NCBI GenBank assembly: GCA_016865015.1
Contig: CP018226.1
Location: 4,371,001 to 4,435,000 of the forward strand
Reading direction: 5' to 3'
Origin: Rhizobiales bacterium IMCC20636
GTDB taxonomy: Bacteria; Pseudomonadota; Alphaproteobacteria; Rhizobiales; GCA-2746425
Length of the DNA stretch: 64,000 nucleotides
Positions 1 through 64,000 of the stretch are shown here, piece by piece. The notes under the pieces were generated by a model. That model was not told the DNA's origin and did not search any database. It saw only the letters and a program-made list of their open reading frames with translations. A program made the translations under genes and the position numbers. Each line of letters begins with the position of its first letter. Position 1 is the stretch's first letter.

Positions 1-4
1 CCCC

Positions 5-916
5 TCACCCGTCGCTAGCGGCCTGCCGGGCGTGCTCGCTGTCCTGCAACATCTCCATGAAGGCTTTCAAATGATCTGGAAGCTTAGCCGATGCACGATA
101 GGCATAGCCCGCTGTTGTCTCCCATATGGGTTGTTTCAGCTTGATTTCCTGAAGACCTATTGCATGGGCAAGCGGCAGCATCTGTGCCGGAATATGGGCC
201 AGATAACGCCCACTTTTCAGGCCCTGCAACAGGCTGTGAATGGATGTTGTCTCAAATGCAATATGCGGCGGTTCCAACCGGTTTGCTGCAAAGAAAGACG
301 CTATCCGTTCGGTTCCCACAAAATCACTTTTCAGGACCATCCATGGGTAATTGTGGATGGACGGGGCATCGACCACACTCGCTCCGGCCAGCGGGTGGCT
401 GGGATCAGCGATGAGGACGTGGTGGATATCGAACAGTTTATGTTTGACCACCTCTGACTGGTTGGGAAAATCCAGAGAGACACAGATCAGATCCAGCTCG
501 CCATTGATCAGTTCCGGCACCAGGGTGTCGATCACACCGCCTATCAGTGAAATGGTAACGCCGGGTTGCTGCTCCTGGAAGCGGGCGATAATCGGCGGTA
601 ATATGCTGACCAGCCATACCGGACCGGCGCCAATGCGCAATATGCTGGACTGGCCGCCCCGCATCCGATCAATCCGGGAAACCGCGTGGCGATACTCATT
701 TTCCATCACCTTGGCATGCTGGAACAGGATCTCGCCAAACTTGGTCAGACGCACCCCTGTCGAGACGCGGTCAAACAGTTTGACTTCGAATTCGTCTTCC
801 AGCTTCTGCATGCTTTTGGTCAGCGCCGGCTGGCTGACATTCAATATGGCTGCCGCCTTCGTTATGTTGTTGCTTTCTGCAACCACCAGAAAGCTGCGCA
901 AGAGTCGAGACTGCAT
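5..916 (-). CDS. LysR-family transcriptional regulator
   Basis: A 303-residue LysR-type regulator. Residues about 5-64 form the winged helix-turn-helix (ITKAAAILNVSQPALTKSMQ) and the rest is the periplasmic-binding-protein-like effector domain. The open frame extends upstream, but the ATG at 916 has GGGAGG a few bases before it (cttggggaggtcaatATG), so I use that start. It diverges from the catabolic operon beginning at 1180 and most likely controls it in response to a pathway intermediate; this is inferred from position. The ligand cannot be told from sequence. Confidence 0.93.
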   Translation of the reverse strand: MQSRLLRSFLVVAESNNITKAAAILNVSQPALTKSMQKLEDEFEVKLFDRVSTGVRLTKFGEILFQHAKVMENEYRHAVSRIDRMRGGQSSILRIGAGPVWLVSILPPIIARFQEQQPGVTISLIGGVIDTLVPELINGELDLICVSLDFPNQSEVVKHKLFDIHHVLIADPSHPLAGASVVDAPSIHNYPWMVLKSDFVGTERIASFFAANRLEPPHIAFETTSIHSLLQGLKSGRYLAHIPAQMLPLAHAIGLQEIKLKQPIWETTAGYAYRASAKLPDHLKAFMEMLQDSEHARQAASDG

Positions 917-965
917 ATTGACCTCCCCAAGGCATTTCCCGATTGCATGTCTGCCAAATCTGCAA

Positions 966-982
966 TTCATTACGGTTATGAA
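966..982. promoter_or_regulatory. Candidate LysR operator (TTCAT-N7-ATGAA)
   Basis: The lysR/cyclase intergenic region (917-1179) holds an inverted repeat TTCATTACGGTTATGAA that fits the LysR T-N11-A form. It lies about 50 bases upstream of the lysR start and about 200 bases before the first cyclase gene, as expected for an autoregulating LysR recognition site. Seen in sequence; binding is inferred. Confidence 0.4.
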
Positions 983-1179
983 TTATGAACCTATGCCACG
1001 CTTCATGCTGGCATAAAACACACGAACATATGTAATTCGACTGATCTCGAACCCCATGGCTCCCAATTGGAATAACCAAGAGTTATGGATATGGCGTAAC
1101 AATGTATTGGACGCAACCCGGACAGTGACGCACCATCGCTTCAAAATTCAAATGGACAATACACATTGGGAGGTGAGCC

Positions 1180-1989
1180 ATGTCCGGCTACACAGAAGCC
1201 GCAAGCGGTCTTGTTTTTCATGAAATGAGTCACGAATGGGGACATGGTGCCCCGTCTCTGCCCGGGTTTGACGATGTGGTGATGTTCCGCAGCGTGAAAC
1301 ATGGTCAGCATGGTGTCATGGCGCATCGGATGCGCATGGTGATGCATTCAGGGACACATCTAAACGCACCAATTCACATGATTCAAAAAGGCATTGGGGT
1401 CGGCGATATTGCCATGGAGCGCCTGTTTGGCAATGGCGTGGTGCTGAGCATTCCCAAAGGCCAGTGGGAACTGGTCACGGCAGCCGATCTGGAAGCTGTC
1501 TCCGATCGCATCAATGAAGGTGATCTGGTGGTGATCGTTACCGGCTGGCACCGCAAATATTCCGACAGTCTTGAGTATTTCGGCGACGCGCCGGGCCTTT
1601 CCATCGACGCCGCCGAGTGGCTCGTGGCGAAGAATGTTGGACTTGTTGCCGTCGATACCCCTCAAATCGACCACCCTCTTGCAACCTCCCTTGGTGCACA
1701 TCGCGGTGGGCCATTGATGAACCGGTTGGTGGCAAAATATCAGGATGGAACCGGCAAAGACCCGAAGGTCGAGCACCCTGTGTGGAATGGTGCGCACAAG
1801 GCTTTGCTCGGTGCGGGCATTCCGACCATTGAAAATGTCGGTGGTGATGTGGATGACATGCTGGGCAAAAATGCCCTGATACACGCTCTGCCCTGGAACT
1901 GGAAAGAGGGCGACGCCTGCCCTGTTCGTCTGGTGGCAATTACAGACCCAACCAGCTCCTATCGCTTGGATGCTGGCGCTGCGGCATAA
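1180..1989 (+). CDS. Cyclase-family (KynB-like) metal hydrolase, paralogue 1
   Basis: A 269-residue protein of the cyclase family (PF04199), which includes kynurenine formamidase and isatin hydrolase and opens amide or lactone-like bonds using two metal ions. The family motif HxGTHxDxPxH appears at residues 56-66 as HSGTHLNAPIH, so the metal-binding Asp is Asn62 here. The C-terminal half keeps the family segment GIPTIENVGG. The start at 1180 follows GGGAGGtgagcc. It is first in the operon, 15 bases before a clear paralogue at 2005. The substrate is unknown; a sugar lactone or cyclic amide fits the context. Confidence 0.9.
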   Translation: MSGYTEAASGLVFHEMSHEWGHGAPSLPGFDDVVMFRSVKHGQHGVMAHRMRMVMHSGTHLNAPIHMIQKGIGVGDIAMERLFGNGVVLSIPKGQWELVTAADLEAVSDRINEGDLVVIVTGWHRKYSDSLEYFGDAPGLSIDAAEWLVAKNVGLVAVDTPQIDHPLATSLGAHRGGPLMNRLVAKYQDGTGKDPKVEHPVWNGAHKALLGAGIPTIENVGGDVDDMLGKNALIHALPWNWKEGDACPVRLVAITDPTSSYRLDAGAAA

Positions 1990-2004
1990 CGCCGGGAGGA
2001 TATC

Positions 2005-2808
2005 ATGGCTGAAACAAATACAAAAAACGGACTTCGTTATTACAATCTCTCGCATCGTTGGGGGCATGGCATGCCGGAATGGCCTTCCACGCCCGGCATC
2101 AATGTTGGTGTCAAGAAATTCCATGCCAAGGATGGTATTTATGTCACCGAATTTGAAGGCATCATGCATCGCGGCACCCATGTGGATGCGCCGCTCCATG
2201 TGACCGAGAATACGCCGACACTGACTGGCTATCCGATCAGCACCTTTTTCGGCACCGGTGTGGCTGTTTCCATTCCGAAAGGAAAGTGGGAAGTGATCAC
2301 CGCAGAGGATCTTGAGAACGCGACGCCAAAAATTCAAAAGGGCGACATCGTGATGATCAATACCGGCATGCATCACAAGATGGCGGATACGGATGAGTAT
2401 TATGCCTATTCGCCCGGCCTTTATGCAGATGGTGCGGAATGGCTGGTCGAAAAGGGCGTCAAGATGGTCGGTGTGGATGTTCAGGCCAATGATCACCCAA
2501 TGGCGACCAAAATGGTGGATCACGGTCTTGGGCCAACACATCCATATCTGATTGACGAATATAAGGAATATACCGGACGCGATGTGAAGGACGACTTCCC
2601 GCACTGGGAAGCTGCTCATAAAACTCTGATGGTAAAGGGCGGCATTCCCGGCATCGAGAATGTGGGTGGAGAGCTGGATATGGTCACCGGCAAACGCTGC
2701 ACATTCATGTCGTTCCCGTGGCGCTGGCCTGAAGGTGAAGGTTGTGGCGTGCGTGTCATGGCTGTGATCGATCCCGATCAGTCCTTCCGCATTCCGACTG
2801 GAGCCTGA
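2005..2808 (+). CDS. Cyclase-family (KynB-like) metal hydrolase, paralogue 2
   Basis: A 267-residue cyclase-family hydrolase, recognisably paralogous to the preceding gene over its whole length (shared LSHxWGHGxP, IPKGxWE, AEWLV, GIPxIENVGG). Its metal motif is intact: HRGTHVDAPLH at residues 55-65, with Asp61 where paralogue 1 has Asn62. GGGAGG precedes the ATG. Its stop lies one base before the start of the next gene. The pair may form a hetero-oligomer or act on two related ring substrates; that is inference. Confidence 0.9.
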   Translation: MAETNTKNGLRYYNLSHRWGHGMPEWPSTPGINVGVKKFHAKDGIYVTEFEGIMHRGTHVDAPLHVTENTPTLTGYPISTFFGTGVAVSIPKGKWEVITAEDLENATPKIQKGDIVMINTGMHHKMADTDEYYAYSPGLYADGAEWLVEKGVKMVGVDVQANDHPMATKMVDHGLGPTHPYLIDEYKEYTGRDVKDDFPHWEAAHKTLMVKGGIPGIENVGGELDMVTGKRCTFMSFPWRWPEGEGCGVRVMAVIDPDQSFRIPTGA

Positions 2809-2809
2809 T

Positions 2810-3619
2810 ATGGGCAACATTACTCCCACACTGCGTGATCCGCTTTCCATGTTTCAGGTGAAGGACAAGGTGGCCATCATCACCGGTGCGTCCGGCGCTT
2901 TTGGTCGCGCCTGCGCGCTCACACTCGGGGCATTGGGCACCAAGCTTGTACTGGTATCCGGCTCCGAAGCGGAACTGGCCAACGTGCTTGCTGAAGTGAA
3001 AGAGGTTGGCGGCGACGCCGTGACCATCAAACGCCGACCCGATTCACTGGAAGATGCGGAAGCCATTCGTGACTTTGCTCTGGAAACCTATGGTCGCATA
3101 GATCAGCTTGTTATCGCGTCTGGTTACAACAAGGCCGGTTTCATTCAGGACATGGATTACGAAGATTGGCAAGCCGTCATGGATGCCAATATACGCGGGG
3201 CCTGGTTCATGGCAAAGGCGGTCGGCAGCTACTGGATCGAAAACAAAATCAAGGGAAAAATGCTGTTGATGTCGTCGGTTCGCGGACGTCATGGCAATGT
3301 TTCCGGCTACACTGCCTATTGCACATCCAAAGGTGGATCCGATGCACTGACCCGTGTGCTGGCCACCGAATGGGGCCAATATGGCATCACCGTCAACTCG
3401 ATTGCACCAACCGTGTTCCGGTCAAAACTCACCGAATGGATGTGGAGTGATGATCCGGTCGGACAGGCCACGCGCAAACGTTCGCTGTCGCGCATTCCAC
3501 TTGGCCGTCTTGGCGAAGCGGAAGACCTGATGGGGATGGCGCTGTATCTGCTATCACCGGCTTCCGATTTCTGCACCGGGCAGATCATGTATGTGGATGG
3601 TGGTTTCACCGCGGGATAA
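2810..3619 (+). CDS. SDR-family oxidoreductase
   Basis: A 269-residue classical short-chain dehydrogenase. It has the NAD(P)-binding TGASGAFGRA motif near residue 25, a catalytic Ser in SSVRGRHG, the YCTSK form of YxxxK, and a C-terminal GQIMYVDGG. Such enzymes oxidise secondary alcohols of sugar acids or hydroxy acids; the overall look resembles gluconate 5-dehydrogenase-like SDRs. The start at 2810 follows the upstream stop by one base, implying translational coupling. The exact substrate is not determined. Confidence 0.9.
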   Translation: MGNITPTLRDPLSMFQVKDKVAIITGASGAFGRACALTLGALGTKLVLVSGSEAELANVLAEVKEVGGDAVTIKRRPDSLEDAEAIRDFALETYGRIDQLVIASGYNKAGFIQDMDYEDWQAVMDANIRGAWFMAKAVGSYWIENKIKGKMLLMSSVRGRHGNVSGYTAYCTSKGGSDALTRVLATEWGQYGITVNSIAPTVFRSKLTEWMWSDDPVGQATRKRSLSRIPLGRLGEAEDLMGMALYLLSPASDFCTGQIMYVDGGFTAG

Positions 3620-3623
3620 AATC

Positions 3624-4556
3624 ATGACGCAAGCACATGTCAATATTACCATCATCGGCGCAGGCCTCATGGGCCATGGCATTGCCCATGTGCTGGCGGC
3701 TGCCGGTCACCAGGTCAAGGTGTTCGATCGCTCCGCGGAGGCTTTGGCCAGCCTGCCTGAGCGTCTCGCCAAATTATGTGATCTGCTTGAGGTGAACCAG
3801 GCCATCAATGACCGGATAACGGCACACAACAATCTTGTCGAAGCTGCCACAGGCGCGGATTTCGTGATTGAGGCTGCCGCCGAAAATCTGGAGATCAAAC
3901 AATTCATTGTTGCCGAACTGGAAGCTGTGATTGATCCCACCTCCATTATCACCTCCAACACATCTGCTTTGCCGATTACCCGGATTGCGGCCAATGCGAG
4001 GAATCCCGGGCGCATTGTCGGGACGCATTTCTGGAACCCGCCGCATCTGGTGAAGCTTGTGGAAGTGGTGCAGGCAGAAAAGACCAGTCTGCAAACCGTC
4101 AACAAGACCATCGCGCTTTTGTCGGGCGCAGGTCATCGGGCTGTGCATGTGCGCAAGGACATTCCCGGATTCATTGGCAACCGCCTGCAGCATGCGCTCA
4201 AACGCGAAGCCATTGCGCTTGTTGCCAGCGGCATCTGCGATGCTGAAACGGTTGATGATGTTGTCAAGCACGGCTTTGGCAAACGGCTGGCAGTGCTGGG
4301 GCCGCTGGAACAATCCGATCTCGTCAGCCTGCCGCTGACGAAAGCCATACATGAAACGCTGATGCCGGATCTGGATCGCACCAATACGGTGCATCCCTAT
4401 CTGGAACAACGCATTGCCGAAGGGCATCTTGGCATGATCAGCGGTGAGGGTTTTCGCAAATGGACCCAGGAAGAGGCCGATGCCTTGCGTGAGCGACTGA
4501 ACAATTTTCTCGTTGCCCAAGCGAAGGCAGAAGCCAACACAGACGAACAGGACTGA
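3624..4556 (+). CDS. 3-hydroxyacyl-CoA dehydrogenase-family protein (L-gulonate 3-dehydrogenase-like)
   Basis: About 310 residues. The N-terminal Rossmann fold has IIGAGLMGHGIAHVLAAAG, followed by the 3HCDH signature HFWNPPHLVKLVEVV and the C-terminal domain opening DIPGFIGNRLQ. Single-domain members at this length are 3-hydroxybutyryl-CoA dehydrogenases, carnitine dehydrogenases or lambda-crystallin-type L-gulonate 3-dehydrogenases. With sugar-type genes in the same operon a hydroxy-acid dehydrogenase role is likely. The ATG at 3624, just after the SDR stop, is preferred to an upstream in-frame ATG that would overlap the SDR. Confidence 0.88.
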   Translation: MTQAHVNITIIGAGLMGHGIAHVLAAAGHQVKVFDRSAEALASLPERLAKLCDLLEVNQAINDRITAHNNLVEAATGADFVIEAAAENLEIKQFIVAELEAVIDPTSIITSNTSALPITRIAANARNPGRIVGTHFWNPPHLVKLVEVVQAEKTSLQTVNKTIALLSGAGHRAVHVRKDIPGFIGNRLQHALKREAIALVASGICDAETVDDVVKHGFGKRLAVLGPLEQSDLVSLPLTKAIHETLMPDLDRTNTVHPYLEQRIAEGHLGMISGEGFRKWTQEEADALRERLNNFLVAQAKAEANTDEQD

Positions 4557-4607
4557 CACATCACCGGACGAACCTGGATGGTGAGTGAGACATAAAGGAT
4601 ACCAAAC

Positions 4608-4943
4608 ATGTTGCAGGTCACACGGTTTGATAAAGCGAAGCCCTATGATGCCAAGAAGCATTTCGGCATGTCCGCGATGCGTCTGCAGGGGCAAGGCGTG
4701 TCTGATCTGGAAGATTACTGGGTCGGATTTTCAACCTTCCTGCCCGGCGGTGGTGCCGAGCACGGCTCGGCACCCACAGCAAAGGTCTATGTGGTGCTGG
4801 AAGGGGAAATTACGGTGACCACAACTGAAGGCGATACAGTTCTGGGGCGCTATGATTCCTGCTATCTGCCGCCCAATCTGGAACGCTCGATAGAGAACAA
4901 GACCAATCATGTGGTCCAGATGCTCGTCATATCGCCAAATTGA
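4608..4943 (+). CDS. Small cupin-domain protein
   Basis: A 111-residue single-domain cupin. The beta-barrel motifs are visible as GGGAEHGSAPTAKVYVVLEGEITV and a later GRYDSCYLPPNLERSIEN. Such small cupins often bind a metal and act as isomerases, epimerases or ligand-sensing accessory proteins in sugar-acid operons. AAGGAT precedes the ATG. It sits between the dehydrogenase and the TRAP transporter genes. Function unknown. Confidence 0.85.
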   Translation: MLQVTRFDKAKPYDAKKHFGMSAMRLQGQGVSDLEDYWVGFSTFLPGGGAEHGSAPTAKVYVVLEGEITVTTTEGDTVLGRYDSCYLPPNLERSIENKTNHVVQMLVISPN

Positions 4944-4946
4944 ATA

Positions 4947-4986
4947 TCTGCGGTGATCCTTCCAAAACGGAAGATGATAACGCAGA
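4947..4986 (+). other. Intercistronic stem-loop before dctP
   Basis: The cupin-dctP gap folds into a nested hairpin: TCTGCG at 4947-4952 pairs with CGCAGA at 4981-4986, and CTTCC at 4959-4963 with GGAAG at 4969-4973. No T-run follows, so this is more likely an mRNA-stabilising or processing hairpin setting binding-protein expression than a terminator. Confidence 0.45.
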
Positions 4987-5014
4987 GTGACAAATACCAA
5001 TGGAGGAGACTGAA

Positions 5015-6049
5015 ATGAAGAAAACACTTTTAAAACGTGCCACTCCAATTGCGCTGACCGGAGCCATGACGGCAATGATTGCGCTTGGCGGCCCGGCCAA
5101 TGCACAAACGGTCGAACTGAAACTGGCGCATTTTCTGCCAACAGCCAATGGCATGCATACGGACTTCATGGAGCCATGGGCGCGGGAACTGGAAGCCTGC
5201 AGTGAAGGCGAAGTCAAGGTTACCATCTTCCCAGGCGGCACCCAATTGGGCAATCCCGGCAAGATATACGATGCTGTACGCGCCGGTGCGGTGGATATTG
5301 CCGAAGGCCTGAGCGGCATTCCGGGTGGACGCTTTGAGCGGACACGCATTGCAGAACTGCCATTCATATTTGACAATGCCGATCAAGCGACGCGTGCGCT
5401 TTGGTCTGTCTTCCCTGAGCATCTGGAACAGGAATTTCCGGGCGTCAAAATTCTCGCTCTGCATGCCCATAATCCGGGTCAGGTGCACACCACGGAAAAA
5501 CAGGTGAAAACAACCGACGATCTGCAGGGTCTGCGGCTGCGATTTCCAACAGAAGCTGCCTCGGCCATGATTACCGCCCTTGGCGGCAATCCCGTTGGTC
5601 TGCCACCGGGCGCTGTGTATGAAAACGCCGAAAAAGGTGTGATTGATGGCGCGGTGTTCACGTGGGATACGATGGCATCGTTCAATCTGGCTGAAGTGAT
5701 GAAGCACCATCTGGACGCCAAAGCCTATGTGACAACCTTCTGGTTCGGCATGAATCAGCGCACCTATGATGGCCTGTCTGACAAGGTGAAAGCCTGTGTG
5801 GATGCGCAATCCGGTGAAGCCCTGATCGCCAAATTCGGCGATTGGTGGAATGCATGGGACAAGGCCGGCTATGACCGCGTAGTGGCTGAGGGTCATGACA
5901 TCACCACCCTGTCTGACGAAGAACGCGCCAAGTGGGCGGCAACGCTTGAGCCTATGGTCACACAGTTCATCGTGGATCTGGAAGCCAAAGGCATCGATGA
6001 TGCTCAAGAAATCTATGACAAGCTGAAAGCCTTTGCAGATGCGCAATAA
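5015..6049 (+). CDS. dctP: TRAP transporter substrate-binding protein (DctP family)
   Basis: A 344-residue periplasmic binding protein with a Sec signal peptide (MKKTLLKRATPIALTGAM...GGPANA, cleavage near residue 30). The DctP hallmark LQGLRLRFPT is present, whose Arg usually contacts the substrate carboxylate. GGAGGA precedes the ATG at 5015, which I prefer to an ATG 15 bases upstream. With the next two genes it forms a sodium-dependent TRAP importer, probably for an organic or sugar acid used by the operon. Confidence 0.93.
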   Translation: MKKTLLKRATPIALTGAMTAMIALGGPANAQTVELKLAHFLPTANGMHTDFMEPWARELEACSEGEVKVTIFPGGTQLGNPGKIYDAVRAGAVDIAEGLSGIPGGRFERTRIAELPFIFDNADQATRALWSVFPEHLEQEFPGVKILALHAHNPGQVHTTEKQVKTTDDLQGLRLRFPTEAASAMITALGGNPVGLPPGAVYENAEKGVIDGAVFTWDTMASFNLAEVMKHHLDAKAYVTTFWFGMNQRTYDGLSDKVKACVDAQSGEALIAKFGDWWNAWDKAGYDRVVAEGHDITTLSDEERAKWAATLEPMVTQFIVDLEAKGIDDAQEIYDKLKAFADAQ

Positions 6050-6054
6050 GGTTT

Positions 6055-6642
6055 TTGCAGGACACAGCGACTGTGTCTGAACCAATAGCGGATATGCGCG
6101 CGCTGGATGGCAATCCGGCGGGGCGCATATTCGCCCAGTTGATCATCTTTCTATCCTTTGCCGCCATCAGCATTTCCATGGTGATGACGGTGGGGGATAT
6201 TGTGGTGCGTCTGGCAGCCTCGGTCGTTGAGACCCTGTCCGGTCAGCGTCCTAAATGGGGGCTGTTTGGTCTGGTGGATCTCACACAGCTTGCGATGATG
6301 AGTGCTGTCCCGCTTGCCATTGCAGCCGCATTCTTCCTGAATGCGCACATTCGCATTGATTTGATTTTCAATCTGATGTCGCGCAAGGGCCGTCGTTTGT
6401 CAGCTGCCATGTCAGCTCTTATTGGTGGCACCGTATGCGGTCTTTGCCTTTGGACGGCATATGGTGAAATGGTGGGACAACTGGATTTCACCACCACATC
6501 CGCAACTCTTGGCATTCCCTATACCTGGTACTGGGCTCCACTTATTATCGGCTTTGGCCTGTCATTGCTGGCCTGTGTCATCGGCCTGATTCAGGTGTTC
6601 CGACCAGACCGCGTACCAGAAGATGTACCCGTTCATGACTGA
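6055..6642 (+). CDS. dctQ: TRAP transporter small permease (DctQ family)
   Basis: Up to 195 residues with four predicted hydrophobic segments (about 22-45, 80-100, 115-135, 155-180), the DctQ layout. The start is uncertain: TTG at 6055 gives the longest frame, GTG at 6073 has cagga about ten bases upstream, and ATG at 6094 has a weak site. The 3' end overlaps the large permease gene. Confidence 0.88.
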   Translation: MQDTATVSEPIADMRALDGNPAGRIFAQLIIFLSFAAISISMVMTVGDIVVRLAASVVETLSGQRPKWGLFGLVDLTQLAMMSAVPLAIAAAFFLNAHIRIDLIFNLMSRKGRRLSAAMSALIGGTVCGLCLWTAYGEMVGQLDFTTTSATLGIPYTWYWAPLIIGFGLSLLACVIGLIQVFRPDRVPEDVPVHD

Positions 6643-7933
6643 TCCTGTCATCGGCCTTCTGGGCTTCCTGTTGTCATTGGTGCTGATCGCATTGGGCGTT
6701 CCGGTTGCGCTGTCACTGGGCTTTGTGGGCATTGCCGGCTACGCCTTTACCAACGGGCTCTACGGCGCTTTTTTCATTATTGGTTCCGGCCCGTTTGAAG
6801 CGATATTTCCCTATTCCCTATCAGTCATTCCCCTATTCCTGATGATGGGGGTATTCTCTTCGCGCTGTGGCCTGTCAACCGATCTGTTTCAGGCGGCCAA
6901 TGCCCTTGTGGGGCGCTTTCGCGGTGGACTGGCGATTGCAACGATCTGCGCTTGTGCCGGTTTCGGCGCAATTTGCGGCTCTTCACTGGCCACCGTCGCA
7001 ACCATTGGCCGTGTCGCATTACCGGAAATGCGCAAGGCCGGTTATGATGACCGCTTGTCCTCAGCCAGTATTGCTGCAGGCGGCACGCTTGGGGTGATGA
7101 TCCCACCCAGCATTCTTTTGATCATCTATGGGCTTTTGACCGAGCAATCCATCGGCAAGCTGTTTTCAGCTGCGATCATTCCGGGCCTGCTGGCAACGGC
7201 GCTGTATGCGCTTTGCGTCACCATCTCTGTTAAACTCAACCCTTCTCTTGTGGGGACTGTGCCCCCGACTTCTGCCACATCACGCTGGAAGAGTGTGCGC
7301 AAGGCCTGGCCGGTTGCTGCGATGTTTGCGATCGTGATCGGGGGTATTCAGGCTGGGGTGTTTTCGCCAACAGAGGCGGCCGCCGTTGGCGCAGCGGGCG
7401 CTGTGCTGTTAGCCTTGGCCCGGCGGTCTCTGGACCAGGCATCCCTTTGGTCAGCCATGCGGGAAACCGTTGAGCTGACAGGCATGATCTTTTTCATCAT
7501 CATCGGCGCAGCCCTGTTCAACTTTTTCATCGAGACAACCGGTCTGCCGCAATATCTGATCGGTGCGGTCGAGGCGAGCGGACTGCCTGCCTTCGGCATC
7601 CTGTTGCTGATCATTCTGTTCTATCTGGTGCTGGGCTGCTTCATGGATTCCATGTCCATGATCATGCTGACCATTCCATTTGTGTTCCCCTTGATATCAG
7701 CACTGGGGTTTGATCCCATCTGGTTTGGCATTCTGGTGGTCACGGTTGCAGAACTCGGTCTCATCACACCGCCGGTGGGCATGAATTTATTTGTCATGCA
7801 GGGCGTGTCGCGGGATCTGTCCTCGGCCACCGTGATGCGCGGGATTGTGCCCTTCATCATTGCCGATACGCTGCGGCTTGCGCTTTTGATCTTGGTGCCA
7901 GCCATCACGCTTTATCTGCCATCTCTGGGCTAG
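6635..7933 (+). CDS. dctM: TRAP transporter large permease (DctM family)
   Basis: About 432 residues of repeated hydrophobic helices, the ion-translocating subunit of a TRAP importer. Family segments include GSSLATVATIGRVALPEM, GTLGVMIPPSI and the C-terminal ITPPVGMNLFVMQGV. I use the ATG at 6635, which overlaps the dctQ stop by eight bases; an ATG at 6623 is the alternative. An 80-base gap containing an AT-rich ATATG/CATAT inverted repeat separates it from the next gene. Confidence 0.93.
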   Translation: MTDPVIGLLGFLLSLVLIALGVPVALSLGFVGIAGYAFTNGLYGAFFIIGSGPFEAIFPYSLSVIPLFLMMGVFSSRCGLSTDLFQAANALVGRFRGGLAIATICACAGFGAICGSSLATVATIGRVALPEMRKAGYDDRLSSASIAAGGTLGVMIPPSILLIIYGLLTEQSIGKLFSAAIIPGLLATALYALCVTISVKLNPSLVGTVPPTSATSRWKSVRKAWPVAAMFAIVIGGIQAGVFSPTEAAAVGAAGAVLLALARRSLDQASLWSAMRETVELTGMIFFIIIGAALFNFFIETTGLPQYLIGAVEASGLPAFGILLLIILFYLVLGCFMDSMSMIMLTIPFVFPLISALGFDPIWFGILVVTVAELGLITPPVGMNLFVMQGVSRDLSSATVMRGIVPFIIADTLRLALLILVPAITLYLPSLG

Positions 7934-7971
7934 AATGCGCCATGCCTGTTGACCCCAAATGTTATATATGA

Positions 7972-8796
<825 letters not shown>

Positions 8797-8836
8797 TCCT
8801 CCGGAAGAGAATCAGTTTCAAAAGGACAGACACGCC

Positions 8837-9274
8837 ATGCTGAAAAACATCAATCCCCTGCTTAACCCCGACATCCTGTATGCGCTGGCATCCATGGGGC
8901 ATGGCGATACAGTGACCATCTGTGACGCCAATTTTCCGGCCACGGCAATGGCCGCCAACACGGTTTCCGGTGAAGCGCTGCAATTGGCCGTGGACGCACC
9001 CACAGCGCTGGCAACCCTTCTGTCCGTGATACCCATCGACACATTTGATCTGGAAATTCCACCGGTTCAGGGCATGCAGGTGGTTGGCGCCCCGGATGAA
9101 ATACCGCCCTGCATGCAGGACTGTGCTCCGCTGGTCGAGGCAGAAGGCAGCAAGATCAGCCTTGTTGAGCGGCATGCCTTTTATGAAATCGCCAAAAAGT
9201 CATTTGTCATCATCCGCACCATCGAAGCCCGTCCCTATGGCAATCTGATCATCCGCAAGGGCGTCATTCTTTAG
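8837..9274 (+). CDS. RbsD/FucU-family sugar mutarotase
   Basis: A 145-residue RbsD/FucU family protein. The N-terminal NPDILYALASMGHGDTVTICDANFPA holds the conserved catalytic GHGD segment, and the C-terminus has the typical YGNLIIRKGVI ending. FucU interconverts alpha and beta anomers of L-fucose so the aldose dehydrogenase meets the right form, which fits the preceding SDR. The ATG at 8837 follows aaAGGAcagacacgcc; longer frames overlap the SDR and are not used. Last gene of the operon. Confidence 0.9.
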   Translation: MLKNINPLLNPDILYALASMGHGDTVTICDANFPATAMAANTVSGEALQLAVDAPTALATLLSVIPIDTFDLEIPPVQGMQVVGAPDEIPPCMQDCAPLVEAEGSKISLVERHAFYEIAKKSFVIIRTIEARPYGNLIIRKGVIL

Positions 9275-9284
9275 AGCATCCGTC

Positions 9285-9907
9285 TTGGTCAAGCTAGTTT
9301 TGGGTTCCATTCTCTATCGGCTTTGTTGAGAGTGTCTTGTGGGTCAGGAAGCCAGCTTCTCTGATATCACCTGCACCCTCATTGAGCGCAGTGGGCCGCC
9401 CCTGTCTCCGCGTCCGGCCAATTGTGGCAAGGACCGGGGGCATACTTTTTTCATGAATGATACCGGTACCGCCAAAATTGTATGTGTCACCATGGACACC
9501 GACAAAGATGGCTTTAGAGCACTTCTCGTTTATACGGAATCATTTGATGCCCCGAAACAGTTCATCCAGCGAGGCAGTCAGAGCAGCGCGATGCGGCGCA
9601 TCGGGCAAGCTGGCTAACGCAGCTGGTGGGCTGTTCCGGGGCACCGAAGGCCGGCTTTGCGCGCTCGCTGGACAGCGTTACAGCCCACTTGTGGTCGTAA
9701 GACCACCGCGTGGTCTGTGCCTTGCCAGCAAACGCGCAAAGCCGGTCAAATGCTTCCGTATAAACGAGAAGTGCTCTAATCGAGCCGGATACGGTGTCAC
9801 CGGTGAATTCGGCGGTTTCAAATGCCACTCTTCTGCCAAAGGTCTGCGCTGCGAAAACCGTGACAATCATGGTTTTTTTCTGTTACGGGCAACCATTTAT
9901 TTTCTAA
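9285..9907 (+). pseudogene. Exported DUF6636-like protein, split by a MITE and with an in-frame stop
   Basis: If the element at 9517-9776 and one TA are removed, the plus strand reads through DGF-NRAGYG and gives about 100 residues resembling small exported DUF6636-type proteins: SDITCTLIERSGPP, PANCGKDRGH, AKIVCVTMDTDKDGF, then GGFKCHSS, GLRCENRDNHGFFLLRA, with the regular cysteines. Upstream, a TTG at 9285 starts a signal-like stretch (VKLVLGSILYRLC) broken by TGA at 9327. The frame also runs on past the expected end, a TAA at 9905 lying one base out of frame. The family call is from memory; the broken state is visible. Confidence 0.5.
9517..9776. mobile_element. MITE-like 260-bp element with 31-bp inverted ends and TA target duplication
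   Basis: The ends 9517-9547 and 9746-9776 are inverted repeats with one mismatch in 31 (GAGCACTTCTCGTTTATACG inward). A TA lies on each side (9515-9516 and 9777-9778), as for IS630/Tc1-mariner insertions. Inside there is no transposase but much secondary structure: CCGGCTTTGCGCG at 9651-9663 against its complement at 9733-9745, GTGGTC-GTAA-GACCAC at 9691-9706, and CGATGCG-G-CGCATCG near 9589. It is non-autonomous and would need a transposase in trans. Class assignment is inference. Confidence 0.7.
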
Positions 9908-9946
9908 TCAAACTCTCGGGATTAAATATAAAACAGGCCGTCAAAA

Positions 9947-10744
9947 CTATCTCGGCAATTCAACGGCCTCTCGGGAAGAATCCCAGCGTACATTGTCATA
10001 ATGCACCACCATCGTTGGCACTTTTTTGCCATTCTCTTTCACATATCGAGAGACAAAAGAGCGATATATCCCGTAGCGAAATGTAATCCTGTCCTTCATA
10101 TTGTAGATGACCGGTCCTTTGAAATCAGCAATCTGTCGGCCGTTGATAAAGACCTCCATAAATCCGGTCTCGTCTGACCGCCAATTGGTATGAATCAAAA
10201 CATCGATCCAATTGCCTCTGGCCTTTTCCAAAGACATGAATGGCCTGTCTATATTGTAGCGAACGTCGCCATCTTTAAGATGCAGCTTGTTATAGAAAAA
10301 CAGTTTGTCATTCTCAATTCCAATCCCGACAACTTCAAATCCCTGCGGTTCCTGCTTGAATTGCCCCAGAGTGGTATTTGTCGGGCGGATATAGGGAAAT
10401 TTCTTATCCAAACGAAGAGAGTAACTCGCCCATGTTTCTGTGCCTGGTTTGATGCCGCTTTTGTCCCAAAGTTCAAATCGTTCGCGATCGCTACGGCAGT
10501 CATTTCGCCCACAATCTCCAGACCGCACTTCAAACCGCTGAGACAAAAGCCCCTCACGCACACGACTTGAAGGTCCTTTCTCTGTTTTTAGAGAATGATT
10601 GAACTGCTTTACTCGGCTGTGTTTCTGGAATTCCCCATATTTTCCGTTGCGATCAGCAATGGGGTCAGCATTCACTGGCACTATGGCCATGGAACCGCAC
10701 AACAGAACAAGAATGTAAAAAAATTTCAGTACAATATTTTTCAC
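9947..10744 (-). CDS. Secreted polysaccharide-lyase-like (heparin lyase I fold) protein
   Basis: A 265-residue exported protein. GAGGAG lies seven bases before a GTG at 10744, giving a signal peptide VKNIVLKFFYILVLLCGSMAIVPVNA. The mature part resembles the jelly-roll polysaccharide lyase family PF14099: SGDCGRNDC, WASYSLRL, TTLGQFKQEP, WIDVLIHTNW, EVFINGRQIADFKGP and a closing VHYDNVRW. Members bind or cleave acidic glycans. A longer reading frame upstream lacks a ribosome site. It is convergent with the pseudogene and has no partner transporter next to it. Activity is not certain. Confidence 0.75.
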   Translation of the reverse strand: MKNIVLKFFYILVLLCGSMAIVPVNADPIADRNGKYGEFQKHSRVKQFNHSLKTEKGPSSRVREGLLSQRFEVRSGDCGRNDCRSDRERFELWDKSGIKPGTETWASYSLRLDKKFPYIRPTNTTLGQFKQEPQGFEVVGIGIENDKLFFYNKLHLKDGDVRYNIDRPFMSLEKARGNWIDVLIHTNWRSDETGFMEVFINGRQIADFKGPVIYNMKDRITFRYGIYRSFVSRYVKENGKKVPTMVVHYDNVRWDSSREAVELPR

Positions 10745-10875
10745 CAGGCCCCTCCTCGAGGATCCGCAATCTATTTTCCAAAACCAGAAAATACCTTGAT
10801 ATTCATCGGATTGGAAGGCCACCAGGTGCAGCAGAGAAGACCGCAAAACTTTGCTGGCGATCCATCAATCGCCAA

Positions 10876-11550
10876 TTATAAGGGCTCCGCGTCCCGATCA
10901 GCGTGCGCCCAGCGCAGGGGTATTGTCGGATAGGAAATGCCCCGTAAAATCGGGAAATCCTGATAGCATGCCTGCCTTTCTTCCAGCGAAAGGTCCGGCT
11001 CCTGTCCGGCTTTGAGCAATTTGCCTCTTGGGTTGGTGTAGGATGAAATTTCACGAATTGGGTTCTCCCGCCACCCCAAATTGAAAGCGGCACGCACCGG
11101 GAAGAAACACATATAGGAATAGGGCAGATGATCGTGCACCCACCATGCCAAATCCTGCCACTCCCTGCCCTGTTCGAATTGCTCGGCAAACCATGGCACG
11201 ACGATACTGGCCGAGGCCCCCATATTGCCATCTGAATCGCGTCGATCCCAGATATGCCCGGCATAATTGGCTTCGTTGGACGCGCAGTTCAGCTTGTTAG
11301 CGTTGCCAAAGCCGTTCACGTCGCAGGAGCGGAAGGCGGACCGGATGATGACATTGCCAAAGGTCTCAAACAATGGGTCGAGCAATTCCTGACACAGTTT
11401 CTCACCTGCTGCCACCGCCAGTTCCACATCGCTCGGCATGTTCGGGATGGCGTGAAAATTACCGATTTCCGAGTACAGGAAATCCCGCATGAAGAAGTGC
11501 TTTGACAGGCGCACCCGCCCGAGGTTTTCCAGGCTTTTGAGACTTTTCAT
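10876..11550 (-). CDS. Peptidase M15-like protein of uncertain activity
   Basis: A 224-residue soluble protein without signal peptide. The N-terminal VRLSKHFFMRDFLYSEIG matches the opening of M15-type DD-peptidase or endolysin domains, and NVIIRSAFRSCDVN matches their SGYRSxxVN segment. A His/Asp-rich stretch HIWDRRDSDGN and a later WWVHDHLPYS could supply metal ligands, but the usual HxxGxAxD spacing is absent, so catalysis is doubtful. It lies 131 bases upstream of the lyase-like gene on the same strand. Unsure call. Confidence 0.6.
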   Translation of the reverse strand: MKSLKSLENLGRVRLSKHFFMRDFLYSEIGNFHAIPNMPSDVELAVAAGEKLCQELLDPLFETFGNVIIRSAFRSCDVNGFGNANKLNCASNEANYAGHIWDRRDSDGNMGASASIVVPWFAEQFEQGREWQDLAWWVHDHLPYSYMCFFPVRAAFNLGWRENPIREISSYTNPRGKLLKAGQEPDLSLEERQACYQDFPILRGISYPTIPLRWAHADRDAEPL

Positions 11551-11631
11551 GAACTTGCATCGTTTGTTGATTGCCAGATATTTGCCTCAGTTTAGCAGGT
11601 CTGCCACAGCGCCGCAGACAATTTTGAAGCC

Positions 11632-12414
11632 TCAGTCGACCTGCTCCAGATCATCTTCCAGCGCCGCCATGTCTTCGCCGCCAGCCATAAGATTCAGAAC
11701 CTCTTCGCGGGTCTTCTCGCCGCGTTTGAATTGGGCCGCGACTTCGCCCTGTATCAACACGCAGAAACTGTCACCGACAGCCATGGCGTGGCGGGCATTG
11801 TGAGTGATGAAGACGATGCCTGCACCGTTTTCACGAGCAATGCGCATCATCTTCAAAACGAAAGCTGCTTCCTTGACACCCAGGGCAGATGTGGGTTCGT
11901 CCAGAATCAAAACTTTTGCACCGAAATACATAGCCCGGCCGATGGCCAGAACCTGCCGCTCGCCACCCGACATGGTGCCGACAAGCTGGTTTCCATCTTT
12001 CACGCGGGTGATGCCGAAACGCTCCATCTGCTGTACGGCAATTTCGTTGGCTTTTGACGTGTCGATGCGCCTGAACGGCCAATTGCCAGTGGTCGGCTCG
12101 GCACCGAGGAAGAAGTTTCGACCAATGCTCATCAGCGGAATGGAACCAACATCCTGATGTACGGTTGCGATACCTCTCTGACGGGCTTCGCGTGGTCCGG
12201 AGAAAACTGTGTCCGCACCTTCAAGCCGCACAGTGCCGTTAGAGGGAGGGTGATAGCCGGACAGGATCTTGATCAGGGTTGATTTACCCGCGCCATTATC
12301 ACCCAACAAACACAGAATTTTGCCAGGCTGAACTTCCATGGAGACGTTTTTCAGCGCATCGGTGCTGCCAAAGGATTTGGAGACATTGATGAGTTCCATC
12401 AGCGGATTTGACAT
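11632..12414 (-). CDS. Sugar ABC transporter ATP-binding protein (CUT2 family)
   Basis: A 260-residue single ABC domain with Walker A GDNGAGKSTLIK near residue 38, signature MSGGERQVLAIGRAM and Walker B VLILDEPTSALG. Unlike RbsA/XylG it carries only one ATPase domain, so the importer would use a homodimer, as in FrcA-type systems. GGAGGccgatc precedes the ATG. It is the third gene of a binding protein-permease-ATPase operon, ten bases after the permease gene. Confidence 0.93.
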   Translation of the reverse strand: MSNPLMELINVSKSFGSTDALKNVSMEVQPGKILCLLGDNGAGKSTLIKILSGYHPPSNGTVRLEGADTVFSGPREARQRGIATVHQDVGSIPLMSIGRNFFLGAEPTTGNWPFRRIDTSKANEIAVQQMERFGITRVKDGNQLVGTMSGGERQVLAIGRAMYFGAKVLILDEPTSALGVKEAAFVLKMMRIARENGAGIVFITHNARHAMAVGDSFCVLIQGEVAAQFKRGEKTREEVLNLMAGGEDMAALEDDLEQVD

Positions 12415-12424
12415 GATCGGCCTC

Positions 12425-13393
12425 CTATCGCGATGTCAGCGCCAAGCGGCGGACATAATTGTTGGCAAGGACGGCTGCGCCTAATAAGGCACCGAGGAAC
12501 AATTGTATCCAATCGGTGTTCCAGCCGGTGTAGAAAATTCCGGTGGAAATAACACCGAACAGCGCCGTTCCGATGACAACGCCCAGGACGCTACCGTAAC
12601 CTCCGGTGAGCAGAATGCCGCCAATGACCACCACGATGGGAGCCTGGAAGACATAACCCATACCATAGGTGGAATTGCCGGAATTCCATTGAATACCCTG
12701 AAGAATTCCCACAAAGGCGGCGGCAAATCCAGTGGCGATGAACAGCACAATCTTGACCCGCTCAACCGGAACACCAGCCCCGCGTGCGGCCTGCAGATTG
12801 CCGCCGGTGGCGTAGATCCAATTGCCAAAAACCGTTCGGGACAGAACCCAGAACCCCAGCAGCGCGGCAAGAATCCACCAGGCAATTGAAATATTTGCCT
12901 GCCCCCAGCGGGCGGCAAAGACGAATTTTGAACTGTCTGAGACAATGATTGAACTGGAGGTGACATTTGCGATCAAACGCGAGAACCCCATGGTTGCGCC
13001 AATCACAATGAAATTGGTTGCGAGAGTCACAATGAATGATGGCAAATTGGTCTTGACCACTGCCAGACCGTTGCACAATCCGATCAGCATCCCGGCAACA
13101 AGCGCCAGGAAAATCATCGGCCAGATTGGCAATCCAAATTGGTTGGTGCCGATTGCAACAATCATGGAGGCAGCGCCCACAGTGGAGCCAATTGAGAGAT
13201 CGAACTCGCCCGAAATCATCAACAGGCCGACTGGAATGGCAATAATGCCAAGCTCTGATGCCAGATTAAGCCAGCCTGCGGTTCCATTCACGGATACAAA
13301 CCCCGCATCTGCCGTGAAGATGGCAAAGAACAGATATGTCAGAAGGAACGCGGCTGCCGCGCCTGTTTCAGGCCTATGCATGAATGACCTCAT
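12425..13393 (-). CDS. Sugar ABC transporter permease (CUT2/BPD_transp_2 family)
   Basis: A 322-residue inner-membrane permease with eight to ten hydrophobic segments and CUT2-family features: GEFDLSIGSTVGAASM, GLCNGLAVVKTNLPSFIVTLAT and GGIQAARGAGV-like GGNLQAARGAGVPVERVKI. The ATG at 13393 with GGTGGAG upstream is preferred to a longer frame. It follows the binding-protein gene after a hairpin-bearing gap and feeds sugar to the cytoplasm with the ATPase encoded next. Confidence 0.92.
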   Translation of the reverse strand: MRSFMHRPETGAAAAFLLTYLFFAIFTADAGFVSVNGTAGWLNLASELGIIAIPVGLLMISGEFDLSIGSTVGAASMIVAIGTNQFGLPIWPMIFLALVAGMLIGLCNGLAVVKTNLPSFIVTLATNFIVIGATMGFSRLIANVTSSSIIVSDSSKFVFAARWGQANISIAWWILAALLGFWVLSRTVFGNWIYATGGNLQAARGAGVPVERVKIVLFIATGFAAAFVGILQGIQWNSGNSTYGMGYVFQAPIVVVIGGILLTGGYGSVLGVVIGTALFGVISTGIFYTGWNTDWIQLFLGALLGAAVLANNYVRRLALTSR

Positions 13394-13424
13394 GAACGAA
13401 AAACTCCACCTTTTTTTACGGCAA

Positions 13425-13450
13425 ATAGCCCTGCCGCATGACAGGGCTAT
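13425..13450 (-). other. Intercistronic hairpin between binding protein and permease genes
   Basis: ATAGCCCTG at 13425-13433 pairs with CAGGGCTAT at 13442-13450, a nine-base stem with an eight-base loop, in the gap between the binding-protein and permease genes. Such hairpins commonly protect the upstream message so that the binding protein is made in excess. No T-run follows directly. Confidence 0.55.
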
Positions 13451-13470
13451 CATGGTTGATTATGGCTGGA

Positions 13471-14496
13471 TCAGGAAGCGCCGCGCACGCCGGCATGTTT
13501 CTTGTTCACTTCCAGCGTTTTGTCGACATTGGACTGATCGATCACCAGCGGACCTGTTTTCACATGACCGATCGGGTGCAGACCGTAGTTCAGATACTGA
13601 TAGGCGATCTGAATGGACATGAAGCCCTGCAAATATGGCTGCTGATCCATGGCGAATGCCAATTCACCGGATTTAATCGCCAGCAAAGCTTCATTGGACA
13701 AATCCGCTGTGCCGATCATCACGTCACCCTTGCGACCAACCTCGTCCACTGCGCGCAAAGCGCTCATGGCAGGAACTGCGTTCAGAGTGTAGATACCGTC
13801 AATGTCTGAATTGGCCTGAAGCGTGCCCTTGATGGCTTGCGTCATGGCTTGGGGATTGGTTGCATCGCCCGTGCCAATGGTCTGATAAATCGTCTCAGCA
13901 CCAGCCTCTTTCATGGCTGCAACGTAACCATTGCAGCGCTCTTCCACGGTCGGATTGCCCGGCACCTGATTGAAGCATAGGCCTTTCTTGACGCCGGCAT
14001 TGGCCTGTATTTCACCAGCCTTGTAGCCCATCTGATAAGGGTCTTCCCCGACAAAGCCGAGGGAGCCGTTCTGCTGCCATAGGGTTTGGCCGGAATTGTG
14101 GATGAGCACAGGAATATCTGCGGCGGTGGCTTCCTTGATCAGCGGGTCCATTCCGTCGGGAAAGAACTCCCCGACGAGCAACATCGACGGATTTCGACTG
14201 ATGGCCTGCTGCAGCAAACGCGGATAGTCACTGGTCATGTTGGCTGTATCGGTGACCGCAATGTACTGATATTCGACGCCAAACAATTCTGCAGCATCAT
14301 CAAACCCCTGTTTCACGGCTGCAAAGAATGGCCATGATAGCGGGCCGCTGACGACAATAATCGGACCGTCATCCTGCGCAGCGAGCGGTGTTACGAAAGT
14401 GCTGCAGGCTATGACAGCCGCCGCGATCAACTTCCCAGCAGCGTGCTTCTTATTGGCAAGTGCGCCTTCGGCACTTTTGAAAAAACTCGGTTTCAT
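13471..14496 (-). CDS. Sugar ABC transporter substrate-binding protein (Peripla_BP_4)
   Basis: A 341-residue periplasmic protein. The start at 14496 follows GGGGAGGatcacag and gives a signal region ending in a TPLAAQ cleavage site near residue 37. The fold is the ribose/galactose-binding type (IIVVSGPLSWPFFAAVKQGFD..., LLVGEFFPDGMDPLIKEA, GYKAGEIQ, IGTADLSNEALLAI). It is first in its operon and diverges from the SGNH esterase and ROK regulator genes, suggesting a sugar or sugar-ester substrate. Confidence 0.92.
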   Translation of the reverse strand: MKPSFFKSAEGALANKKHAAGKLIAAAVIACSTFVTPLAAQDDGPIIVVSGPLSWPFFAAVKQGFDDAAELFGVEYQYIAVTDTANMTSDYPRLLQQAISRNPSMLLVGEFFPDGMDPLIKEATAADIPVLIHNSGQTLWQQNGSLGFVGEDPYQMGYKAGEIQANAGVKKGLCFNQVPGNPTVEERCNGYVAAMKEAGAETIYQTIGTGDATNPQAMTQAIKGTLQANSDIDGIYTLNAVPAMSALRAVDEVGRKGDVMIGTADLSNEALLAIKSGELAFAMDQQPYLQGFMSIQIAYQYLNYGLHPIGHVKTGPLVIDQSNVDKTLEVNKKHAGVRGAS

Positions 14497-14703
14497 TCTG
14501 TGATCCTCCCCGGATTTTGAGCGCACAACAGGTCACTGCGGTGTGCGCTGATCTCGCTATTTCCATCACACAATTTTGCGCTCGTCAATACTTATTCATT
14601 TTGAATTACTATTGACCTCACGCTGCTTTGACCGTTAAGTCTGCACAGATTAATCGCCTTCCGGCGTGTATTTGTTGCCACTATCTGCGGAGATCGCACA
14701 CCT

Positions 14704-15357
14704 ATGAGATCTGTATTATGTTATGGAGATTCAAACACTTACGGACAAACCACGGCCAATCGCCCAGATGATCGCTATTCCCATGACGTCAGATGGCCAG
14801 GCATTGTCCGCGCTGCGTTGACCGGACGCTGGCTGGTGATCGAAGAAGGCCTCAGTGGGCGGACCACCGTCAGTGACGATCCGATTGAAGGCAGCGAAAA
14901 AAACGGACGCACCTATCTGCGCCCCTGTATCATGAGCCACAAGCCGCTTGATCTCGTCATCATCATGCTGGGCACGAATGATCTGAAAATCCGCTTCAAT
15001 AAAACCGCCGGCGAAATTGCCATGGGCGTCGGTGCACTGGTCAACGACATCAAATCCATGCCCGCTGGCGTTGAAGCCCGAACACCGGAAATCTTGATTG
15101 TCGCACCACCGCCTGTTGCACAGGAGTTGAATGAATGGGCCGGGGTGTTTCAGGGGGCTCTTGAAAAATCCCGGGCCCTTGGACACGAACTGGAAAAAAT
15201 TGCGGAAGCACATGAAGTGCATTTTTTTGATGCCGGCCTTGTTGTGCAATCCAGCGATGCCGATGGATTTCATCTCGATATTGACGCCCACCGCGCGCTT
15301 GGCACCGCCATTGTCGAAGAAATTCATTCCATTGGTTGGAACGATGAAGGTCTTTAG
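14704..15357 (+). CDS. SGNH/GDSL hydrolase (arylesterase-like)
   Basis: A 217-residue serine esterase. Block I is GDSNTYG at residues 8-14 with the nucleophile Ser10, block II Gly lies in EEGLSGRTT, block III is LGTNDLK and block V is DGFHLD with catalytic Asp and His. No signal peptide, so it acts in the cytoplasm. A role in removing acyl or acetyl groups from the imported sugar fits its place beside the CUT2 importer. Divergent from that operon; followed by the ROK regulator. Confidence 0.9.
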   Translation: MRSVLCYGDSNTYGQTTANRPDDRYSHDVRWPGIVRAALTGRWLVIEEGLSGRTTVSDDPIEGSEKNGRTYLRPCIMSHKPLDLVIIMLGTNDLKIRFNKTAGEIAMGVGALVNDIKSMPAGVEARTPEILIVAPPPVAQELNEWAGVFQGALEKSRALGHELEKIAEAHEVHFFDAGLVVQSSDADGFHLDIDAHRALGTAIVEEIHSIGWNDEGL

Positions 15358-15444
15358 GATACCTCACCACAAGTCCGGGTTTATTGGCCAATCCTGCATA
15401 CCCGGATTCAGCAATACCAGGTTCGGTATGATGGGAAGCGCGTA

Positions 15445-16551
15445 ATGCCTGACATGAGATTTGCTCCACCGCCGAGCCTGCGCGTTGCAGACAGCAGTGC
15501 CGGAATGAATCAGGTGATCGCGCGGAGCCTCAATGAACGGCTGATCATGTCGTTATTGTTCCAGCATGATGGCCTGACGCGTATGCAAATGGGCCAGCGC
15601 AGCGGATTATCCGCACAGACTATCTCGGTGCTGGTACGGGCATTGGAGCGTGATGGGTTGGTTCTGCGCGGAGAAGCTGTCAAGGGACGCATCGGACCAC
15701 CAACAATCCCCGTTTCGCTTAATCCTGACGGGGCATTCTCCGTTGGTGTCAATCTTGGTGCGCGTCATATTGACATTGTGCTGATCAATTTTGTCGGTGA
15801 CATTCTCCACAAATCCTCACACCGCTTTGACCAGCCCCGGCTTCAGGATATCACCCGGAGCATTCGCGACGGCGTTGCAGATGCCATTGCCGCGATCGAG
15901 CCACAACGGTCCAACCGGCTTGCAGGGATCGGCTTGTCAATGCCGGCAGACATCGATCAATTCGCGTCGGGCGAGGCAAACGAACAGATTTCCAGCTATG
16001 ATTTTGAAACCCTTCTTGATAATGAATTTGATGTGAATGTCTTCATCCAGAACGATATTACCGCTGCGGCAAGCGCAGAAAGCATGTTTGGCGCTGCGCG
16101 CGATCAACACAGCTATCTGTTTTGCCACCTCGGCCCATGGCTGACAACGCGGATGATTCTGGATGATCGTATTTATTCCGGCGAAATGCCAAGCCGCCAA
16201 TCCGGGGATGGAGTTGATTTGCTCGAAGCACTTCTGGATCAGCGGGAGGTCAGCGACGGTGATGCGATCACTGATCTGGCAGGCTGGGTCGATCGCAGCG
16301 CCGAAGAATTGCAATTGGCGTTCATGGCGGCGCGGCGTTTTGTGGATGTTGATACACTGATCGTCACCGGCCTTGGCTCAACCCAGATCACAAAAGACAT
16401 CGCAATGAAGGTGAAGTCCAATCTGGACGAGGTTAACACCGGAAAATCCACTCCGAATACGCTCTTCAGCACATTAGGTCCATGGATACTCGCAAAAGGC
16501 GCCGCATCCCTATCGTTCCATCATCGCTTCATGGCTGAAAGCAAAAGCTGA
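15445..16551 (+). CDS. ROK-family transcriptional regulator
   Basis: A 368-residue NagC/Mlc-type protein. Residues about 25-85 form the winged helix-turn-helix (RMQMGQRSGLSAQTISVLVRALERDGLV) and the remainder is the ROK sugar-kinase-like domain (FSVGVNLGARHIDIVLINFVGD). The zinc motif CxCGxxGCxE typical of the family is not present, so the sensor domain is divergent. It probably represses the adjacent CUT2 importer and esterase until a sugar binds; inferred from position. Confidence 0.88.
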   Translation: MPDMRFAPPPSLRVADSSAGMNQVIARSLNERLIMSLLFQHDGLTRMQMGQRSGLSAQTISVLVRALERDGLVLRGEAVKGRIGPPTIPVSLNPDGAFSVGVNLGARHIDIVLINFVGDILHKSSHRFDQPRLQDITRSIRDGVADAIAAIEPQRSNRLAGIGLSMPADIDQFASGEANEQISSYDFETLLDNEFDVNVFIQNDITAAASAESMFGAARDQHSYLFCHLGPWLTTRMILDDRIYSGEMPSRQSGDGVDLLEALLDQREVSDGDAITDLAGWVDRSAEELQLAFMAARRFVDVDTLIVTGLGSTQITKDIAMKVKSNLDEVNTGKSTPNTLFSTLGPWILAKGAASLSFHHRFMAESKS

Positions 16552-16783
16552 GACCCGGTAACTTCCGAAGACAGGGCGATTTCGCAAGGATTTCATTTGC
16601 GCATTTTCAGACGCTTTGAGTATGCAGGTCAAATCCTGCTGGATATCAGCGTGAAAGTTGGATAATTGCGTTGGCACCGGACCGTGATGGATGGCCGGTC
16701 TGCGCCAGACATTGCGTCGGCCCCGATTTGCTGAGAAGTACATTTACTGATGTGTCCAAATCTAGAATTTTGTCAGGTCTGAG

Positions 16784-17263
16784 ATGAAATCCCCCATCAC
16801 GATAGCGACTGCCCGGCCGGAAGATGAGGATGCATGCAGGGCCCTGCTTCGTGAAGCGTTCTGGGACTATGTGGTGCGGCTTGGGCGGACGGACGGGCCA
16901 AGCTTTTATCCTTTGCTGGGCTCCATGATTGCCGAGCATCGGGTACTGGTTGCACGACGGAACGAAGAGTTGGTGGGGGTCGCGGTCTATTCAGACCTGC
17001 AGACCAGCCGCTTCATTGAACAGATTGGCATCCACCCGGAGTGTCAGGGAATGGGCATTGGCCGCGCGCTGCTGGACCGCATTGAACAATCGGCTGTTGA
17101 GAGCGGTTATGATTGTCTGGAATTGAACACAGCTGAAATGATGTCGCATCTGGTCCGTCTGTACACAAAATGGGGCTTCAATATCATCAGAACAGGCCCT
17201 CCAAAACACGCCATGGATACACATCCCAGAGTTTACATGTCCAAGCAGCTTGAGAAAAAGTGA
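16784..17263 (+). CDS. GNAT-family N-acetyltransferase
   Basis: A 159-residue acetyltransferase with the acetyl-CoA-binding loop in IGIHPECQGMGIGRALLDRIEQ (Q/RxxGxG/A) and a C-terminal LYTKWGF segment. Acceptor unknown. The 232 bases upstream (16552-16783) hold nothing I recognise. It is convergent with the deoR-type gene; the short gap has CTGGCC/GGCCAG arms at 17265-17270 and 17281-17286, possibly a bidirectional terminator. Confidence 0.88.
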   Translation: MKSPITIATARPEDEDACRALLREAFWDYVVRLGRTDGPSFYPLLGSMIAEHRVLVARRNEELVGVAVYSDLQTSRFIEQIGIHPECQGMGIGRALLDRIEQSAVESGYDCLELNTAEMMSHLVRLYTKWGFNIIRTGPPKHAMDTHPRVYMSKQLEKK

Positions 17264-17298
17264 GCTGGCCAGACTGAACAGGCCAGACAGGTGCGGCC

Positions 17299-18093
17299 TC
17301 ACCTGCCTTCCACGGACTCAGGGCCGCCACTACCGGTCACGTGCAACTCGACGTCATTTGCACGACACAGATCGATGATTTTCTGTGCGGGCATCAGGTC
17401 TGTGATGAAAACATCCAGATCGGCCAGGGTGGCCACCAGCGCCGGTGCTCGGCGGCTGAACTTTATGGCATCGGCGACCAGAATTGTGGTGCGCGCCTGT
17501 GCCAGAATGGTTTTTGTCACCTGCACCTCGCGGTGATCGAAATCCAGCAAGGCACCATCTTCATCAATGGCGGACACGCCTATGATTGCGAAATCCACCT
17601 TGAACTGCCGGAACATGTCCATGGCCGCTGCGCCGACAATACCGCCATCTGACTTGCGCAAGGTGCCGCCGGCAATGGTCAGATTGACACCGCTGGCATC
17701 CGCCAGAATATTCGCAACATTCAGATTATTGGTGATGACCATCAGATCACGGTGCCGCTTCAGCGCCTGCGCCACCTGCTCAGTGGTGGTGCCGATATTC
17801 AGGATGACAGAGGTTTCATTGCCAATCAGGGAGGCCGCCTTGCGGGCAATCGCCTGTTTCGCCTTTGAGGCCATGTTGCGGCGGGAGAGATAGGCGATAT
17901 TGCTGACGGTGGAAGGATAAATTGCGCCACCATGAATGCGCTGCAACAGGCTTTTTGCGCATAAATCATTGAGATCCTTGCGAATGGTCTGCGGGCTGAC
18001 ATCAAATTCCCTTGCCAGAGCATCAACCTCGACACGCCCTTCCTGACGCGCGCGCTCAACAATATCACTCTGACGTGGATGGAGTACCGGCAT
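17299..18093 (-). CDS. DeoR-family transcriptional regulator
   Basis: A 264-residue DeoR/GlpR-type repressor. The N-terminal helix-turn-helix is RQSDIVERARQEGRVEVDALAREFDVSPQTIRKDLNDL; the C-terminal sensor shows DVFITDLMPAQKIIDLCRANDVELHV. Such proteins sense phosphorylated sugars or polyols. It diverges from the peptide-type ABC operon at 18410 and the space between holds inverted repeats that could be its operators. Confidence 0.92.
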   Translation of the reverse strand: MPVLHPRQSDIVERARQEGRVEVDALAREFDVSPQTIRKDLNDLCAKSLLQRIHGGAIYPSTVSNIAYLSRRNMASKAKQAIARKAASLIGNETSVILNIGTTTEQVAQALKRHRDLMVITNNLNVANILADASGVNLTIAGGTLRKSDGGIVGAAAMDMFRQFKVDFAIIGVSAIDEDGALLDFDHREVQVTKTILAQARTTILVADAIKFSRRAPALVATLADLDVFITDLMPAQKIIDLCRANDVELHVTGSGGPESVEGR

Positions 18094-18263
18094 GGTTGTC
18101 CTTTTCAGCCCGTTGTGACCACAAAGGTCAGCTCTTTCTTAGAGGATTGATCAATCTGATTGAAGCATTAATGCCAGCAGTCCGGTGAAGCGGATATGCC
18201 GCACCATTCGCCCGGTTCAACAGACCGGGGCAGTTTTGAGCAAGACACTCAGGACTCAGGCAC

Positions 18264-18313
18264 AATAAAACCCTTTTCCGTTTTATTGGGTCATTTGATA
18301 GAATATTTTCTAT
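18264..18313. promoter_or_regulatory. Candidate DeoR operators upstream of the ABC operon
   Basis: The 316-base deoR/ABC intergenic region holds two inverted repeats: AATAAAAC (18264-18271) with GTTTTATT (18280-18287), and ATAGAA (18298-18303) with TTCTAT (18308-18313). T-rich repeated half-sites are usual for DeoR/GlpR operators. Nothing else is recognised in the region. Confidence 0.4.
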
Positions 18314-18409
18314 TTTTGCCCAATATGATGGTGAGACTCTCAGGAAAGTCCGGTGTAACCTGCCCGCATTAACGTGATATGCGCAATCTTAATCGAGAGG
18401 CACCGAATA

Positions 18410-19969
18410 ATGACGAGATATTCACTGAAATGCGGGCTGAGCGCCCTGGCGATGGGCTTTGTGATGGCAACCAGTGCCATGGCTCAAAGTGTCGTCAATG
18501 TCGGCGCATTCGGAGCTGATGCGAACCAGCTTGATCCACATTTGTCCGGTGGCGGACAGGACCGGGCCCTGTTCGGGTATGTCTTCAACGGTCTGACACG
18601 CTTTCCACCAGGCTCTATGGATCCAACCAAGATTGAACTCGATCTGGCAACCTCCATCGAGGGCAGTGATGACGGTCTGGTCTGGACCATCAAACTGCGT
18701 GATGACGTGCAGTTCCACCATGGCTATGGTCAGCTGACCTCCGCCGATGTGGTGTATTCGCTGAATCGGGTCCGCAATCCGGAAACCTCAGGTTTTGCGT
18801 CCGCATTCTCCGCCATTGAAAGCGTTGAGGCCGTGGACGATATGACGGTCACAATCACGCTGAAAGAGCGTGTGCCGACATTTATGGGGATGCTTGCCAA
18901 CCCGGCGGGTGGCTTCATCATTTCGCAAAAAGCCTCCGAAGAACTCGGCGAGGATGTCAAAGCCTCCATGATCGGTACTGGCCCATTCCAGTTTGAAACC
19001 TACACGCCGAAGGTGCAGACCGTATTGGGTGCTCACACGGACTATTTCCGCGGTGCGCCGAAGCTGGAGCAGATCAATTATCGCTACATTCCATCGGACA
19101 ATGCCCGTGAACTGGCCTTTGCAGCGGGTGAGATCGACCTGTTTTATGGCCGCCGCGAGCAGGATTGGGTGGAACGGGTCAAAAATCAGTATGGCAAGGA
19201 TCTGGATGTTCTGATTTTCAGCCCCAGCCAGTCACGCATGCTGCATCTGAACAAAAGCGTTTCACCACTGGATGACATTCGTGTGCGCAAAGCCGTTGCC
19301 CATGCCATCAACCGTGATGAATTTCAGATCCTGATCGGTCAGGACATCACAAAACAATTATTCGCTCCGGTGCCAAGCGGGTTCCTGGGTCAAGCCTCTG
19401 ATCTGCCGCGTTACGAGTTTGACGCTGACAAATCCAAAGCCTTGCTGGCGGAAGCGGGATATCCAGATGGAGTTTCCATCAAGGTTCCGACCACCCAGAT
19501 CGCTTCACTGAAAGTTCCGTTTGAATTGATCATGGAGCAGATGCGCCGGGTCGGCATCAATCTGGAAGTGGACTTTGTTGATCACCGCGCCTGGCATGCT
19601 TTGATCCGCAAGGATGAGAGCCCTCTGGTGATCTATGGTGCGGCACCGTTTCCGGAAGCTGATGCTTTCCTGACACCGTTCTTCGCATCGGCATCGATCG
19701 TTGGCACGCCAACTGGCCAGACCAACTTTTCACATTGTGATGTTGCCGATGACGAGATTTCTGCGGCTCGGATTGCAGCAGACCCTGCGGCGCAACTGGC
19801 GTCCTGGGAAGCAGCTCAACAAAAGATCATGGAAGAGGTCTGCGTGGTTCCAATTTTCGAACTGATGCAGGTCTGGGGCAAACGCAAATCACTTGATTTG
19901 GGCTATGAGTTGACCGGAACCCTGAATCTTGGGCCTCCGATCACAGAAGCTACTCATTTTGCACAATAG
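18410..19969 (+). CDS. Peptide-type ABC transporter substrate-binding protein (SBP family 5)
   Basis: A 519-residue periplasmic protein with a signal peptide MTRYSLKCGLSALAMGFVMA ending in SAMA. Family 5 features are present: GLVWTIKLRDDVQFHHG, TSADVVYSLNRV, MIGTGPFQFETYTP and DDIRVRKAVAHAINRDEF. The ATG at 18410 with GAGAGG upstream is preferred to an earlier in-frame ATG. It is first in an operon with two permeases, two ATPases and a DsbA-like enzyme. Ligand could be a peptide, a glutathione-like thiol or a glycoside; control by a DeoR protein hints at a sugar-related ligand. Confidence 0.92.
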   Translation: MTRYSLKCGLSALAMGFVMATSAMAQSVVNVGAFGADANQLDPHLSGGGQDRALFGYVFNGLTRFPPGSMDPTKIELDLATSIEGSDDGLVWTIKLRDDVQFHHGYGQLTSADVVYSLNRVRNPETSGFASAFSAIESVEAVDDMTVTITLKERVPTFMGMLANPAGGFIISQKASEELGEDVKASMIGTGPFQFETYTPKVQTVLGAHTDYFRGAPKLEQINYRYIPSDNARELAFAAGEIDLFYGRREQDWVERVKNQYGKDLDVLIFSPSQSRMLHLNKSVSPLDDIRVRKAVAHAINRDEFQILIGQDITKQLFAPVPSGFLGQASDLPRYEFDADKSKALLAEAGYPDGVSIKVPTTQIASLKVPFELIMEQMRRVGINLEVDFVDHRAWHALIRKDESPLVIYGAAPFPEADAFLTPFFASASIVGTPTGQTNFSHCDVADDEISAARIAADPAAQLASWEAAQQKIMEEVCVVPIFELMQVWGKRKSLDLGYELTGTLNLGPPITEATHFAQ

Positions 19970-19984
19970 AAACGAGCGCAATAT

Positions 19985-20959
19985 ATGAGCGCGATGAATG
20001 ATTGGGCGGGGCGTTATCGCGCCCCGCTCTATATCTTGCGGCGACTGTTGTCGGCCATTCCTACACTGCTGGCCGTGCTGACTGTCATCTTCTTTGCAAT
20101 TCGCACATTGCCCGGAGATCCCGCTCTCGCGATCCTGGGCGATACTGCGACCGATGCCGCAATTGCAGGCCTGCGCGAAAAGCTTGGCCTGAATTTGCCG
20201 GTGTGGCGTCAATATCTGAATTTCCTCACTGGTCTGCTGCATGGCGATCTGGGAACCTCACTGGTCTACGGGCGCGGGGTGTTGTCGGAATTGCTGCGCG
20301 TGCTGCCCTATACGCTGGCATTGACCATGGCCTCGATCCTGATCGGCACGCTGATCGGCGTTCCACTTGGCATCATCTCGGCTTTACATCGCAACCGCTT
20401 TATCGATTATGTCACGCGGGTGCTGTCGCTGCTGGGGTTTTCTTTCCCGGTGTTTTACGCCGGTATCATGCTGATCCTGATGTTTTCTGTCTGGCTTCCC
20501 TGGTTCCCTGTCATCAGTTCAACTTCGGGAAGCTTCGGCGACGCCGTGCATGGGCTGGTCCTGCCCGCCGTGGCGGGGTCTCTGGGATTGATCGCCATGA
20601 TCACACGCGCCAGTCGGTCATCGCTTCTGGAGGTGATGGGCGATGATTATATCCGCACCGCGCGTGCAAAGGGATTGCCGGAGAAAACTGTGCTGTACCG
20701 CCATGCATTGCGCAATGCACTGATCCCTGTGGTGACCGTCATCGGGCTCTATTTTGCCCTCATCATCGGCAATTCGGTGCTCATCGAAACCGTCTTCACC
20801 CGTCCCGGTCTTGGGTCGCTGATCATCGGCTCGCTGGATAATCGTGATTATCCGATGGTCCAGGGATTGCTGGTGGCCTATGCGGCGATTGTGATCGTCG
20901 TCAATCTTTTAACCGATCTGACCTACTCGGTCATTGATCCGCGCATCGGCCAGTCATGA
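19985..20959 (+). CDS. ABC transporter permease (DppB/OppB family)
   Basis: A 324-residue inner-membrane permease with six hydrophobic helices. It shows the DppB opening LRRLLSAIPTLLAVLTVIFF...LPGDPA, and the ATPase-coupling loop EVMGDDYIRTARAKGLPEKTVLYRHALRNALIP. The start lies 15 bases after the binding-protein stop. Confidence 0.93.
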   Translation: MSAMNDWAGRYRAPLYILRRLLSAIPTLLAVLTVIFFAIRTLPGDPALAILGDTATDAAIAGLREKLGLNLPVWRQYLNFLTGLLHGDLGTSLVYGRGVLSELLRVLPYTLALTMASILIGTLIGVPLGIISALHRNRFIDYVTRVLSLLGFSFPVFYAGIMLILMFSVWLPWFPVISSTSGSFGDAVHGLVLPAVAGSLGLIAMITRASRSSLLEVMGDDYIRTARAKGLPEKTVLYRHALRNALIPVVTVIGLYFALIIGNSVLIETVFTRPGLGSLIIGSLDNRDYPMVQGLLVAYAAIVIVVNLLTDLTYSVIDPRIGQS

Positions 20960-20972
20960 GTGGAACCCGAAC

Positions 20973-21839
20973 ATGAGTGCAACAAGTGCCTCCTCCGGGG
21001 GACTGGTTCAAACGTTCAATCGCAACAAGCTGTCCTGGGTCGGTATCGTGCTGTTCATGGTGTTGTGCCTGATCGCAATATTTGCGCCTTTCGTGGCGCC
21101 CTACGGACCGATTGACCAAAGTGTCATGACCCGCATGCGGCCCCCCTCCATGGAGCATCTGTTCGGAACAGATGCCTTCGGACGCGATCAATTCTCACGT
21201 GCGGTCTACGGTGCGCGTATTTCGCTGTCCGTTGGTGTGGTCTCGGTGTTCTTGGGCATGTCTGTTGGTGGGCTTCTGGGTGTTCTTGCCGGCTATTTCG
21301 GAAAGCGGATCGATACAGTGATCATGCGCAGCATGGATGTGCTGCTGTCCTTTCCGACACTGATCACCGGCATTGTGATCGTGGCGTTGCTGGGCCCGTC
21401 CCTGACCAATGTGATTGTTGCCATTACCGTCACGCTGATACCGAAATTTGCGCGCATTGCCCGCGCGCCAACCCTGGCGGTGAAAGAACGGGCCTATATC
21501 GAGGCTTGCCGGGCGATGGGATTTTCGCATGCGCGCATTATCCTGTTTCATATCGTACCGAACATTCTGACGGAAATTCTCGTCATGGCCTCCCTGTGGA
21601 CCGCAAATGCGATCATGATCGAGGCTGGCTTCGCATTTCTGGGGCTCGGCGTAAGGCCGCCCACGCCGACCTGGGGCGGCATGATACGGGAAGGCTTTGA
21701 GCATATCTTTCAGGCACCGTGGATGTCGATTTTTCCAGGCCTGTGCATTTTGCTGGCTGTCCTGTCGCTGAACCTCATCGGCGACGGCCTGCGCGACGCG
21801 CTGGATCCCCGGCTGAAACAGGTGAGGGATATGGGATGA
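20973..21839 (+). CDS. ABC transporter permease (DppC/OppC family)
   Basis: A 288-residue permease with the DppC pattern: NKLSWVGIVLF, HLFGTDAFGRDQFSRAVYGARISL, coupling loop KERAYIEACRAMGFSHARIIL and the closing LNLIGDGLRDALDPR. I use the ATG at 20973, since the longer frame overlaps the previous gene. Its stop overlaps the next start as ATGA. Confidence 0.93.
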   Translation: MSATSASSGGLVQTFNRNKLSWVGIVLFMVLCLIAIFAPFVAPYGPIDQSVMTRMRPPSMEHLFGTDAFGRDQFSRAVYGARISLSVGVVSVFLGMSVGGLLGVLAGYFGKRIDTVIMRSMDVLLSFPTLITGIVIVALLGPSLTNVIVAITVTLIPKFARIARAPTLAVKERAYIEACRAMGFSHARIILFHIVPNILTEILVMASLWTANAIMIEAGFAFLGLGVRPPTPTWGGMIREGFEHIFQAPWMSIFPGLCILLAVLSLNLIGDGLRDALDPRLKQVRDMG

Positions 21840-22810
21840 CCGACACAGTTCTTCAGGTTCGCAATTTAACCACCAGTTTTTACATTGGCGGGGAATGGCA
21901 CCCCGCCGTGCGGGGCGTGTCGTTTGATCTTGCGCGCGATGAAACCCTTGCCATTGTCGGTGAAAGCGGCTGCGGCAAATCCGTGACTGTCATGTCAATC
22001 ATGCGGCTTCTGCCGGAAGCCGGCAGCCGGATTGAAGGCGAAATCCTGCTCGATGGTGTTCCGATTGGTACTGATCCGGAGGCCATGCAAAAGCTGCGCG
22101 GTGATCGGATGGCCATGATCTTTCAGGAGCCGATGACCGCTCTCAATCCGGTTCTGCGGGTCGGCTTTCAGGTGGCAGAACCGTTAATGCAACATCGCGG
22201 TCTCAGCCGCGAAGCTGCCATGGAAGAAGCTGTGAGACTGCTGGAACTGGTTGGCATTCCATCCGCAAAAAGCCGTGCCAGGGAATATCCGCACCAGTTT
22301 TCCGGCGGAATGCGCCAACGGGTGATGATTGCCATGGCGCTCGCCTGCGAGCCTGAAGTGCTGTTCGCCGATGAACCGACGACAGCGCTGGATGTGACAA
22401 TTCAGGCGCAGGTTCTGGGCCTTCTGGAAGATTTGCGCCACGACAAGGGCATGGGCCTGTTGCTGATCACCCATTCGATGGGTGTGGTCGCTGCCGTGGC
22501 TGATCGTGTGGCCGTGATGTATGCCGGTGCAATTGTCGAGACAGGTCCGGTGGACAAGATATTTGCCGGTCCGGTCCATCCCTACACGGAAGGTCTGCTG
22601 CGCTCCATTCCGCGCCCCGACCGTGATGCCCAGGATATCTACTCGATACCGGGCGCGGTGCCTTCGATTGACAAGATGCCGAAGGGCTGCCGGTTTGCGC
22701 CTCGTTGCCCGCTGAAGATCAACCGTTGTGAGACCGTCGATCCGGTGCTGGTCGAGATCACCCCAGGCCATTTTGCCGCGTGTCTGGTGCGCGCAGGGGA
22801 ACCATCATGA
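21836..22810 (+). CDS. ABC transporter ATP-binding protein (DppD/OppD family)
   Basis: A 324-residue ATPase with Walker [14 protein letters not shown], signature [15 protein letters not shown], Walker [14 protein letters not shown] and the oligopeptide-type C-terminal Cys-containing tail [20 protein letters not shown] overlaps join it to the genes on both sides. Confidence 0.94.
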
Positions 22811-23832
22811 ACGTTCTGGACGTGGACGGATTGAAGAAATTTTTCCACACCCGTGTCGGTGCTTTCGGTGGCAAGCCGGTCACCGTGCGGGCCGTGGATG
22901 GCGTGTCATTCCATATTGAAACAGGAGAGGCGTTTGGGCTTGTCGGCGAATCCGGATGTGGCAAATCCACGGTTGGCCGGGCGGTGCTGCATCTGATTCC
23001 ACCGGATGCCGGACGCGTTGCGCTTCATGGGCAGGATCTGATGCAGTTGGACCCTGCAGAATTGCGCGCCCTGCGCCCGAGCATGCAGATGATCTTTCAG
23101 GACCCCTATTCATCGCTCAATCCCAAGCAAAAGGTGGGAGCTGCACTGGCCGAGCCCATTCGTGTGCATGGCCGCGGGTCCGGCCCTGAAGCAGAGCGCA
23201 TTGTGGCGGATCTTCTGCAGGAAGTCGGGCTGCCAGCGGAAGCTGCCAACCGTTATCCGCACGAATTTTCCGGCGGACAACGCCAGCGCATTGCCATAGC
23301 GCGAGCGCTCACGCTTGATCCGGATCTGATCATCGCCGATGAAGCCGTCAGCGCGCTGGATGTGTCGATCCAGGCGCAAATCCTGAAACTGCTCAGCGAG
23401 ATCATGCAGCGGCGCGGCCTGTCATTTCTGTTTATTTCCCATGACCTAGGCGTGGTCCGGGTGTTCTGCAAACGACTGGCGGTGATGTATCTGGGCCGCA
23501 TTGTTGAAAGCGGCCCTGTGGGGCCGGTGTTTGACACACCGCTGCACCCCTATACGCAAATCCTGCGCGCAGCGTCTCCGATCCCCGATCCGTCGGCCCG
23601 CACGGAGCTGGTGCGCCTGAGCGGTGAAATCCCCTCAGCCTCCAATCCACCGCCCGGCTGCCATTTCCATCCGCGCTGCCCGTTTGCGACGGATCTGTGC
23701 CGCACGGTCACGCCGAAAACCACCGAACCGGTGACCGGGCGACACGTCGCCTGTCATCTTCACGACCCTGCGCAGGCAGATGCCATGCGCGCGACAAAAC
23801 CATTGGCGGCAAAGGAGCTGTATTTTCCATGA
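22807..23832 (+). CDS. ABC transporter ATP-binding protein (DppF/OppF family)
   Basis: A 341-residue ATPase with Walker [15 protein letters not shown], signature FSGGQRQRIAIARAL, Walker [13 protein letters not shown] and the Cys-containing tail GCHFHPRCPFATDLC. It pairs with the preceding ATPase to power the importer. It begins inside the previous stop (ATGA), and the DsbA-like gene starts the same way at its end. Confidence 0.94.
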   Translation: MNVLDVDGLKKFFHTRVGAFGGKPVTVRAVDGVSFHIETGEAFGLVGESGCGKSTVGRAVLHLIPPDAGRVALHGQDLMQLDPAELRALRPSMQMIFQDPYSSLNPKQKVGAALAEPIRVHGRGSGPEAERIVADLLQEVGLPAEAANRYPHEFSGGQRQRIAIARALTLDPDLIIADEAVSALDVSIQAQILKLLSEIMQRRGLSFLFISHDLGVVRVFCKRLAVMYLGRIVESGPVGPVFDTPLHPYTQILRAASPIPDPSARTELVRLSGEIPSASNPPPGCHFHPRCPFATDLCRTVTPKTTEPVTGRHVACHLHDPAQADAMRATKPLAAKELYFP

Positions 23833-24416
23833 GCAGAGAAATCGTCTATTTTCATTCCCTGTCCTCCCCCTGGGCCTATCTTGGTGGCCCGCGGTTTCAC
23901 GACATCGTGCGCAAGCACGATTTGAAAGTGGTGCTGCGCCCGACCACCATTCTGGAAGAAAATGGCGGCATTCCCTTGCGCACGCGCCCCAATGCACGAC
24001 AGGCATACCACGAGTTGGAGCTGGATCGCTGGCGCACTTATCTGGATATGCCGCTTGTGTTGCGCCCTGCGCATTACCCTGCCAATCCGGAATTTTCCGC
24101 GCGCATGGTGATTGCAGCCGATACTCTGGGGTGGGACGCATTGCGACTCAGCCACGCCTTGCTGCGCGCATTATGGTCGGAAGAACGCGATATCCTGGAT
24201 ACAAAAACACGGATCGAAATTGCCGTGGCCGAGGGCATGGACGGAGCACGCTTGGCCGAAATGCAGGACACTCCGGACATCACAGCCCTTTGGAAAAAGA
24301 GCCATTTGGAGGCCAGTGCGGCAGGCGTTTTCGGCACGCCCACCTATGTGCTTGACGGAGAGCGTTTCTGGGGTCAAGACCGTCTTGAGTTTCTCGATCG
24401 GCGCCTGTCTGAATAG
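23829..24416 (+). CDS. DsbA-family / 2-hydroxychromene-2-carboxylate isomerase-like protein
   Basis: A 195-residue thioredoxin-fold protein without signal peptide. It begins EIVYFHSLSSPWAYLGGPRF, with Ser in place of the CxxC, as in HCCA isomerases and kappa-class glutathione transferases, and ends with GVFGTPTYVLDGERFWGQDRLEFL. Those enzymes use glutathione as cofactor. It is translationally coupled (ATGA) to the ABC operon, so it may act on the imported compound. Substrate unknown. Confidence 0.87.
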   Translation: MSREIVYFHSLSSPWAYLGGPRFHDIVRKHDLKVVLRPTTILEENGGIPLRTRPNARQAYHELELDRWRTYLDMPLVLRPAHYPANPEFSARMVIAADTLGWDALRLSHALLRALWSEERDILDTKTRIEIAVAEGMDGARLAEMQDTPDITALWKKSHLEASAAGVFGTPTYVLDGERFWGQDRLEFLDRRLSE

Positions 24417-24563
24417 GCTTCAGCCTGTTTCAACCTGACGCGTTCGTGGCGCTCTTTCAGACACTGCACCCCGGTTTCATGCTTCGATGTTCAAGAAAGT
24501 ACACTGTGCCTGACGACACCATCTTCGACTTGCCTTTCCACAAACTGCGTGGGAAATACACTC

Positions 24564-25640
24564 ATGGTTGCTGACCCTTCCGCCAAACCCACGCCCTCAT
24601 GGCTGCAAACGTTCAAGACCGTTGCAATCACATTGCTGACTGCAGCGCTGGGTGCTGGTGCGGCCTATTGGCTGGGCGCTCCTGCGCCCTTTCTGGTTGG
24701 CTCGTCGCTGTCGGTGACATGCCTTGGCCTGTACGGCGTGCCGGTCAATATTCCAAAGCATCTGCGCGATGCCTGTTTTGCCATTATCGGGATGACCATG
24801 GGCGCAGGCGTAACGCCGGAAGTTGTGCAAACCGCAAAGCAATGGCCATTGAGTTTTGTGGTTCTGGGCATATCGCTACTCGTTATCATACTGGTCTGCC
24901 GTCGCATGTTGGCTGTTTTCTGGCGGTTTGACACGATGACATCCCTGCTGTCGGTTGTTCCAGGTCATCTCAGCTATGTGCTTGGATTGTCTGCGGACAC
25001 GAAAGGCGATCTGGCAACGATCAGCGTCATTCAAAGCTTGCGCGTGCTTTCACTCACCCTTCTGGTGCCGTTTGCAGTTGTGTTGCTGGGGTTTGAAACA
25101 GGCGCATTTGATATGACCATCACCATCATGTCGCCTGCTATGTTTGCGCTCAGCATCGTCATGGCTTTCTCATTGGGTTTTGTTCTGAACCGGTTTCGCC
25201 TGCCAGCGGCCTATCTACTGGGTGGGCTGATCTGGTCAACCGGAAGCCATATCACCGGAACCATTGAGGGAACGGTATCTTCCTGGGTCGCCATCCCGGC
25301 CTTCATCACCATGGGTGCGCTGATCGGGACACGTTTTTTTGGTGTCACCCTTGCGCTGCTGAAACGGGCCTTCCTGGCCGGGGTTGCAGTGACACTGGCT
25401 GCCTTTTGCATAGCCGCAATAGCCGCCTGGATTGTATCGCTGTTCATTGATGCGCCGCTCAGCCATCTGCTGATCGCCTTTGCACCTGGCGGTGTTGAGA
25501 CCATGGCGGCCATGGCCGTATCGATGAACGCCGATCCGGCCTTTGTCGCCGCCCATCATGTGATGCGACTGTTCATCCTGACATTTCTTGCGCCAATCAT
25601 GCTGGGCATGGCCCGGCGCAGTGCGAAAGACGGTCTTTAG
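24564..25640 (+). CDS. AbrB-family membrane protein (PF05145)
   Basis: A 358-residue membrane protein of the AbrB duplication family (once named ammonia monooxygenase-like). Two repeats are visible: GAGAAYWLGAPAPFLVGSS...IGMTMGAGVTPEVV and, in the second half, LNRFRLPAAYLLGGLIWSTG...AFAPGGVETMAAMA. About ten hydrophobic segments. The physiological role of the family is unclear; regulatory or export roles have been suggested. The ATG at 24564 is preferred to a GTG 15 bases upstream. No obvious operon partner. Confidence 0.88.
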   Translation: MVADPSAKPTPSWLQTFKTVAITLLTAALGAGAAYWLGAPAPFLVGSSLSVTCLGLYGVPVNIPKHLRDACFAIIGMTMGAGVTPEVVQTAKQWPLSFVVLGISLLVIILVCRRMLAVFWRFDTMTSLLSVVPGHLSYVLGLSADTKGDLATISVIQSLRVLSLTLLVPFAVVLLGFETGAFDMTITIMSPAMFALSIVMAFSLGFVLNRFRLPAAYLLGGLIWSTGSHITGTIEGTVSSWVAIPAFITMGALIGTRFFGVTLALLKRAFLAGVAVTLAAFCIAAIAAWIVSLFIDAPLSHLLIAFAPGGVETMAAMAVSMNADPAFVAAHHVMRLFILTFLAPIMLGMARRSAKDGL

Positions 25641-25753
25641 TGACTCAACCGCAATGCAAGTAAGGCAACCATAGCAGCTACAATGGCTGCCGATGCTTTA
25701 GATGCGTGCTACAACTTATGAGAGAAAAAATTGTCGAAAACTACATTGATTGC

Positions 25754-25782
25754 TTGACGGGCCTTTCATCAAAAGGTCTATT
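25754..25782 (+). promoter_or_regulatory. Candidate sigma-70-type promoter of the beta-barrel gene
   Basis: TTGACG at 25754-25759 and TCTATT at 25777-25782 are spaced by 17 bases and lie just before AAGGAG and the ATG at 25804. Short leader; pattern match only. Confidence 0.35.
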
Positions 25783-25803
25783 GGTCGAAAGAAGGAGTTT
25801 TTT

Positions 25804-26601
25804 ATGCCAAAGGCACACTGGCTGTTGTCATCAACAGCGCTTGTAAGTTTGATTACAACGCCGCTTGCTGCTGCGGACTTGGAAAGCTCTACGCCAGCGC
25901 CTGAATCCAAGCCAGCCGTTTCCGAGATCAACAGCAAATTTGACGTCCGCTGGAATAATATGTTCGGTGTTGACTCTGTTGCAGCTGTCGGCTCGGTTTC
26001 TATCCCCCTGTCCTTTTCATGGGGCGCTCAGCTGGACGGAATGGTTGGTAGCATCGATGGCGATTTTGCTGGTGGTGGCGCAGCACATCTTTTTTGGCGG
26101 GACCCTGATACTGCACTTCTCGGATTTTACGGAGAGTTTGCCCATGCATCTGCTGATGGCGGAGGCGACCAAACCAGAGTGGGTGCAGAGACAGAGTTTT
26201 ATATGGATCGCCTGATGTTGTCAGCTTTGGCTGGCTACCAGTTCGGTGATCTGGGTGAAGGATTCTTCTCCAAGACCAGCCTGTCCTACTTCCCGGATGA
26301 TAATTTGCGGCTCTATGTGCAGCACAAATATCTTCCAGGTGATGTTGATCATATCGGGTCTGTCGGTGGCGAATGGCTTATGCCGGTCCATGACAACAGC
26401 GTTTCATTGTTCGGCGAAGCGTCCTTCAGTGATGATGATGTTGGCGGTCAGGTCGGAATGCGGATTTATTTCGGTCCTCAGAAACCATTGATTGACCGTA
26501 TGAGAGAAGACGATCCAGGCGATCATTTCGATCTGTTCATGGCGGCTGCATCGAAAGCTATTGATGATGATGACGATCCGGCTGAGGTAATTGTGGAATA
26601 A
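25804..26601 (+). CDS. Putative outer-membrane beta-barrel protein
   Basis: A 265-residue exported protein with signal peptide MPKAHWLLSSTALVSLITTPLAAA. The mature part alternates polar and hydrophobic residues in strand-like stretches (VGSVSIPLSFSWGAQLDGMVG, LMLSALAGYQFGDLG, VSLFGEASFSDDDVGGQVGMRIYFG), as in small porin-like barrels, and the C-terminus is very acidic (AIDDDDDPAEVIVE). AAGGAG lies six bases before the ATG. No family recognised. It is convergent with the large fusion gene. Confidence 0.75.
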   Translation: MPKAHWLLSSTALVSLITTPLAAADLESSTPAPESKPAVSEINSKFDVRWNNMFGVDSVAAVGSVSIPLSFSWGAQLDGMVGSIDGDFAGGGAAHLFWRDPDTALLGFYGEFAHASADGGGDQTRVGAETEFYMDRLMLSALAGYQFGDLGEGFFSKTSLSYFPDDNLRLYVQHKYLPGDVDHIGSVGGEWLMPVHDNSVSLFGEASFSDDDVGGQVGMRIYFGPQKPLIDRMREDDPGDHFDLFMAAASKAIDDDDDPAEVIVE

Positions 26602-26649
26602 CGAAATCTTCGATTCTTTCTGTCGATTGAATCGCTGGCGATCTTATTC

Positions 26650-26684
26650 CTCTGAATTGATTGTAATGATTCAGAGCCCTTTTT
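26650..26684 (+). terminator. Probable terminator of the beta-barrel gene
   Basis: CTCTGAAT at 26650-26657 pairs with ATTCAGAG at 26669-26676, followed by ccctttttg. An eight-base AT-rich stem with a short T-run; moderate support. Confidence 0.5.
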
Positions 26685-26785
26685 GAAAAACTCAGCGCAT
26701 CGTCGTTTTATCCTATGCGCTGTTTGGCTTTCAGTTCATGTCCATTTTCAGGAAGCTGTGTGAGAGAACGCGTTTTACTGAATCA

Positions 26786-29700
26786 TCAATCTGCCTGTTC
26801 CAATCCCACCACATCTTCAAACTTTCCACCGCTTGAGCGTTGGAGTTCCTCTACCTGCACCGGCTCAAGTCTTATGCTTGGATGGATCAGTTCAGCGGCA
26901 CGGCGGGCAACAGTTTGTGGGTCAAAATTCCGCGAGTCGCCATTGGCTACATACTGCAACTCAAAGCGATCAGGTGCCCGCTGCACAAGACGACTGCGCT
27001 CTGCATTCACCATCTCGCCCAATTCAGCCAATACAGTGCCAGATAACCACCGCTTCTCTCCATCAGGCAAAGTCACCATATTACGCCGTCGGCCTTCAAT
27101 GGTCGTGAGTGCGGGTAGTGATCTGCCGCACCGACAAGGTCCGGTAGCGAGGCGTGCATAATCGCCGATATCATAACGGATGAATGGTGTGGCGTAGTTG
27201 TAAAGGCTGGTCAAAACGACCCGCCCACTTTCACCTGGCGCGACGTGTTGCCCGTCGTCATCCAGTACTTCAAACAGAACATTCGACAAACAAACGTGAT
27301 AAAGTTCAGATTGGTCACACTGGATTGCCAGTTTTCCCATCTCCTGACAGCCATATGAATCAATCACTCTTGCGCCAAAACCATCACGGCAAAGCTGTCT
27401 GATCTCTGGTGTAAGAACCTCACCAACGGTGAGAATGGCATCAAACCGCAGAGAGCTGTTCTGTTTTATCGCTGCGAGTGCAAGCTCACGTATCATTGTT
27501 GGGTAACTCGTCAGATAGGGCGCTTTGACGAGCGCCAGCCAAGCGAGCTGGTCCTCTACTGGTGTGCTGACAGAGAGCCTGTACCGTGTTGCGTTTGGTG
27601 ATGATGGACTCCAACCTGGCTGCCCGCGTCCGCCAGGGAATTTATAGTGATCGCCTCCAAAACTCTTGATTTCTGCGAGTGGCACATCAAGATCCAGGTT
27701 GTGCCATCGATACATGCGCTCCGCTGCAGCCCTTGTCGACACAGTCGCGATACGGTTCCACGTGATATCAAGTGGAACTCCGCTAGAGCCGGAAGTGCGG
27801 GTAGCAAATGTCCGGTTGCCATCCTGAAGCTCGAATGCGCGACGACTAAGACGATGCTCTTGAGCTTCCTGGCGGGTCAACAAAGGAATATCAGTCCACG
27901 CCTCCGGATTAAATCGGCCTTCGTCAAAAAGCCGACTCAATCGACTGCGATAGAAGCGTGTATGTTGCCATGCATGCCGCAACAACTTTTCCAACTGCCT
28001 ACCTTGAATAGTGGCCACTTCGTTTGGCTGCGCGCGCTCCATATGAGCCAATGCCCGAGAGATCTCGTGCGTTGGATGCTCATTGAAATCAGGTTCGACA
28101 GCGGTTTCGGTGTTGTTTCTTGCTGCCAACACCCGCTCCACATGACGCAGCATGGTTTTGCAGCCATCAAGTTTGGAATTCTCGGAGAAATGATGAAATG
28201 CGAACACATTCGGCGAGCTGTTAACTTCAAGAATCCAGTGATTTTCGCTTGTTGCAGGCTGTGTGGGATTTTTTACGATCATATCCATCGCACCGACTGA
28301 CAAACCATCAATTGCTCGGAATGCCTTATTTGCGTTGGCCACATAGGATGGATGGATATCCGTGGCAATTACCGCTCTTACACCTGATGATAAATGTGAA
28401 GTAGATGCAAAAATCAGTTTCTCATCTATTGGGATTATGTCTGCCAAATCAATTCCGCGGCGTGCCAGATCTGTGACCATAGCACGGGTAATCACCGCTG
28501 GTTTTCGCTGACTTGCGTCACGGTTTGTGTTGCGCTGTTCAATCAATTTGATGACATTTGATTTACCATCCCCCATCACAGCAGAACGATCCTGGTATTG
28601 AGTGGTACAGACATCCGGTGCCAGATAGAATAGACGCACTACTTCACCATCAACACTACGCTCTACAATGATTTTCCCAAATGCCTTCGCAACATCCCGA
28701 AAGGCCTTTACTACTTCCGCGCTGGTTGTCAGCCCAGTGCTGACCAATCGACCTTTTGACCCAGACATTGGCTTTACACAAACCGGGTAGCCAATTTCGT
28801 CGGCATAGACTAACGCTTCAGCCAATTGACTTGATGCAAACATCCGTCCTTCAGGACCTGAAAGTCCAACCGTCTCAAGAACGTCTCTCGTCGCTTGCTT
28901 GTTGACCGTTATTTTTACTGCGTCTTCGTTAATATGGCCGGTGCTGCCGTTCTGATTGACAATATGAATAGCACCGTTCCGAAACTGAACAGGTGTTGAA
29001 CCAATCTCAATCTGAAGTGTTCGCCGGCTACCTTTCCTCGACCCGGTGGTGACCATTCGAGTATCCATCCCCAATTCGCGGGCCGCAGGGATGAGGCAAT
29101 TGATGTCCAAATCATAGCGTTCGACACCCCGGTCACGCTTTGTGAGTATTGGATCTGTCATGCCTTCATGTTGCAGGCTTGCCAGCATTTGGACGAGTGC
29201 TGCAGCGATTTTGATTTCCCGTCCATCAGTCGCGTAGCAAGTTTGCTTAAAATCTACCGACGGTTGGACAGCACAAAATTGAAAACTGGATGAACTGGCT
29301 GGTTGATCATGACTCGACAGCCGCATATCGATTGCCCCGTATGTCAGCGAAGGGAATGCCGCAAGAGCGTGCTGGGCTTCCATGAAATACGAAGGGTGGG
29401 GCAGGCTCTTACCTGCCATAAGCACAGTCTTTTCCGGTATGTACATTGACAACTCGCCCGGGCGCAGAGTTTGCTGGTCAAGAACTTCCCTGACCCCCAG
29501 CATTTGGTGCGCTGCGAAATAGAAACGAAACGTCCGTCCTGTCGGCACGGTTTCAATGGATATTGTCTCACAAAAGGTGGCCAGCATCCCCACGACGTTC
29601 TCAAAGCCGCCTCCAGTGTGGGAACAGAGCCAGGCCGATCCAAGCTCACGATCATCTGGCGCTATAAGCAGCGGTGGTGTCATGCGCTTTGCATAGGCGA

Positions 29701-30028
29701 ACATTGCATCAAGCGCAGAGGAACGAAAAGACTTGCCAGTGGCCACCGGCACGCCCACCATTTCAAGTGCAGCCCGCGTTGCGGACCGGCTCAAGGTTGT
29801 CTCTGCAGCCGAACCGTTCAAAGGATGTCCGGCCTGCCAAGAGTGAACCGGCGACTCTTCGTAAATCACACCGGCACGAACAACAAAACTACGAAACGCT
29901 GTTTCGATACGACCAAAACCAGTCTTAACATCGTCTGAAGTTAATTCTATTGCAGAGGTTTTGAGACCAGCGTGCGCGGCCTCCTCCAGCAAAAAGTTGG
30001 AGCCTTCATCGAGCTCTATCAAGGGCAT
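26786..30028 (-). CDS. Tandem ATP-grasp / PaaK-type adenylate-forming fusion protein
   Basis: A 1080-residue cytoplasmic protein with no signal peptide. Residues about 79-260 form a degenerate ATP-grasp module and about 374-630 a second, intact one resembling cyanophycin synthetase and GshF-type ligases: Lys419 (VCVKP), Glu456, MGDGKSNVIKLIE, Asp582 and Glu601/Asn603 (LEVNSSPN). Aligned positions in module 1 are Ala123, Ala253 and Gln255, so it probably does not bind ATP and metal. Residues about 680-1080 are PaaK/CapK-like: TSGSSGVP at 745-752, YGCQEMG, YDIGDYARL and CRCGR. It may activate one acid and ligate it to an amino acid; no partner genes adjoin. The SD AGGAG abuts the ATG, so TTG at 30022 may be the true start. 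Confidence 0.85.
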   Translation of the reverse strand: MPLIELDEGSNFLLEEAAHAGLKTSAIELTSDDVKTGFGRIETAFRSFVVRAGVIYEESPVHSWQAGHPLNGSAAETTLSRSATRAALEMVGVPVATGKSFRSSALDAMFAYAKRMTPPLLIAPDDRELGSAWLCSHTGGGFENVVGMLATFCETISIETVPTGRTFRFYFAAHQMLGVREVLDQQTLRPGELSMYIPEKTVLMAGKSLPHPSYFMEAQHALAAFPSLTYGAIDMRLSSHDQPASSSSFQFCAVQPSVDFKQTCYATDGREIKIAAALVQMLASLQHEGMTDPILTKRDRGVERYDLDINCLIPAARELGMDTRMVTTGSRKGSRRTLQIEIGSTPVQFRNGAIHIVNQNGSTGHINEDAVKITVNKQATRDVLETVGLSGPEGRMFASSQLAEALVYADEIGYPVCVKPMSGSKGRLVSTGLTTSAEVVKAFRDVAKAFGKIIVERSVDGEVVRLFYLAPDVCTTQYQDRSAVMGDGKSNVIKLIEQRNTNRDASQRKPAVITRAMVTDLARRGIDLADIIPIDEKLIFASTSHLSSGVRAVIATDIHPSYVANANKAFRAIDGLSVGAMDMIVKNPTQPATSENHWILEVNSSPNVFAFHHFSENSKLDGCKTMLRHVERVLAARNNTETAVEPDFNEHPTHEISRALAHMERAQPNEVATIQGRQLEKLLRHAWQHTRFYRSRLSRLFDEGRFNPEAWTDIPLLTRQEAQEHRLSRRAFELQDGNRTFATRTSGSSGVPLDITWNRIATVSTRAAAERMYRWHNLDLDVPLAEIKSFGGDHYKFPGGRGQPGWSPSSPNATRYRLSVSTPVEDQLAWLALVKAPYLTSYPTMIRELALAAIKQNSSLRFDAILTVGEVLTPEIRQLCRDGFGARVIDSYGCQEMGKLAIQCDQSELYHVCLSNVLFEVLDDDGQHVAPGESGRVVLTSLYNYATPFIRYDIGDYARLATGPCRCGRSLPALTTIEGRRRNMVTLPDGEKRWLSGTVLAELGEMVNAERSRLVQRAPDRFELQYVANGDSRNFDPQTVARRAAELIHPSIRLEPVQVEELQRSSGGKFEDVVGLEQAD

Positions 30029-30190
30029 CTCCTTTTGAACCGTCCCTATATTTACCTTAGCTCGAAAATGGCAGCGGTGACGACAATAGTTTCGAGCTCT
30101 GGCAGATTTACCAAATCACTTTCGACCTCGTTGATCCCGTTATTTTGACGCAGAGTTATCAGCTGTTTTTTTGCAGGATACCTCTCCCAT

Positions 30191-30223
30191 AAAAAAACCT
30201 CCCGACACACATGCCGGGAGGTT
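30191..30223 (-). terminator. Intrinsic terminator of aceA-DUF4170
   Basis: On the minus strand AACCTCCCG (complement 30223-30215) pairs with CGGGAGGTT (30204-30196), a nine-base GC-rich stem followed by a run of seven T. It lies just after the DUF4170 stop. Confidence 0.88.
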
Positions 30224-30247
30224 CTGGTCAGTCTGCCTGTCAGCTAT

Positions 30248-30448
30248 TTATGCGAAGGCTGGTTCACTGACAATCGAGTATCGGATGTTGCATTGTGAGC
30301 GGTCCTGCTCGGACATGTTGCGCCACAATTGCTCGGCTTTCTTGCGGCAATCCATCGGGCCGATAACCTGCTCGGTTCCCTCGACAACCTGGTTGAAATC
30401 CGTTGAGGTAAACTCGCCTCCAACAATCCAAAAACGTGAATTTTGCAT
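30248..30448 (-). CDS. DUF4170-domain protein
   Basis: A 66-residue protein matching the DUF4170 pattern: RFWIVGGEFTSTDF, IGPMDCRKKAEQLWRNMS and a final RYSIV. AAAGGA precedes the ATG. It lies 26 bases after aceA and shares its terminator, so it is co-transcribed with isocitrate lyase. The family is common in Alphaproteobacteria and has no known function. Confidence 0.85.
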   Translation of the reverse strand: MQNSRFWIVGGEFTSTDFNQVVEGTEQVIGPMDCRKKAEQLWRNMSEQDRSQCNIRYSIVSEPAFA

Positions 30449-30474
30449 GGGTATTTTCCTTTCAGGGTCTGACG

Positions 30475-31761
30475 TTAAGCTGCTTTGGTAAACTGGGCGG
30501 TTTCAGTGGATTCGCCCATGGCTGTGGTTGATGACTGGCCACCGGCAATGGCAACGCTGACAGCGTCGAAGTATCCGGTGCCGACTTCGCGCTGGTGGCG
30601 GGTGGCAGTGTATCCGTCTGCTTCGGAGGCGAACTCAGCCTGCTGCAGTTCCGAATAGGCTGCCATTCCGCGTTCCTTGTAGCCACGGGCCAGTTCGAAC
30701 ATGCCGTGATTCAACTGATGGAAGCCTGCCAGCGTGACGAACTGGAACTTGTAACCCATGGCACCCAGCTCGCGCTGGTAGACCGCGATGGTTTCCTTAT
30801 CCAGATTGGCTTCCCAGTTGAATGATGGCGAACAATTGTAAGCCATCATCTTGCCAGGGAATTCCTTCTGGATGGCTTCTGCAAAGCGGCGTGCATCATC
30901 CAGATTGGGTTTGGAAGTTTCCCACCAGATCAGATCCGCATGGCGGGCAAAGGCCAGACCACGCTTGATGCAATGCTCGACACCGGTGCCTTCCTTGAGA
31001 CGGAAGAAGCCTTCCGGCGTGCGTTCACCGGTCAGGAACTCATGATCCCGTTCATCGACATCCGATGTGATCAATCGTGCTGATTCCGCATCTGTCCGTG
31101 CCACCACAAGCGTTGAGGTTCCGCAGGTATCTGCTGCCAGACGCGCCGCATCAAGATTGCGGATATGGGCCTGTGTCGGGATCAGAACCTTGCCACCCAG
31201 ATGGCCACATTTTTTCTCGGATGCCAGCTGATCTTCAAAGTGAACGCCGGCAACACCTGCCTCAATATAGGCTTTCATGATTTCAAAGCAGTTCAGTGGT
31301 CCGCCGAAGCCGGCTTCCGCATCTGCTACGATTGGAACAAACCAGTCCCGCACAGCGCCGCCCTCACTGTGTTCGATCTGATCAGCGCGCTGCAGGGTGC
31401 GGTTGATCTTGCGTGCCAGCTCAGGACCGGAATTTGCAGGGTAGAGACTTTGATCAGGATACATCGCCCCGGCCACATTTGCGTCTGCCGCGACCTGCCA
31501 GCCAGACAGGTAAATGGCTTTCAAACCAGCCCGCGCCATCTGCATGGCCTGATTGCCGGACATGGCCCCCAGCGCATTGATGTAATCTTCTGATTTCAAA
31601 AGATCCCACAATTTGCGAGCGCCCTTGTCGGCGAGGGTATGCTCGATTTTCACTGAGCCGCGCAAGCGCGCCACATCGTCAGCGCTGTAGGGACGCTCTA
31701 TATACTGAAAACGATCTTCAGTCGTATTCGGAACCAAAGTGCTGAATGTGTTCTGTGACAT
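30475..31761 (-). CDS. aceA: Isocitrate lyase
   Basis: A 428-residue isocitrate lyase, splitting isocitrate to glyoxylate and succinate in the glyoxylate shunt, needed on acetate and fatty acids. The catalytic signature KKCGHLGG is present, as are LFFEDQ-like VHFEDQ, the metal-site region [10 protein letters not shown] and NCSPSFNW. The ATG at 31761 has AAGGA nine bases upstream; an ATG at 31770 would abut that site. Divergent from an ScfR-like regulator. Confidence 0.96.
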
Positions 31762-32144
31762 TGTTCTCATTCCTTAAGTCAACATGCCGCCTTTCGGGCG
31801 GTCTCCGGGTTTATTGCGCTGCGAAAATCATTGATTTTGCGGCACTGTGAAAACTGAAACCTTCCCTCTCAAATCCGTCATTATGATTTTTGCAGTAATT
31901 TACAAAAAATTTTCAAATCAGGATTTTCGGTCGGCGTGTTTCGTTTTCTTGCGTTCAAACTTCCATTGTTGAAATTTAATTACAACAATTATTCGTTTTA
32001 GGAGTTCCAGAATGGTGTCAGCGTGTAAAGTCATCTTTGTAAACTTTGTAATTTTGTAATGTTTGTAAATAAATTATCGTTTGCTCTGGACATTTTGCGC
32101 TGCACAGTTTTCAGTGGGTGCAGTGCACATGGAGGACTATTCGC
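31762..32144. promoter_or_regulatory. aceA / scfR-like divergent control region with TTTGTAA array
   Basis: An AT-rich 383-base spacer with no gene. TTTGTAA occurs four times at 32036, 32045, 32053 and 32062, spaced by 8-9 bases, and its complement TTACAAA at 31900 next to TTTTCAAAT. The array lies on the regulator's side, ending about 75 bases before its start; the inverted copy lies about 140 bases upstream of aceA. These are strong candidates for binding sites of the ScfR/RamB-like protein. Sites are seen; binding is inferred. Confidence 0.55.
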
Positions 32145-33590
32145 GTGGCCGATACAGTTGAAAAGAAGCTCTTCATCGGGCCACGCTTGCGGCGGCTGCG
32201 GCGCGAGTTCGGTTTGACACAGGCGCGGATGGCCGAGGAGCTGGATATCTCGCCAAGCTATCTCAATCTGATTGAACGGGGTCAAAGGCCGGCAACAGCC
32301 CAGTTCCTGATCAAGCTGGCTGGTGCCTATGATGTGGATATTCGCGCGCTTGCCTCTGACACCGAGCATCAGGCACTTGGAGAATTGCGAGAAATTTTTT
32401 CAGACCCGGTGTTTGCCGGAAGTGGTGGTCAGGTACCGCAGCAGGAATTGCGCGATCTGACGGAACACAGTCCAAGTGTCGCCGATGCCGTGCTGCGTCT
32501 TTATCAGGCATATAATGGTGCGAAACTGTCTGGCGATCGGCTGGCCGGTGCCGTGGGTGCGGGCGATGGCAGTCATGCTGTGAACAGTCCAATGGATCAG
32601 ATTCGCGATATGATCCGCGCTGCCAATAATTACTATCCGGAACTGGATCAGGTTGCCGAAGATCTGTATGCACAATTTCGCCAGCAGGATGACGAAATCT
32701 ATGCGCCCATGCGCCGGCATTTGCGGGAGGTGCGCAATGTTGATGTGCGCGTGATGCCGGAAGATGTCATGCGCGGCGAGTTGCGCCGTTTCGACCGCCA
32801 CCGCAAACGCCTGATGCTGTCTGAACTGATGGAACCGGCCGGTCGGGCCTTTCAGGTCGCCTATCATCTGGCCTTTACCGAAACCGGGAAGATCATTGAC
32901 GATCTGGTGGAACGGGCAGATTTGAGCGATCCGGTGACAAAACGGCTGGCCCGCGTTGCCTTTGGCAATTATTTTGCCGGTGCTCTGATGATGCCCTATG
33001 GGCGCTTTCTCGATGCTGCCGAAACGCTCGGCTATGACATCGACATATTGTGCCAGCGGTTTGGCGCCAGCTATGAGCAGGTGGCGCATCGGTTGACGAC
33101 CTTGCAGCGACAAACTGCGCGGGGCATTCCGTTCTTCTTCATTCGGCTCGACAATGCGGGCAATATTTCAAAACGGTTTTCATCGGGAAAATTTCATTTT
33201 TCCAAATTTGGCGGCACCTGCCCGCTGTGGAATGTGCATTCCACCTTCAGCGCGCCCGGTAAGATCCTGACACAGATTGTGGAAATGCCCGACGGGGTGC
33301 AGTATTTCAGCCTCGCACGAACTGTGCGTCGGGCGATCACGCCGTTTTCAGAACCGGAGCCCCAATTGGCGATTGGGCTGGGCTGTGAGCTGCGCTACGC
33401 GCACAGACTGGTTTATGCCAAGGGGCAGAATCTGGATACGCCAAACCCAACCCCGATCGGGATCAACTGCCAATTATGCGACCGGCCGGATTGCCGCCAG
33501 CGGGCAGCGCCGCCTTTGACGAAGGCGCTGGATGTGGATGAGCATCGCCGCGGCATATCACCCTTCAATTTTGTCGACGAGACTGCATGA
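32145..33590 (+). CDS. ScfR/RamB-like short-chain-fatty-acid transcriptional regulator
   Basis: A 481-residue regulator. The N-terminal XRE helix-turn-helix (RLRRLRREFGLTQARMAEELDISPSYLNLIERG) is followed by a domain of the ImmA/IrrE type without an HExxH metalloprotease motif, then a C-terminal DUF2083-like part with cysteines INCQLCDRPDCRQRAA. Such proteins (RamB, PrpC2 regulators, ScfR) control glyoxylate and propionate metabolism. The GTG at 32145 has GGAGG nine bases upstream. Divergence from aceA points to aceA as its target. Confidence 0.9.
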   Translation: MADTVEKKLFIGPRLRRLRREFGLTQARMAEELDISPSYLNLIERGQRPATAQFLIKLAGAYDVDIRALASDTEHQALGELREIFSDPVFAGSGGQVPQQELRDLTEHSPSVADAVLRLYQAYNGAKLSGDRLAGAVGAGDGSHAVNSPMDQIRDMIRAANNYYPELDQVAEDLYAQFRQQDDEIYAPMRRHLREVRNVDVRVMPEDVMRGELRRFDRHRKRLMLSELMEPAGRAFQVAYHLAFTETGKIIDDLVERADLSDPVTKRLARVAFGNYFAGALMMPYGRFLDAAETLGYDIDILCQRFGASYEQVAHRLTTLQRQTARGIPFFFIRLDNAGNISKRFSSGKFHFSKFGGTCPLWNVHSTFSAPGKILTQIVEMPDGVQYFSLARTVRRAITPFSEPEPQLAIGLGCELRYAHRLVYAKGQNLDTPNPTPIGINCQLCDRPDCRQRAAPPLTKALDVDEHRRGISPFNFVDETA

Positions 33591-33673
33591 AAGCATCCGT
33601 CTCTCGCGATGGAGCAGCGCCGTTATGACAGGGCTGCCCCGATGCGAAACGCTCCTTGAGTTCTTCGGACGGA

Positions 33674-33916
33674 TTATTCTTCGCTCAAAACCTCATATTC
33701 GGCTTCATCAAGCATATCATCGCCATTGGCATCGGCAATCACCAACTGATCATCGGAGACATCCGGCAGGGCGTCTTTGACTTCCTGCATGGACAGCATG
33801 CCATCTCCATCGGCATCAACATCTTCAAACTCGACCTCCTGGGCCATTGCCATGGTCGAAGCACCGGCAAACAAAGCAGCAAACAAGGCGGATTTCAGTT
33901 TCATCGCATTTGTCAT
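33674..33916 (-). CDS. Exported EF-hand protein
   Basis: An 80-residue protein with a signal peptide (MTNAMKLKSALFAALFAGAS...AMAQ) and two calcium-binding loops: DVDADGDGMLSMQE, canonical, and DANGDDMLDEAEYE, with Asp in place of the sixth-position Gly. Probably a small periplasmic calcium-binding protein. The ATG at 33916 has GGA upstream; ATG 33904 is an alternative. Confidence 0.85.
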   Translation of the reverse strand: MTNAMKLKSALFAALFAGASTMAMAQEVEFEDVDADGDGMLSMQEVKDALPDVSDDQLVIADANGDDMLDEAEYEVLSEE

Positions 33917-34098
33917 GATCAGTTTCCATTGTTGGATTGTTCTGGTTGAACACAAGGAAGACTGACAGATTGCTGTGTCCGAATTTTTGTCAATTCATGG
34001 CGGATGAAAGGTAATTTTGAGTGTGAACTGTGAGTGACAGACTGGAACGTTCTGTGACATAGAACGATACACCCAAAAAACAATCGGAACTGACCTTC

Positions 34099-35274
34099 AT
34101 GCCATTTGATTTTGACCGTGTCATAGACCAACACAACACCCATTCGCTGAAATGGGATGCGATGGAAAGCAGGCTTGGACTGGACCATCCGGACATGTTG
34201 CCGATGTGGGTCGCCGATATGGATTTTGCAGCGCCGCCCGCTGTTGCAGAGATGTTGCACCTCATGGCCGACAGAAGCGTGTTTGGTTATTTTGGCGATG
34301 ACCGGGATTACAAGCGCGCGGTCTGTGACTGGATGGCAAAGCGGCATCAGTACGAAGTGGACCCGGACTGGATCACGACAAGCCATGGGGTGGTGGCAGG
34401 TGTTGGGTCTGCCCTGCACAGCTTTACCCAACCCGGCGACGGAATTGTGGTGTTCTCGCCGGTCTATCACGCCTTTGGCAGCACCATCCGGGCAGCGGGC
34501 CGGTCATTGATCGAAAGCCCGCTGAAACTTGTCCAGGGCCGCTATGAAATGGATCTGGAGGGGCTGGCCACGCAGATTGATGCGAAGACGAAAATCATCA
34601 TTCTTTGCTCTCCGCACAATCCTGGTGGTCGGGTCTGGTCCCGGCAGGAACTGATTGATCTGTGCAAATTCTGTGAGACCCATGACCTGCTGCTGATCGC
34701 CGATGAAATACATCATGATCTGGTGTTTGACGGCCATCAACATTGGGTCACTGCAAATGCCTATCCGGATATTGCGGACCGGCTGATCACGCTGACAGCA
34801 GCCAGCAAAACCTTCAATCTGGCCGCCTCGATGACAGGCAATGTGATGATCTCCAACGCGCAATTGCGCGAGACCTTCATGACCACAGTGAAGGGGATGG
34901 GCGCATCCAGCCCAAACCGCATTGGCATTGAAATGGTGACGGCTGCCTATGCACATGGTGAAGACTGGCTGGAGGCCCTATTGCCGTATCTTCAGGCCAA
35001 TGCCAACCGGTTTGACGAAGCCATGGCGCGCATCATTCCCGGTGTTCGCTCCATGAAGCTGGAAGCGACCTATCTGGCCTGGTGTGATTTTTCAGAAACT
35101 GCTTACTGCATTGATGAGGCCGTGGCCCGGGTCCAGGATGTTGCACGTATTGCGATCAACAAGGGGCCAGTTTTTGGCGAAGGCGGCCAGACATGGCTGC
35201 GGTTCAACCTCGCCTGCCCGCGCTCGACTCTGGACGAGGCTATCCGCCGGTTGGAAACCGCTTTTCAGGATTAG
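34099..35274 (+). CDS. MalY/PatB-family PLP-dependent lyase/aminotransferase
   Basis: A 391-residue fold-type I PLP enzyme. The Schiff-base lysine is Lys237 in AASKTFNLA; ADEIHHDLVF carries the Asp that contacts the pyridine ring; SPHNPGGRVW is also typical. The family cleaves cystathionine or cysteine C-S bonds. Divergent from the EF-hand gene and convergent with rirA, four bases apart. Link to iron or sulfur supply is possible but not shown. Confidence 0.9.
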   Translation: MPFDFDRVIDQHNTHSLKWDAMESRLGLDHPDMLPMWVADMDFAAPPAVAEMLHLMADRSVFGYFGDDRDYKRAVCDWMAKRHQYEVDPDWITTSHGVVAGVGSALHSFTQPGDGIVVFSPVYHAFGSTIRAAGRSLIESPLKLVQGRYEMDLEGLATQIDAKTKIIILCSPHNPGGRVWSRQELIDLCKFCETHDLLLIADEIHHDLVFDGHQHWVTANAYPDIADRLITLTAASKTFNLAASMTGNVMISNAQLRETFMTTVKGMGASSPNRIGIEMVTAAYAHGEDWLEALLPYLQANANRFDEAMARIIPGVRSMKLEATYLAWCDFSETAYCIDEAVARVQDVARIAINKGPVFGEGGQTWLRFNLACPRSTLDEAIRRLETAFQD

Positions 35275-35278
35275 AGGC

Positions 35279-35746
35279 TTATGCAATCGGAGCGGTCGGG
35301 GATGGAACTGTCATATCAATCCCGAGCAATGGCCCGAGCATTGGATTGGGTTCCACGAGATCGGCAATCGTATAGCCAGCGAGCACGGTGAAAAACGCAT
35401 TGAGCGCCTCACGCAAGGCACCATTCAAAGCGCAACTGCCGATGAGGGGACAATCAGCACCGTCATCTTCAAAGCACTCTGCCATGGCGAAATTGTCTTC
35501 TGTCGTTTTCACGACATCAAGCAGTGAAATGGCGGTGGCGGGCATGCCCAGACGTATCCCACCATTGCGACCGCGGACGGTTTCCATGAAGCCGGCCTCG
35601 ACCAGTGGCTGCAGAATTTTAAAGAGAAACAGATCAGACACACGATAGGCATCGGCAATGGTTGCAACCCGACTGAGTTTGCCGTTGTTGGCCGCACAAT
35701 ACATCAACATGCGAATGGCGTAGTTGGTCTGTCGTGTCAGCCGCAT
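35279..35746 (-). CDS. rirA: Rrf2-family iron-responsive regulator RirA
   Basis: A 155-residue Rrf2 regulator that closely resembles rhizobial RirA from its first residues (MRLTRQTNYAIRMLMYCAAN) through VRGRNGGIRLG and FAMAECFEDDG. The Fe-S cluster cysteines fall at 91, 99 and 105, the positions known for RirA. RirA represses iron uptake under iron sufficiency by binding TGA-N9-TCA boxes; two such boxes lie upstream, between it and the iron-binding protein gene. Confidence 0.93.
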   Translation of the reverse strand: MRLTRQTNYAIRMLMYCAANNGKLSRVATIADAYRVSDLFLFKILQPLVEAGFMETVRGRNGGIRLGMPATAISLLDVVKTTEDNFAMAECFEDDGADCPLIGSCALNGALREALNAFFTVLAGYTIADLVEPNPMLGPLLGIDMTVPSPTAPIA

Positions 35747-35846
35747 GTCATTACTCCGAAATTTTGGCCAGATACCCGACCGTGAATCCTGATGGCCCCG
35801 AAAAGCTATTTGGCGTGATGCCAGTCTGGAATCATTCTAAGAAACA

Positions 35847-35924
35847 TGAGTGGTAAATTCAAGTTTTTTATTTCCTCATGTTGACGACAGAAACTTCCTA
35901 ACATAAACATGAGACCAATAATCA
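35847..35924. promoter_or_regulatory. Two iron-responsive operator (IRO) boxes
   Basis: TGA-N9-TCA occurs at 35847-35861 and 35910-35924. Both copies sit in the same extended context, AACATGAG before and TCAAGTTT after, 63 bases apart. This matches the RirA box described in rhizobia and lies between rirA and the Fe-binding protein gene, so both may be controlled from here. Confidence 0.7.
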
Positions 35925-36000
35925 AGTTTAAGTTTTCTAACCTGTCACACGGTCTGCGAATGCAGCCCATACAACCATTCAACTGAAAGTGGGAACTCTC

Positions 36001-37041
36001 ATGAACCAGAATTCACGTCGCCAAAAAGCAGTGTTTGGAGCCGCTATTCTGACACTTGGTCTGATGGCCAGCACCAGCTCCGTTTTGGCAGAAGGTGTCG
36101 TCAATCTCTATTCTTCACGCCATTACGATACGGATGAACGCCTCTATTCTGATTTTGAAGAACAGACCGGCATTACCATCAACCGGATTGAGGGCAATGC
36201 TGATGAGTTGATCGCACGTATGGAAGCCGAGGGCGCCAACAGCCCCGCCGACGTGCTGCTGACCGTCGATATTTCGCGCGTTGTGCGGGCAGAGAACAAG
36301 GATCTCCTGTCCACTGTCGACAGTCCTGTCCTCTCGAAGCGCCTGCCGCAGCATCTGCGCCATCCTGACGGGTTGTGGTTCGGTTTTTCTCAGCGTTCGC
36401 GCATTATCTTTTACGCCAAAGACCGTGTTGAAACGCCTCCTGCAACCTATGCCGATCTGGCCAAACCAGAATATGCCGGTATGATATGCGCCCGCTCCAG
36501 CACCAACACCTATCAGATATCTCTGCTGTCTTCGATCATTGCCCATCAGGGCGAAGAAGCGGCAACGAAATGGGCGAAAGCCGTTCGTGAAAACATGGCA
36601 CGCGCACCGCAGGGCGGCGATACCGACCAGTTGCGCGGCATTGCATCCGGTGAGTGTGACATTGCCATTTCGAACACCTATTACTTTGCCCGCGCGCTAC
36701 GCAGTGATGTCAAAGGTCTTTCCGATTCAATTGACAACATCGGATGGGTCTTCCCCGATCAGTCAGGCAATGGTGCTCATATGAACATCTCTGCAGGTGC
36801 CGTTGCAGTCAACGCGCCCAATCGGGAGAATGCCATCAAGTTCCTGGAATATCTGACCAGCGACGCTGCCCAGCAATATTTCTCGGCTGGTAATGATGAG
36901 TATCCTGCAGTGCCAGGTGTGGCCCTCAGCCCGTCAGTGGCCAAACTCGGATTGTTCCGTCAGGATGCAATCAATCTGTCCACAGTGGCAAATAATGCAG
37001 CCACGGCCACAGAGATTTTCAACGCTGTAGGCTGGGAATAA
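36001..37041 (+). CDS. Iron(III) ABC transporter substrate-binding protein
   Basis: A 346-residue periplasmic protein of the FbpA/FutA type. Signal peptide MNQNSRRQKAVFGAAILTLG...SVLA; mature start EGVVNLYSSRHYDTDERLY; GFSQRSRIIFYAKD; and the iron-ligating double tyrosine in ISNTYYFARAL. RirA boxes lie upstream. No permease or ATPase gene adjoins; an FbpB-like permease is encoded alone at 52818-54473. The ATG at 36001 is preferred to a GTG 12 bases earlier. Confidence 0.93.
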   Translation: MNQNSRRQKAVFGAAILTLGLMASTSSVLAEGVVNLYSSRHYDTDERLYSDFEEQTGITINRIEGNADELIARMEAEGANSPADVLLTVDISRVVRAENKDLLSTVDSPVLSKRLPQHLRHPDGLWFGFSQRSRIIFYAKDRVETPPATYADLAKPEYAGMICARSSTNTYQISLLSSIIAHQGEEAATKWAKAVRENMARAPQGGDTDQLRGIASGECDIAISNTYYFARALRSDVKGLSDSIDNIGWVFPDQSGNGAHMNISAGAVAVNAPNRENAIKFLEYLTSDAAQQYFSAGNDEYPAVPGVALSPSVAKLGLFRQDAINLSTVANNAATATEIFNAVGWE

Positions 37042-37069
37042 ATTCAACCCGTCTGACGTCTGACACGAC

Positions 37070-37101
37070 GCCCCGACCGTCTATGCGGTTGGGGCTTTTT
37101 T
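37070..37101 (+). terminator. Intrinsic terminator after the iron-binding protein gene
   Basis: GCCCCGACCG at 37070-37079 pairs with CGGTTGGGGC at 37086-37095 (one G-T pair, six-base loop), followed by six T. Confidence 0.93.
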
Positions 37102-37131
37102 GTGAGCCAAAGGCAGTCATCCAAGCGGGCT

Positions 37132-37380
37132 CTAACTGACTTTGTCCAGCAACCATTTTGCCCGATCGATCTGTTCACGGGTTGTAACGAGTTTTAGCTC
37201 CAGGCGCTCCTTTTTGGCAGCTTTCCGGGTTGTGGACAGTTCCTCAAGCAGTTTGCGTTCATTCGCCAGGAGCTTCTTGATGACTTTTTCAACATGGTTC
37301 GGTTTGATTTTCCTGGCATTGCCCGATTCAAGCCGTCCATAATATTTCTTGAGTTTTTCGATTGCTTTCGTCAGTGGCAT
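37132..37380 (-). CDS. Small charged helical protein of unknown function
   Basis: An 82-residue Lys/Glu/Leu-rich protein, likely two long helices that could form a coiled coil (EKVIKKLLANERKLLEELST, then KKERLELKLVTTREQIDRAK). AAGGA precedes the ATG by nine bases, which supports it as a real gene. It lies 55 bases after the phosphate cotransporter gene on the same strand and may be in its operon. No family recognised. Confidence 0.65.
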   Translation of the reverse strand: MPLTKAIEKLKKYYGRLESGNARKIKPNHVEKVIKKLLANERKLLEELSTTRKAAKKERLELKLVTTREQIDRAKWLLDKVS

Positions 37381-37434
37381 TGTCAGTTATCCTTGTTTGT
37401 TCCCGAAACCACCGCGCCCTGTACCACGACACAC

Positions 37435-39276
37435 TCAGTCTCGGTGGGCATCATGGGCAGTGCTTGCCATCTGCGGCGTATGAGCCTCCAGCTCATCGTC
37501 ATCCATTGCAATAAACTGCTCGACCTCGGCGACAGCGCTGTCTTTTTCTGCGTAGAAAACACATGCCGCTTCAATCAGTTCACGCATCGCGCCATAGGCA
37601 TAATTGCTGTCATTGAGAAATGAGGTTGCGGCATCCGCTGCAATTTTCCGTTTGTTGATCAAGGAACCGATGCGAACATTCGTACTCTGCTGGTCGCGCT
37701 CGACATGAATGCGCTCCTCCTCCAGCCACAAGCGGCTGCGGTTTTCAGGATCAGCCTGATCCAGCTTGTCGATCTCGATCAGGATGCGTGCAATCTGCGT
37801 GCGCAGTTCATTATACAGATCCGACATGGCACCTTCATGACGCGTTGTGTAGCGGATCATGTTTCGGCGCATGTGCTTGATGCTCTTGATCGCGCGCACG
37901 ATCCGCTCGGACACGTCACGCAATTGATAGACCCGCGTAATGACATCCTGCGGCAGTTCTTTGCTCGACGTCCGGGTGGTAAATTCCACAATCGCTGAAT
38001 AGAGGGTTTTGACTCTCTGTTCGTAGCGCTCATCAATGTCGAACTCGAAGGGTCTTCGGCTGGAAGACACAAGCCCGGCAATGTCTGTTGTCTTGAACAA
38101 TTCGTGCCGGTGAATATTCAGTCCATGTGTGATGAGTTCAACCGCATTATCGTAGAGGTGCTTGACCTCGTTCTGCAACGCAGACACGATTGTATCGGGA
38201 AATTCCTCAACAGCTTGGGACAGATATTTCGGACGGCTCAGATCCAGTACCGGTTCGCGGATGGTGCGCTCGATGAACTTTATCAGCCGGGCCATCAGCG
38301 GCAACATCATCACCACGCCGAGAAGATTGAAGATCGTATGAAACACCGCCAGTTTGAGCGCGTAGTCAGTGTCTGCAATCCCCAATATCTGACTGACAAA
38401 ATCGACTGCATCGCGAATCTGATTGATGAACACCAAAGCGACAATCGCAGTCGCACTATTGAAGATTACATGTGCCAAAGCCAGCCGCTTGCCCTGAAAG
38501 TTTGCTGTCAGTGACCCGATGATGGCAGTGATCGTGGTGCCGATATTCGCCCCGATTGCCAATGCCAATGCGTTCTCATAGGAAACCTGGCCGGATGCCA
38601 GTGCGGTGATGATCAGAACCATGGTTGCATGGCTGGACTGCATCACCACCGTGGCTGCAGTGCCAAGCGAGGTGTAGACGACCAACCCCAGAATGCCGGT
38701 CATGGCATAGCGGGTCAGATCGAAGGAATCCTTGAAGGTTTCGAAGCCGACTTTCATGTGGTGGATGCCGAGGAACAGGAAACCTAATCCCGCCAATACA
38801 TAGCCTGCACCGCGGAGGAATTTTGCTTTCTGGAATACCAGCACGACGCCAATGGCCAGAAGCGGCATGGCATAGGCCGAGATCTTGACCTTCAGGCCGA
38901 AACCGGCCACCAGCCAAGCACCCGTGGTGGTGCCGATATTGGCACCAAAAATGATTCCAACACCGGCCGTCAAAGTCAGCAGGCCAGCGCTGAGGAAGGA
39001 AATGGTTATGACCGAGACCAGTGAACTGGACTGCATCAGGGTTGTCGAAACGATCCCGAACAACAGGGATTTGGGCACCGAACTGGTGGCCCGTTCCAAA
39101 ATCTGCTCCAGGAAGCCGCCGCTGAACAGTTTGAACCCATCCTCGAGCATCAACATGCCAAACAGGAAGATCGCGACACCTGCTGCAATCTCCTGAAAGT
39201 CCGAGCTTGCCCAGAACCCGGAAATCAGGATGCCTATTATGACCGGCAGCATGAGCCGTTTCATGGTCGTTTTCAC
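37435..39276 (-). CDS. Na/Pi cotransporter family protein (NptA-type)
   Basis: A 613-residue membrane protein. Two Na/Pi-cotransporter repeats carry the QSS motifs (LMQSSSLVSVITISFLSAG and VVMQSSHATMVLIITALASG), with about nine hydrophobic segments to residue 335. A cytoplasmic PhoU-like helical domain fills the last 250 residues. It starts (GTG at 39276; ATG at 39264 possible) seven bases after the PiT-type gene, so the two phosphate transporters form an operon. Confidence 0.9.
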   Translation of the reverse strand: MKTTMKRLMLPVIIGILISGFWASSDFQEIAAGVAIFLFGMLMLEDGFKLFSGGFLEQILERATSSVPKSLLFGIVSTTLMQSSSLVSVITISFLSAGLLTLTAGVGIIFGANIGTTTGAWLVAGFGLKVKISAYAMPLLAIGVVLVFQKAKFLRGAGYVLAGLGFLFLGIHHMKVGFETFKDSFDLTRYAMTGILGLVVYTSLGTAATVVMQSSHATMVLIITALASGQVSYENALALAIGANIGTTITAIIGSLTANFQGKRLALAHVIFNSATAIVALVFINQIRDAVDFVSQILGIADTDYALKLAVFHTIFNLLGVVMMLPLMARLIKFIERTIREPVLDLSRPKYLSQAVEEFPDTIVSALQNEVKHLYDNAVELITHGLNIHRHELFKTTDIAGLVSSSRRPFEFDIDERYEQRVKTLYSAIVEFTTRTSSKELPQDVITRVYQLRDVSERIVRAIKSIKHMRRNMIRYTTRHEGAMSDLYNELRTQIARILIEIDKLDQADPENRSRLWLEEERIHVERDQQSTNVRIGSLINKRKIAADAATSFLNDSNYAYGAMRELIEAACVFYAEKDSAVAEVEQFIAMDDDELEAHTPQMASTAHDAHRD

Positions 39277-39283
39277 AGGCGGA

Positions 39284-40855
39284 TCATGGCAGCATCATGC
39301 CGCGCAGCACGAAATAGAACATGGCGGCAAGAAAAGCCGACACAGGAACTGTGATGATCCATGCCGAGATGATCTTGAGCAAGGCTGACCGTTTCACCAA
39401 TTGTCGTTTCAGCGCCTTTTGCAGCTCCTTGCGCTGAGCTGCCGGAATGACCGCTTCAGCACCCATTTTCTTCAACTCGGTCAAGATGCGCAGCTTGTCC
39501 TCGGGTGGCGCATTGCGAAAGTCGTTCAGCACTCTTTCAGTTTCCAGGAAATCCGGCTGTCCCTTGTGGCTGGCCAGAACGTTCTCGACGACACGGCCCA
39601 GTCGCTGTTCCAGGAACTCGCGCAGAAACCCGACTCCGAACACCGCGCCCAACGCCACATGTGTCGAACTGATGGGCATGCCCATCTGACTGGCGATGAT
39701 CACTGTTATGGCAGCGGCCAAGGCGATGCAGAAGGCTCTCGAGCGATCCAGTTCGGTGATCTCTGAGCCAACTGTGCGGATCAATTTAGGCCCGAACAAT
39801 GCAAGGCCAACGGCAATCCCAAGCGCGCCGATCACCATGATCCAAAGCGGAATGGCCACTTTCGCACCGCCAGCGCCTTCGGTCAGAACATCGACCACAC
39901 CGGCCAGCGGGCCGACCGCATTGGCCACGTCATTTGCACCATGGGCAAAGCTCAGCAATGCAGCAGACAGGATCAAAGGAATTGTGAAAAGGCGGTTTAC
40001 CCCGTCCCGATCAGGCGTCAATCCCGGTGCCGCCTTGCGGATTATCGGCGTGACCAGCACCCACACAAGGGCTGCCACCAGCAACCCGGCCACCAGCGCT
40101 GTCGGGAAGCTGACACTGATGATCTTGCTGACGCCTTTGAGGAAAATATATGTGGTAAAAGCCCATGCCATGATGGCGATCATGACTGGAACCACCCGCT
40201 TGGCCGCCTCAACCGGATCGTCCCGGAAAAACACCATTTTTTTCAGCGTATACAAGAAGCCAGCTGCGACAATGCCTCCGGTAACCGGGGAGATGACCCA
40301 GCTGAGGGCTATTTTTCCCATCGAGTCCCAGTTGACGATGTCCCACCCCCCGGCAGCGATGCCCGCGCCCATAACGCCGCCGACAATCGCATGGGTGGTG
40401 GAGACAGGTGCCCCAAGCCAGGTCGCCGCATTGAGCCAGATTGCAGCGCCCATCAGGGCGCCCATCATCACCCAGACAAAGACGTTCGCATCATTGATGT
40501 CAGCTGGATCAATGATGCCTTTCTTCACGGTCGATACCACGTCACCGCCTGCGATAATCGCACCGCCGGCCTCGAAAACCGCGGCAATCGCAATTGCACC
40601 TGTCAGGGTCAGCGCGAAGGAACCGACAGCGGGACCGACATTGTTGGCCACATCGTTTGCCCCGATGTTCATCGCCATATAGGCGCCAATGACTGCAGCT
40701 GAAATCAACAAATAGGCTTGCTCGACATGGGCGAAATTGCTGCCTGTGTAGATCACTACAAGGACAATGAAGATGATCGCGACACCCAGCCGACCGACTT
40801 CGGATCGGCTCAGACTGGCCGCCTTCTCGATCTTCAGATATTCTTTTACCTGCAT
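39284..40855 (-). CDS. Inorganic phosphate transporter (PiT family)
   Basis: A 523-residue low-affinity phosphate transporter. The two PiT signatures GANDVANNVGPAVGS and GANDVANAVGPLAG are both intact, about 300 residues apart, with ten or more membrane helices and a large hydrophilic loop between the last helices. GGGAGG five bases before the ATG at 40855 fixes the start; a longer frame upstream is not used. Confidence 0.93.
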   Translation of the reverse strand: MQVKEYLKIEKAASLSRSEVGRLGVAIIFIVLVVIYTGSNFAHVEQAYLLISAAVIGAYMAMNIGANDVANNVGPAVGSFALTLTGAIAIAAVFEAGGAIIAGGDVVSTVKKGIIDPADINDANVFVWVMMGALMGAAIWLNAATWLGAPVSTTHAIVGGVMGAGIAAGGWDIVNWDSMGKIALSWVISPVTGGIVAAGFLYTLKKMVFFRDDPVEAAKRVVPVMIAIMAWAFTTYIFLKGVSKIISVSFPTALVAGLLVAALVWVLVTPIIRKAAPGLTPDRDGVNRLFTIPLILSAALLSFAHGANDVANAVGPLAGVVDVLTEGAGGAKVAIPLWIMVIGALGIAVGLALFGPKLIRTVGSEITELDRSRAFCIALAAAITVIIASQMGMPISSTHVALGAVFGVGFLREFLEQRLGRVVENVLASHKGQPDFLETERVLNDFRNAPPEDKLRILTELKKMGAEAVIPAAQRKELQKALKRQLVKRSALLKIISAWIITVPVSAFLAAMFYFVLRGMMLP

Positions 40856-41514
40856 GAACCCCTCCCTAACCCGACCGTGATCATCGCTCTCTCGCGGCAA
40901 TGCACTTGCCATCAAGAATAACATGTTCGAGATGATCAATGCCTCATACTCTGCATCAATTCTACCCGCAGTGGTTTTGATCGGTTATGCGATAGATCAA
41001 ACGAATGACAGAAAAACTGAAAGCTATCCGAGCCCAGATCCAGCGCTTTTACCGGACCAGTGAAAGAGCAACCTGCAAAGCCTTGCAAGTTCACTGGTCT
41101 GGTTGAGAGTTTTGCGGAATGTATGATGTTCCGCCAAATTCGAATCTAAAGTGCGACATTCAACCGCAGTGCCCAACTGTTTCAAAGTAACGGCATGAAC
41201 GATAAGTAATCTACGGAACTCCAATCTGGAGACTTCCCGTAAATCCCCAAGAGCTGTGGCATCGGCCCTATGCAATCCCGCATTTCTGCCACGCCGGATG
41301 GGTAACAGGTTATTGGTAACCGTCTGGATCATCTGATCAGCCTCACCAAACCTACTGTGGTTCATGCTTATTTGAGCCATCTTGAGGGCAATTGATAAAC
41401 GGAAACTCGCAAGCTCATCTGAGCATATGAAGCTCTCATTGCTTCACCAAACAGAGTTCCTGCAAACCAAAAACGTTCATTAACATCGGCGAGATTTCGG
41501 CCGAGGGAGAAATA
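40856..41514. other. 659-base intergenic region between pit and BCCT genes
   Basis: Divergent promoter region with no convincing gene. It holds a hairpin (ACCAGTGAA at 41056-41064 with TTCACTGGT at 41090-41098) and a single Pho-box-like half-site CTGTCAT on the minus strand at 41005-41011. A minus-strand frame at 41024-41380 has no ribosome site and codon choice unlike its neighbours. Confidence 0.5.
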
Positions 41515-43185
41515 ATGCCTATAAAACCACCAGTCACAGATTTACCGATTCGTGTTGCGAAATCGGGTTTCTATCGTGGCTTCACCAAAGATGTGACCAT
41601 CACTGCCAAGATTTTGGTTGGAGGGTTGATCATTTGGGCGATTGCTTTTCCTGATCAGGCAGCCGCCGTTCTGGGGTCCGTAAACAACATCATCCTTGCA
41701 ACGTTCAGCTACTGGTACGTCTATTCAATGGCGTTCTTCGTTATACTTTGTTTTGTACTGGCGCTCTGGCCATCTGCAGGAAAGCTGCGACTGGGGCTAG
41801 AAGACGACAGGCCCGAGTTTTCCAATTTCTCCTGGTTCTCGATGATGTTTGGCGCAGGTATCGGCATCGGCATGCTGACCTTCGCAACCGCTGAGCCAAT
41901 GTATCACTTTGCCAAGAACCCATCGACCATCATGGGTCTGACCGAAGGCAGTACCGCTGGAAACGTGCGGGATGCCTATATCTGGTCCTTCACCCATTGG
42001 GGGCTTGCCGCATGGGCTGCCTATGCCATCGTTGGCCTTGCATTGGGGTATTTCTCCTACCGCCGCGGTCTGCCTTTGACGATCCGCTCTGCGCTGACAC
42101 CGATTTTTGGTCAGTCACTGTCCGGACCGATCGGCCACACCGTCGATGTGGTTGCTGTTGTGGCCACCGTCCTCGGCGTGTCGCAAACACTGGGCTTCGG
42201 TGTTGAACAGTTTATTTCCGGATTATCCCGCATAGGCGTCGGCGACTGGCTCTATGCCACCGCTGCAGATGGCACCAAATCGTCCTCGACGCTTGGTATC
42301 ATTGTCGCGTTGATCGTGATCATGGGTGCCTCGACACTGTCCGCAATGTCGGGTGTTGGCAAAGGCATCAAATGGCTGTCCAACCTCAATATGGGTCTCA
42401 GCTTCTTCGTCCTAATCTTCTTCCTGCTGTTTGGGTCAACCTTCTTTGGGCTGCAAACTCTGTTTGTCGGCATGTGGGATTACCTGGTGTCGATCCCGGC
42501 AAATATTTTCACTGTCTGGGCGAAAGACGGCACGGAAACCGGCGATGCCCTGGCCAGCTGGCAAGGTGGCTGGACCATCTTCTACTGGGCCTGGTGGATT
42601 GCATTTGCACCATTCGTCGGTGTCTTTCTGGCCCGAATTTCCAAAGGCCGGACGATCCGCGAATATGTTCTGGGTGCCATGATCATCCCGGCTATCATGT
42701 GCTTTATCTGGTTTGCTCTGGTTGGCGGCACCGCCATTGATCTGGAACTATCAGGTGTGGCCAATGGCGCTATTGTCGATGCAGGTCAGGCTGATCAGCT
42801 CTTCGCAATGTTGTCGGTCATGCTCAGCGGACCCATGGCCTATGCGATGTCGGTCATCGTGGTCATCCTGTTGCTGACCTATCTTGTGACATCAGCCGAT
42901 AGTGCCGTGTTGATCATCAATACGATCAATGCTGCCGGCGATGAGGGCCCCAAAGCCCGTCCGCATATCCTGTTCTGGGGCGCAGCCTTGGCCTGTGTGG
43001 TTGGTGGTCTGATTCTCGCAGGAGGATTGGGGGCCATTCAAACCGCCATGGTGATCGGTGCCCTGCCCTTCAGCTTCGTCATGGTTTTGATGGGGCTTGC
43101 ACTCATCAAGGCAGTCTATCGTGACGGGCAACGGCTGAAGCACGGCTTGCCAACGACCCATCTGGAAGCTGATCCAGCAGAGTAA
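41515..43185 (+). CDS. BCCT-family (betaine/choline/carnitine) transporter
   Basis: A 556-residue secondary transporter with twelve hydrophobic helices and the BCCT signature region FGAGIGIGMLTFATAEPMYHF, plus the aromatic stretch GWTIFYWAWWIAFAPFVGVFLARISKGRTIREY. Usual substrates are glycine betaine, choline or similar trimethylamines. GAGGGAG lies just before the ATG. It has no partner gene and is followed by a 15-bp perfect hairpin. Confidence 0.93.
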   Translation: MPIKPPVTDLPIRVAKSGFYRGFTKDVTITAKILVGGLIIWAIAFPDQAAAVLGSVNNIILATFSYWYVYSMAFFVILCFVLALWPSAGKLRLGLEDDRPEFSNFSWFSMMFGAGIGIGMLTFATAEPMYHFAKNPSTIMGLTEGSTAGNVRDAYIWSFTHWGLAAWAAYAIVGLALGYFSYRRGLPLTIRSALTPIFGQSLSGPIGHTVDVVAVVATVLGVSQTLGFGVEQFISGLSRIGVGDWLYATAADGTKSSSTLGIIVALIVIMGASTLSAMSGVGKGIKWLSNLNMGLSFFVLIFFLLFGSTFFGLQTLFVGMWDYLVSIPANIFTVWAKDGTETGDALASWQGGWTIFYWAWWIAFAPFVGVFLARISKGRTIREYVLGAMIIPAIMCFIWFALVGGTAIDLELSGVANGAIVDAGQADQLFAMLSVMLSGPMAYAMSVIVVILLLTYLVTSADSAVLIINTINAAGDEGPKARPHILFWGAALACVVGGLILAGGLGAIQTAMVIGALPFSFVMVLMGLALIKAVYRDGQRLKHGLPTTHLEADPAE

Positions 43186-43201
43186 CAGCCTTACAAACCA
43201 A

Positions 43202-43235
43202 CTGCGTCACGAAACATATCTGTTTCGTGACGCAG
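43202..43235. terminator. Perfect 15-bp hairpin between convergent BCCT and mmsA genes
   Basis: CTGCGTCACGAAACA at 43202-43216 is exactly complementary to 43221-43235 with a TATC loop. It sits between two convergent genes, so a bidirectional terminator is likely, although neither side has a clear T-run. Confidence 0.55.
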
Positions 43236-43311
43236 ACTACCGGTTAAAACGAGGCCCAGACATATCTCATCTCGTTATCAAAATTGGCGTTTTGTCAGTG
43301 AGACAAAACCC

Positions 43312-44814
43312 CTAGGCATCTTTTCCGGATGTGAAGTTGAATTCCGCACCTGTACGAATGCCAGAAGGCCAGCGCGTGGTCATGGTCTTCAGACGCGTGT
43401 AGAAACGCACACCTTCCATGCCATGAATGTGATGATCACCAAAAAGCGATCTCTTCCATCCACCAAAGCTGTGATACGCGACGGGGACCGGAATTGGCAC
43501 ATTGATGCCGACCATGCCAATGCGGGCACGTGACCAGAAGTCCCGCGCGGCATCACCATCGCGCGTAAAGATCGCGGTGCCGTTGCCATATTCATGATCG
43601 TTGACCATGTTGACAGCATCATCATAGGATTTGCCGCGTACCACGGAGAGCACCGGCCCAAAAATTTCTTCCTGATAGATCGACATGTCGGTTGTGACAT
43701 TGTCAAACAGACAGCCACCGATGAAGTAACCGCCTTCATAGCCCTGAAGCTTCAGACCGCGCCCATCGACGACCAGATTGGCGCCCTTTTCCAAACCCTG
43801 ATCAATATAGTCATGGATCTTGTCAAAGCTCTGCTTGGATATGACAGGGCCAAGTTCGGAGGTGGAATCCGTATATGGCGCAACCTTCAAGGCGCGGATA
43901 CGCGGTGCCAGCGACTCGATCAGCCGGTCGGCGGTATCTTCACCAATCGGCACTGCAACAGAGATCGCCATACAGCGTTCACCAGCCGACCCATAGGCTG
44001 AGCCGATCAATGCGTCGGTGACCTGGTCCATGTCGGCATCCGGCATGATCACCATATGATTCTTGGCACCACAAAGGGCCTGCACACGCTTGCCGTTGGA
44101 TGTACCACGCTTGTAGATGTATTCGCCGATGGCGGTTGAACCGACAAAACTTACGGCTTCAACCTTCGGGTGGTCGAGCAAAGCATCAACAGCTTCCTTG
44201 TCTCCGTTGACCACGTTGAACACGCCTTCAGGCAGGCCGGCTTCTGCCAGCAATTCAGCAACCCGCAAAACCACAGACGGGTCTTTTTCGGACGGTTTCA
44301 GAATGAATGTATTTCCGCAGGCAATGGCGACCGGATACATCCACAAGGGAACCATTGCGGGAAAATTGAAAGGGGTTATGCCTGCAACCACACCCACAGG
44401 CTGGCGCACCGAGAAACTGTCGACATTCGATCCGACCTGTTCGGAGTATTCGCCTTTAAGCGCTTGTGGAATACTGGATGCAAATTCGACCACTTCAATG
44501 CCACGTGCAATTTCACCCATGGCATCCGGCAAGGTTTTGCCGTGCTCTGCAGACAGGAGAGTTGCCAATTCCTTGATGTTCTTTTTCAGAAGATCGCGGA
44601 AATCGAACATCACTGCTGCGCGTTTCGCTGGCGGTGTTGCAGCCCATCCCGGCAGTGCTTTTGCAGCAATCTCGACGATCGTATCGACATCATCCTTTGA
44701 CGCCAATGTGACTTTCCCGCTGACTTCACCAGTCGAAGGGTTGACGATATCTGATGTGCGCGTCGCTGTTCCCGACCACGGCTTGTTGGAATGAAAGTGC
44801 CCTACAGTATTCAT
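43312..44814 (-). CDS. mmsA: CoA-acylating methylmalonate-semialdehyde dehydrogenase
   Basis: A 500-residue aldehyde dehydrogenase of the MmsA/IolA type, converting malonate or methylmalonate semialdehyde to acetyl- or propionyl-CoA. The catalytic Cys281 is in GSAGERCMAI, and QALCGAKNH replaces the general-base Glu region, as is characteristic of this CoA-dependent subfamily. AAGGAGatatc precedes the ATG at 44814. It is the fourth gene of an operon with an alcohol dehydrogenase and a TRAP importer. Confidence 0.93.
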   Translation of the reverse strand: MNTVGHFHSNKPWSGTATRTSDIVNPSTGEVSGKVTLASKDDVDTIVEIAAKALPGWAATPPAKRAAVMFDFRDLLKKNIKELATLLSAEHGKTLPDAMGEIARGIEVVEFASSIPQALKGEYSEQVGSNVDSFSVRQPVGVVAGITPFNFPAMVPLWMYPVAIACGNTFILKPSEKDPSVVLRVAELLAEAGLPEGVFNVVNGDKEAVDALLDHPKVEAVSFVGSTAIGEYIYKRGTSNGKRVQALCGAKNHMVIMPDADMDQVTDALIGSAYGSAGERCMAISVAVPIGEDTADRLIESLAPRIRALKVAPYTDSTSELGPVISKQSFDKIHDYIDQGLEKGANLVVDGRGLKLQGYEGGYFIGGCLFDNVTTDMSIYQEEIFGPVLSVVRGKSYDDAVNMVNDHEYGNGTAIFTRDGDAARDFWSRARIGMVGINVPIPVPVAYHSFGGWKRSLFGDHHIHGMEGVRFYTRLKTMTTRWPSGIRTGAEFNFTSGKDA

Positions 44815-44870
44815 GATATCTCCTTGATTCATGATATTTTGAAAATGACTTTTGAGTGTTTGATCATCGC

Positions 44871-46229
44871 CTATCCGTAAGCGACTGTCGGCAACCAGGT
44901 TGCCAATTTTGGAAACAGGAATATGGATGCAACCACGATCAACTGAATGATGGCAAAAGGAATGATCCCCTTATAGATCGTCGTGGTGCTGATGCCCTTG
45001 GGGGCCACACCTTTCATGTAAAAAAGCGCAAAGCCGACTGGTGGCGTTATAAACGACGTTTGCAAAGTTACGGCAAACAAAATTGCAAACCAGACAAGGT
45101 CGACATCCATGCCGATCAGGACGGGCGCCAAAAGTGGCAGCATGATCAGGGTGATCTCAATCCAGTCCAGTACAAATCCCAATACGAAGGCAATCAACAG
45201 AATGAAGATGACAACACCATCGGGTCCGAAAGGAAGTGCCATAAGGCCATCTTCGATGAGTTCATCACCACCGAACCCGCGCAGCACCAGAGCAAAGGCG
45301 GTTGCTCCGACAAACAGGGCAAAAATGTAGGATGTCGTTCTCATGGTCCCCTGCAGGACATCGCGAAAACTGGCGAAGGACAAGCGGCCACGTGACAGCG
45401 CAAGCAAGGTCGCACCAAGTGCACCAACGCCGGAGGCTTCGGTGGGTGTGGCAATACCAAAAAAAATGCTGCCCAGAACCGCAATGATCAGGATCGTTGG
45501 TGGAATGGTTGATTTCAGAACCCGAAGCAACAGCCTGAAATTTACCGGCTCAGCATCTTCGGGGGCAGGAGCGACAGACGGACGAAGCCAGGCATAAACC
45601 AGAATAAACAGCGCATAGAGGAAGCCAAGCATCAGCCCGGGAAACATTGCGCCCATGAACAGATCGCCAACGGATACGCGGATCTGGTCGGCCATCAGAA
45701 CCAGCATGATCGATGGCGGTATCAATATGCCCAACGTGCCAGTGGCGCAGACAACGCCGCAGGCCAGTGCCGCGTCATAATTGTGTTTGAGCATCATCGG
45801 CACGCCGAGAATTGCCAGCAACACAACAGCCGCACCGATAATCCCTGTTGATGCGGCCAGAAGCACACCGATGAAAACCACGGTAATTGCCAGGCCACCC
45901 CGTACCCGGCCGAAGAGCTTTGCCAGATCAGTCATCAGGTCTTCGGCAATTCCGGATTTGTCCATCATGATTCCCATGAAGACAAACATCGGCAATGCCA
46001 CCAGCACCCAATTGTTCATGACCGCATAAATGCGTTCGATGACAATCGAGCTGTAGCCCCAATCAACGCCGAAAAACGTGTCCAGATAGGTATCCGAGAA
46101 AACAGAAATGGCCGTGAAGATGACAGCCAGTCCGCCCATCAACCAGGCAACCGGAAATCCGGTAAAGATCGACACGACAAATGTGACAAACAGCGCGATC
46201 GCCATATATTGAGCTGGATCGCTGATCAT
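44871..46229 (-). CDS. TRAP transporter large permease (DctM family)
   Basis: A 452-residue polytopic permease with DctM-type segments VALPMFVFMGIMMDKSGIAEDL, GTLGILIPPSIMLVLMADQI and FITPPVGFALFYMKGVAPKG. The start at 46229 overlaps the small-permease stop (ATGA). It is the ion-coupled subunit of the second TRAP importer of the window. Confidence 0.93.
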   Translation of the reverse strand: MISDPAQYMAIALFVTFVVSIFTGFPVAWLMGGLAVIFTAISVFSDTYLDTFFGVDWGYSSIVIERIYAVMNNWVLVALPMFVFMGIMMDKSGIAEDLMTDLAKLFGRVRGGLAITVVFIGVLLAASTGIIGAAVVLLAILGVPMMLKHNYDAALACGVVCATGTLGILIPPSIMLVLMADQIRVSVGDLFMGAMFPGLMLGFLYALFILVYAWLRPSVAPAPEDAEPVNFRLLLRVLKSTIPPTILIIAVLGSIFFGIATPTEASGVGALGATLLALSRGRLSFASFRDVLQGTMRTTSYIFALFVGATAFALVLRGFGGDELIEDGLMALPFGPDGVVIFILLIAFVLGFVLDWIEITLIMLPLLAPVLIGMDVDLVWFAILFAVTLQTSFITPPVGFALFYMKGVAPKGISTTTIYKGIIPFAIIQLIVVASIFLFPKLATWLPTVAYG

Positions 46230-46831
46230 AATGCGGCTCCACGCTCTTCCGGCAATTTGGGCAGGCGAATGGTGTTGATGACTTTGACCAATCGCGACAG
46301 GCCAACAAGAAACAACAATCCGAAACTGAAGGTCAGGCACCCCTTGACCAGCCATCTGGCAGGCAATCCATTGGCCGATGTCGAGGTTTCGCCAGTTGTC
46401 CAGGACAGGCTGACAAATGGCAGCGAGTAGTAAATGACGAACAGTACAAATGGCATGAACAGGACGGTCAGGCCAAACAGCTCCAACCAGAGCTGAGCAC
46501 GTCTGGAGAGGTTTTCTGCAACCACATCAACCCGAACATGACCATCTGCCACAAATGTATATGACAAACCAACCAGCCAGGCTGCTGCGTACAGATACCA
46601 CTGCAATTCTTCCAGTTCGATCATGCCCTGACTGAACACATAGCGCAGAACGACATTGGTGATGATGACAACAAGCAGGACAAGCCACAGCCAACTGACA
46701 TATTCACCGATCAGTTCGACAAACCGGTCAACACGTCTGGTGAACCCATTCTCGCAAAGGGGTGGGGCCTCACCTGCGGACAGATTTTCCGCTGCGGCCA
46801 CCACATTTGAGTTGGTGTCATTGTTCGCCAT
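46226..46831 (-). CDS. TRAP transporter small permease (DctQ family)
   Basis: A 201-residue protein with four hydrophobic segments and the family's ELEELQWYLYAAAWLVGLSY and DGHVRVDVV pattern. GGGGGA precedes the ATG. It lies about 90 bases after the binding-protein gene. Confidence 0.92.
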   Translation of the reverse strand: MANNDTNSNVVAAAENLSAGEAPPLCENGFTRRVDRFVELIGEYVSWLWLVLLVVIITNVVLRYVFSQGMIELEELQWYLYAAAWLVGLSYTFVADGHVRVDVVAENLSRRAQLWLELFGLTVLFMPFVLFVIYYSLPFVSLSWTTGETSTSANGLPARWLVKGCLTFSFGLLFLVGLSRLVKVINTIRLPKLPEERGAAL

Positions 46832-46917
46832 TATCCCCCACCCTGTTTTTGGTGTCCAAAACGGACTATCCCGTGATCACTTAACCACGGGATAGCTCAT
46901 TTTTCACGTCTGATATT

Positions 46918-48009
46918 TTACTTGAAGTCGCGCGGGAAGTATCCGAGCTCTTTCCAGACCTGGTAATCATCATGGAAAGCTTGTTGTGATGCCCAGATTT
47001 TGGCGAACATCGGATCTTTTTCAGACTCTTCCTGCATGATGATGGCAGCTGTTACTTTCAACTCGTTGATAACGGAATCAGGGAGTTTCGCAGCTGTTAC
47101 ACCTTTGTCAGCAAAGCTCTTGATCTGTGCGCCCTGGAGAGATTCACCCAGAGTAAAGGCCCGCAATGTTGCGGCTGTACACGCCATTTCAAACAATGCC
47201 TTGTCAGAATCTGCCAAGCCATTCCACATATCCAGATTGATCATCAGATGAGTGGAGGTCGATGGCTGGTGCCAGCCCGGGAACAGATTGTATTTTGCAA
47301 TTTTGTGGAAACCGAGAATTTCATCAATTGCAGGCATGGAATATTCGGTTGCATCAAGCGTGCCTTTTTCAAGAGCAGCAAAAATTTCACCACCCGCCAT
47401 CAGGGTTGCAGACGCACCAACACGATCGAGAACCTGACCGCCAAGTCCAGAGAAGCGAATCTTCAATCCTTTCAGATCATCCAGACTGTTGATCGGCTTG
47501 CGGAACCAACCTGCAGTTTCCGGCCCAATTGTGCTGCAAAGCAGTGGATGAATGTTTGACGCGTGGTAGACTTCTTCCGCCAGCGCGGAGCCTTCTCCCT
47601 CAAACCACCAGGCTGCATATTCCTGAGGCTCAAGACCAAAAGGGACAGCCGAGAACAGAACAGCAGATGGAATTCGGCCCTGATCATAGGCCATATAGTT
47701 GTAAGCAGCTGGCAGGCTTCCGGCGCTGATAGATGGAGAAATTTCGAGCGGCGGAACAATCTTGCCAGGCTCGTATACCTTCAGATTGATCCGTCCATTG
47801 GTCGCGCGTTTCAGCATGTCGGAGACGCGTGCGATGGGATCGCCCAAGCCCGGCCAACCGGTGTTGAAAGTCGCCTGGACCTTCCAGTTGATCTTGTCTT
47901 GCGCAAGAGCCGGGGTGGCCGTTATGGCTCCCGAACACAGTGCACCAACCGCTGCAATGCCAATGGCACGGCGCGTGATACCTGTCATTTTTCTGGCTAT
48001 GGATGTCAT
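46918..48009 (-). CDS. TRAP transporter substrate-binding protein
   Basis: A 363-residue periplasmic protein; the N-terminus TRRAIGIAAVGALCSGAITATPALA has an Arg pair but otherwise looks like a Sec signal. TakP/DctP-like features: LKGLKIRFSGLGGQVLDRVGA and GTLDATEYSMPAIDEILGFHKIAKYNLFPGW. GGAGGataataaac precedes the ATG. The lack of the standard LKIR-F-P variant and the GLGG loop point to a keto- or hydroxy-acid-type substrate rather than C4-dicarboxylates; inference. Confidence 0.92.
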   Translation of the reverse strand: MTSIARKMTGITRRAIGIAAVGALCSGAITATPALAQDKINWKVQATFNTGWPGLGDPIARVSDMLKRATNGRINLKVYEPGKIVPPLEISPSISAGSLPAAYNYMAYDQGRIPSAVLFSAVPFGLEPQEYAAWWFEGEGSALAEEVYHASNIHPLLCSTIGPETAGWFRKPINSLDDLKGLKIRFSGLGGQVLDRVGASATLMAGGEIFAALEKGTLDATEYSMPAIDEILGFHKIAKYNLFPGWHQPSTSTHLMINLDMWNGLADSDKALFEMACTAATLRAFTLGESLQGAQIKSFADKGVTAAKLPDSVINELKVTAAIIMQEESEKDPMFAKIWASQQAFHDDYQVWKELGYFPRDFK

Positions 48010-48082
48010 GTTTATTATCCTCCTGTTTTAAACATTTCATGCGTAGATATTCCGCCATTGGCGAAACTTGTTGGCCGGACAG

Positions 48083-49252
48083 TCAGGTCCAGGCTGTCTG
48101 GTAGAGCCCCACAATCTCATCCAGCGTCCCAATTCTTGGATTGTTGTTTGGTGCTCCGGACCGGATTGCATCTTCGGCCATTTGTTCCGTAGCCTTGTCA
48201 TAAGCAGCCTGGTCGATCCCAAACTCAGACAGGCTGGGCACGTCAAGACGGGTATTGTAGTCAAACAGCCCGGCCACCAATGCGTCACATGCAGCATTGT
48301 CGCTTGTCGCAGGACCGGCCAGGCCGATTGCTCTGGCACAATCCGCATAGCGGCCAGGCGCTGCAACCTTCGAGAAATCGGTAATGGTTGGCAGAAGCAT
48401 GGCATTGCTCATGCCGTGCGGCACATGAAACAAACTTCCCAGTGGCCGGCTCATGGCGTGCACCAGTGCAATTGACGCATTGGAAAAAGCCAGGCCGCCA
48501 AATGTTGCTGCCAGCATCAGCGCTTCGCGTGCTTCCAGATCTTGGGGATTGGTGTAAGCCCGATCCAGATTTGCGGATACAAGTCGCATGCAATCAAGGG
48601 CAAGGCGATCTGAATACAGGGTCGCCTTGCGGCTGACATAGGCTTCGATGGCATGAGTCAGCGTATCCAGAGCATTATCCGCAATCAGGCGCTTTGGCTT
48701 CGACAGCGACAGTTCATAATCCACGATTGCAGCTTTGGGAACAAACGCCTCGCCCCGGCAGGAAATCTTCTCACGGCTCTGATTGTGAATGATGACCGTA
48801 TGGTGCGTGACTTCAGAACCAGTGCCCGCAGTTGTAGGGATGGCAAGCATTGGCAAGCTTTTGCCATTGAACTGGCTGGGTGGGCGGTAGTCTTGAATAT
48901 CCCGGCTGTTGATTGCCATCACAGCGATGGCTTTACCAGCATCGATCGGGCTTCCGCCACCCAGGCCGATGACGGCATCATAGCCGTTGTTGTCCACCAG
49001 GCTGACGCCTGCCAATACAACTTCATCCGTTGGATCTGGCATGACATCATCAAACACACCTGACGAAATTCCGGCGGCCTGCAACAGCTCTTGAAGGCGC
49101 CCGACAACGCCGGACGACGTCATAAATTTATCAGTGACTATCAGCGGATTTTTGATGTCGCCGATTTTTTCCAAAATCAAGGCGACGTCGTCAAATGCAC
49201 CTCTTCCCACAAGCATGTGACGCGGTGCGCACACGACTACTTTTTCAACCAA
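48083..49252 (-). CDS. Iron-containing alcohol dehydrogenase
   Basis: A 389-residue group III alcohol dehydrogenase. The nucleotide region has GLGGGSPIDAGKAIA and TTAGTGSEVTHHTVI; metal-binding histidines are in LTHAIEAYVS and LVHAMSRPLGSLFHVPHGMSNA. The start is a TTG at 49252 with GGGAGG five bases upstream. It heads an operon with a TRAP importer and mmsA, so it may oxidise a hydroxy acid or alcohol to the semialdehyde used by MmsA; inference. Confidence 0.92.
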   Translation of the reverse strand: MVEKVVVCAPRHMLVGRGAFDDVALILEKIGDIKNPLIVTDKFMTSSGVVGRLQELLQAAGISSGVFDDVMPDPTDEVVLAGVSLVDNNGYDAVIGLGGGSPIDAGKAIAVMAINSRDIQDYRPPSQFNGKSLPMLAIPTTAGTGSEVTHHTVIIHNQSREKISCRGEAFVPKAAIVDYELSLSKPKRLIADNALDTLTHAIEAYVSRKATLYSDRLALDCMRLVSANLDRAYTNPQDLEAREALMLAATFGGLAFSNASIALVHAMSRPLGSLFHVPHGMSNAMLLPTITDFSKVAAPGRYADCARAIGLAGPATSDNAACDALVAGLFDYNTRLDVPSLSEFGIDQAAYDKATEQMAEDAIRSGAPNNNPRIGTLDEIVGLYQTAWT

Positions 49253-49574
49253 TTATGCCTCCCGAGCGGGTATCCAGATTTCGCCAGAAGGCGATCCAGA
49301 AACCTTATTTTCAAGCAGGGTAAACTCAAAAAAAACAACCTGTCAAATTAAAATGATAATAATATTCTCATTTAACAAAATTCACCTTGTGCTTTTCAAT
49401 CCGCTCAATTTAAAATAAAGGGTGATCGCACGGTTCAGTCGTTTCGCGAATTTGCCAGTGAACCTGGATATCCCATCCAATTGGGATTGATCGACTTCAG
49501 CAGATCCATTGCGGTATCTGCTGGTCATCAGAGCCGGGTCTGGCTTTCAGATTTTTAGTATTCAAGGTGTTGTT
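49253..49574. promoter_or_regulatory. Divergent Fe-ADH / iclR control region
   Basis: An AT-rich spacer with no gene. AAATGA at 49351-49356 and TCATTT at 49368-49373 form an inverted repeat with an 11-base spacer that could be an IclR operator. Otherwise nothing recognised. Confidence 0.35.
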
Positions 49575-50339
49575 GTGGATAGCCAAAAGACGAAGCGAAA
49601 TTCTCCGAGGCGCATTCTGGAAATCATGGAAGCAATTTGCACCAATCCTGAATCCGCCACGGCATCGGGCTTGTCTCAGGCTTTGGCTATTCCTGTACCG
49701 ACGATTTACCGTTGGTTGGATGCGCTGTGTGATGAACGCTTCATTGCTGCTCATCCGTCAGGATTCTACGTTCCGGGCGATCGATTTCGCGACATGATGC
49801 TGAACAGCCTGCAATATGAACCAAATGTCACGCATCGCCGCTCCATTTTGCGCAGCCTGTCGGAGCAGATCGGTGAGACAGTCAGTCTGGCGGCTCCCAA
49901 TGGCGCAAAGCTGATCTATTTTGATCGCTTGGAATCTCATTGGCCGTTTCAGGTCAATCTGAAAATTGGCGACGCGCTGCCGCTGCATTGCTGCGCATCC
50001 GGCAAGCTGTATCTTTCAACCATAGAGACTAAGACAGCCGTAGATATCTACAAAAACATTTCAGCACACAAATCCACCCGGAACACGATCACCGGGGCTG
50101 CCAATTTTTCAAAGGAACTGGCGAAAATCCGGGCAGAAGGATATGCGCTCGATAATGAAGAATGGTTCGACGACATGGTGGGCGTTTCGGTCCCCATTTT
50201 CTCCCACAATGGTCCCCTGATCGCCTGCCTGTCGACACATGCGCTGGTGACGAGAAAGTCCCTTGATGTACTGGTGACCCATATTCCCCTGATGCAAGAG
50301 GCTGCCAAGAAATTGCAGACATGCCTTATCAGTGAGTGA
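49575..50339 (+). CDS. IclR-family transcriptional regulator
   Basis: A 254-residue regulator. The N-terminal helix-turn-helix (RILEIMEAICTNPESATASGLSQALAIPVPTIYRWLDAL) precedes an effector domain with LHCCASGKLYLS, YALDNEEWFDDMVGVSVPIF and a C-terminal helix pair. The GTG at 49575, with AAGGTG just upstream, is preferred to a longer frame. Divergent from the Fe-ADH-TRAP-mmsA operon, its probable target. Confidence 0.9.
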   Translation: MDSQKTKRNSPRRILEIMEAICTNPESATASGLSQALAIPVPTIYRWLDALCDERFIAAHPSGFYVPGDRFRDMMLNSLQYEPNVTHRRSILRSLSEQIGETVSLAAPNGAKLIYFDRLESHWPFQVNLKIGDALPLHCCASGKLYLSTIETKTAVDIYKNISAHKSTRNTITGAANFSKELAKIRAEGYALDNEEWFDDMVGVSVPIFSHNGPLIACLSTHALVTRKSLDVLVTHIPLMQEAAKKLQTCLISE

Positions 50340-50393
50340 ATGGCGCCCGGACTGAATTTAGAGCCTTTTTCGTTTTGGAGGATGGCGGTTTTC

Positions 50394-51257
50394 TCAGGAT
50401 CTCAGAGTGATCGCGGTGCCCCACGGGTCGTGCAGGGTGGTGCCTTGGACGTTCTTCGTTACCGCGATGCCCGCGCTCTTGGCGCGCGTGGTGATCCTTG
50501 TCAGATCGGTGGCGGGGTGGAGAATAATCTCGACCCCATCGAGGCCGGATGTGCCCTCTGGCCGCTGTCCAGCGTGGCGACTGTTCCAGACGTTACCCGC
50601 GATTTGGTGGTGATAGCCGCCACTTCCATAGAAGCTTGCACCGGGATAGTGCATGGCAATATCAAGGCCGAGAATGTCGCGGTAAAACCGGTCGGCGTCT
50701 GCCGTGTCACCCACCTGCAGGTGAACATGGCCAATGATGCCGTCCTGCGGAAAGCCTGACCATTTCGTGCCACCTGCATCCTTCAGCAGGTCCTGAGCAT
50801 CAAGCAGTTCGGTGGACATGTGGATTTGGCCGTTTGCATCATGCCAGCGGGAAACCGGACGATCAGCATAGACCTCAATACCGTTGCCCTCGGGATCAGC
50901 GAGGTAGATCGCCTCACTGACAATGTGGTCGGAGGCTCCCTGAAGTGGCACGCCGCTCGCGGTGGCATGAACGAGCCAGCGGGCTAGGTCGGCGCGCGTC
51001 GGCAACAGAAATGCGGTGTGAAAGAGCCCGGCCTGCCGCCCGTCATTGCGGGCAAGCGCGGGATCGCCCACAAGCTCCAGCAACGCAGTTTCGCCAATGC
51101 CGAGCGTGATGTGGTGCGTGCCGGTTGCGATGGGTGCCAGGCCAAGTACCGACTGGTAAAAGGCCGATATCCCGTCTAGATCACGCACTTTCAAGCGCAC
51201 ACTTCCAATCCGCATCGGCGCGGCAGTCATGTCGAAATATTCGGCTGTATGGGTCAT
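50394..51257 (-). CDS. VOC-family (glyoxalase/extradiol dioxygenase-like) protein
   Basis: A 287-residue protein of two VOC modules. IGSVRLKVRDLDGISAFYQSVLGL opens the first and IGHVHLQVGDTADADRFYRDILGL the second; metal-type residues include His in GHVHLQV, GGYHHQIAGNVWN and Glu in NGIEVYAD. It resembles CatE-type catechol 2,3-dioxygenase-like proteins. AAGGAG precedes the ATG. With the DoxX gene it is transcribed away from a LysR gene. Substrate unknown. Confidence 0.88.
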   Translation of the reverse strand: MTHTAEYFDMTAAPMRIGSVRLKVRDLDGISAFYQSVLGLAPIATGTHHITLGIGETALLELVGDPALARNDGRQAGLFHTAFLLPTRADLARWLVHATASGVPLQGASDHIVSEAIYLADPEGNGIEVYADRPVSRWHDANGQIHMSTELLDAQDLLKDAGGTKWSGFPQDGIIGHVHLQVGDTADADRFYRDILGLDIAMHYPGASFYGSGGYHHQIAGNVWNSRHAGQRPEGTSGLDGVEIILHPATDLTRITTRAKSAGIAVTKNVQGTTLHDPWGTAITLRS

Positions 51258-51318
51258 GGCGTCACTCCTTGGAACGGGATCCGTCCGCGAAACAAGCTCC
51301 GCGGACGGATGAGACGGA

Positions 51319-51720
51319 TCAGGCGCGAGAGCGTTTCAGTGCATAGGCACCGTCAGCGAGCAGAGCCTGAACGATCAGGGCCACCGCCCAGAATGCGGGA
51401 AATTCCCAGCCGCCACCTTCATTGGAAAACAAGAAACCGGCCGCGCCGTGGGGCACGTAAATTGATCCGAGCAGAATCGGAACCAGCGCCAGCGATACCC
51501 AGCGGCTGTAGACGCCAAGAATGAGTGCGATGCCGCCGAGAATTTCGGCCGCGATAACGAGATAGGCCAGCGGGCCAGGCAGGCCAAGGCTGACAAAATA
51601 GCCGGCAGTCCCGGCAGGCGTGAAGACGAAGAGCTTCAGTCCGCCATGAATGAGAAACAACACACCCATCGCAAGGCGCAGAATGGTGGCGGCATAGTCG
51701 GCGTTTGAATATTTAGGCAT
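51319..51720 (-). CDS. DoxX-family membrane protein
   Basis: A 133-residue inner-membrane protein with four hydrophobic segments and the DoxX pattern RLAMGVLFLIHGGLKLF, VIAAEILGGIALILGVYSRWVSLALVPILLGSI. Often encoded with VOC or quinone-related genes and controlled by a LysR regulator, exactly the arrangement here. AAGGAC precedes the ATG. Confidence 0.88.
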   Translation of the reverse strand: MPKYSNADYAATILRLAMGVLFLIHGGLKLFVFTPAGTAGYFVSLGLPGPLAYLVIAAEILGGIALILGVYSRWVSLALVPILLGSIYVPHGAAGFLFSNEGGGWEFPAFWAVALIVQALLADGAYALKRSRA

Positions 51721-51850
51721 TTTTTAAAGTCCTTACAGGGAGGGGGCAGGCAATGTGCTAGTTTGTGATGTGATAATGAGGCTTGTCATTCAAGAATAAA
51801 ATAGAGATATTATAGAATGACTATCTTCATTTTGTTCTGAATGGATCGCA

Positions 51851-52747
51851 TTGGATCTCGTTGACAAACTCAAGGCTTTCGTGGCGACAGCGCAGACCGG
51901 CTCCTTCACCGCTGCGGCAAACCAGCTTGGCGTGTCAAACCGGTTGACGTCGAAATATGTTGCCGACCTTGAAGCACAGCTTGGCGTGCGGCTGTTCCAG
52001 CGCACGACGCGCAAAGTGGGCCTGACGCCAACGGGAGAGGATCTGCTGGCGCGCGCGCCGGCGCTTCTGGATGATCTCGATGGACTGCTTGCCGATGTTT
52101 CGGAAGGCTCGCGCGGATTTGTCGGCATGATCCGTATAGCCGCGCCCGTGACATTCGGCGAGACTTATGTCGCCGGGATGCTGGGACGATTCACGCAACA
52201 CTACCCGGAACTGACCATCGATCTGAGGCTGAATGACCGTCAGGCCGATCTGGCAGCCGAGGGGATCGATGTCGCTTTTCGGATCGGACAGTCGGACATG
52301 CTGTCGCTCAAAGCGCGAAAACTTGGCGAATCTCACTCCACGCTTGTGGCCAGCCCCGATTACATCGCAGCGCACGGCGTGCCAGAAACACCTGAGGCGC
52401 TGGCCATGCATAACTGCATTGTCGACACCAACCGGCGGACGCCCCATCAGTGGACGTTTCACCAGGGGACCAGTGAACACCTCGTCCATGTGGAGGGCCG
52501 GTTCCATGTCAATTCGGCACGGGCTGTGGTTGACATGGCCGCGGCCGGTGTCGGGGTTGCCCTGGCACCCCGCTTTGCGCTTGGCGATGCGCTTGCATCA
52601 GGTAGCGTCGTGCCGATCATGGAAAACTATGCCGGAGAGATGGTACCGATCAGCGCCGTGTTTCTTGAGGGGCGTGCCCTTCCACGAAAGATCCGCGCCT
52701 TGATCGACTTTGCGGTGAAGGACATCGCGTCGGTGGACGTCCTTTGA
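51851..52747 (+). CDS. LysR-family transcriptional regulator
   Basis: A 298-residue LysR regulator (AaeR/DsdC-like subgroup by appearance). HTH: FVATAQTGSFTAAANQLGVSNRLTSKYVADLE; effector domain: RIAAPVTFGETYVAGMLGRF, LRLNDRQADLAAEGIDVAFRIG. The start is a TTG at 51851; the nearby ATG at 51841 is out of frame. Divergent from the doxX-VOC pair, which it probably controls. Confidence 0.9.
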   Translation: MDLVDKLKAFVATAQTGSFTAAANQLGVSNRLTSKYVADLEAQLGVRLFQRTTRKVGLTPTGEDLLARAPALLDDLDGLLADVSEGSRGFVGMIRIAAPVTFGETYVAGMLGRFTQHYPELTIDLRLNDRQADLAAEGIDVAFRIGQSDMLSLKARKLGESHSTLVASPDYIAAHGVPETPEALAMHNCIVDTNRRTPHQWTFHQGTSEHLVHVEGRFHVNSARAVVDMAAAGVGVALAPRFALGDALASGSVVPIMENYAGEMVPISAVFLEGRALPRKIRALIDFAVKDIASVDVL

Positions 52748-52817
52748 TCTTCATGACTGAAACCAGCTGGATGAATTCTCGCTCTATGACAACAGTCAGA
52801 CCCAGATCGCGTGTCAA

Positions 52818-54473
52818 TCAACGCGGTTGTGTGACTGTTGCGCCAATGGCCGGGCTGCGCGCAGGACGTGAACTGTCTTTTGCAATCGCACGGCACAGCA
52901 GCAGCACAGGCACAAGGCCCAGCGCGGCAATCACCAAAGAGGGCACCGCCGCCTGCTCCAGCCGTTCATCCGACGCCAGACGATAGGCCTGGACAGCCAG
53001 CGTATCAAAATTGAAAGGTCGCATGATCAATGTGGCCGGAAGCTCCTTCATCACATCCACAAAGACAATCAGCAATGCCGTCAGCAAGCTGCCGGACAAC
53101 AGCGGAATGTGAATGCTTTTCAGCATGCCTGCCTCTGTGCGCCCCAAAGACCTGGCCGCATCGTCAAGGCTTGGCTTGATGTTGGAAAGGCCAGCATCCA
53201 CAGCGCCCAGCGCTGCCGCCATGAACCGCACCAGATAGGCCACGATCAGCAAGCCGATGGACCCGGTAAACAACAGACCGGTCGAGACGCCGAACTGGCT
53301 GCGAGAAAAGGCATCCAGCCAATTGTCAAATCCGGCAAATGGGACCAGCAGGCCCACGGCAATGACGCCACCCGGGATGGCGTAGCCAATACCGGCCAGA
53401 ACCTTGGCGCTGCTGGCGGCAATGCCCGGAGACATGCGGGCACAATAGGAAATCAGCAATGCCCCCAATACGGTAACCACAGCCGCCAGGCTCGCCAGTG
53501 TGATGGAATTGCCCATGAACCCGAGATAGCGCGAACTCCAGAGACTTTGGCCAGAGCCATAGGCCATGACCAGCAACATGGTTGCGGGAACGACAAAACC
53601 AAGCAGAACCGGGAATGCACAGAACAGGACGGCCCCGACAGCGCGACCGCCCCTGAGTTGTTGTGGCAACATGCCTTCATTTTTCTTGCCGGCCGGAAAG
53701 CGTTGTGCCGCCCCCCGTTCCATGCGCTCGATGACAGCCAGCAACAAGGCTGCCCCTAACAGACACAGGGCCAATTGCGTGGCCATGCCCCGGTCGCCCA
53801 TGGCGAACCAGGCCCGGTAGATTCCGGTGGCGAAGGTTTGCACATTGAAATGCGCCACGGTGCCGAAATCGGCAATGGTTTCCATGAGCGCCAGAGTAAT
53901 ACCGGCTGCAATCGCCGGGCGGGCCATGGGCAGACTGACCGAGCGAAAGGCACCCCATGGGGTGCGGCCCAGCATGCGCGCCGCCTGATAGGCGCTGGCG
54001 GATTGCTGCAGAAAAGCTGTCCGCGCCAAGAGATAGACATAAGGGTACAGGACGAACGTCAGCATGGCCGCAGCGCCCCCAAGGGAGCGGATTTCCGGGA
54101 ACCAGTAATCACGTGGACCAAGATCAAAGGTTGCCCGCAACGCGGATTGAACCGGGCCTGGATGGTCCAGAATACTGGTATAGGCATAGGCCAGAACATA
54201 GGCCGGGAAAGCCAGCGGCATGGCCAGAGCAAACTCGAAAATGCGCTGGCCGGGAAACCGACAATTGGTCACCAGCCAGGCTGTGCCAGTGCCCATGATT
54301 CCGGTGCCCAATGCCACCCAGAAGACGAGCTGCAACGTATTCCAGATGTATCCGGGCAGAACTGTATCAATCAGCGCTGCCCAGCGACTGCTATCCGCGC
54401 CAATCGCCGTGATGACCACCGCGATGATGGGGAGCAGACAGAGGCCTGCAAAACTCCAGGCAGCCAGACGCAA
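52818..54473 (-). CDS. Iron(III) ABC transporter permease (FbpB/SfuB family), orphan
   Basis: A 551-residue permease made of two BPD_transp_1 halves with about twelve helices; coupling loops are SASAYQAARMLGRTPWGAFRSVSLPMARPAIAAG and PSLDDAARSLGRTEAGMLKSIHIPLL. This fused double layout is typical of ferric-iron importers. No binding protein or ATPase gene adjoins; the RirA-box-linked binding protein at 36001 is a plausible partner. The start is a TTG at 54473 with AAGGAC upstream. Confidence 0.9.
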   Translation of the reverse strand: MRLAAWSFAGLCLLPIIAVVITAIGADSSRWAALIDTVLPGYIWNTLQLVFWVALGTGIMGTGTAWLVTNCRFPGQRIFEFALAMPLAFPAYVLAYAYTSILDHPGPVQSALRATFDLGPRDYWFPEIRSLGGAAAMLTFVLYPYVYLLARTAFLQQSASAYQAARMLGRTPWGAFRSVSLPMARPAIAAGITLALMETIADFGTVAHFNVQTFATGIYRAWFAMGDRGMATQLALCLLGAALLLAVIERMERGAAQRFPAGKKNEGMLPQQLRGGRAVGAVLFCAFPVLLGFVVPATMLLVMAYGSGQSLWSSRYLGFMGNSITLASLAAVVTVLGALLISYCARMSPGIAASSAKVLAGIGYAIPGGVIAVGLLVPFAGFDNWLDAFSRSQFGVSTGLLFTGSIGLLIVAYLVRFMAAALGAVDAGLSNIKPSLDDAARSLGRTEAGMLKSIHIPLLSGSLLTALLIVFVDVMKELPATLIMRPFNFDTLAVQAYRLASDERLEQAAVPSLVIAALGLVPVLLLCRAIAKDSSRPARSPAIGATVTQPR

Positions 54474-54509
54474 AAGCTTAGTCCTTCAAAACAGGTTTGC
54501 CGCTATCCA

Positions 54510-54541
54510 GGTGGTCGCACCGCAAATACAAGGCGACCACC
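54510..54541. other. Hairpin upstream of the iron permease gene
   Basis: GGTGGTCGC at 54510-54518 pairs with GCGACCACC at 54533-54541 (14-base loop) in the 132-base gap between the isomerase stop and the permease start. No T-run follows on either strand. Could separate expression of the two genes. Confidence 0.4.
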
Positions 54542-54605
54542 CTCAACAAGATGGGGTCATACCAGAGAAATTACCAATTGCGCAGACCATGAACCCAAAT
54601 GATTA

Positions 54606-55298
54606 TCAGCCCGGGATGAGCCATTTGTCATAATCAGAAACCAGCAGATGCTTTGGCGCGACATCTTCATCGATTTCAGCAAATCGACCAATTTCATCGG
54701 CAAAGATGTTGTCGGTCATATCATCATTAACGGTGGACACCTCGCCAATCAGAACGTCACCGCCATCGCCCCAGAAGCTGTGCCAGTTGCCTTGCAGCAA
54801 TGTAACGCTTTCGCCCGGTGACAGACGCAGGATATCACCGGCCTTCTGTGTTCTGGCTATGCCGTCGCAATGGACCGTGACATCACTTTCATGATCAATA
54901 TCGCCATTTTCCAGTGAATTGAAAAGTTTCAGAGCCAATGTTGCGCCGCCGCGATTGATGATGTCCTCGGCCTTGACCACGTGACGGTGCATCGGAGACA
55001 GCTGATCCTGACGTGAAATCATGATCTTCTCGGCATAACACATGCCGCCGCCGCGCTTCAGATCTTCCTGATTGCCGTTGCGCACGGTAAACAGGAACAG
55101 CCCCATCTCATCAAATTTCTCTGCGCCGTAATCGGTGATGTCCCACCCAAGGCGCGCATCGATAATGGCCTGAATGTCATTGCGGCGTGCCCGCATGTCT
55201 TCTGGCGTGAAATAGGCAAAGGGCGGCAGCAGAAACCCGAAAGACTTGATGAACTCATCGGCTTCTTCCATGATGTCATTGACGGTTGAACGTTTCAT
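54606..55298 (-). CDS. D-lyxose/D-mannose isomerase family protein
   Basis: A 230-residue cupin-fold sugar isomerase of the D-lyxose ketol-isomerase family (PF07385), interconverting D-lyxose and D-xylulose or D-mannose and D-fructose. Metal ligands are visible in SPMHRHVVKAEDIINRGG and in the later LLQGNWHSFWG. The ATG at 55298 has GAGGA five bases upstream. It lies about 120 bases after the ribokinase gene, on the same strand, suggesting a small sugar-use unit. Confidence 0.88.
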   Translation of the reverse strand: MKRSTVNDIMEEADEFIKSFGFLLPPFAYFTPEDMRARRNDIQAIIDARLGWDITDYGAEKFDEMGLFLFTVRNGNQEDLKRGGGMCYAEKIMISRQDQLSPMHRHVVKAEDIINRGGATLALKLFNSLENGDIDHESDVTVHCDGIARTQKAGDILRLSPGESVTLLQGNWHSFWGDGGDVLIGEVSTVNDDMTDNIFADEIGRFAEIDEDVAPKHLLVSDYDKWLIPG

Positions 55299-55418
55299 AC
55301 GGGTCCTCAATTCTGTTTGTGCACTGTGTTGGACAACGCATTGTCATTTATAACGTAGCGATGCAACACCGATATGGTCGCACCCCAAATTGCGGGCTTT
55401 ATGGCTGATTGATCTCAA

Positions 55419-56312
55419 TCAGAGTGCTTTTTCAACAAATGCCTTGGTTGGAATGCTGGGCTGCGCCCCGAAAACCGTGCAGGCGAGACTTCCGGCAATT
55501 GAGGCGCGGGACAGCGCATCGCCGACGTCAAAGCCCTGATCCAGCGCCGCTGCAAAAGCTCCGGTGAATGTATCACCTGCTGCAGTCGTATCCTTGACAT
55601 CAACCGGCAGTGCCTTGCCACGATGGTTGCCATCCGGCCCAAAGCTGTATGCGCCCTTGCTGCCAAGCGTGACAATGACATTGTTGCCGGTTTTCTGAGA
55701 CAGGGCTTCGGCGGCTTTCACCGAATCAAAACCAGCTGAAATCCCGACCCCCAAGGCCACAATCAAAGCTTCTGTCTCATTGACAACAAGCCAGTCTATC
55801 AGCGCAAGTTCTTCATCCGTCAGCTTGCTTGCAGGTGCCGCATTGTGAATGATCTTCAAATTCAGTTCCCGGGCCTTGATATGAGCCTTGTGGGTCTCTT
55901 CTTCGGGCACTTCATTTTGGGTCAGCAGATAGCCATCAACCTTTCTCAACACGTCCAGTTGTGACGCTGATGCGCGGTTATTCGCGCCACTGGCAACTGT
56001 AATTGCATTTTCGCCATTGTCATCGACCGTGATATTGGCGATACCCGTTGGTGAATCGACCTCTTTGGTCTGAAACAGGTTCACGCCGTCTCGCTTCAGA
56101 TTCTCCAGCGCCAGATTTGCAAAGGCGTCCTTGCCGATGGCGCCTACCATCAATGTCTCACTGCCAGCACGACAGGCAGCCAAGGCCTGATTGGCCCCCT
56201 TGCCGCCGGGGATAAGCTGATAGGACTCACCTTTGACGGTTTCGCCCGGACCTGGAATGCGGGGTGCCTTTGTGACGATGTCCAGATTGATGGACCCAAA
56301 TACAATAATCAT
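55419..56312 (-). CDS. rbsK: Ribokinase-family (PfkB) sugar kinase
   Basis: A 297-residue PfkB kinase. Signatures: GSINLDIVTKAPRIPGPGET, the di-Gly GGKGANQALAACRAGS near residue 42, and the catalytic DTTAAGDTFTGAFAAAL with the general-base Asp, plus an NAAPASKLTD segment typical of ribokinase. GGGAAG precedes the ATG at 56312. It phosphorylates ribose or a related ketose; next to a lyxose isomerase the product could be a ketose phosphate. Confidence 0.9.
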   Translation of the reverse strand: MIIVFGSINLDIVTKAPRIPGPGETVKGESYQLIPGGKGANQALAACRAGSETLMVGAIGKDAFANLALENLKRDGVNLFQTKEVDSPTGIANITVDDNGENAITVASGANNRASASQLDVLRKVDGYLLTQNEVPEEETHKAHIKARELNLKIIHNAAPASKLTDEELALIDWLVVNETEALIVALGVGISAGFDSVKAAEALSQKTGNNVIVTLGSKGAYSFGPDGNHRGKALPVDVKDTTAAGDTFTGAFAAALDQGFDVGDALSRASIAGSLACTVFGAQPSIPTKAFVEKAL

Positions 56313-56404
56313 AAAGCTTCCCGACCTTTTCCCGCTTGTTGGCGAAATGTCATCCACGCGGAAAAAAAGTCAAGGTTGCACCAGAATTCAGCGCAATTTT
56401 AATT

Positions 56405-56779
56405 TTAGATCAGCCAGGTTTCAGGGTCTTCGATTGGCTCATTGCGCGATACTTTCTGCAAACCGACCACACAACGCACGATCGCCCATACAGCAATCGC
56501 AATCATCAGCGGAATGCCGACCAGTATGATCGTCAGGACCAGCGCGACGAAAAACGCCAGGACGCCGATCCAGAAAGTTCGAATGAGGTAAGTGTAGTGG
56601 GTCTGCAACCAGGGTTCCGCTTTGCTGCGGTTCATATAGGCGAACACCAGACCGACAATGCAGGTTATGCCGATGACGAAGCTGACCAGATACAAAATGT
56701 ATACGAGCCGAACATTGTTCGGTCCCGGCGACATCCAGTCATCGATCTGTTTCTCGATCGGATCATCATCCTGTGTCAT
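56405..56779 (-). CDS. DUF4870-like membrane protein
   Basis: A 124-residue protein with three hydrophobic segments. LVYILYLVSFVIGITCIVGLVFAYMNR, EPWLQTHYTYLIRTFWIG and PLMIAIAVWAIVRCVVGLQ fit the DUF4870 pattern. GGAGG precedes the ATG. Function unknown. Confidence 0.85.
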   Translation of the reverse strand: MTQDDDPIEKQIDDWMSPGPNNVRLVYILYLVSFVIGITCIVGLVFAYMNRSKAEPWLQTHYTYLIRTFWIGVLAFFVALVLTIILVGIPLMIAIAVWAIVRCVVGLQKVSRNEPIEDPETWLI

Positions 56780-56857
56780 AGCGGTACCTCCGAAAAATTA
56801 AGTTCGGCCAGTCTGACCACATCATGCATGCCATGCTGTCTTGCAGATTACGGCCTG

Positions 56858-57766
56858 TCAAGCCAGTGCCGCCAGTGTGATCAGAGACAGAACACAGGTA
56901 ATGATGATGATTTGCGCGATTTCATCCGTCGGCACATTGTAATGCATCGCCAGACTGAACGACATCGCTCCTGCCGGGGCAGCTGCAGCCAACAGGAACT
57001 GGTTGCTGAAATTGTCCGACCCCACAAACACTGTCAGACCAAGCCACATGGAGACCGGAAACAGGATGAGTTTGGCCAGTGTGAAGGTCACAACAACCTT
57101 GTCGGGCCGGAACCGGGTTTGTGACAGAACAACCCCCAGCGCATAGAGAGCAACCGGCGCGGCCCCTGCCCCGGAAAACCCGACAAATGTATTGACCGGT
57201 GCTGGCACGGTGAAGCCCGAAAGATTGAAAACCAGACCCACAAAGATGGCCTGCAGCATCGGGACCTTCAAAATGTCGAGCGCGATGGAGCCGGGACTTG
57301 CCTTGCCAAGACTGATGATCTGAAGCGCCATGATGGCCCCGCCAAAAGCCACGATGGCATCGAGCGTCACAATGCTGGTGACCGGCAAGACGTTGGTTTC
57401 CCCATACATCAGAACAGACATCGGCAGCACGTAGAGTGCATTGTTGCCAAAGATTGCGCAGAACCCCAGCAGAAGTGACTCCTTCGGTGTGCGCCGAAAC
57501 AGCCGGGAGGCCACGACAAAGCTGCAGCTGAAAATGACGATCTGCGTCAGCAGATAGATCAGAATGGGGACAAGACTGAAACTCTGGATGGAGGTATTTG
57601 CAATCAGGCCGAACACAAATATCGGCAGCAGAATGGACATGGCGAAGCGGTTCAGCAGACGAGCATCATCGACGCTGGATCTACCAGCCCGCCCCATACC
57701 AAAGCCAAACGCCATGATCGCAAAGACCGGCAAAATAGGGTCCGACAGGACTTGCAGAATTTCCAA
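56858..57766 (-). CDS. AEC-family (auxin efflux carrier) transporter
   Basis: A 302-residue membrane transporter with about ten hydrophobic segments in two halves. PILPVFAIMAFGFGMGRAG starts the N-half; AEC-type LIANTSIQSF, FGNNALYVLPMSVLMYG and AAAAPAGAMSFSLAMHYNV follow. Members export or import organic acids such as malate or malonate. The start is a TTG at 57766 with AAGG upstream. Confidence 0.88.
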   Translation of the reverse strand: MEILQVLSDPILPVFAIMAFGFGMGRAGRSSVDDARLLNRFAMSILLPIFVFGLIANTSIQSFSLVPILIYLLTQIVIFSCSFVVASRLFRRTPKESLLLGFCAIFGNNALYVLPMSVLMYGETNVLPVTSIVTLDAIVAFGGAIMALQIISLGKASPGSIALDILKVPMLQAIFVGLVFNLSGFTVPAPVNTFVGFSGAGAAPVALYALGVVLSQTRFRPDKVVVTFTLAKLILFPVSMWLGLTVFVGSDNFSNQFLLAAAAPAGAMSFSLAMHYNVPTDEIAQIIIITCVLSLITLAALA

Positions 57767-57801
57767 AGCTGAGGCCTTACCTCGTCAGGTCGACAGATGC
57801 A

Positions 57802-58551
57802 TCATCGAGGCGCGGAGCAGGTAATGGCTTCATGCTCCGATCTGAGTTGCTGAAAAAGCGCAATATAGTCGATATTGACGTAATTCAAACTCAGTTCGAG
57901 CGCTTCCTGAAAGCGCGTCTTATCAGGCTTGTCGGTGTAATACATCACCTCAAGACCGGCATCCTGACATTCATAAACCATTGCGGCTTCAAATGCATCG
58001 CTGTGAAACTCGACGATGCTGGCATGGTGTTCCTCGATGGCAGCCTCTGCGCTGCCGGCACTTGACCAATGCACCATTCGGCGCAGTTCAGGGCAGTAAT
58101 GATGCATCTGCTGGCGCATTTGCGGATCGAAAGAACACGTGAAGCTTCTGTCGGCAATATCCAGTTTACGCACCAAAGCGGCCACCTGTTCGCAATCCGC
58201 CCGTTTGATTTCCAGATAAAATCCTGCACGATCTGCAAAGGCAGCCAGATAGGGCTCCAGGCGCGGCACACCTTCATCTTTGAAGCGTGGGGCAAACCAG
58301 CTTCCTGCATCCAGAGCATCAATCTCTTTGCTGCTCATCTCGGCAATCAGACCCGATCCATTGGTGGTGCGGTCCACGGTATCATCGTGGAGGACATATA
58401 GGACGCCATCTGCCGATTGGTGGATGTCCAGTTCGATGATCGATCCGCCCAGCTTGAGCGCAGTTTCTGCCGAGGCAAATGTGTTTTCAGGGGCGCTGAG
58501 ACGCGCACCACGATGGCAGACCATTTTCGTTTGATGCACGGCTTGTTCCAA
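57802..58551 (-). CDS. Glycerophosphodiester phosphodiesterase family protein
   Basis: A 249-residue TIM-barrel GDPD. Catalytic features: CHRGARLSAPENTFASAETAL, IELDIHQSADGVLYVLHDDTVDRTTNGSG, and YLEIKR. No signal peptide, so it is cytoplasmic. The TTG at 58551 lacks a good ribosome site; the ATG at 58524 (MVCHRG) may be the real start. It frees glycerol-3-phosphate from phospholipid head groups. Confidence 0.9.
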   Translation of the reverse strand: MEQAVHQTKMVCHRGARLSAPENTFASAETALKLGGSIIELDIHQSADGVLYVLHDDTVDRTTNGSGLIAEMSSKEIDALDAGSWFAPRFKDEGVPRLEPYLAAFADRAGFYLEIKRADCEQVAALVRKLDIADRSFTCSFDPQMRQQMHHYCPELRRMVHWSSAGSAEAAIEEHHASIVEFHSDAFEAAMVYECQDAGLEVMYYTDKPDKTRFQEALELSLNYVNIDYIALFQQLRSEHEAITCSAPR

Positions 58552-58603
58552 TACTGATAACGCCAGTCCGCAAAATGGCGGTTACGGGCTGCAATTGTCT
58601 GCT

Positions 58604-58771
58604 CTAATATCCCATCATGCCGCGAAGAAACGGAAGCACGCTGGCCGCGAAAATACCGACGCCGCCGCCAATTGCCAAGCGCAATCCCAATCCACCCAAA
58701 CTTGGGGCCAAGGCCGAAAGAATGCCGCAAACCACCGCATACCAGGCGATCGTTGTTCCATCAATTTCCAT
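58604..58771 (-). CDS. Small hydrophobic membrane protein
   Basis: A 55-residue protein with two membrane segments (IAWYAVVCGILSALAPSLGG and LRLAIGGGVGIFAASVLPFL). GGAGG lies a few bases before the ATG at 58771, which supports it as a true gene; a longer frame upstream is not needed. No family recognised. Confidence 0.6.
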   Translation of the reverse strand: MEIDGTTIAWYAVVCGILSALAPSLGGLGLRLAIGGGVGIFAASVLPFLRGMMGY

Positions 58772-58813
58772 AAATCCTCCAAAGGCAGGAAACAAGGTAT
58801 TGTCGGTGTGGAG

Positions 58814-60673
58814 TCAGGATGGTGTCAAGTCGCGTTCTAATTCTGGCTCATCATCCAGAACCAAGTCTTCAAGCGGGTCATGTTCGGCCACGAAATGGCC
58901 TGGAAAGCGCTCCTGCAATTTTGGCAGATATGGCACCTCATCGCCCATTCTTGAAGGCAGAAAACGCACACGTGCCATGGGATCAAGCGGCGAGGACAGC
59001 TCTCCCTTCAACCGCAGGCGTTTGCGGCTTTTTTCAATGTCTGGATCAGGGATGGGGACAGCGGAAATCAGCTGACGCGTATAGGGATGTTGGGGGTTCC
59101 TGAACAGATCATCGCGATCCGCCATCTCCACAACGCAGCCCTGATACATCACCATGATGCGGTGAGATATCTCCCGAACCACAGACAGATCGTGAGAAAT
59201 AAACAGAAAGGACAGATCGAATTCGGCCTGCAATCCGCCGAGCAGCTCCAGTATCTGCGCCTGAATGGAGACATCCAATGCAGAGACAGCCTCGTCACAA
59301 ATCACCAGTTTGGGCTGCAGGATGGTCGCCCGGGCGATGCCAACGCGCTGGTTCTGGCCACCGGACAATTCATGCGGATACCGGTTGATCATGGAGGGTT
59401 CGAGCCCAACCCGTTGCATCTGCGCTGCAACGGCAAGCTTGCGATCTGTCTTCGTCGCATCACGCCGGAAAATACGCAGCGGTTCCATGATGGAATCGCC
59501 AATGGTCATGGATGGGTTGAGACTTGCCATCGGGTCCTGAAACACGATTTGCAGATCTTCGCGCTTCTGCTTCATGGCCTGACGATCAAGGGTGGTCAGG
59601 TTGGAGCCGAGCCAGGTAACCGTGCCGGAGGTCGGCGGAATCAGTTGCAGCACTGCACGTGCCAGCGTGGATTTCCCCGAGCCGGATTCACCGACAATGC
59701 CAATGGTTTCGCCGGGCCTCAAATCAAAACTGACGCCATCCACCGCACGTAACACTGCCGGTTTTGCGAAGAATCCATTCTTGATCTGAAAATGCACTTT
59801 CAGATCGCTTACAGTCAGGAATTCGGCCTTTTCGGACCGTGTTTGATAGGGTTTGATCTGTCGGCCTGAAGCAGACTTGCCATCCAGACGCGGCATGGCT
59901 TGCAACAGCATTTTTGTGTAGTCGTGTTGCGGGCGGTAGAAAATGTCATCTGCCGACCCCTGTTCGACATACACCCCATGACGCATCACCTGAATGCGGT
60001 CGCACATGCGTGCCACGACCCCCATATCATGGGTAATCAGGGCAATGGCTGTTCCGTGATCCCGGCGCAACTCATCCATCAGGTCCAGGATCTCGGCCTG
60101 AATGGTGACATCCAGAGCGGTTGTGGGTTCATCAGCGATCAGCAATTTCGGGTCGCACAGCATGGCCATCGCAATCATCACACGTTGCCGCATGCCGCCG
60201 GACAATTCATGGGGGTATTGGCGCAGACGCTGACCGGCAAGCGGAATGCGGACGCGTTCCAGCCACTCAAGACATTTGGCATCGGAAACTAAACCGCTCA
60301 TCTGTTGATGGGTTTTTAGAACTTCCCGCATTTGCGTACCGATTTTCAGATGCGGTGTCAGAGACGTCAGCGGATCCTGAAAAATCATGGAGATGTCGCG
60401 TCCACGGATCTGGTTGAGCTCATTGCGGCTCATGGCGAGCAGATTATGACCCTGAAAATCTACCGTGCCGCGCGCAGTGCCATTGCGGTGCAACAAGCCC
60501 ATCGCAGCCAGGAGGGTCTGGCTCTTACCCGATCCTGATTCCCCAACGATCCCCAGACATTCGCCGGGCAGAATGTCACAACTGACGCCCTGAACCGCCT
60601 CAACAAGACCGTCATGGGTTTTGAAGTCTACGTGAAGATTGCGGATGCTGAGCAGGGGGATGGTCGCGATCAT
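58814..60673 (-). CDS. Fused double ATPase of a peptide-type ABC importer (OppD-OppF)
   Basis: A 619-residue protein of two ABC domains: Walker [14 protein letters not shown] with signature [15 protein letters not shown], then after about 300 residues [14 protein letters not shown] with [15 protein letters not shown]. Each has the Walker B Asp-Glu pair ([18 protein letters not shown]). It corresponds to DppD and DppF joined in one chain, as in GsiA or YejF. The frame starts one base from the preceding permease stop. Confidence 0.93.
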
Positions 60674-61576
60674 CTAATGATCCTTCGGATCAAACGCATC
60701 GCGCAATCCGTCACCGATGAACAACAGGCTGAGCAACAAAGTTACCAGAAAACCTGCCGGGAACCACAGAAGCCATGGCATCACTTCAAACACATTTGCA
60801 CCCGATGCAATCAGGGTACCCAGGGACGTCAATGGTTCCTGAACGCCAAACCCCAGATAGGACAGAAAACTCTCGGTCGCAACAATCTCGGGCACGGTCA
60901 GAGCAGCATAGATAACCACAGGCCCCACCAGATTGGGGATGATGTGGCGAAAGATAATGGCTGGTGTGCTTTGCCCAGAAGCGCGCGCAGCTTCAATATA
61001 TTCGCGCTGCCGGATCGACAGGGTCTGCCCGCGGACAATGCGCGCCATGGTCAGCCATTCAAGCGCCCCGATGGCGGCAAACAGCAAGAACACATTACGC
61101 CCGAAAATCACCATGAGCAGAATAACAAACAGGATGTAGGGCAGTGCATAGATAATATCGACAAAGCGCATCATGGCCTGATCGATGCGTCCGCCCAGAT
61201 AACCGGCAAAAGCGCCAAAGGTGACACCGATGACCACCGATACCAGAGTTGCTACCAGCGCAACGGCTAGGGAAATTCGGGTGCCGTATAGCGTGCGTGC
61301 CAACAGGTCACGGCCATTTTGATCTGTTCCGAAATAGTGCCCGCTTTCAATAGAGGGGGGCACGCGAAATGCACTCCAGTCCGGATCCTCATAATTGAAG
61401 GGCAACAGCGAAGGTCCGACAGAGGCTGCCAGGATCAATAGGATGAGCAGAACCACACCGGTCATCGCTGCCTTGTTGTTGCGAAAGCGCCGCAACGCAT
61501 CCTGCTTGAGACTGCGTCCCTTTGGTGCGGTGAGGTCGATGTCGGCGGCATTTTCGCGGTAGCTGCGCCCGATCAT
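60674..61576 (-). CDS. ABC transporter permease (OppC/DppC family)
   Basis: A 300-residue permease with FRNNKAAMTGVVLLILLILAA, HYFGTDQNGRDLLARTLYGTRISL, coupling loop IRQREYIEAARASGQSTPAIIFRHIIPN and closing FIGDGLRDAFDPKDH. The ATG at 61576 overlaps the OppB stop (ATGA); the longer open frame upstream lies inside oppB and is ignored. Confidence 0.93.
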   Translation of the reverse strand: MIGRSYRENAADIDLTAPKGRSLKQDALRRFRNNKAAMTGVVLLILLILAASVGPSLLPFNYEDPDWSAFRVPPSIESGHYFGTDQNGRDLLARTLYGTRISLAVALVATLVSVVIGVTFGAFAGYLGGRIDQAMMRFVDIIYALPYILFVILLMVIFGRNVFLLFAAIGALEWLTMARIVRGQTLSIRQREYIEAARASGQSTPAIIFRHIIPNLVGPVVIYAALTVPEIVATESFLSYLGFGVQEPLTSLGTLIASGANVFEVMPWLLWFPAGFLVTLLLSLLFIGDGLRDAFDPKDH

Positions 61577-62496
61577 TGGGACCTCACTTTCGGGTCCAGC
61601 CATGCATAGAGAATATCGACAATGAGGTTTAACATGACAATCAGGACCATGTAGAAAATCACCGTGCCAAGCACCATTCCGTAATCGCGGTTCAACGCCG
61701 CATTGATGAAATAGCGCCCAATTCCCGGCAGTCCGAAAATGGTTTCCACCACAATCGATCCGGTCAGCAGATAGCCTGCGGCCGGGCCCAGATAGGAGAC
61801 GACCGGCATAAGGGCCGGTTTCAATGCATGGCGCAATACAATCGGACCGGTGTTCAAACCCTTTGAGCGCGCTGTGCGAATGAAATTGGAATGCAAAACC
61901 TCGATCATCGCCCCGCGCATCAGGCGGGAAATCCGGGCAATATGTGGCAAGGCCAAGACCGCAACCGGCAGAACAATATAGCGCAATTCGCCGTCGCCCC
62001 ATCCGCCGACAGGAAGCCAGCCAAGTTCAACACCGAATATCAGCTGGAAAATTGGCGCCAGCAGAAAGCTGGGCAGGATCAGACCCAGTAATATGATGCT
62101 GGCAAGGACGTAGTCAGGCCATGCATTGCGCCACAGTGCACCGTAGATTCCCGCAAGGATGCCAAACAATACAGCGATAATGAAGGCGGCACCGCCAATG
62201 ATGATGGTGTAGGGCAGACCCAGTTTCAATTGTTCTGCAACATTGAAATCTTCACTGGTGAAGGACGGGCCCAGATCGCCCTGCAGCACATTGCCGACAT
62301 ATATTGCGTATTGCTGAACCAGTGGCTTGTCGAGGTTGTAGTGCGCCTCCAGATTCTGTTTCACCGCTGGTGGCAGCGGGCGCTCGCCATCAAACGGACC
62401 GCCTGGCGAAAGCCGCAGAATGAAAAAGCAAACCGTGATTGCAATCCACAGAACCGGGATTGTGGTGAGGAAGCGCTTGAGCGCGTAAAGCAACAT
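61573..62496 (-). CDS. ABC transporter permease (OppB/DppB family)
   Basis: A 307-residue permease: MLLYALKRFLTTIPVLWIAI, GDLGPSFTSEDFNV, coupling loop EVLHSNFIRTARSKGLNTGPIVLRHALKPALMP and FGLPGIGRYFINAALNRDY. The ATG at 62496 is chosen because this MLLYxxKRxL opening is the family N-terminus. Confidence 0.92.
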   Translation of the reverse strand: MLLYALKRFLTTIPVLWIAITVCFFILRLSPGGPFDGERPLPPAVKQNLEAHYNLDKPLVQQYAIYVGNVLQGDLGPSFTSEDFNVAEQLKLGLPYTIIIGGAAFIIAVLFGILAGIYGALWRNAWPDYVLASIILLGLILPSFLLAPIFQLIFGVELGWLPVGGWGDGELRYIVLPVAVLALPHIARISRLMRGAMIEVLHSNFIRTARSKGLNTGPIVLRHALKPALMPVVSYLGPAAGYLLTGSIVVETIFGLPGIGRYFINAALNRDYGMVLGTVIFYMVLIVMLNLIVDILYAWLDPKVRSQ

Positions 62497-62564
62497 GTTT
62501 GGTGTGGTCCCCGCCAGACGGCAAAACTGCCTGTTTCGATATCTGGCAGGGACTGCCCTGATGT

Positions 62565-64000
62565 TTATTCGGCCAATTCCAGCCATCTTGTACGGTGAAT
62601 ATCAAAGGCATTGTCTTCAAAGCCTTTGACCTTTGGCGACACGACATTGCGTGACAGGTAATAGTAGATCGGAATTGCTGCGGTCTGATCCAGAGCAATC
62701 TGTTCCGCTTGCTTCATCACCCCGGCCCGTTCTTTCAAATCGAGCATGCCATTTGATTGTTCCATCAAGGCATCAAACTCGGCATTGCTGAAGCGGCCGT
62801 AATTGTTCGGAATACCGGTTTGAAGCAGATTGAGGAAATTGTGCGCATCATTGTAATCGGCCAGCCATCCGGCGCGCCCGATGTCCAGAATATTACGCTG
62901 CAATTCGTCATAATGCACTTTCACCTCTGTGTTGTAGAGGCTGACATCAATGCCCAGTCGCTTCCACATGGCAGCGATGGCCACGGCGATCCGCTTATGG
63001 TTTTCATTGGTGTTGTAGCGCAATTGAAGCGACAGCGGATTGTCGTCTGTGAACCCGGCTTTTTCCAGCATTGCCTTGGCTTCTGCAATTTTCTCGCCAT
63101 AGCTCAGATCTTTCCAGCTAAAATGGGCCGGTTCACCATAATTTGCCATGCCAGGTGGCACCCAGGAATAGGCTGGCAATTCACCGGTGCCGAGTATTTG
63201 TGGGCCGATGATTTCCCGGTTGATTGACATTGCCAAAGCCTGCCGGACGTCCGCATTATCAAACGGTGGCTTGTTGTGGTTGATCACATAATAGTAGAGA
63301 CCGGCAAACGCCGCAACCTGTGGTTCGCCCGGCATGTTGGTTTTCATCCACTCATACTGATCCGTCGGGAACTCGGTCAGAATATCAAAATCCCCTGCCC
63401 GGTAGCGTTTCAGCGCAGCTGATGCATCTTCCAGAACGAAGAATTTCACGCTGTCTATTTTCAAATTTTCCGCATCATAATAGCCGTCATTCCTGACCGT
63501 GGTCACATGGGATCCCGGCACCCACTCGGTTGGCGTGTAAGGGCCATTGGTGACAATATTCTCGATCTTGACCCACTCAGCCCCCTTGGCCTCGACGACA
63601 TGTCTTGGCAGTGGATAAGCGGTGTAGTGCGTCAGCGCGCCGAGAAAATAAGGTGTTGGTTGCTCCAGAGTGATTTCCAGGGTTTTGTCGTCTAACGCCT
63701 TGATCCCCAATGCGCCCAGATCCGTGATGGTGCCCGCATTGATCGCTTCCGCATTTTTGATGGGGTATTGCAGATAGGCATAATCGGCTGCCGTTGCCGG
63801 ATCCACAAGGCGCTGAAGCGCAAACTCGAAATCACCGGCTGTCACCGGCGTTCCGTCTGTCCAGGCAATGCCGTCACGCAGATTGAATGTGTAGGTCAGA
63901 CCATCATCTGAAACGGTCCAGCTTTCAGCCTGCCCCGGAATTGGTTGTGCGCCAGGATCTTCCGTCAGCAGGCCTTCAAAAATGTCGCCAACGATCCGGT
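62565..64000 (-). CDS. Peptide ABC transporter substrate-binding protein (OppA type), partial
   Basis: The C-terminal 478 residues of a family 5 binding protein; the N-terminus and signal peptide lie beyond base 64000. The frame reads continuously from the edge (VGDIFEGLLTEDPGAQPIPG, YTFNLRDGIAWTDG) through TAGDFEFALQRLVDP, NGPYTPTEWVPGSHVTTVRN and DVRQALAMSINREIIG. It resembles OppA of oligopeptide importers. It is first in the operon with the permeases and fused ATPase. Confidence 0.92.
   Translation of the reverse strand, partial: RIVGDIFEGLLTEDPGAQPIPGQAESWTVSDDGLTYTFNLRDGIAWTDGTPVTAGDFEFALQRLVDPATAADYAYLQYPIKNAEAINAGTITDLGALGIKALDDKTLEITLEQPTPYFLGALTHYTAYPLPRHVVEAKGAEWVKIENIVTNGPYTPTEWVPGSHVTTVRNDGYYDAENLKIDSVKFFVLEDASAALKRYRAGDFDILTEFPTDQYEWMKTNMPGEPQVAAFAGLYYYVINHNKPPFDNADVRQALAMSINREIIGPQILGTGELPAYSWVPPGMANYGEPAHFSWKDLSYGEKIAEAKAMLEKAGFTDDNPLSLQLRYNTNENHKRIAVAIAAMWKRLGIDVSLYNTEVKVHYDELQRNILDIGRAGWLADYNDAHNFLNLLQTGIPNNYGRFSNAEFDALMEQSNGMLDLKERAGVMKQAEQIALDQTAAIPIYYYLSRNVVSPKVKGFEDNAFDIHRTRWLELAE

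What the first reader, a model, noticed from the sequence alone, without database searches (positions are those of the whole stretch)
9285..9907. MITE with TA duplication splits a gene; excision restores the frame
Removing 9517-9776 plus one TA joins a left half (SDITCTLIERSGPP...CVTMDTDKDGF) to a right half (NRAGYGVTGEF...GLRCENRDNHGFFLLRA) in frame, giving a continuous cysteine-patterned exported protein of DUF6636 type. The element has 31-bp ends with one mismatch and no transposase. The near-identity of the ends suggests a recent, perhaps still mobile, family. A second lesion (TGA at 9327) means the gene was already or is now fully dead.
Basis: partly seen in the sequence, partly recalled or inferred. 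Interest (0 to 1): 0.6.

Follow-up and report, generated by a model that had tools for sequence, protein, structure and literature searches.

The report
Three-armed folding mobile DNA repeat
A short mobile DNA piece sits inside an already broken gene, and it belongs to a widespread bacterial family whose three-armed folded shape is preserved although its letters keep changing, probably moved by a common class of transposon enzyme.

Summary
Window 9515-9778 is a 264-bp element whose ends are TAGAGC...GCTCTA. It splits a DUF6636-type gene remnant at TA. Removing it with one TA joins the two halves in frame. It is one of about 20 near-full and many partial copies in this genome.
The TGA at 9327 lies in a 65-bp IS110-type remnant (9271-9335), so the gene is truncated at its 5' end. 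No other copy is more than 94% identical.
The element folds as a Y: a terminal stem plus two long arms. In 47 copies from ten genomes, 62 of 105 base pairs show paired (compensatory) changes. A model of one arm finds relatives in other classes of Pseudomonadota; in all 12 that could be delimited, unrelated ends still pair and the element still folds as a Y. In Azotobacter, a related element shares its terminal ~18 bp with an 861-bp IS5-family transposon. With the TA duplication and YTAR target, this points to IS5/IS427-type transposases, not IS630/mariner. One lineage carries the same core with other ends and a 3-bp duplication. No transposon with the window copy's own ends was found. Why the arms stay paired is open.

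The parts
9515..9778 (+). whole element, 264 bp including the TA on both sides
   Evidence: ends; other copies
9517..9547 (+). left part of terminal stem P1 (inverted repeat)
9746..9776 (-). right part of terminal stem P1 (inverted repeat)
9515..9516 (.). left copy of the TA target duplication
9777..9778 (.). right copy of the TA target duplication
9548..9643 (+). arm P3 of the Y fold
9650..9746 (+). arm P2 of the Y fold; matches model R1 at 9642-9749, 124.1 bits (R1 was built in part from it)
9357..9516 (+). left half of the DUF6636-type gene remnant (N-terminal ~58 profile positions missing)
9777..9907 (+). right half of the DUF6636-type gene remnant
9271..9335 (+). 65-bp end of an IS110-family element, remnant; its first letters TTAGAG look like the outer 5 bp of a second MITE end
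8837..9274 (+). upstream gene, RbsD/FucU family (PF05025)

Best explanation
The segment is a non-autonomous mobile element (MITE-like). Shown: it is a repeat family with self-complementary ends, with TA on both sides inside YTAR, and here it splits a gene remnant. Inferred: it is mobilised in trans by IS5-family, IS427-like transposases that bind the outer ~16-18 bp. Shown: between the ends lies a long-lived core that folds, with the ends, into a three-way junction; all three stems keep pairing through compensatory changes across families, and the architecture persists in other classes of Pseudomonadota. Shown: one lineage carries the core behind quite different ends with a 3-bp duplication. 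Inferred: ends are re-specified as the helper transposase changes, while the fold is kept because it helps the element spread, either as folded single-stranded DNA during transposition or replication, or as a folded transcript. After insertion a copy decays and loses pairing. The window copy is a fairly young copy (31 of 31 stem pairs intact) in a gene already truncated by an IS110 insertion and deletion (the order of the two events is not known).
For: Copies: 67 pieces; 16 of 61 genomes. Gene split. Fold: RNA z -14.9, DNA z -13.7, minus strand -15.7, no shuffle as stable. Covariation: 62 of 105 pairs with double change, 520 cells against a shuffled mean of 150, 0/500 shuffles; sliding the partner drops pairing from 94% to 33-37%. 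P2 arm on a wider sample: 20 of 38 pairs. Ends: of 89 loci found by an internal motif only, 67 have paired ends, 12 are cut, 10 have no partner. YTAR: Y before in 84 of 91 and R after in 83 of 91. Helper: Azotobacter chroococcum plasmid, element of 269 bp and two IS of 861 bp sharing its outer 18 bp (18, 17, 17 and 16 matches at the four IS ends), NCBIfam NF033580 IS5 277.7 bits; IS427-group IS in Paracoccus have 832-865 bp and mostly 2-bp duplications, one listed with 4 bp (PMC3281130, passages). End switch: TACC ends with matching TAA/TTA in 8 of 11. Decay: Spearman -0.59, 26 of 31 copies examined in this genome. Other classes.
Against: No IS with the window copy's own ends was found in this genome or congeners. 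The helper is shown only in a remote relative, by identity of ends. Transposition was not observed and no orthologous empty site exists in the genomes searched. Shorter copies (192 bp, lacking part of the arms) occur at two loci and 162-bp copies with only one arm occur in several genomes, so the full Y is not indispensable. The strand test does not single out one folded strand.
Confidence: 0.7

Rival explanations
1. A plain MITE: an IS deletion derivative whose only constraint is the transposase-binding ends; the inner hairpins are inert passengers.
For: Ends alone are shared with the IS in Azotobacter. Single-arm 162-bp and arm-deleted 192-bp copies exist.
Against: Inner arms P2 and P3 show double compensatory changes (helices 2-8), and the architecture persists in other classes with nearly all letters changed.
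Confidence: 0.15
2. Pairing is produced by mutation, not selection: template switching in long quasi-palindromes keeps making the two sides of each stem complementary in place.
For: Stems are long inverted repeats, the classical substrate (recalled); sequences differ widely while staying complementary.
Against: One position inside the otherwise well paired terminal stem stays mismatched while its letters vary: 2 of 47 Watson-Crick against 12.7 expected from shuffles, 0 of 20000 as low. Old copies in the same genome lose pairing rather than regain it (Spearman -0.59).
Confidence: 0.1
3. A structured non-coding RNA gene family that each host keeps for its own use and that happens to be repeated.
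For: Very stable fold, covariation, invariant letters outside the stems.
Against: Patchy presence: 16 of 385 genomes of the class, 12 of 398 of the phylum (lower bounds). No Rfam family matches the window element at E<=1. TA at both ends. A copy inside a gene remnant. Old copies decay. G-T and A-C mismatches in the terminal stem are equal, 22 to 21.
Confidence: 0.05
4. An IS630/mariner-derived MITE.
For: TA duplication is typical of that group (recalled).
Against: The one DDE_3 gene in the genome lies in an element with other ends; YTAR preference and shared ends with an IS5-family transposon in a relative.
Confidence: 0.05

Closest known systems
MITEs mobilised by IS5-family (IS427 group) transposases
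   Same: short, no gene, inverted ends, TA duplication, YTAR target; ends of a remote relative shared with an 861-bp IS5-family element in Azotobacter
   Different: long conserved three-armed core with covarying stems; the ends of the window family match no IS found here
Other bacterial MITEs with TA at the ends (Correia/NEMIS, ERIC, RUP; review PMC2229807, passages read)
   Same: TA at the termini, end-to-end pairing, stable fold, interspersed copies
   Different: those are about 100-200 bp and described as long stem-loops; this one is ~265 bp with a three-way junction
CIR elements of Caulobacter/Brucella (same review)
   Same: alphaproteobacterial repeats with two arms joined by a linker, TA at termini
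   Different: ~110 bp, no pairing of the two ends, GANTC sites in loops; no GANTC shared by all copies was noticed here
Bru-RS repeats of Brucella and IS711 (PMC2266754 passages; PMC2267715 passages)
   Same: palindromic repeats in an alphaproteobacterium; IS711 duplicates TA of YTAR and is reported to prefer the repeats as targets, as an IS5-family copy next to one element here does
   Different: 103-105 bp (118 in the model of PMC2267715); sequences not compared here
REP elements as targets of insertion sequences (PMC1525189 abstract; PMC11208160 on IS110 bridge RNA, search listing only)
   Same: IS inserted at a fixed place in a repeat: 3 of 3 IS110 copies seen here sit near a MITE end
   Different: the target is a ~265-bp MITE, not a 20-40 bp REP

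Membership tests
MITE (non-autonomous inverted-repeat element) | inverted ends, small, no transposase gene | tested here: met
MITE (non-autonomous inverted-repeat element) | target duplication | tested here: met
   TA both sides in 102 of 114 copies; one TA closes the frame; no orthologous empty site seen
MITE (non-autonomous inverted-repeat element) | many dispersed copies | tested here: met
IS5-family (IS427 group) mobilised | ends shared with an IS of that family | tested here: inconclusive
   met for a remote relative in Azotobacter; not met for the window family in the genomes searched
IS5-family (IS427 group) mobilised | 2-bp TA duplication in YTAR | tested here: met
   group values from PMC3281130 passages and IS711 from PMC2266754 passages
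IS5-family (IS427 group) mobilised | transposition in trans by the transposase | not testable with these tools
   needs a bench assay
IS630/mariner MITE | ends shared with an IS630-type element | tested here: not met
   only one DDE_3 gene in the genome, other ends
Known structured RNA (Rfam 15) | match above gathering score | tested here: not met
   window element: none at E<=1. 12 distant loci: one tRNA above gathering in L286 and two sub-gathering hits in L290
DUF6636 (gene split by the element) | PF20341 above its cut-off, co-linear across the joint | tested here: met
   30.8 bits against 27, profile 59-136 only
Bru-RS / RIME / CIR | sequence similarity to the published repeats | not tested
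   published sequences were not at hand

The most novel reading that the evidence does not exclude
The Y-shaped core is an independent, ancient selfish module of Pseudomonadota, an inverted pair of one structured unit. It survives by swapping its outer ends to match whatever IS5-family transposase is resident (TA- or TNA-duplicating), while its own fold, as single-stranded DNA or RNA, does work in its spread that no known MITE is known to need.
Probability: 0.3. Interest if true: 0.85.

Novelty: new variant of a known kind. Interest (0 to 1): 0.55.

Why it matters
Bacterial MITEs are usually seen as short-lived deletion products of insertion sequences. Here a non-coding element keeps one architecture across classes while its letters, its ends and even its target duplication change. 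If selection on the fold is real, there is a structural step in the spread of such elements that can be tested with arm mutants and compensating mutants. The family is also a natural series of matched end pairs for asking how ends and IS5-family transposases co-evolve.

Tried and rejected
IS630/mariner source: rejected. IS5-like copies in this genome as helper: same TA/CTAG target but ends GGCTC..., so not matching. Isolated TAGAGC-like ends in the genome as ends of a larger transposon: no partner found. Autonomous element in two Anderseniella genomes by TACC ends: none in the 13 stretches looked at. Ends 700-1600 bp apart in G000-G004: none seen by eye in the listing, which was cut for G050. 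In-place compensation tested on orthologous copies: no orthologous pair among the loci held. Plasmids and phages: the window element has no match and the internal motif none in viral contigs. L290, L295 and the P2 arm of L172 had no plasmid match; L098 one and L288 four. P2 and P3 as homologous arms: a global alignment is weak (z -0.6 to 2.7 in the 12 of 47 copies tried), but the spaced motif CGTT-CTTG-GCCTNGC occurs on both strands in 25 of 47 copies, with 0.005 hits per strand for the whole set in shuffles; in the 12 distant elements only 1 (strict) or 2 (loose) have it on both strands; so suggestive only. Strand test: G-T against A-C gives 59:12 in P3 and 33:75 in P2 on the plus strand. Read as opposite strands for the two arms it is 80:37 events, but that reading was chosen after seeing the data, and the fixed non-canonical pairs in P2 point the other way. 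A first pair count had 11 sequences in the wrong orientation and was replaced. End choice favours paired ends, so P1 figures from that set are biased; the loci were found by an internal motif, though there too the script looked for the best pairing end. Paper searches without a description of this family.

Full report
What is there. The stretch 9515-9778 is a 264-bp element with inverted ends, 34 nt with one mismatch, inside a gene remnant. Joining the flanks with one TA gives one open frame. That frame matches PF20341 DUF6636 above its cut-off, co-linear across the joint, while the halves alone do not reach it. A distant homologue in G039 is intact over the joint at 42% identity. The remnant matches only profile positions 59-136. 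Its 5' part is missing, and 9271-9335 just upstream is the end of an IS110-family element (92% identical to three other places in the genome; NCBIfam NF033542, 195 bits). The TGA at 9327 lies in that remnant. So removal of the element restores a frame, not a whole gene.

A repeat family. In the same genome 67 BLAST pieces reach E <= 0.001; apart from the copy itself, the 17 next best cover all or nearly all of the element at 84-94%. Among 61 genomes (own included), 16 have a match. The closest other copy is 94% identical, so a very recent burst is not shown.

Fold. Folded as one strand it forms a Y: terminal stem P1 and two long arms, P3 and P2. The z-scores are -14.9 (RNA, plus), -15.7 (RNA, minus) and -13.7 (DNA), with no shuffle as stable. 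I took 80 loci and kept 50 by end score and length, then dropped three with damaged ends (L007, L013, L124), leaving 47 from ten genomes (alignment A1). Of 105 pairs, 62 show changes on both sides; 520 cells do, against 150 in shuffles (0/500). Sliding partners by 1-3 columns drops pairing from 94% to 33-37%. Because the 50 were chosen partly by end pairing, P1 is biased; P2 and P3 were not chosen that way. On a wider P2 sample, 20 of 38 pairs show double changes.

Copies found without regard to ends. A scan of the named genome collection with an internal 27-letter motif gave 89 loci. Of these, 67 have paired ends 162-365 bp apart, 12 are cut by contig ends and 10 have no partner. The ends differ widely between copies but match within a copy. 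Some of these genomes are also in A1 (for example the G050 contigs), and shared copies were not removed when the two sets were pooled to 114. In that pool 102 begin and end with TA. Of 91 with ends other than TACC, 84 have Y before and 83 have R after, and 2 have a 3-bp repeat outside. Of 11 with TACC ends, all from Anderseniella records, 8 have an exact 3-bp repeat, TAA or TTA. So one core is carried by ends with two duplication rules.

How far it goes. A covariance model of the P2 arm (R1) matches 16 of 385 genomes of the class and 12 of 398 of the phylum at E <= 1e-5 (own included in both), five of the latter outside the class. Only 9-10 candidates per genome were scored, so these are lower bounds. 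I fetched 14 hit regions from 11 genomes; two are cut by contig ends, and the other 12 all lie in 245-273 bp elements with strongly paired ends of unrelated sequence and a Y fold. The model covers P2 only, so P1 and P3 there are independent confirmation. Named examples on plasmids: Thalassospira marina, Halomonas sp. PA16-9 and Azotobacter chroococcum (Y folds of 255-269 bp) and Candidatus Magnetococcus massalia (206 bp); no annotated feature lies under the matches, though the Halomonas record carries almost no annotation. R1 itself matches only the first (3.2e-10) and the Azotobacter one (6e-4) of these four.

What moves it. In the Azotobacter plasmid the 269-bp element has ends TAGGGTCTGTTGACGTTT. 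Two 861-bp insertion sequences in the same plasmid share those 18 bp (18, 17, 17 and 16 matches at their four ends) and little beyond. Their gene is an IS5-family transposase (NF033580, 277.7 bits; PF13340, PF01609). They too have TA on both sides, with C before the left TA and G after the right one. IS427-group members in Paracoccus have 832-865 bp and 2-bp duplications, with one 4-bp exception (PMC3281130, passages). For the window family I found no such partner: IS5-like elements in this genome have TA and CTAG but other ends, and no pair of TAGAGC ends at transposon distance was seen (listing cut). Mobilisation of the window element by an IS5-family enzyme is therefore inference.

Why the fold is kept. 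Two findings argue against in-place correction: one stem position stays mismatched while its letters vary (2 of 47 Watson-Crick, 12.7 expected), and in this genome pairing of P1 falls as the interior diverges (Spearman -0.59, 26 of 31 copies, five without enough pairs). The plain reading is that lineages that spread keep the fold and inserted copies lose it. For the outer ~18 bp, matching ends are explained by transposase binding; the inner arms are not. Against a strict need for the Y are shorter copies: 192 bp at two loci, and 162 bp with one arm in several genomes. G-T and A-C mismatches are equal in P1 (22:21) and skewed oppositely in P3 (59:12) and P2 (33:75), which does not single out one folded strand; a post hoc reading is.

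Comparison with known things. It is MITE-like by every feature tested. It differs from the MITEs in the review PMC2229807 (passages) by size and by a three-way junction, and from CIR by pairing of its ends. Bru-RS, RIME and CIR sequences were not compared. Nine paper searches found no description of this family; subscription journals are mostly not held.

Noticed in passing
L007 338-1525, L013 338-1525, G000:C1 around 674430-675602 (L227, L230): All three IS110-family copies seen in this genome sit at the same place, about 5 bp inside the end of a MITE (one of them decayed); the window remnant 9271-9335 also starts with TTAGAG. A bridge RNA with a guide to the MITE end would explain it; not tested.
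   Followed up: partly
G000:C1:1416956-1417312 next to the MITE copy in L032/L229: An IS5-family element is inserted exactly at the terminal TA of a MITE copy, like IS711 in Bru-RS repeats.
   Followed up: partly
L146, L151, L262 1295-1658 (364-365 bp) and L217 (355 bp): Longer forms of the element; in L146 extra hairpins sit inside arm P2, so the arms can grow by modules.
   Followed up: no
L263 628-684 and L264 656-713: Two solo terminal hairpins of about 57 bp with TACC ends and no core, in an Anderseniella genome.
   Followed up: no
L024 1422-1682: One element inserted into another: a left part of an outer copy is followed directly by a complete 182-bp copy.
   Followed up: no
L131 (G003) and L026 (G000): Elements beside homologous flanks in two species but in opposite orientation: perhaps independent insertions near the same gene.
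   Followed up: partly
window 9947-10846, minus strand: Neighbour gene matches PF14099 polysaccharide lyase.
   Followed up: no

Follow-up and report, generated by a model that had tools for sequence, protein, structure and literature searches.

ATP-grasp ligases form acyl-phosphates, and PaaK-like enzymes form acyl-adenylates and are equally able to make CoA thioesters. Separate amide bond synthetases (ABS) and ATP-grasp enzymes make pseudopeptides in the dapdiamide, cystargolide, belactosin, and E-64 pathways (PMC12568646, PMC11427300). In these pairs (DdaG/DdaF, CysC/CysD, and BelV/BelU), an adenylate-forming ligase and an ATP-grasp ligase both activate carboxylates with ATP, and no NRPS is involved. 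In the window, which is the whole 64,000-nucleotide stretch of DNA that was analysed, the two kinds of ligase were found in one chain, within a two-gene cassette, whereas the described pairs are separate genes inside natural-product clusters, with no dead ATP-grasp module reported and no outer-membrane partner. By analogy, the fusion resembles the DdaG/DdaF-type pairs in its logic, and no orthology is claimed. The open-access literature gave separate ABS and ATP-grasp pairs only, with no paper on a linkage between PaaK and outer-membrane-type proteins (OMP) or on a PaaK/ATP-grasp fusion, in agreement with the preliminary description, which knew of no characterised enzyme with this domain order.

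The minus-strand open reading frame of the fusion (26786–30028) was uninterrupted, and the plus strand at the same place was full of stops. The preliminary description counted 1080 residues from the ATG at 30028, and that numbering is kept here; the open frame was confirmed, and the start was probably misplaced. The Shine-Dalgarno sequence AAGGAG directly abutted this ATG and was located 6 nt ahead of a TTG at 30022, and in the ortholog of a second species the TTG was conserved and the ATG was out of frame. Therefore, the true start is probably TTG 30022, which gives a protein of 1078 residues. The ortholog, an intact protein of 1079 residues with 72% identity over modules 1 and 2, was found at the same place with the same neighbours, which ruled out a frameshift or an assembly chimera and upheld the view of a single gene. 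The AT-richer composition noted earlier for parts of the gene was real but modest (GC ~47–55%, compared with ~55–57% in most neighbouring genes). NCBIfam and PDB searches placed an ATP-grasp ligase at residues ~347–613 and a PaaK-like adenylating ligase at residues ~660–1076, and the proposed order of ATP-grasp, ATP-grasp, and PaaK-type domains with a dead first module held (Table 1). As judged from its sequence, the fusion gene is real, intact, and under selection.

Table 1. Features of the fusion locus (positions in the window).
Feature	Position	Strand	Remarks
Membrane protein gene (AbrB-like by eye)	24549..25640	+	other edge of insertion site, outside the unit
Partner secreted protein, 265 aa	25804..26601	+	signal peptide, beta-strand periodicity
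Terminator-like hairpin between the convergent genes	26650..26676	+	such sites in the region not above shuffles
Fusion gene, ATP-grasp (dead) + ATP-grasp + PaaK-like ligase	26786..30022	-	1078 aa from TTG 30022
PaaK-like adenylate-forming domain, residues 641–1080	26786..28108	-	NCBIfam, PDB, motifs
Module 2, CphA/GshF/RimK-type ATP-grasp ligase, residues 299–640	28109..29134	-	NCBIfam, PDB, alignment
Module 1, pre-ATP-grasp + degenerate ATP-grasp, residues 1–298	29135..30028	-	blastp, hhalign, alignments
Isocitrate lyase-type gene (name by eye)	30475..31770	-	edge of insertion site, outside the unit

Module 2 retained all family-invariant residues of its alignment (A3), including Lys419, Glu456, Arg465, Asp582, Glu601, and Asn603. 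The invariant Lys residues, Glu, Arg, Asp, and ExN of ATP-grasp enzymes were all present and were conserved in the ortholog, and by sequence the ATP-grasp active site is complete. The best solved relatives were 7lgm, 7lg5, and 8fxh. Module 2 was homologous to CphA (TIGR02068), GshF, and RimK-type ligases and shared every active-site residue with them. However, the fusion was ruled out as a cyanophycin synthetase, with 148 bits against a TIGR02068 cut-off of 850, a best match ending at profile position 452 of 862, and none of the Mur-ligase-like C-terminal half of CphA.

The only hit of the family libraries in residues 1–300 was a marginal one, to cyanophycin synthetase (E 0.012). When module 1 was compared with module 2, the mutual alignment reported earlier was recovered by blastp as two collinear segments, one of 114 aa at 28% (E 5e-7) and one of 47 aa at 38% (E 2e-6), and hhalign matched residues 13–257 to a profile of module-2-type ATP-grasps (97.8%, E 1.1e-12). 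By these alignments, module 1 is a homologue of the CphA/RimK-clade ATP-grasp over the fold. An AlphaFold2 model of module 1, with module 2 as the sole aligned row, reached a pLDDT of 33.7, too low to be usable. The catalytic Lys, Glu, and Asn positions were occupied by Ala123, Ala253, and Gln255 in module 1, and by Ala, Ala, and His in the second species; the assignments first made for these three residues and for Lys419, Glu456, Asp582, Glu601, and Asn603 of module 2 were exact. Module 1 was without ~45 residues of the central ATP-grasp segment and still had Glu159, Arg168, HPSY, and Asp234. It is predicted to be catalytically dead, a state common to the second species.

Between the two fusion copies, the dN/dS values were 0.27 for module 1, 0.17 for module 2, and 0.12 for the PaaK part, and these values are rough because dS was near 0.9. 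By this measure module 1 is the least constrained third, yet it is not drifting freely, and its purifying selection is compatible with a role as a scaffold or substrate-binding domain. The partner OMP was also under purifying selection.

In a tree with standalone relatives, modules 1 and 2 were both located within one ATP-grasp clade sharing HPSY and related motifs, and the branch of module 1 was very long. A single clade of the two modules had no support but was not rejected either (AU p 0.12). The internal duplication proposed earlier is thus no more than a plausible account of their origin. The closest homologs of both modules were standalone HPSY-type ATP-grasps with 30–37% identity to module 2, and their loci differed from the fusion locus in having an acyl carrier protein (ACP) and a second ATP-grasp alongside, with no PaaK and no OMP. 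A conserved set of four genes was observed at L208 (7710–11202), L209 (7953–11420), L211 (5994–9287), and L030 (4622–8310), and encoded an ATP-grasp, an ACP, a thioesterase-like or hydrolase-like protein, and a YheCD ATP-grasp. One such set was carried by an Azospirillum plasmid, where genes for type I secretion and glycosyltransferases lay next to it. The gene set looks like an ACP-dependent, NRPS-free peptide pathway. A 1660-aa protein encoded on the pAt plasmid of Agrobacterium tumefaciens (L031, 2347–7329) combined three ATP-grasp modules, one of them of the YheCD type. Its gene lay between genes for type I secretion and one for a hydrolase, and the protein may represent a fused version of this pathway.

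The C-terminal third, which had been described as PaaK/CapK-type with TSGSSGVP, was PaaK-like in the family and PDB searches, and its adenylation motifs were complete. The elements of the adenylate-forming superfamily were represented by the P-loop TSGSSG (residues 745–750), YGCQE (892) for the A5 motif YGxxE, RYDIGD for the A7 motif RYxxGD, and the C-terminal Lys of GGKFED (1067–1072), which was invariant in the PaaK alignment (A6). The catalytic residues of this part were conserved in the ortholog as well. The best family match was the DVU_1553 AMP-dependent CoA ligase NF045666, with 130.5 bits against a cut-off of 300, and the phenylacetate-CoA ligase TIGR02155 gave 39 bits against 646. The C-terminal third thus had the adenylation motifs in common with both families but scored below both curated cut-offs, and it was rejected as a member proper of either.

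The fusion had been described as standing alone; however, the secreted-protein gene convergent with it (tail to tail) belongs with it. The partner gene had a signal peptide (by eye) and the Shine-Dalgarno sequence AAGGAG, and its product showed a beta-moment z of +4.0 and an alpha z of -1.1 compared with shuffles. The partner protein had no match in Pfam, NCBIfam, PADLOC, or PDB, hhalign of its family against a PF13505-type set covered 15 columns only, and AlphaFold2 on the OMP alone gave a pLDDT of 33.8, too low for interpretation. The name outer-membrane beta-barrel is a prediction because there was no family or PDB match, and the signal peptide and strand periodicity make it probable. In the OMP family (alignment A9), the mature N-terminus was AVSGxNGK, and a near-invariant SLIRRHREDDP followed the last strand. 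The corresponding segment of the partner was KPLIDRMREDDP (window 26482–26517), and the tail past it was variable in length and sequence across the family, which is unusual for a barrel protein. In two congeners (G001 and G003), both flanking genes were adjacent, and the fusion and the OMP were both missing; the two genes were therefore gained or lost together. An anti-phage defence system was rejected, with no PADLOC match at E <= 1.

Full-length homologs of the fusion were found in two of the five genomes of the genus, the window's genome and one congener. The homologue survey proposed earlier thus gave one full-length copy with the same neighbours, and none in the three other congeners or in the order (398), class (385), and phylum (399) samples. 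These samples were partial and overlapping, with roughly 1,000 genomes, so the rarity of the fusion holds within these sets. Scans of viral contigs gave no relatives of the fusion, the OMP, or the ATP-grasp, a scan of genome contigs gave one distant PaaK-like locus, and plasmid relatives of the fusion were partial matches only.

The window's genome contained five further PaaK-like paralogs and several OMP paralogs. When 40 loci were scanned with both profiles, 36 PaaK–OMP adjacencies were found, with 26 convergent, 10 divergent, and none on the same strand, and nearly all of the divergent neighbours lay within tandem arrays. The median stop-to-stop gap of the convergent pairs was 82 bp. Three more convergent pairs (L201–L203) brought the tail-to-tail cases to 29, and nine convergent pairs, in eight genomes, were outside the genus and included other families. 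Across non-syntenic loci, PaaK was the only gene family that recurred beside the OMP. The OMP was present in 17 of the 19 PaaK genomes compared with 44 of 298 overall (Fisher p 5e-14; two 298-genome draws were taken as one set, per their handles), and the co-occurrence persisted without the genus (p 4e-10). The PaaK and OMP distances of 27 pairs were correlated with a Mantel r of 0.84 (p 2e-4), which backs co-inheritance more surely than direct contact because orthologous pairs inflate r. The value was 0.80 within the genus, where genomes have several paralogs, and 0.48 for the divergent neighbours used as a control. From these comparisons, the fusion is the form with an ATP-grasp extension within a widespread PaaK-like family whose genes accompany that of an outer-membrane-type protein.

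Other barrels also adjoined PaaK. A PF13505 barrel, without an A1-type OMP, was located beside PaaK at eight loci (L155, L157, L158, L159, L193, L197, L199, and L200), and an inverse autotransporter at L195. The PF13505 adjacency is, on a rough estimate, far above chance because there are only 7–25 PF13505 genes per genome. At L159 and L193, the gene order was barrel, small methyltransferase-like gene, and PaaK; the methyltransferase match was weak for the L193 copy, and the L159 copy had none. A methyltransferase-like gene also lay between barrel and PaaK at L155, and a UGT-type glycosyltransferase between OMP and PaaK at L192 and L194. The exceptions to pairing were L033, a PaaK paralog of the window's genome with no barrel seen and no OMP nearby, L196, with a Porin_2 gene 1.7 kb away, and L198, with a poor ORF call.

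Tandem PaaK/OMP arrays were observed in one genus, at L149–L150 (G002, 4117–4136 kb), L151 (G001, C14), L153 (G003, 1236–1244 kb), and L032 (window's genome, 1415–1425 kb), and a genome had as many as 10 PaaK copies. A transposase-like fragment lay in one array, and one G003 copy was broken by internal stops. At L067 (6561–9484; 764–767 kb of the window's own genome), an OMP-family domain formed part of a long ORF next to a gene for a UGT-type glycosyltransferase, with no PaaK, and the surroundings look like a sugar-metabolism locus.

The fusion is tentatively read as an amide ligase that acts in two steps for a dedicated surface protein, a reading based on analogy and held with somewhat less than even confidence. 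The PaaK part would convert a carboxylic acid to an acyl-AMP, which would then be joined to an amine (or a thiol), and module 2 would convert a second carboxylate to an acyl-phosphate, which would then be joined to an amine. The outcome of both steps would be a small amide or pseudo-dipeptide, and module 1 would act as a structural or substrate-binding scaffold. More weakly, the product might be used by the partner surface protein as an attached group or a cognate ligand. Where a PaaK relative is linked to this or another type of outer-membrane barrel but has no ATP-grasp extension, it would play a comparable part, and the accessory place in other cassettes may be filled by a gene for a methyltransferase or a UDP-glycosyltransferase. 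Seen as cassettes of a ligase and a barrel with swappable extras, the loci suggest a small group attached to, or recognised by, the barrel. The amide-bond-forming system proposed earlier thus remains the best chemical reading by analogy with the ABS and ATP-grasp pairs, and the term self-contained does not fit a gene whose family is coupled to an outer-membrane-type protein. Several observations stand against the amide-ligase reading. The best family match of the PaaK part, far below cut-off, was an AMP-dependent CoA ligase, and the nearest standalone ATP-grasps adjoin an ACP and a YheCD ATP-grasp, which are absent at the fusion. Convergent genes cannot be co-transcribed, and the L033 paralog has no OMP nearby.

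The CoA ligases among the relatives bear on a different and rather unlikely reading, vectorial uptake, in which the barrel would be a carboxylic-acid channel and PaaK would trap the acid as a CoA thioester (FadL/FadD logic), with the ATP-grasp modules conjugating the trapped acid further. PaaK relatives are mostly CoA ligases, and the tandem arrays of diverged pairs would suit many different acids. However, no catabolic genes recurred beside the pairs, the accessory genes were not dehydrogenases or hydratases but UGT and methyltransferase-like genes, and the linked barrels included an inverse autotransporter, which is no channel type.

Some autotransporters are modified by dedicated glycosyltransferases, and RimK-type ATP-grasp enzymes modify proteins. 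With these precedents, the ligase may covalently modify the partner surface protein before export, with no free small product, and in other cassettes it may act with an ATP-grasp, a methyltransferase, or a glycosyltransferase; this is considered possible at a low probability. The RimK-type precedent, the few enzymes per surface protein with nothing else recurrent in the cassette, the co-divergence of PaaK and OMP (r 0.84), and the linkage to several unrelated barrel families are consistent with such modification. However, the OMP showed no evident modified residue or tag, and AVSGxNGK and SLIRRHREDDP were also found in OMPs without an adjacent PaaK gene. Generalised to the loci as a whole, and still doubtful, it would describe an undescribed family of cassettes of two or three genes, in each of which a dedicated outer-membrane barrel protein is covalently modified by cytosolic PaaK-like ligases, with an ATP-grasp optionally fused or a methyltransferase or glycosyltransferase alongside. 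The gene in the window would then be the ATP-grasp-armed form, and the cassettes would have been diversified by tandem duplication in one genus.

It is very unlikely that the protein is a plain CoA- or acyl-adenylate ligase with both ATP-grasp modules as a regulatory or oligomerisation extension without chemistry; module 1 is dead and the ATP-grasp part is missing from most of the PaaK clade, but module 2 retains every ATP-grasp invariant residue with a dN/dS of 0.17. It is highly improbable that the two genes are a mobile or decaying pair, without a stable function, that spread through insertion and recombination, since the patchy presence in the genus (two of five genomes), the transposase-like fragment, and the internal stops of the G003 copy are set against purifying selection on all three fusion parts and the OMP, the same synteny in two species, and a pairing conserved over several families.

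The ligase–OMP cassette is the more novel element, and the fusion itself varies a known amide-ligase logic; the pairing of an enzyme with a surface protein across a bacterial order is apparently undescribed. The correction that the fusion does not stand alone makes it more interesting. If the amide-ligase reading is true, the fusion would be a one-chain version, with a naturally dead module, of the ABS and ATP-grasp amide chemistry now in biocatalysis. More widely, it would be one case of an unnamed association, seen repeatedly, of acid-activating ligases with outer-membrane proteins.
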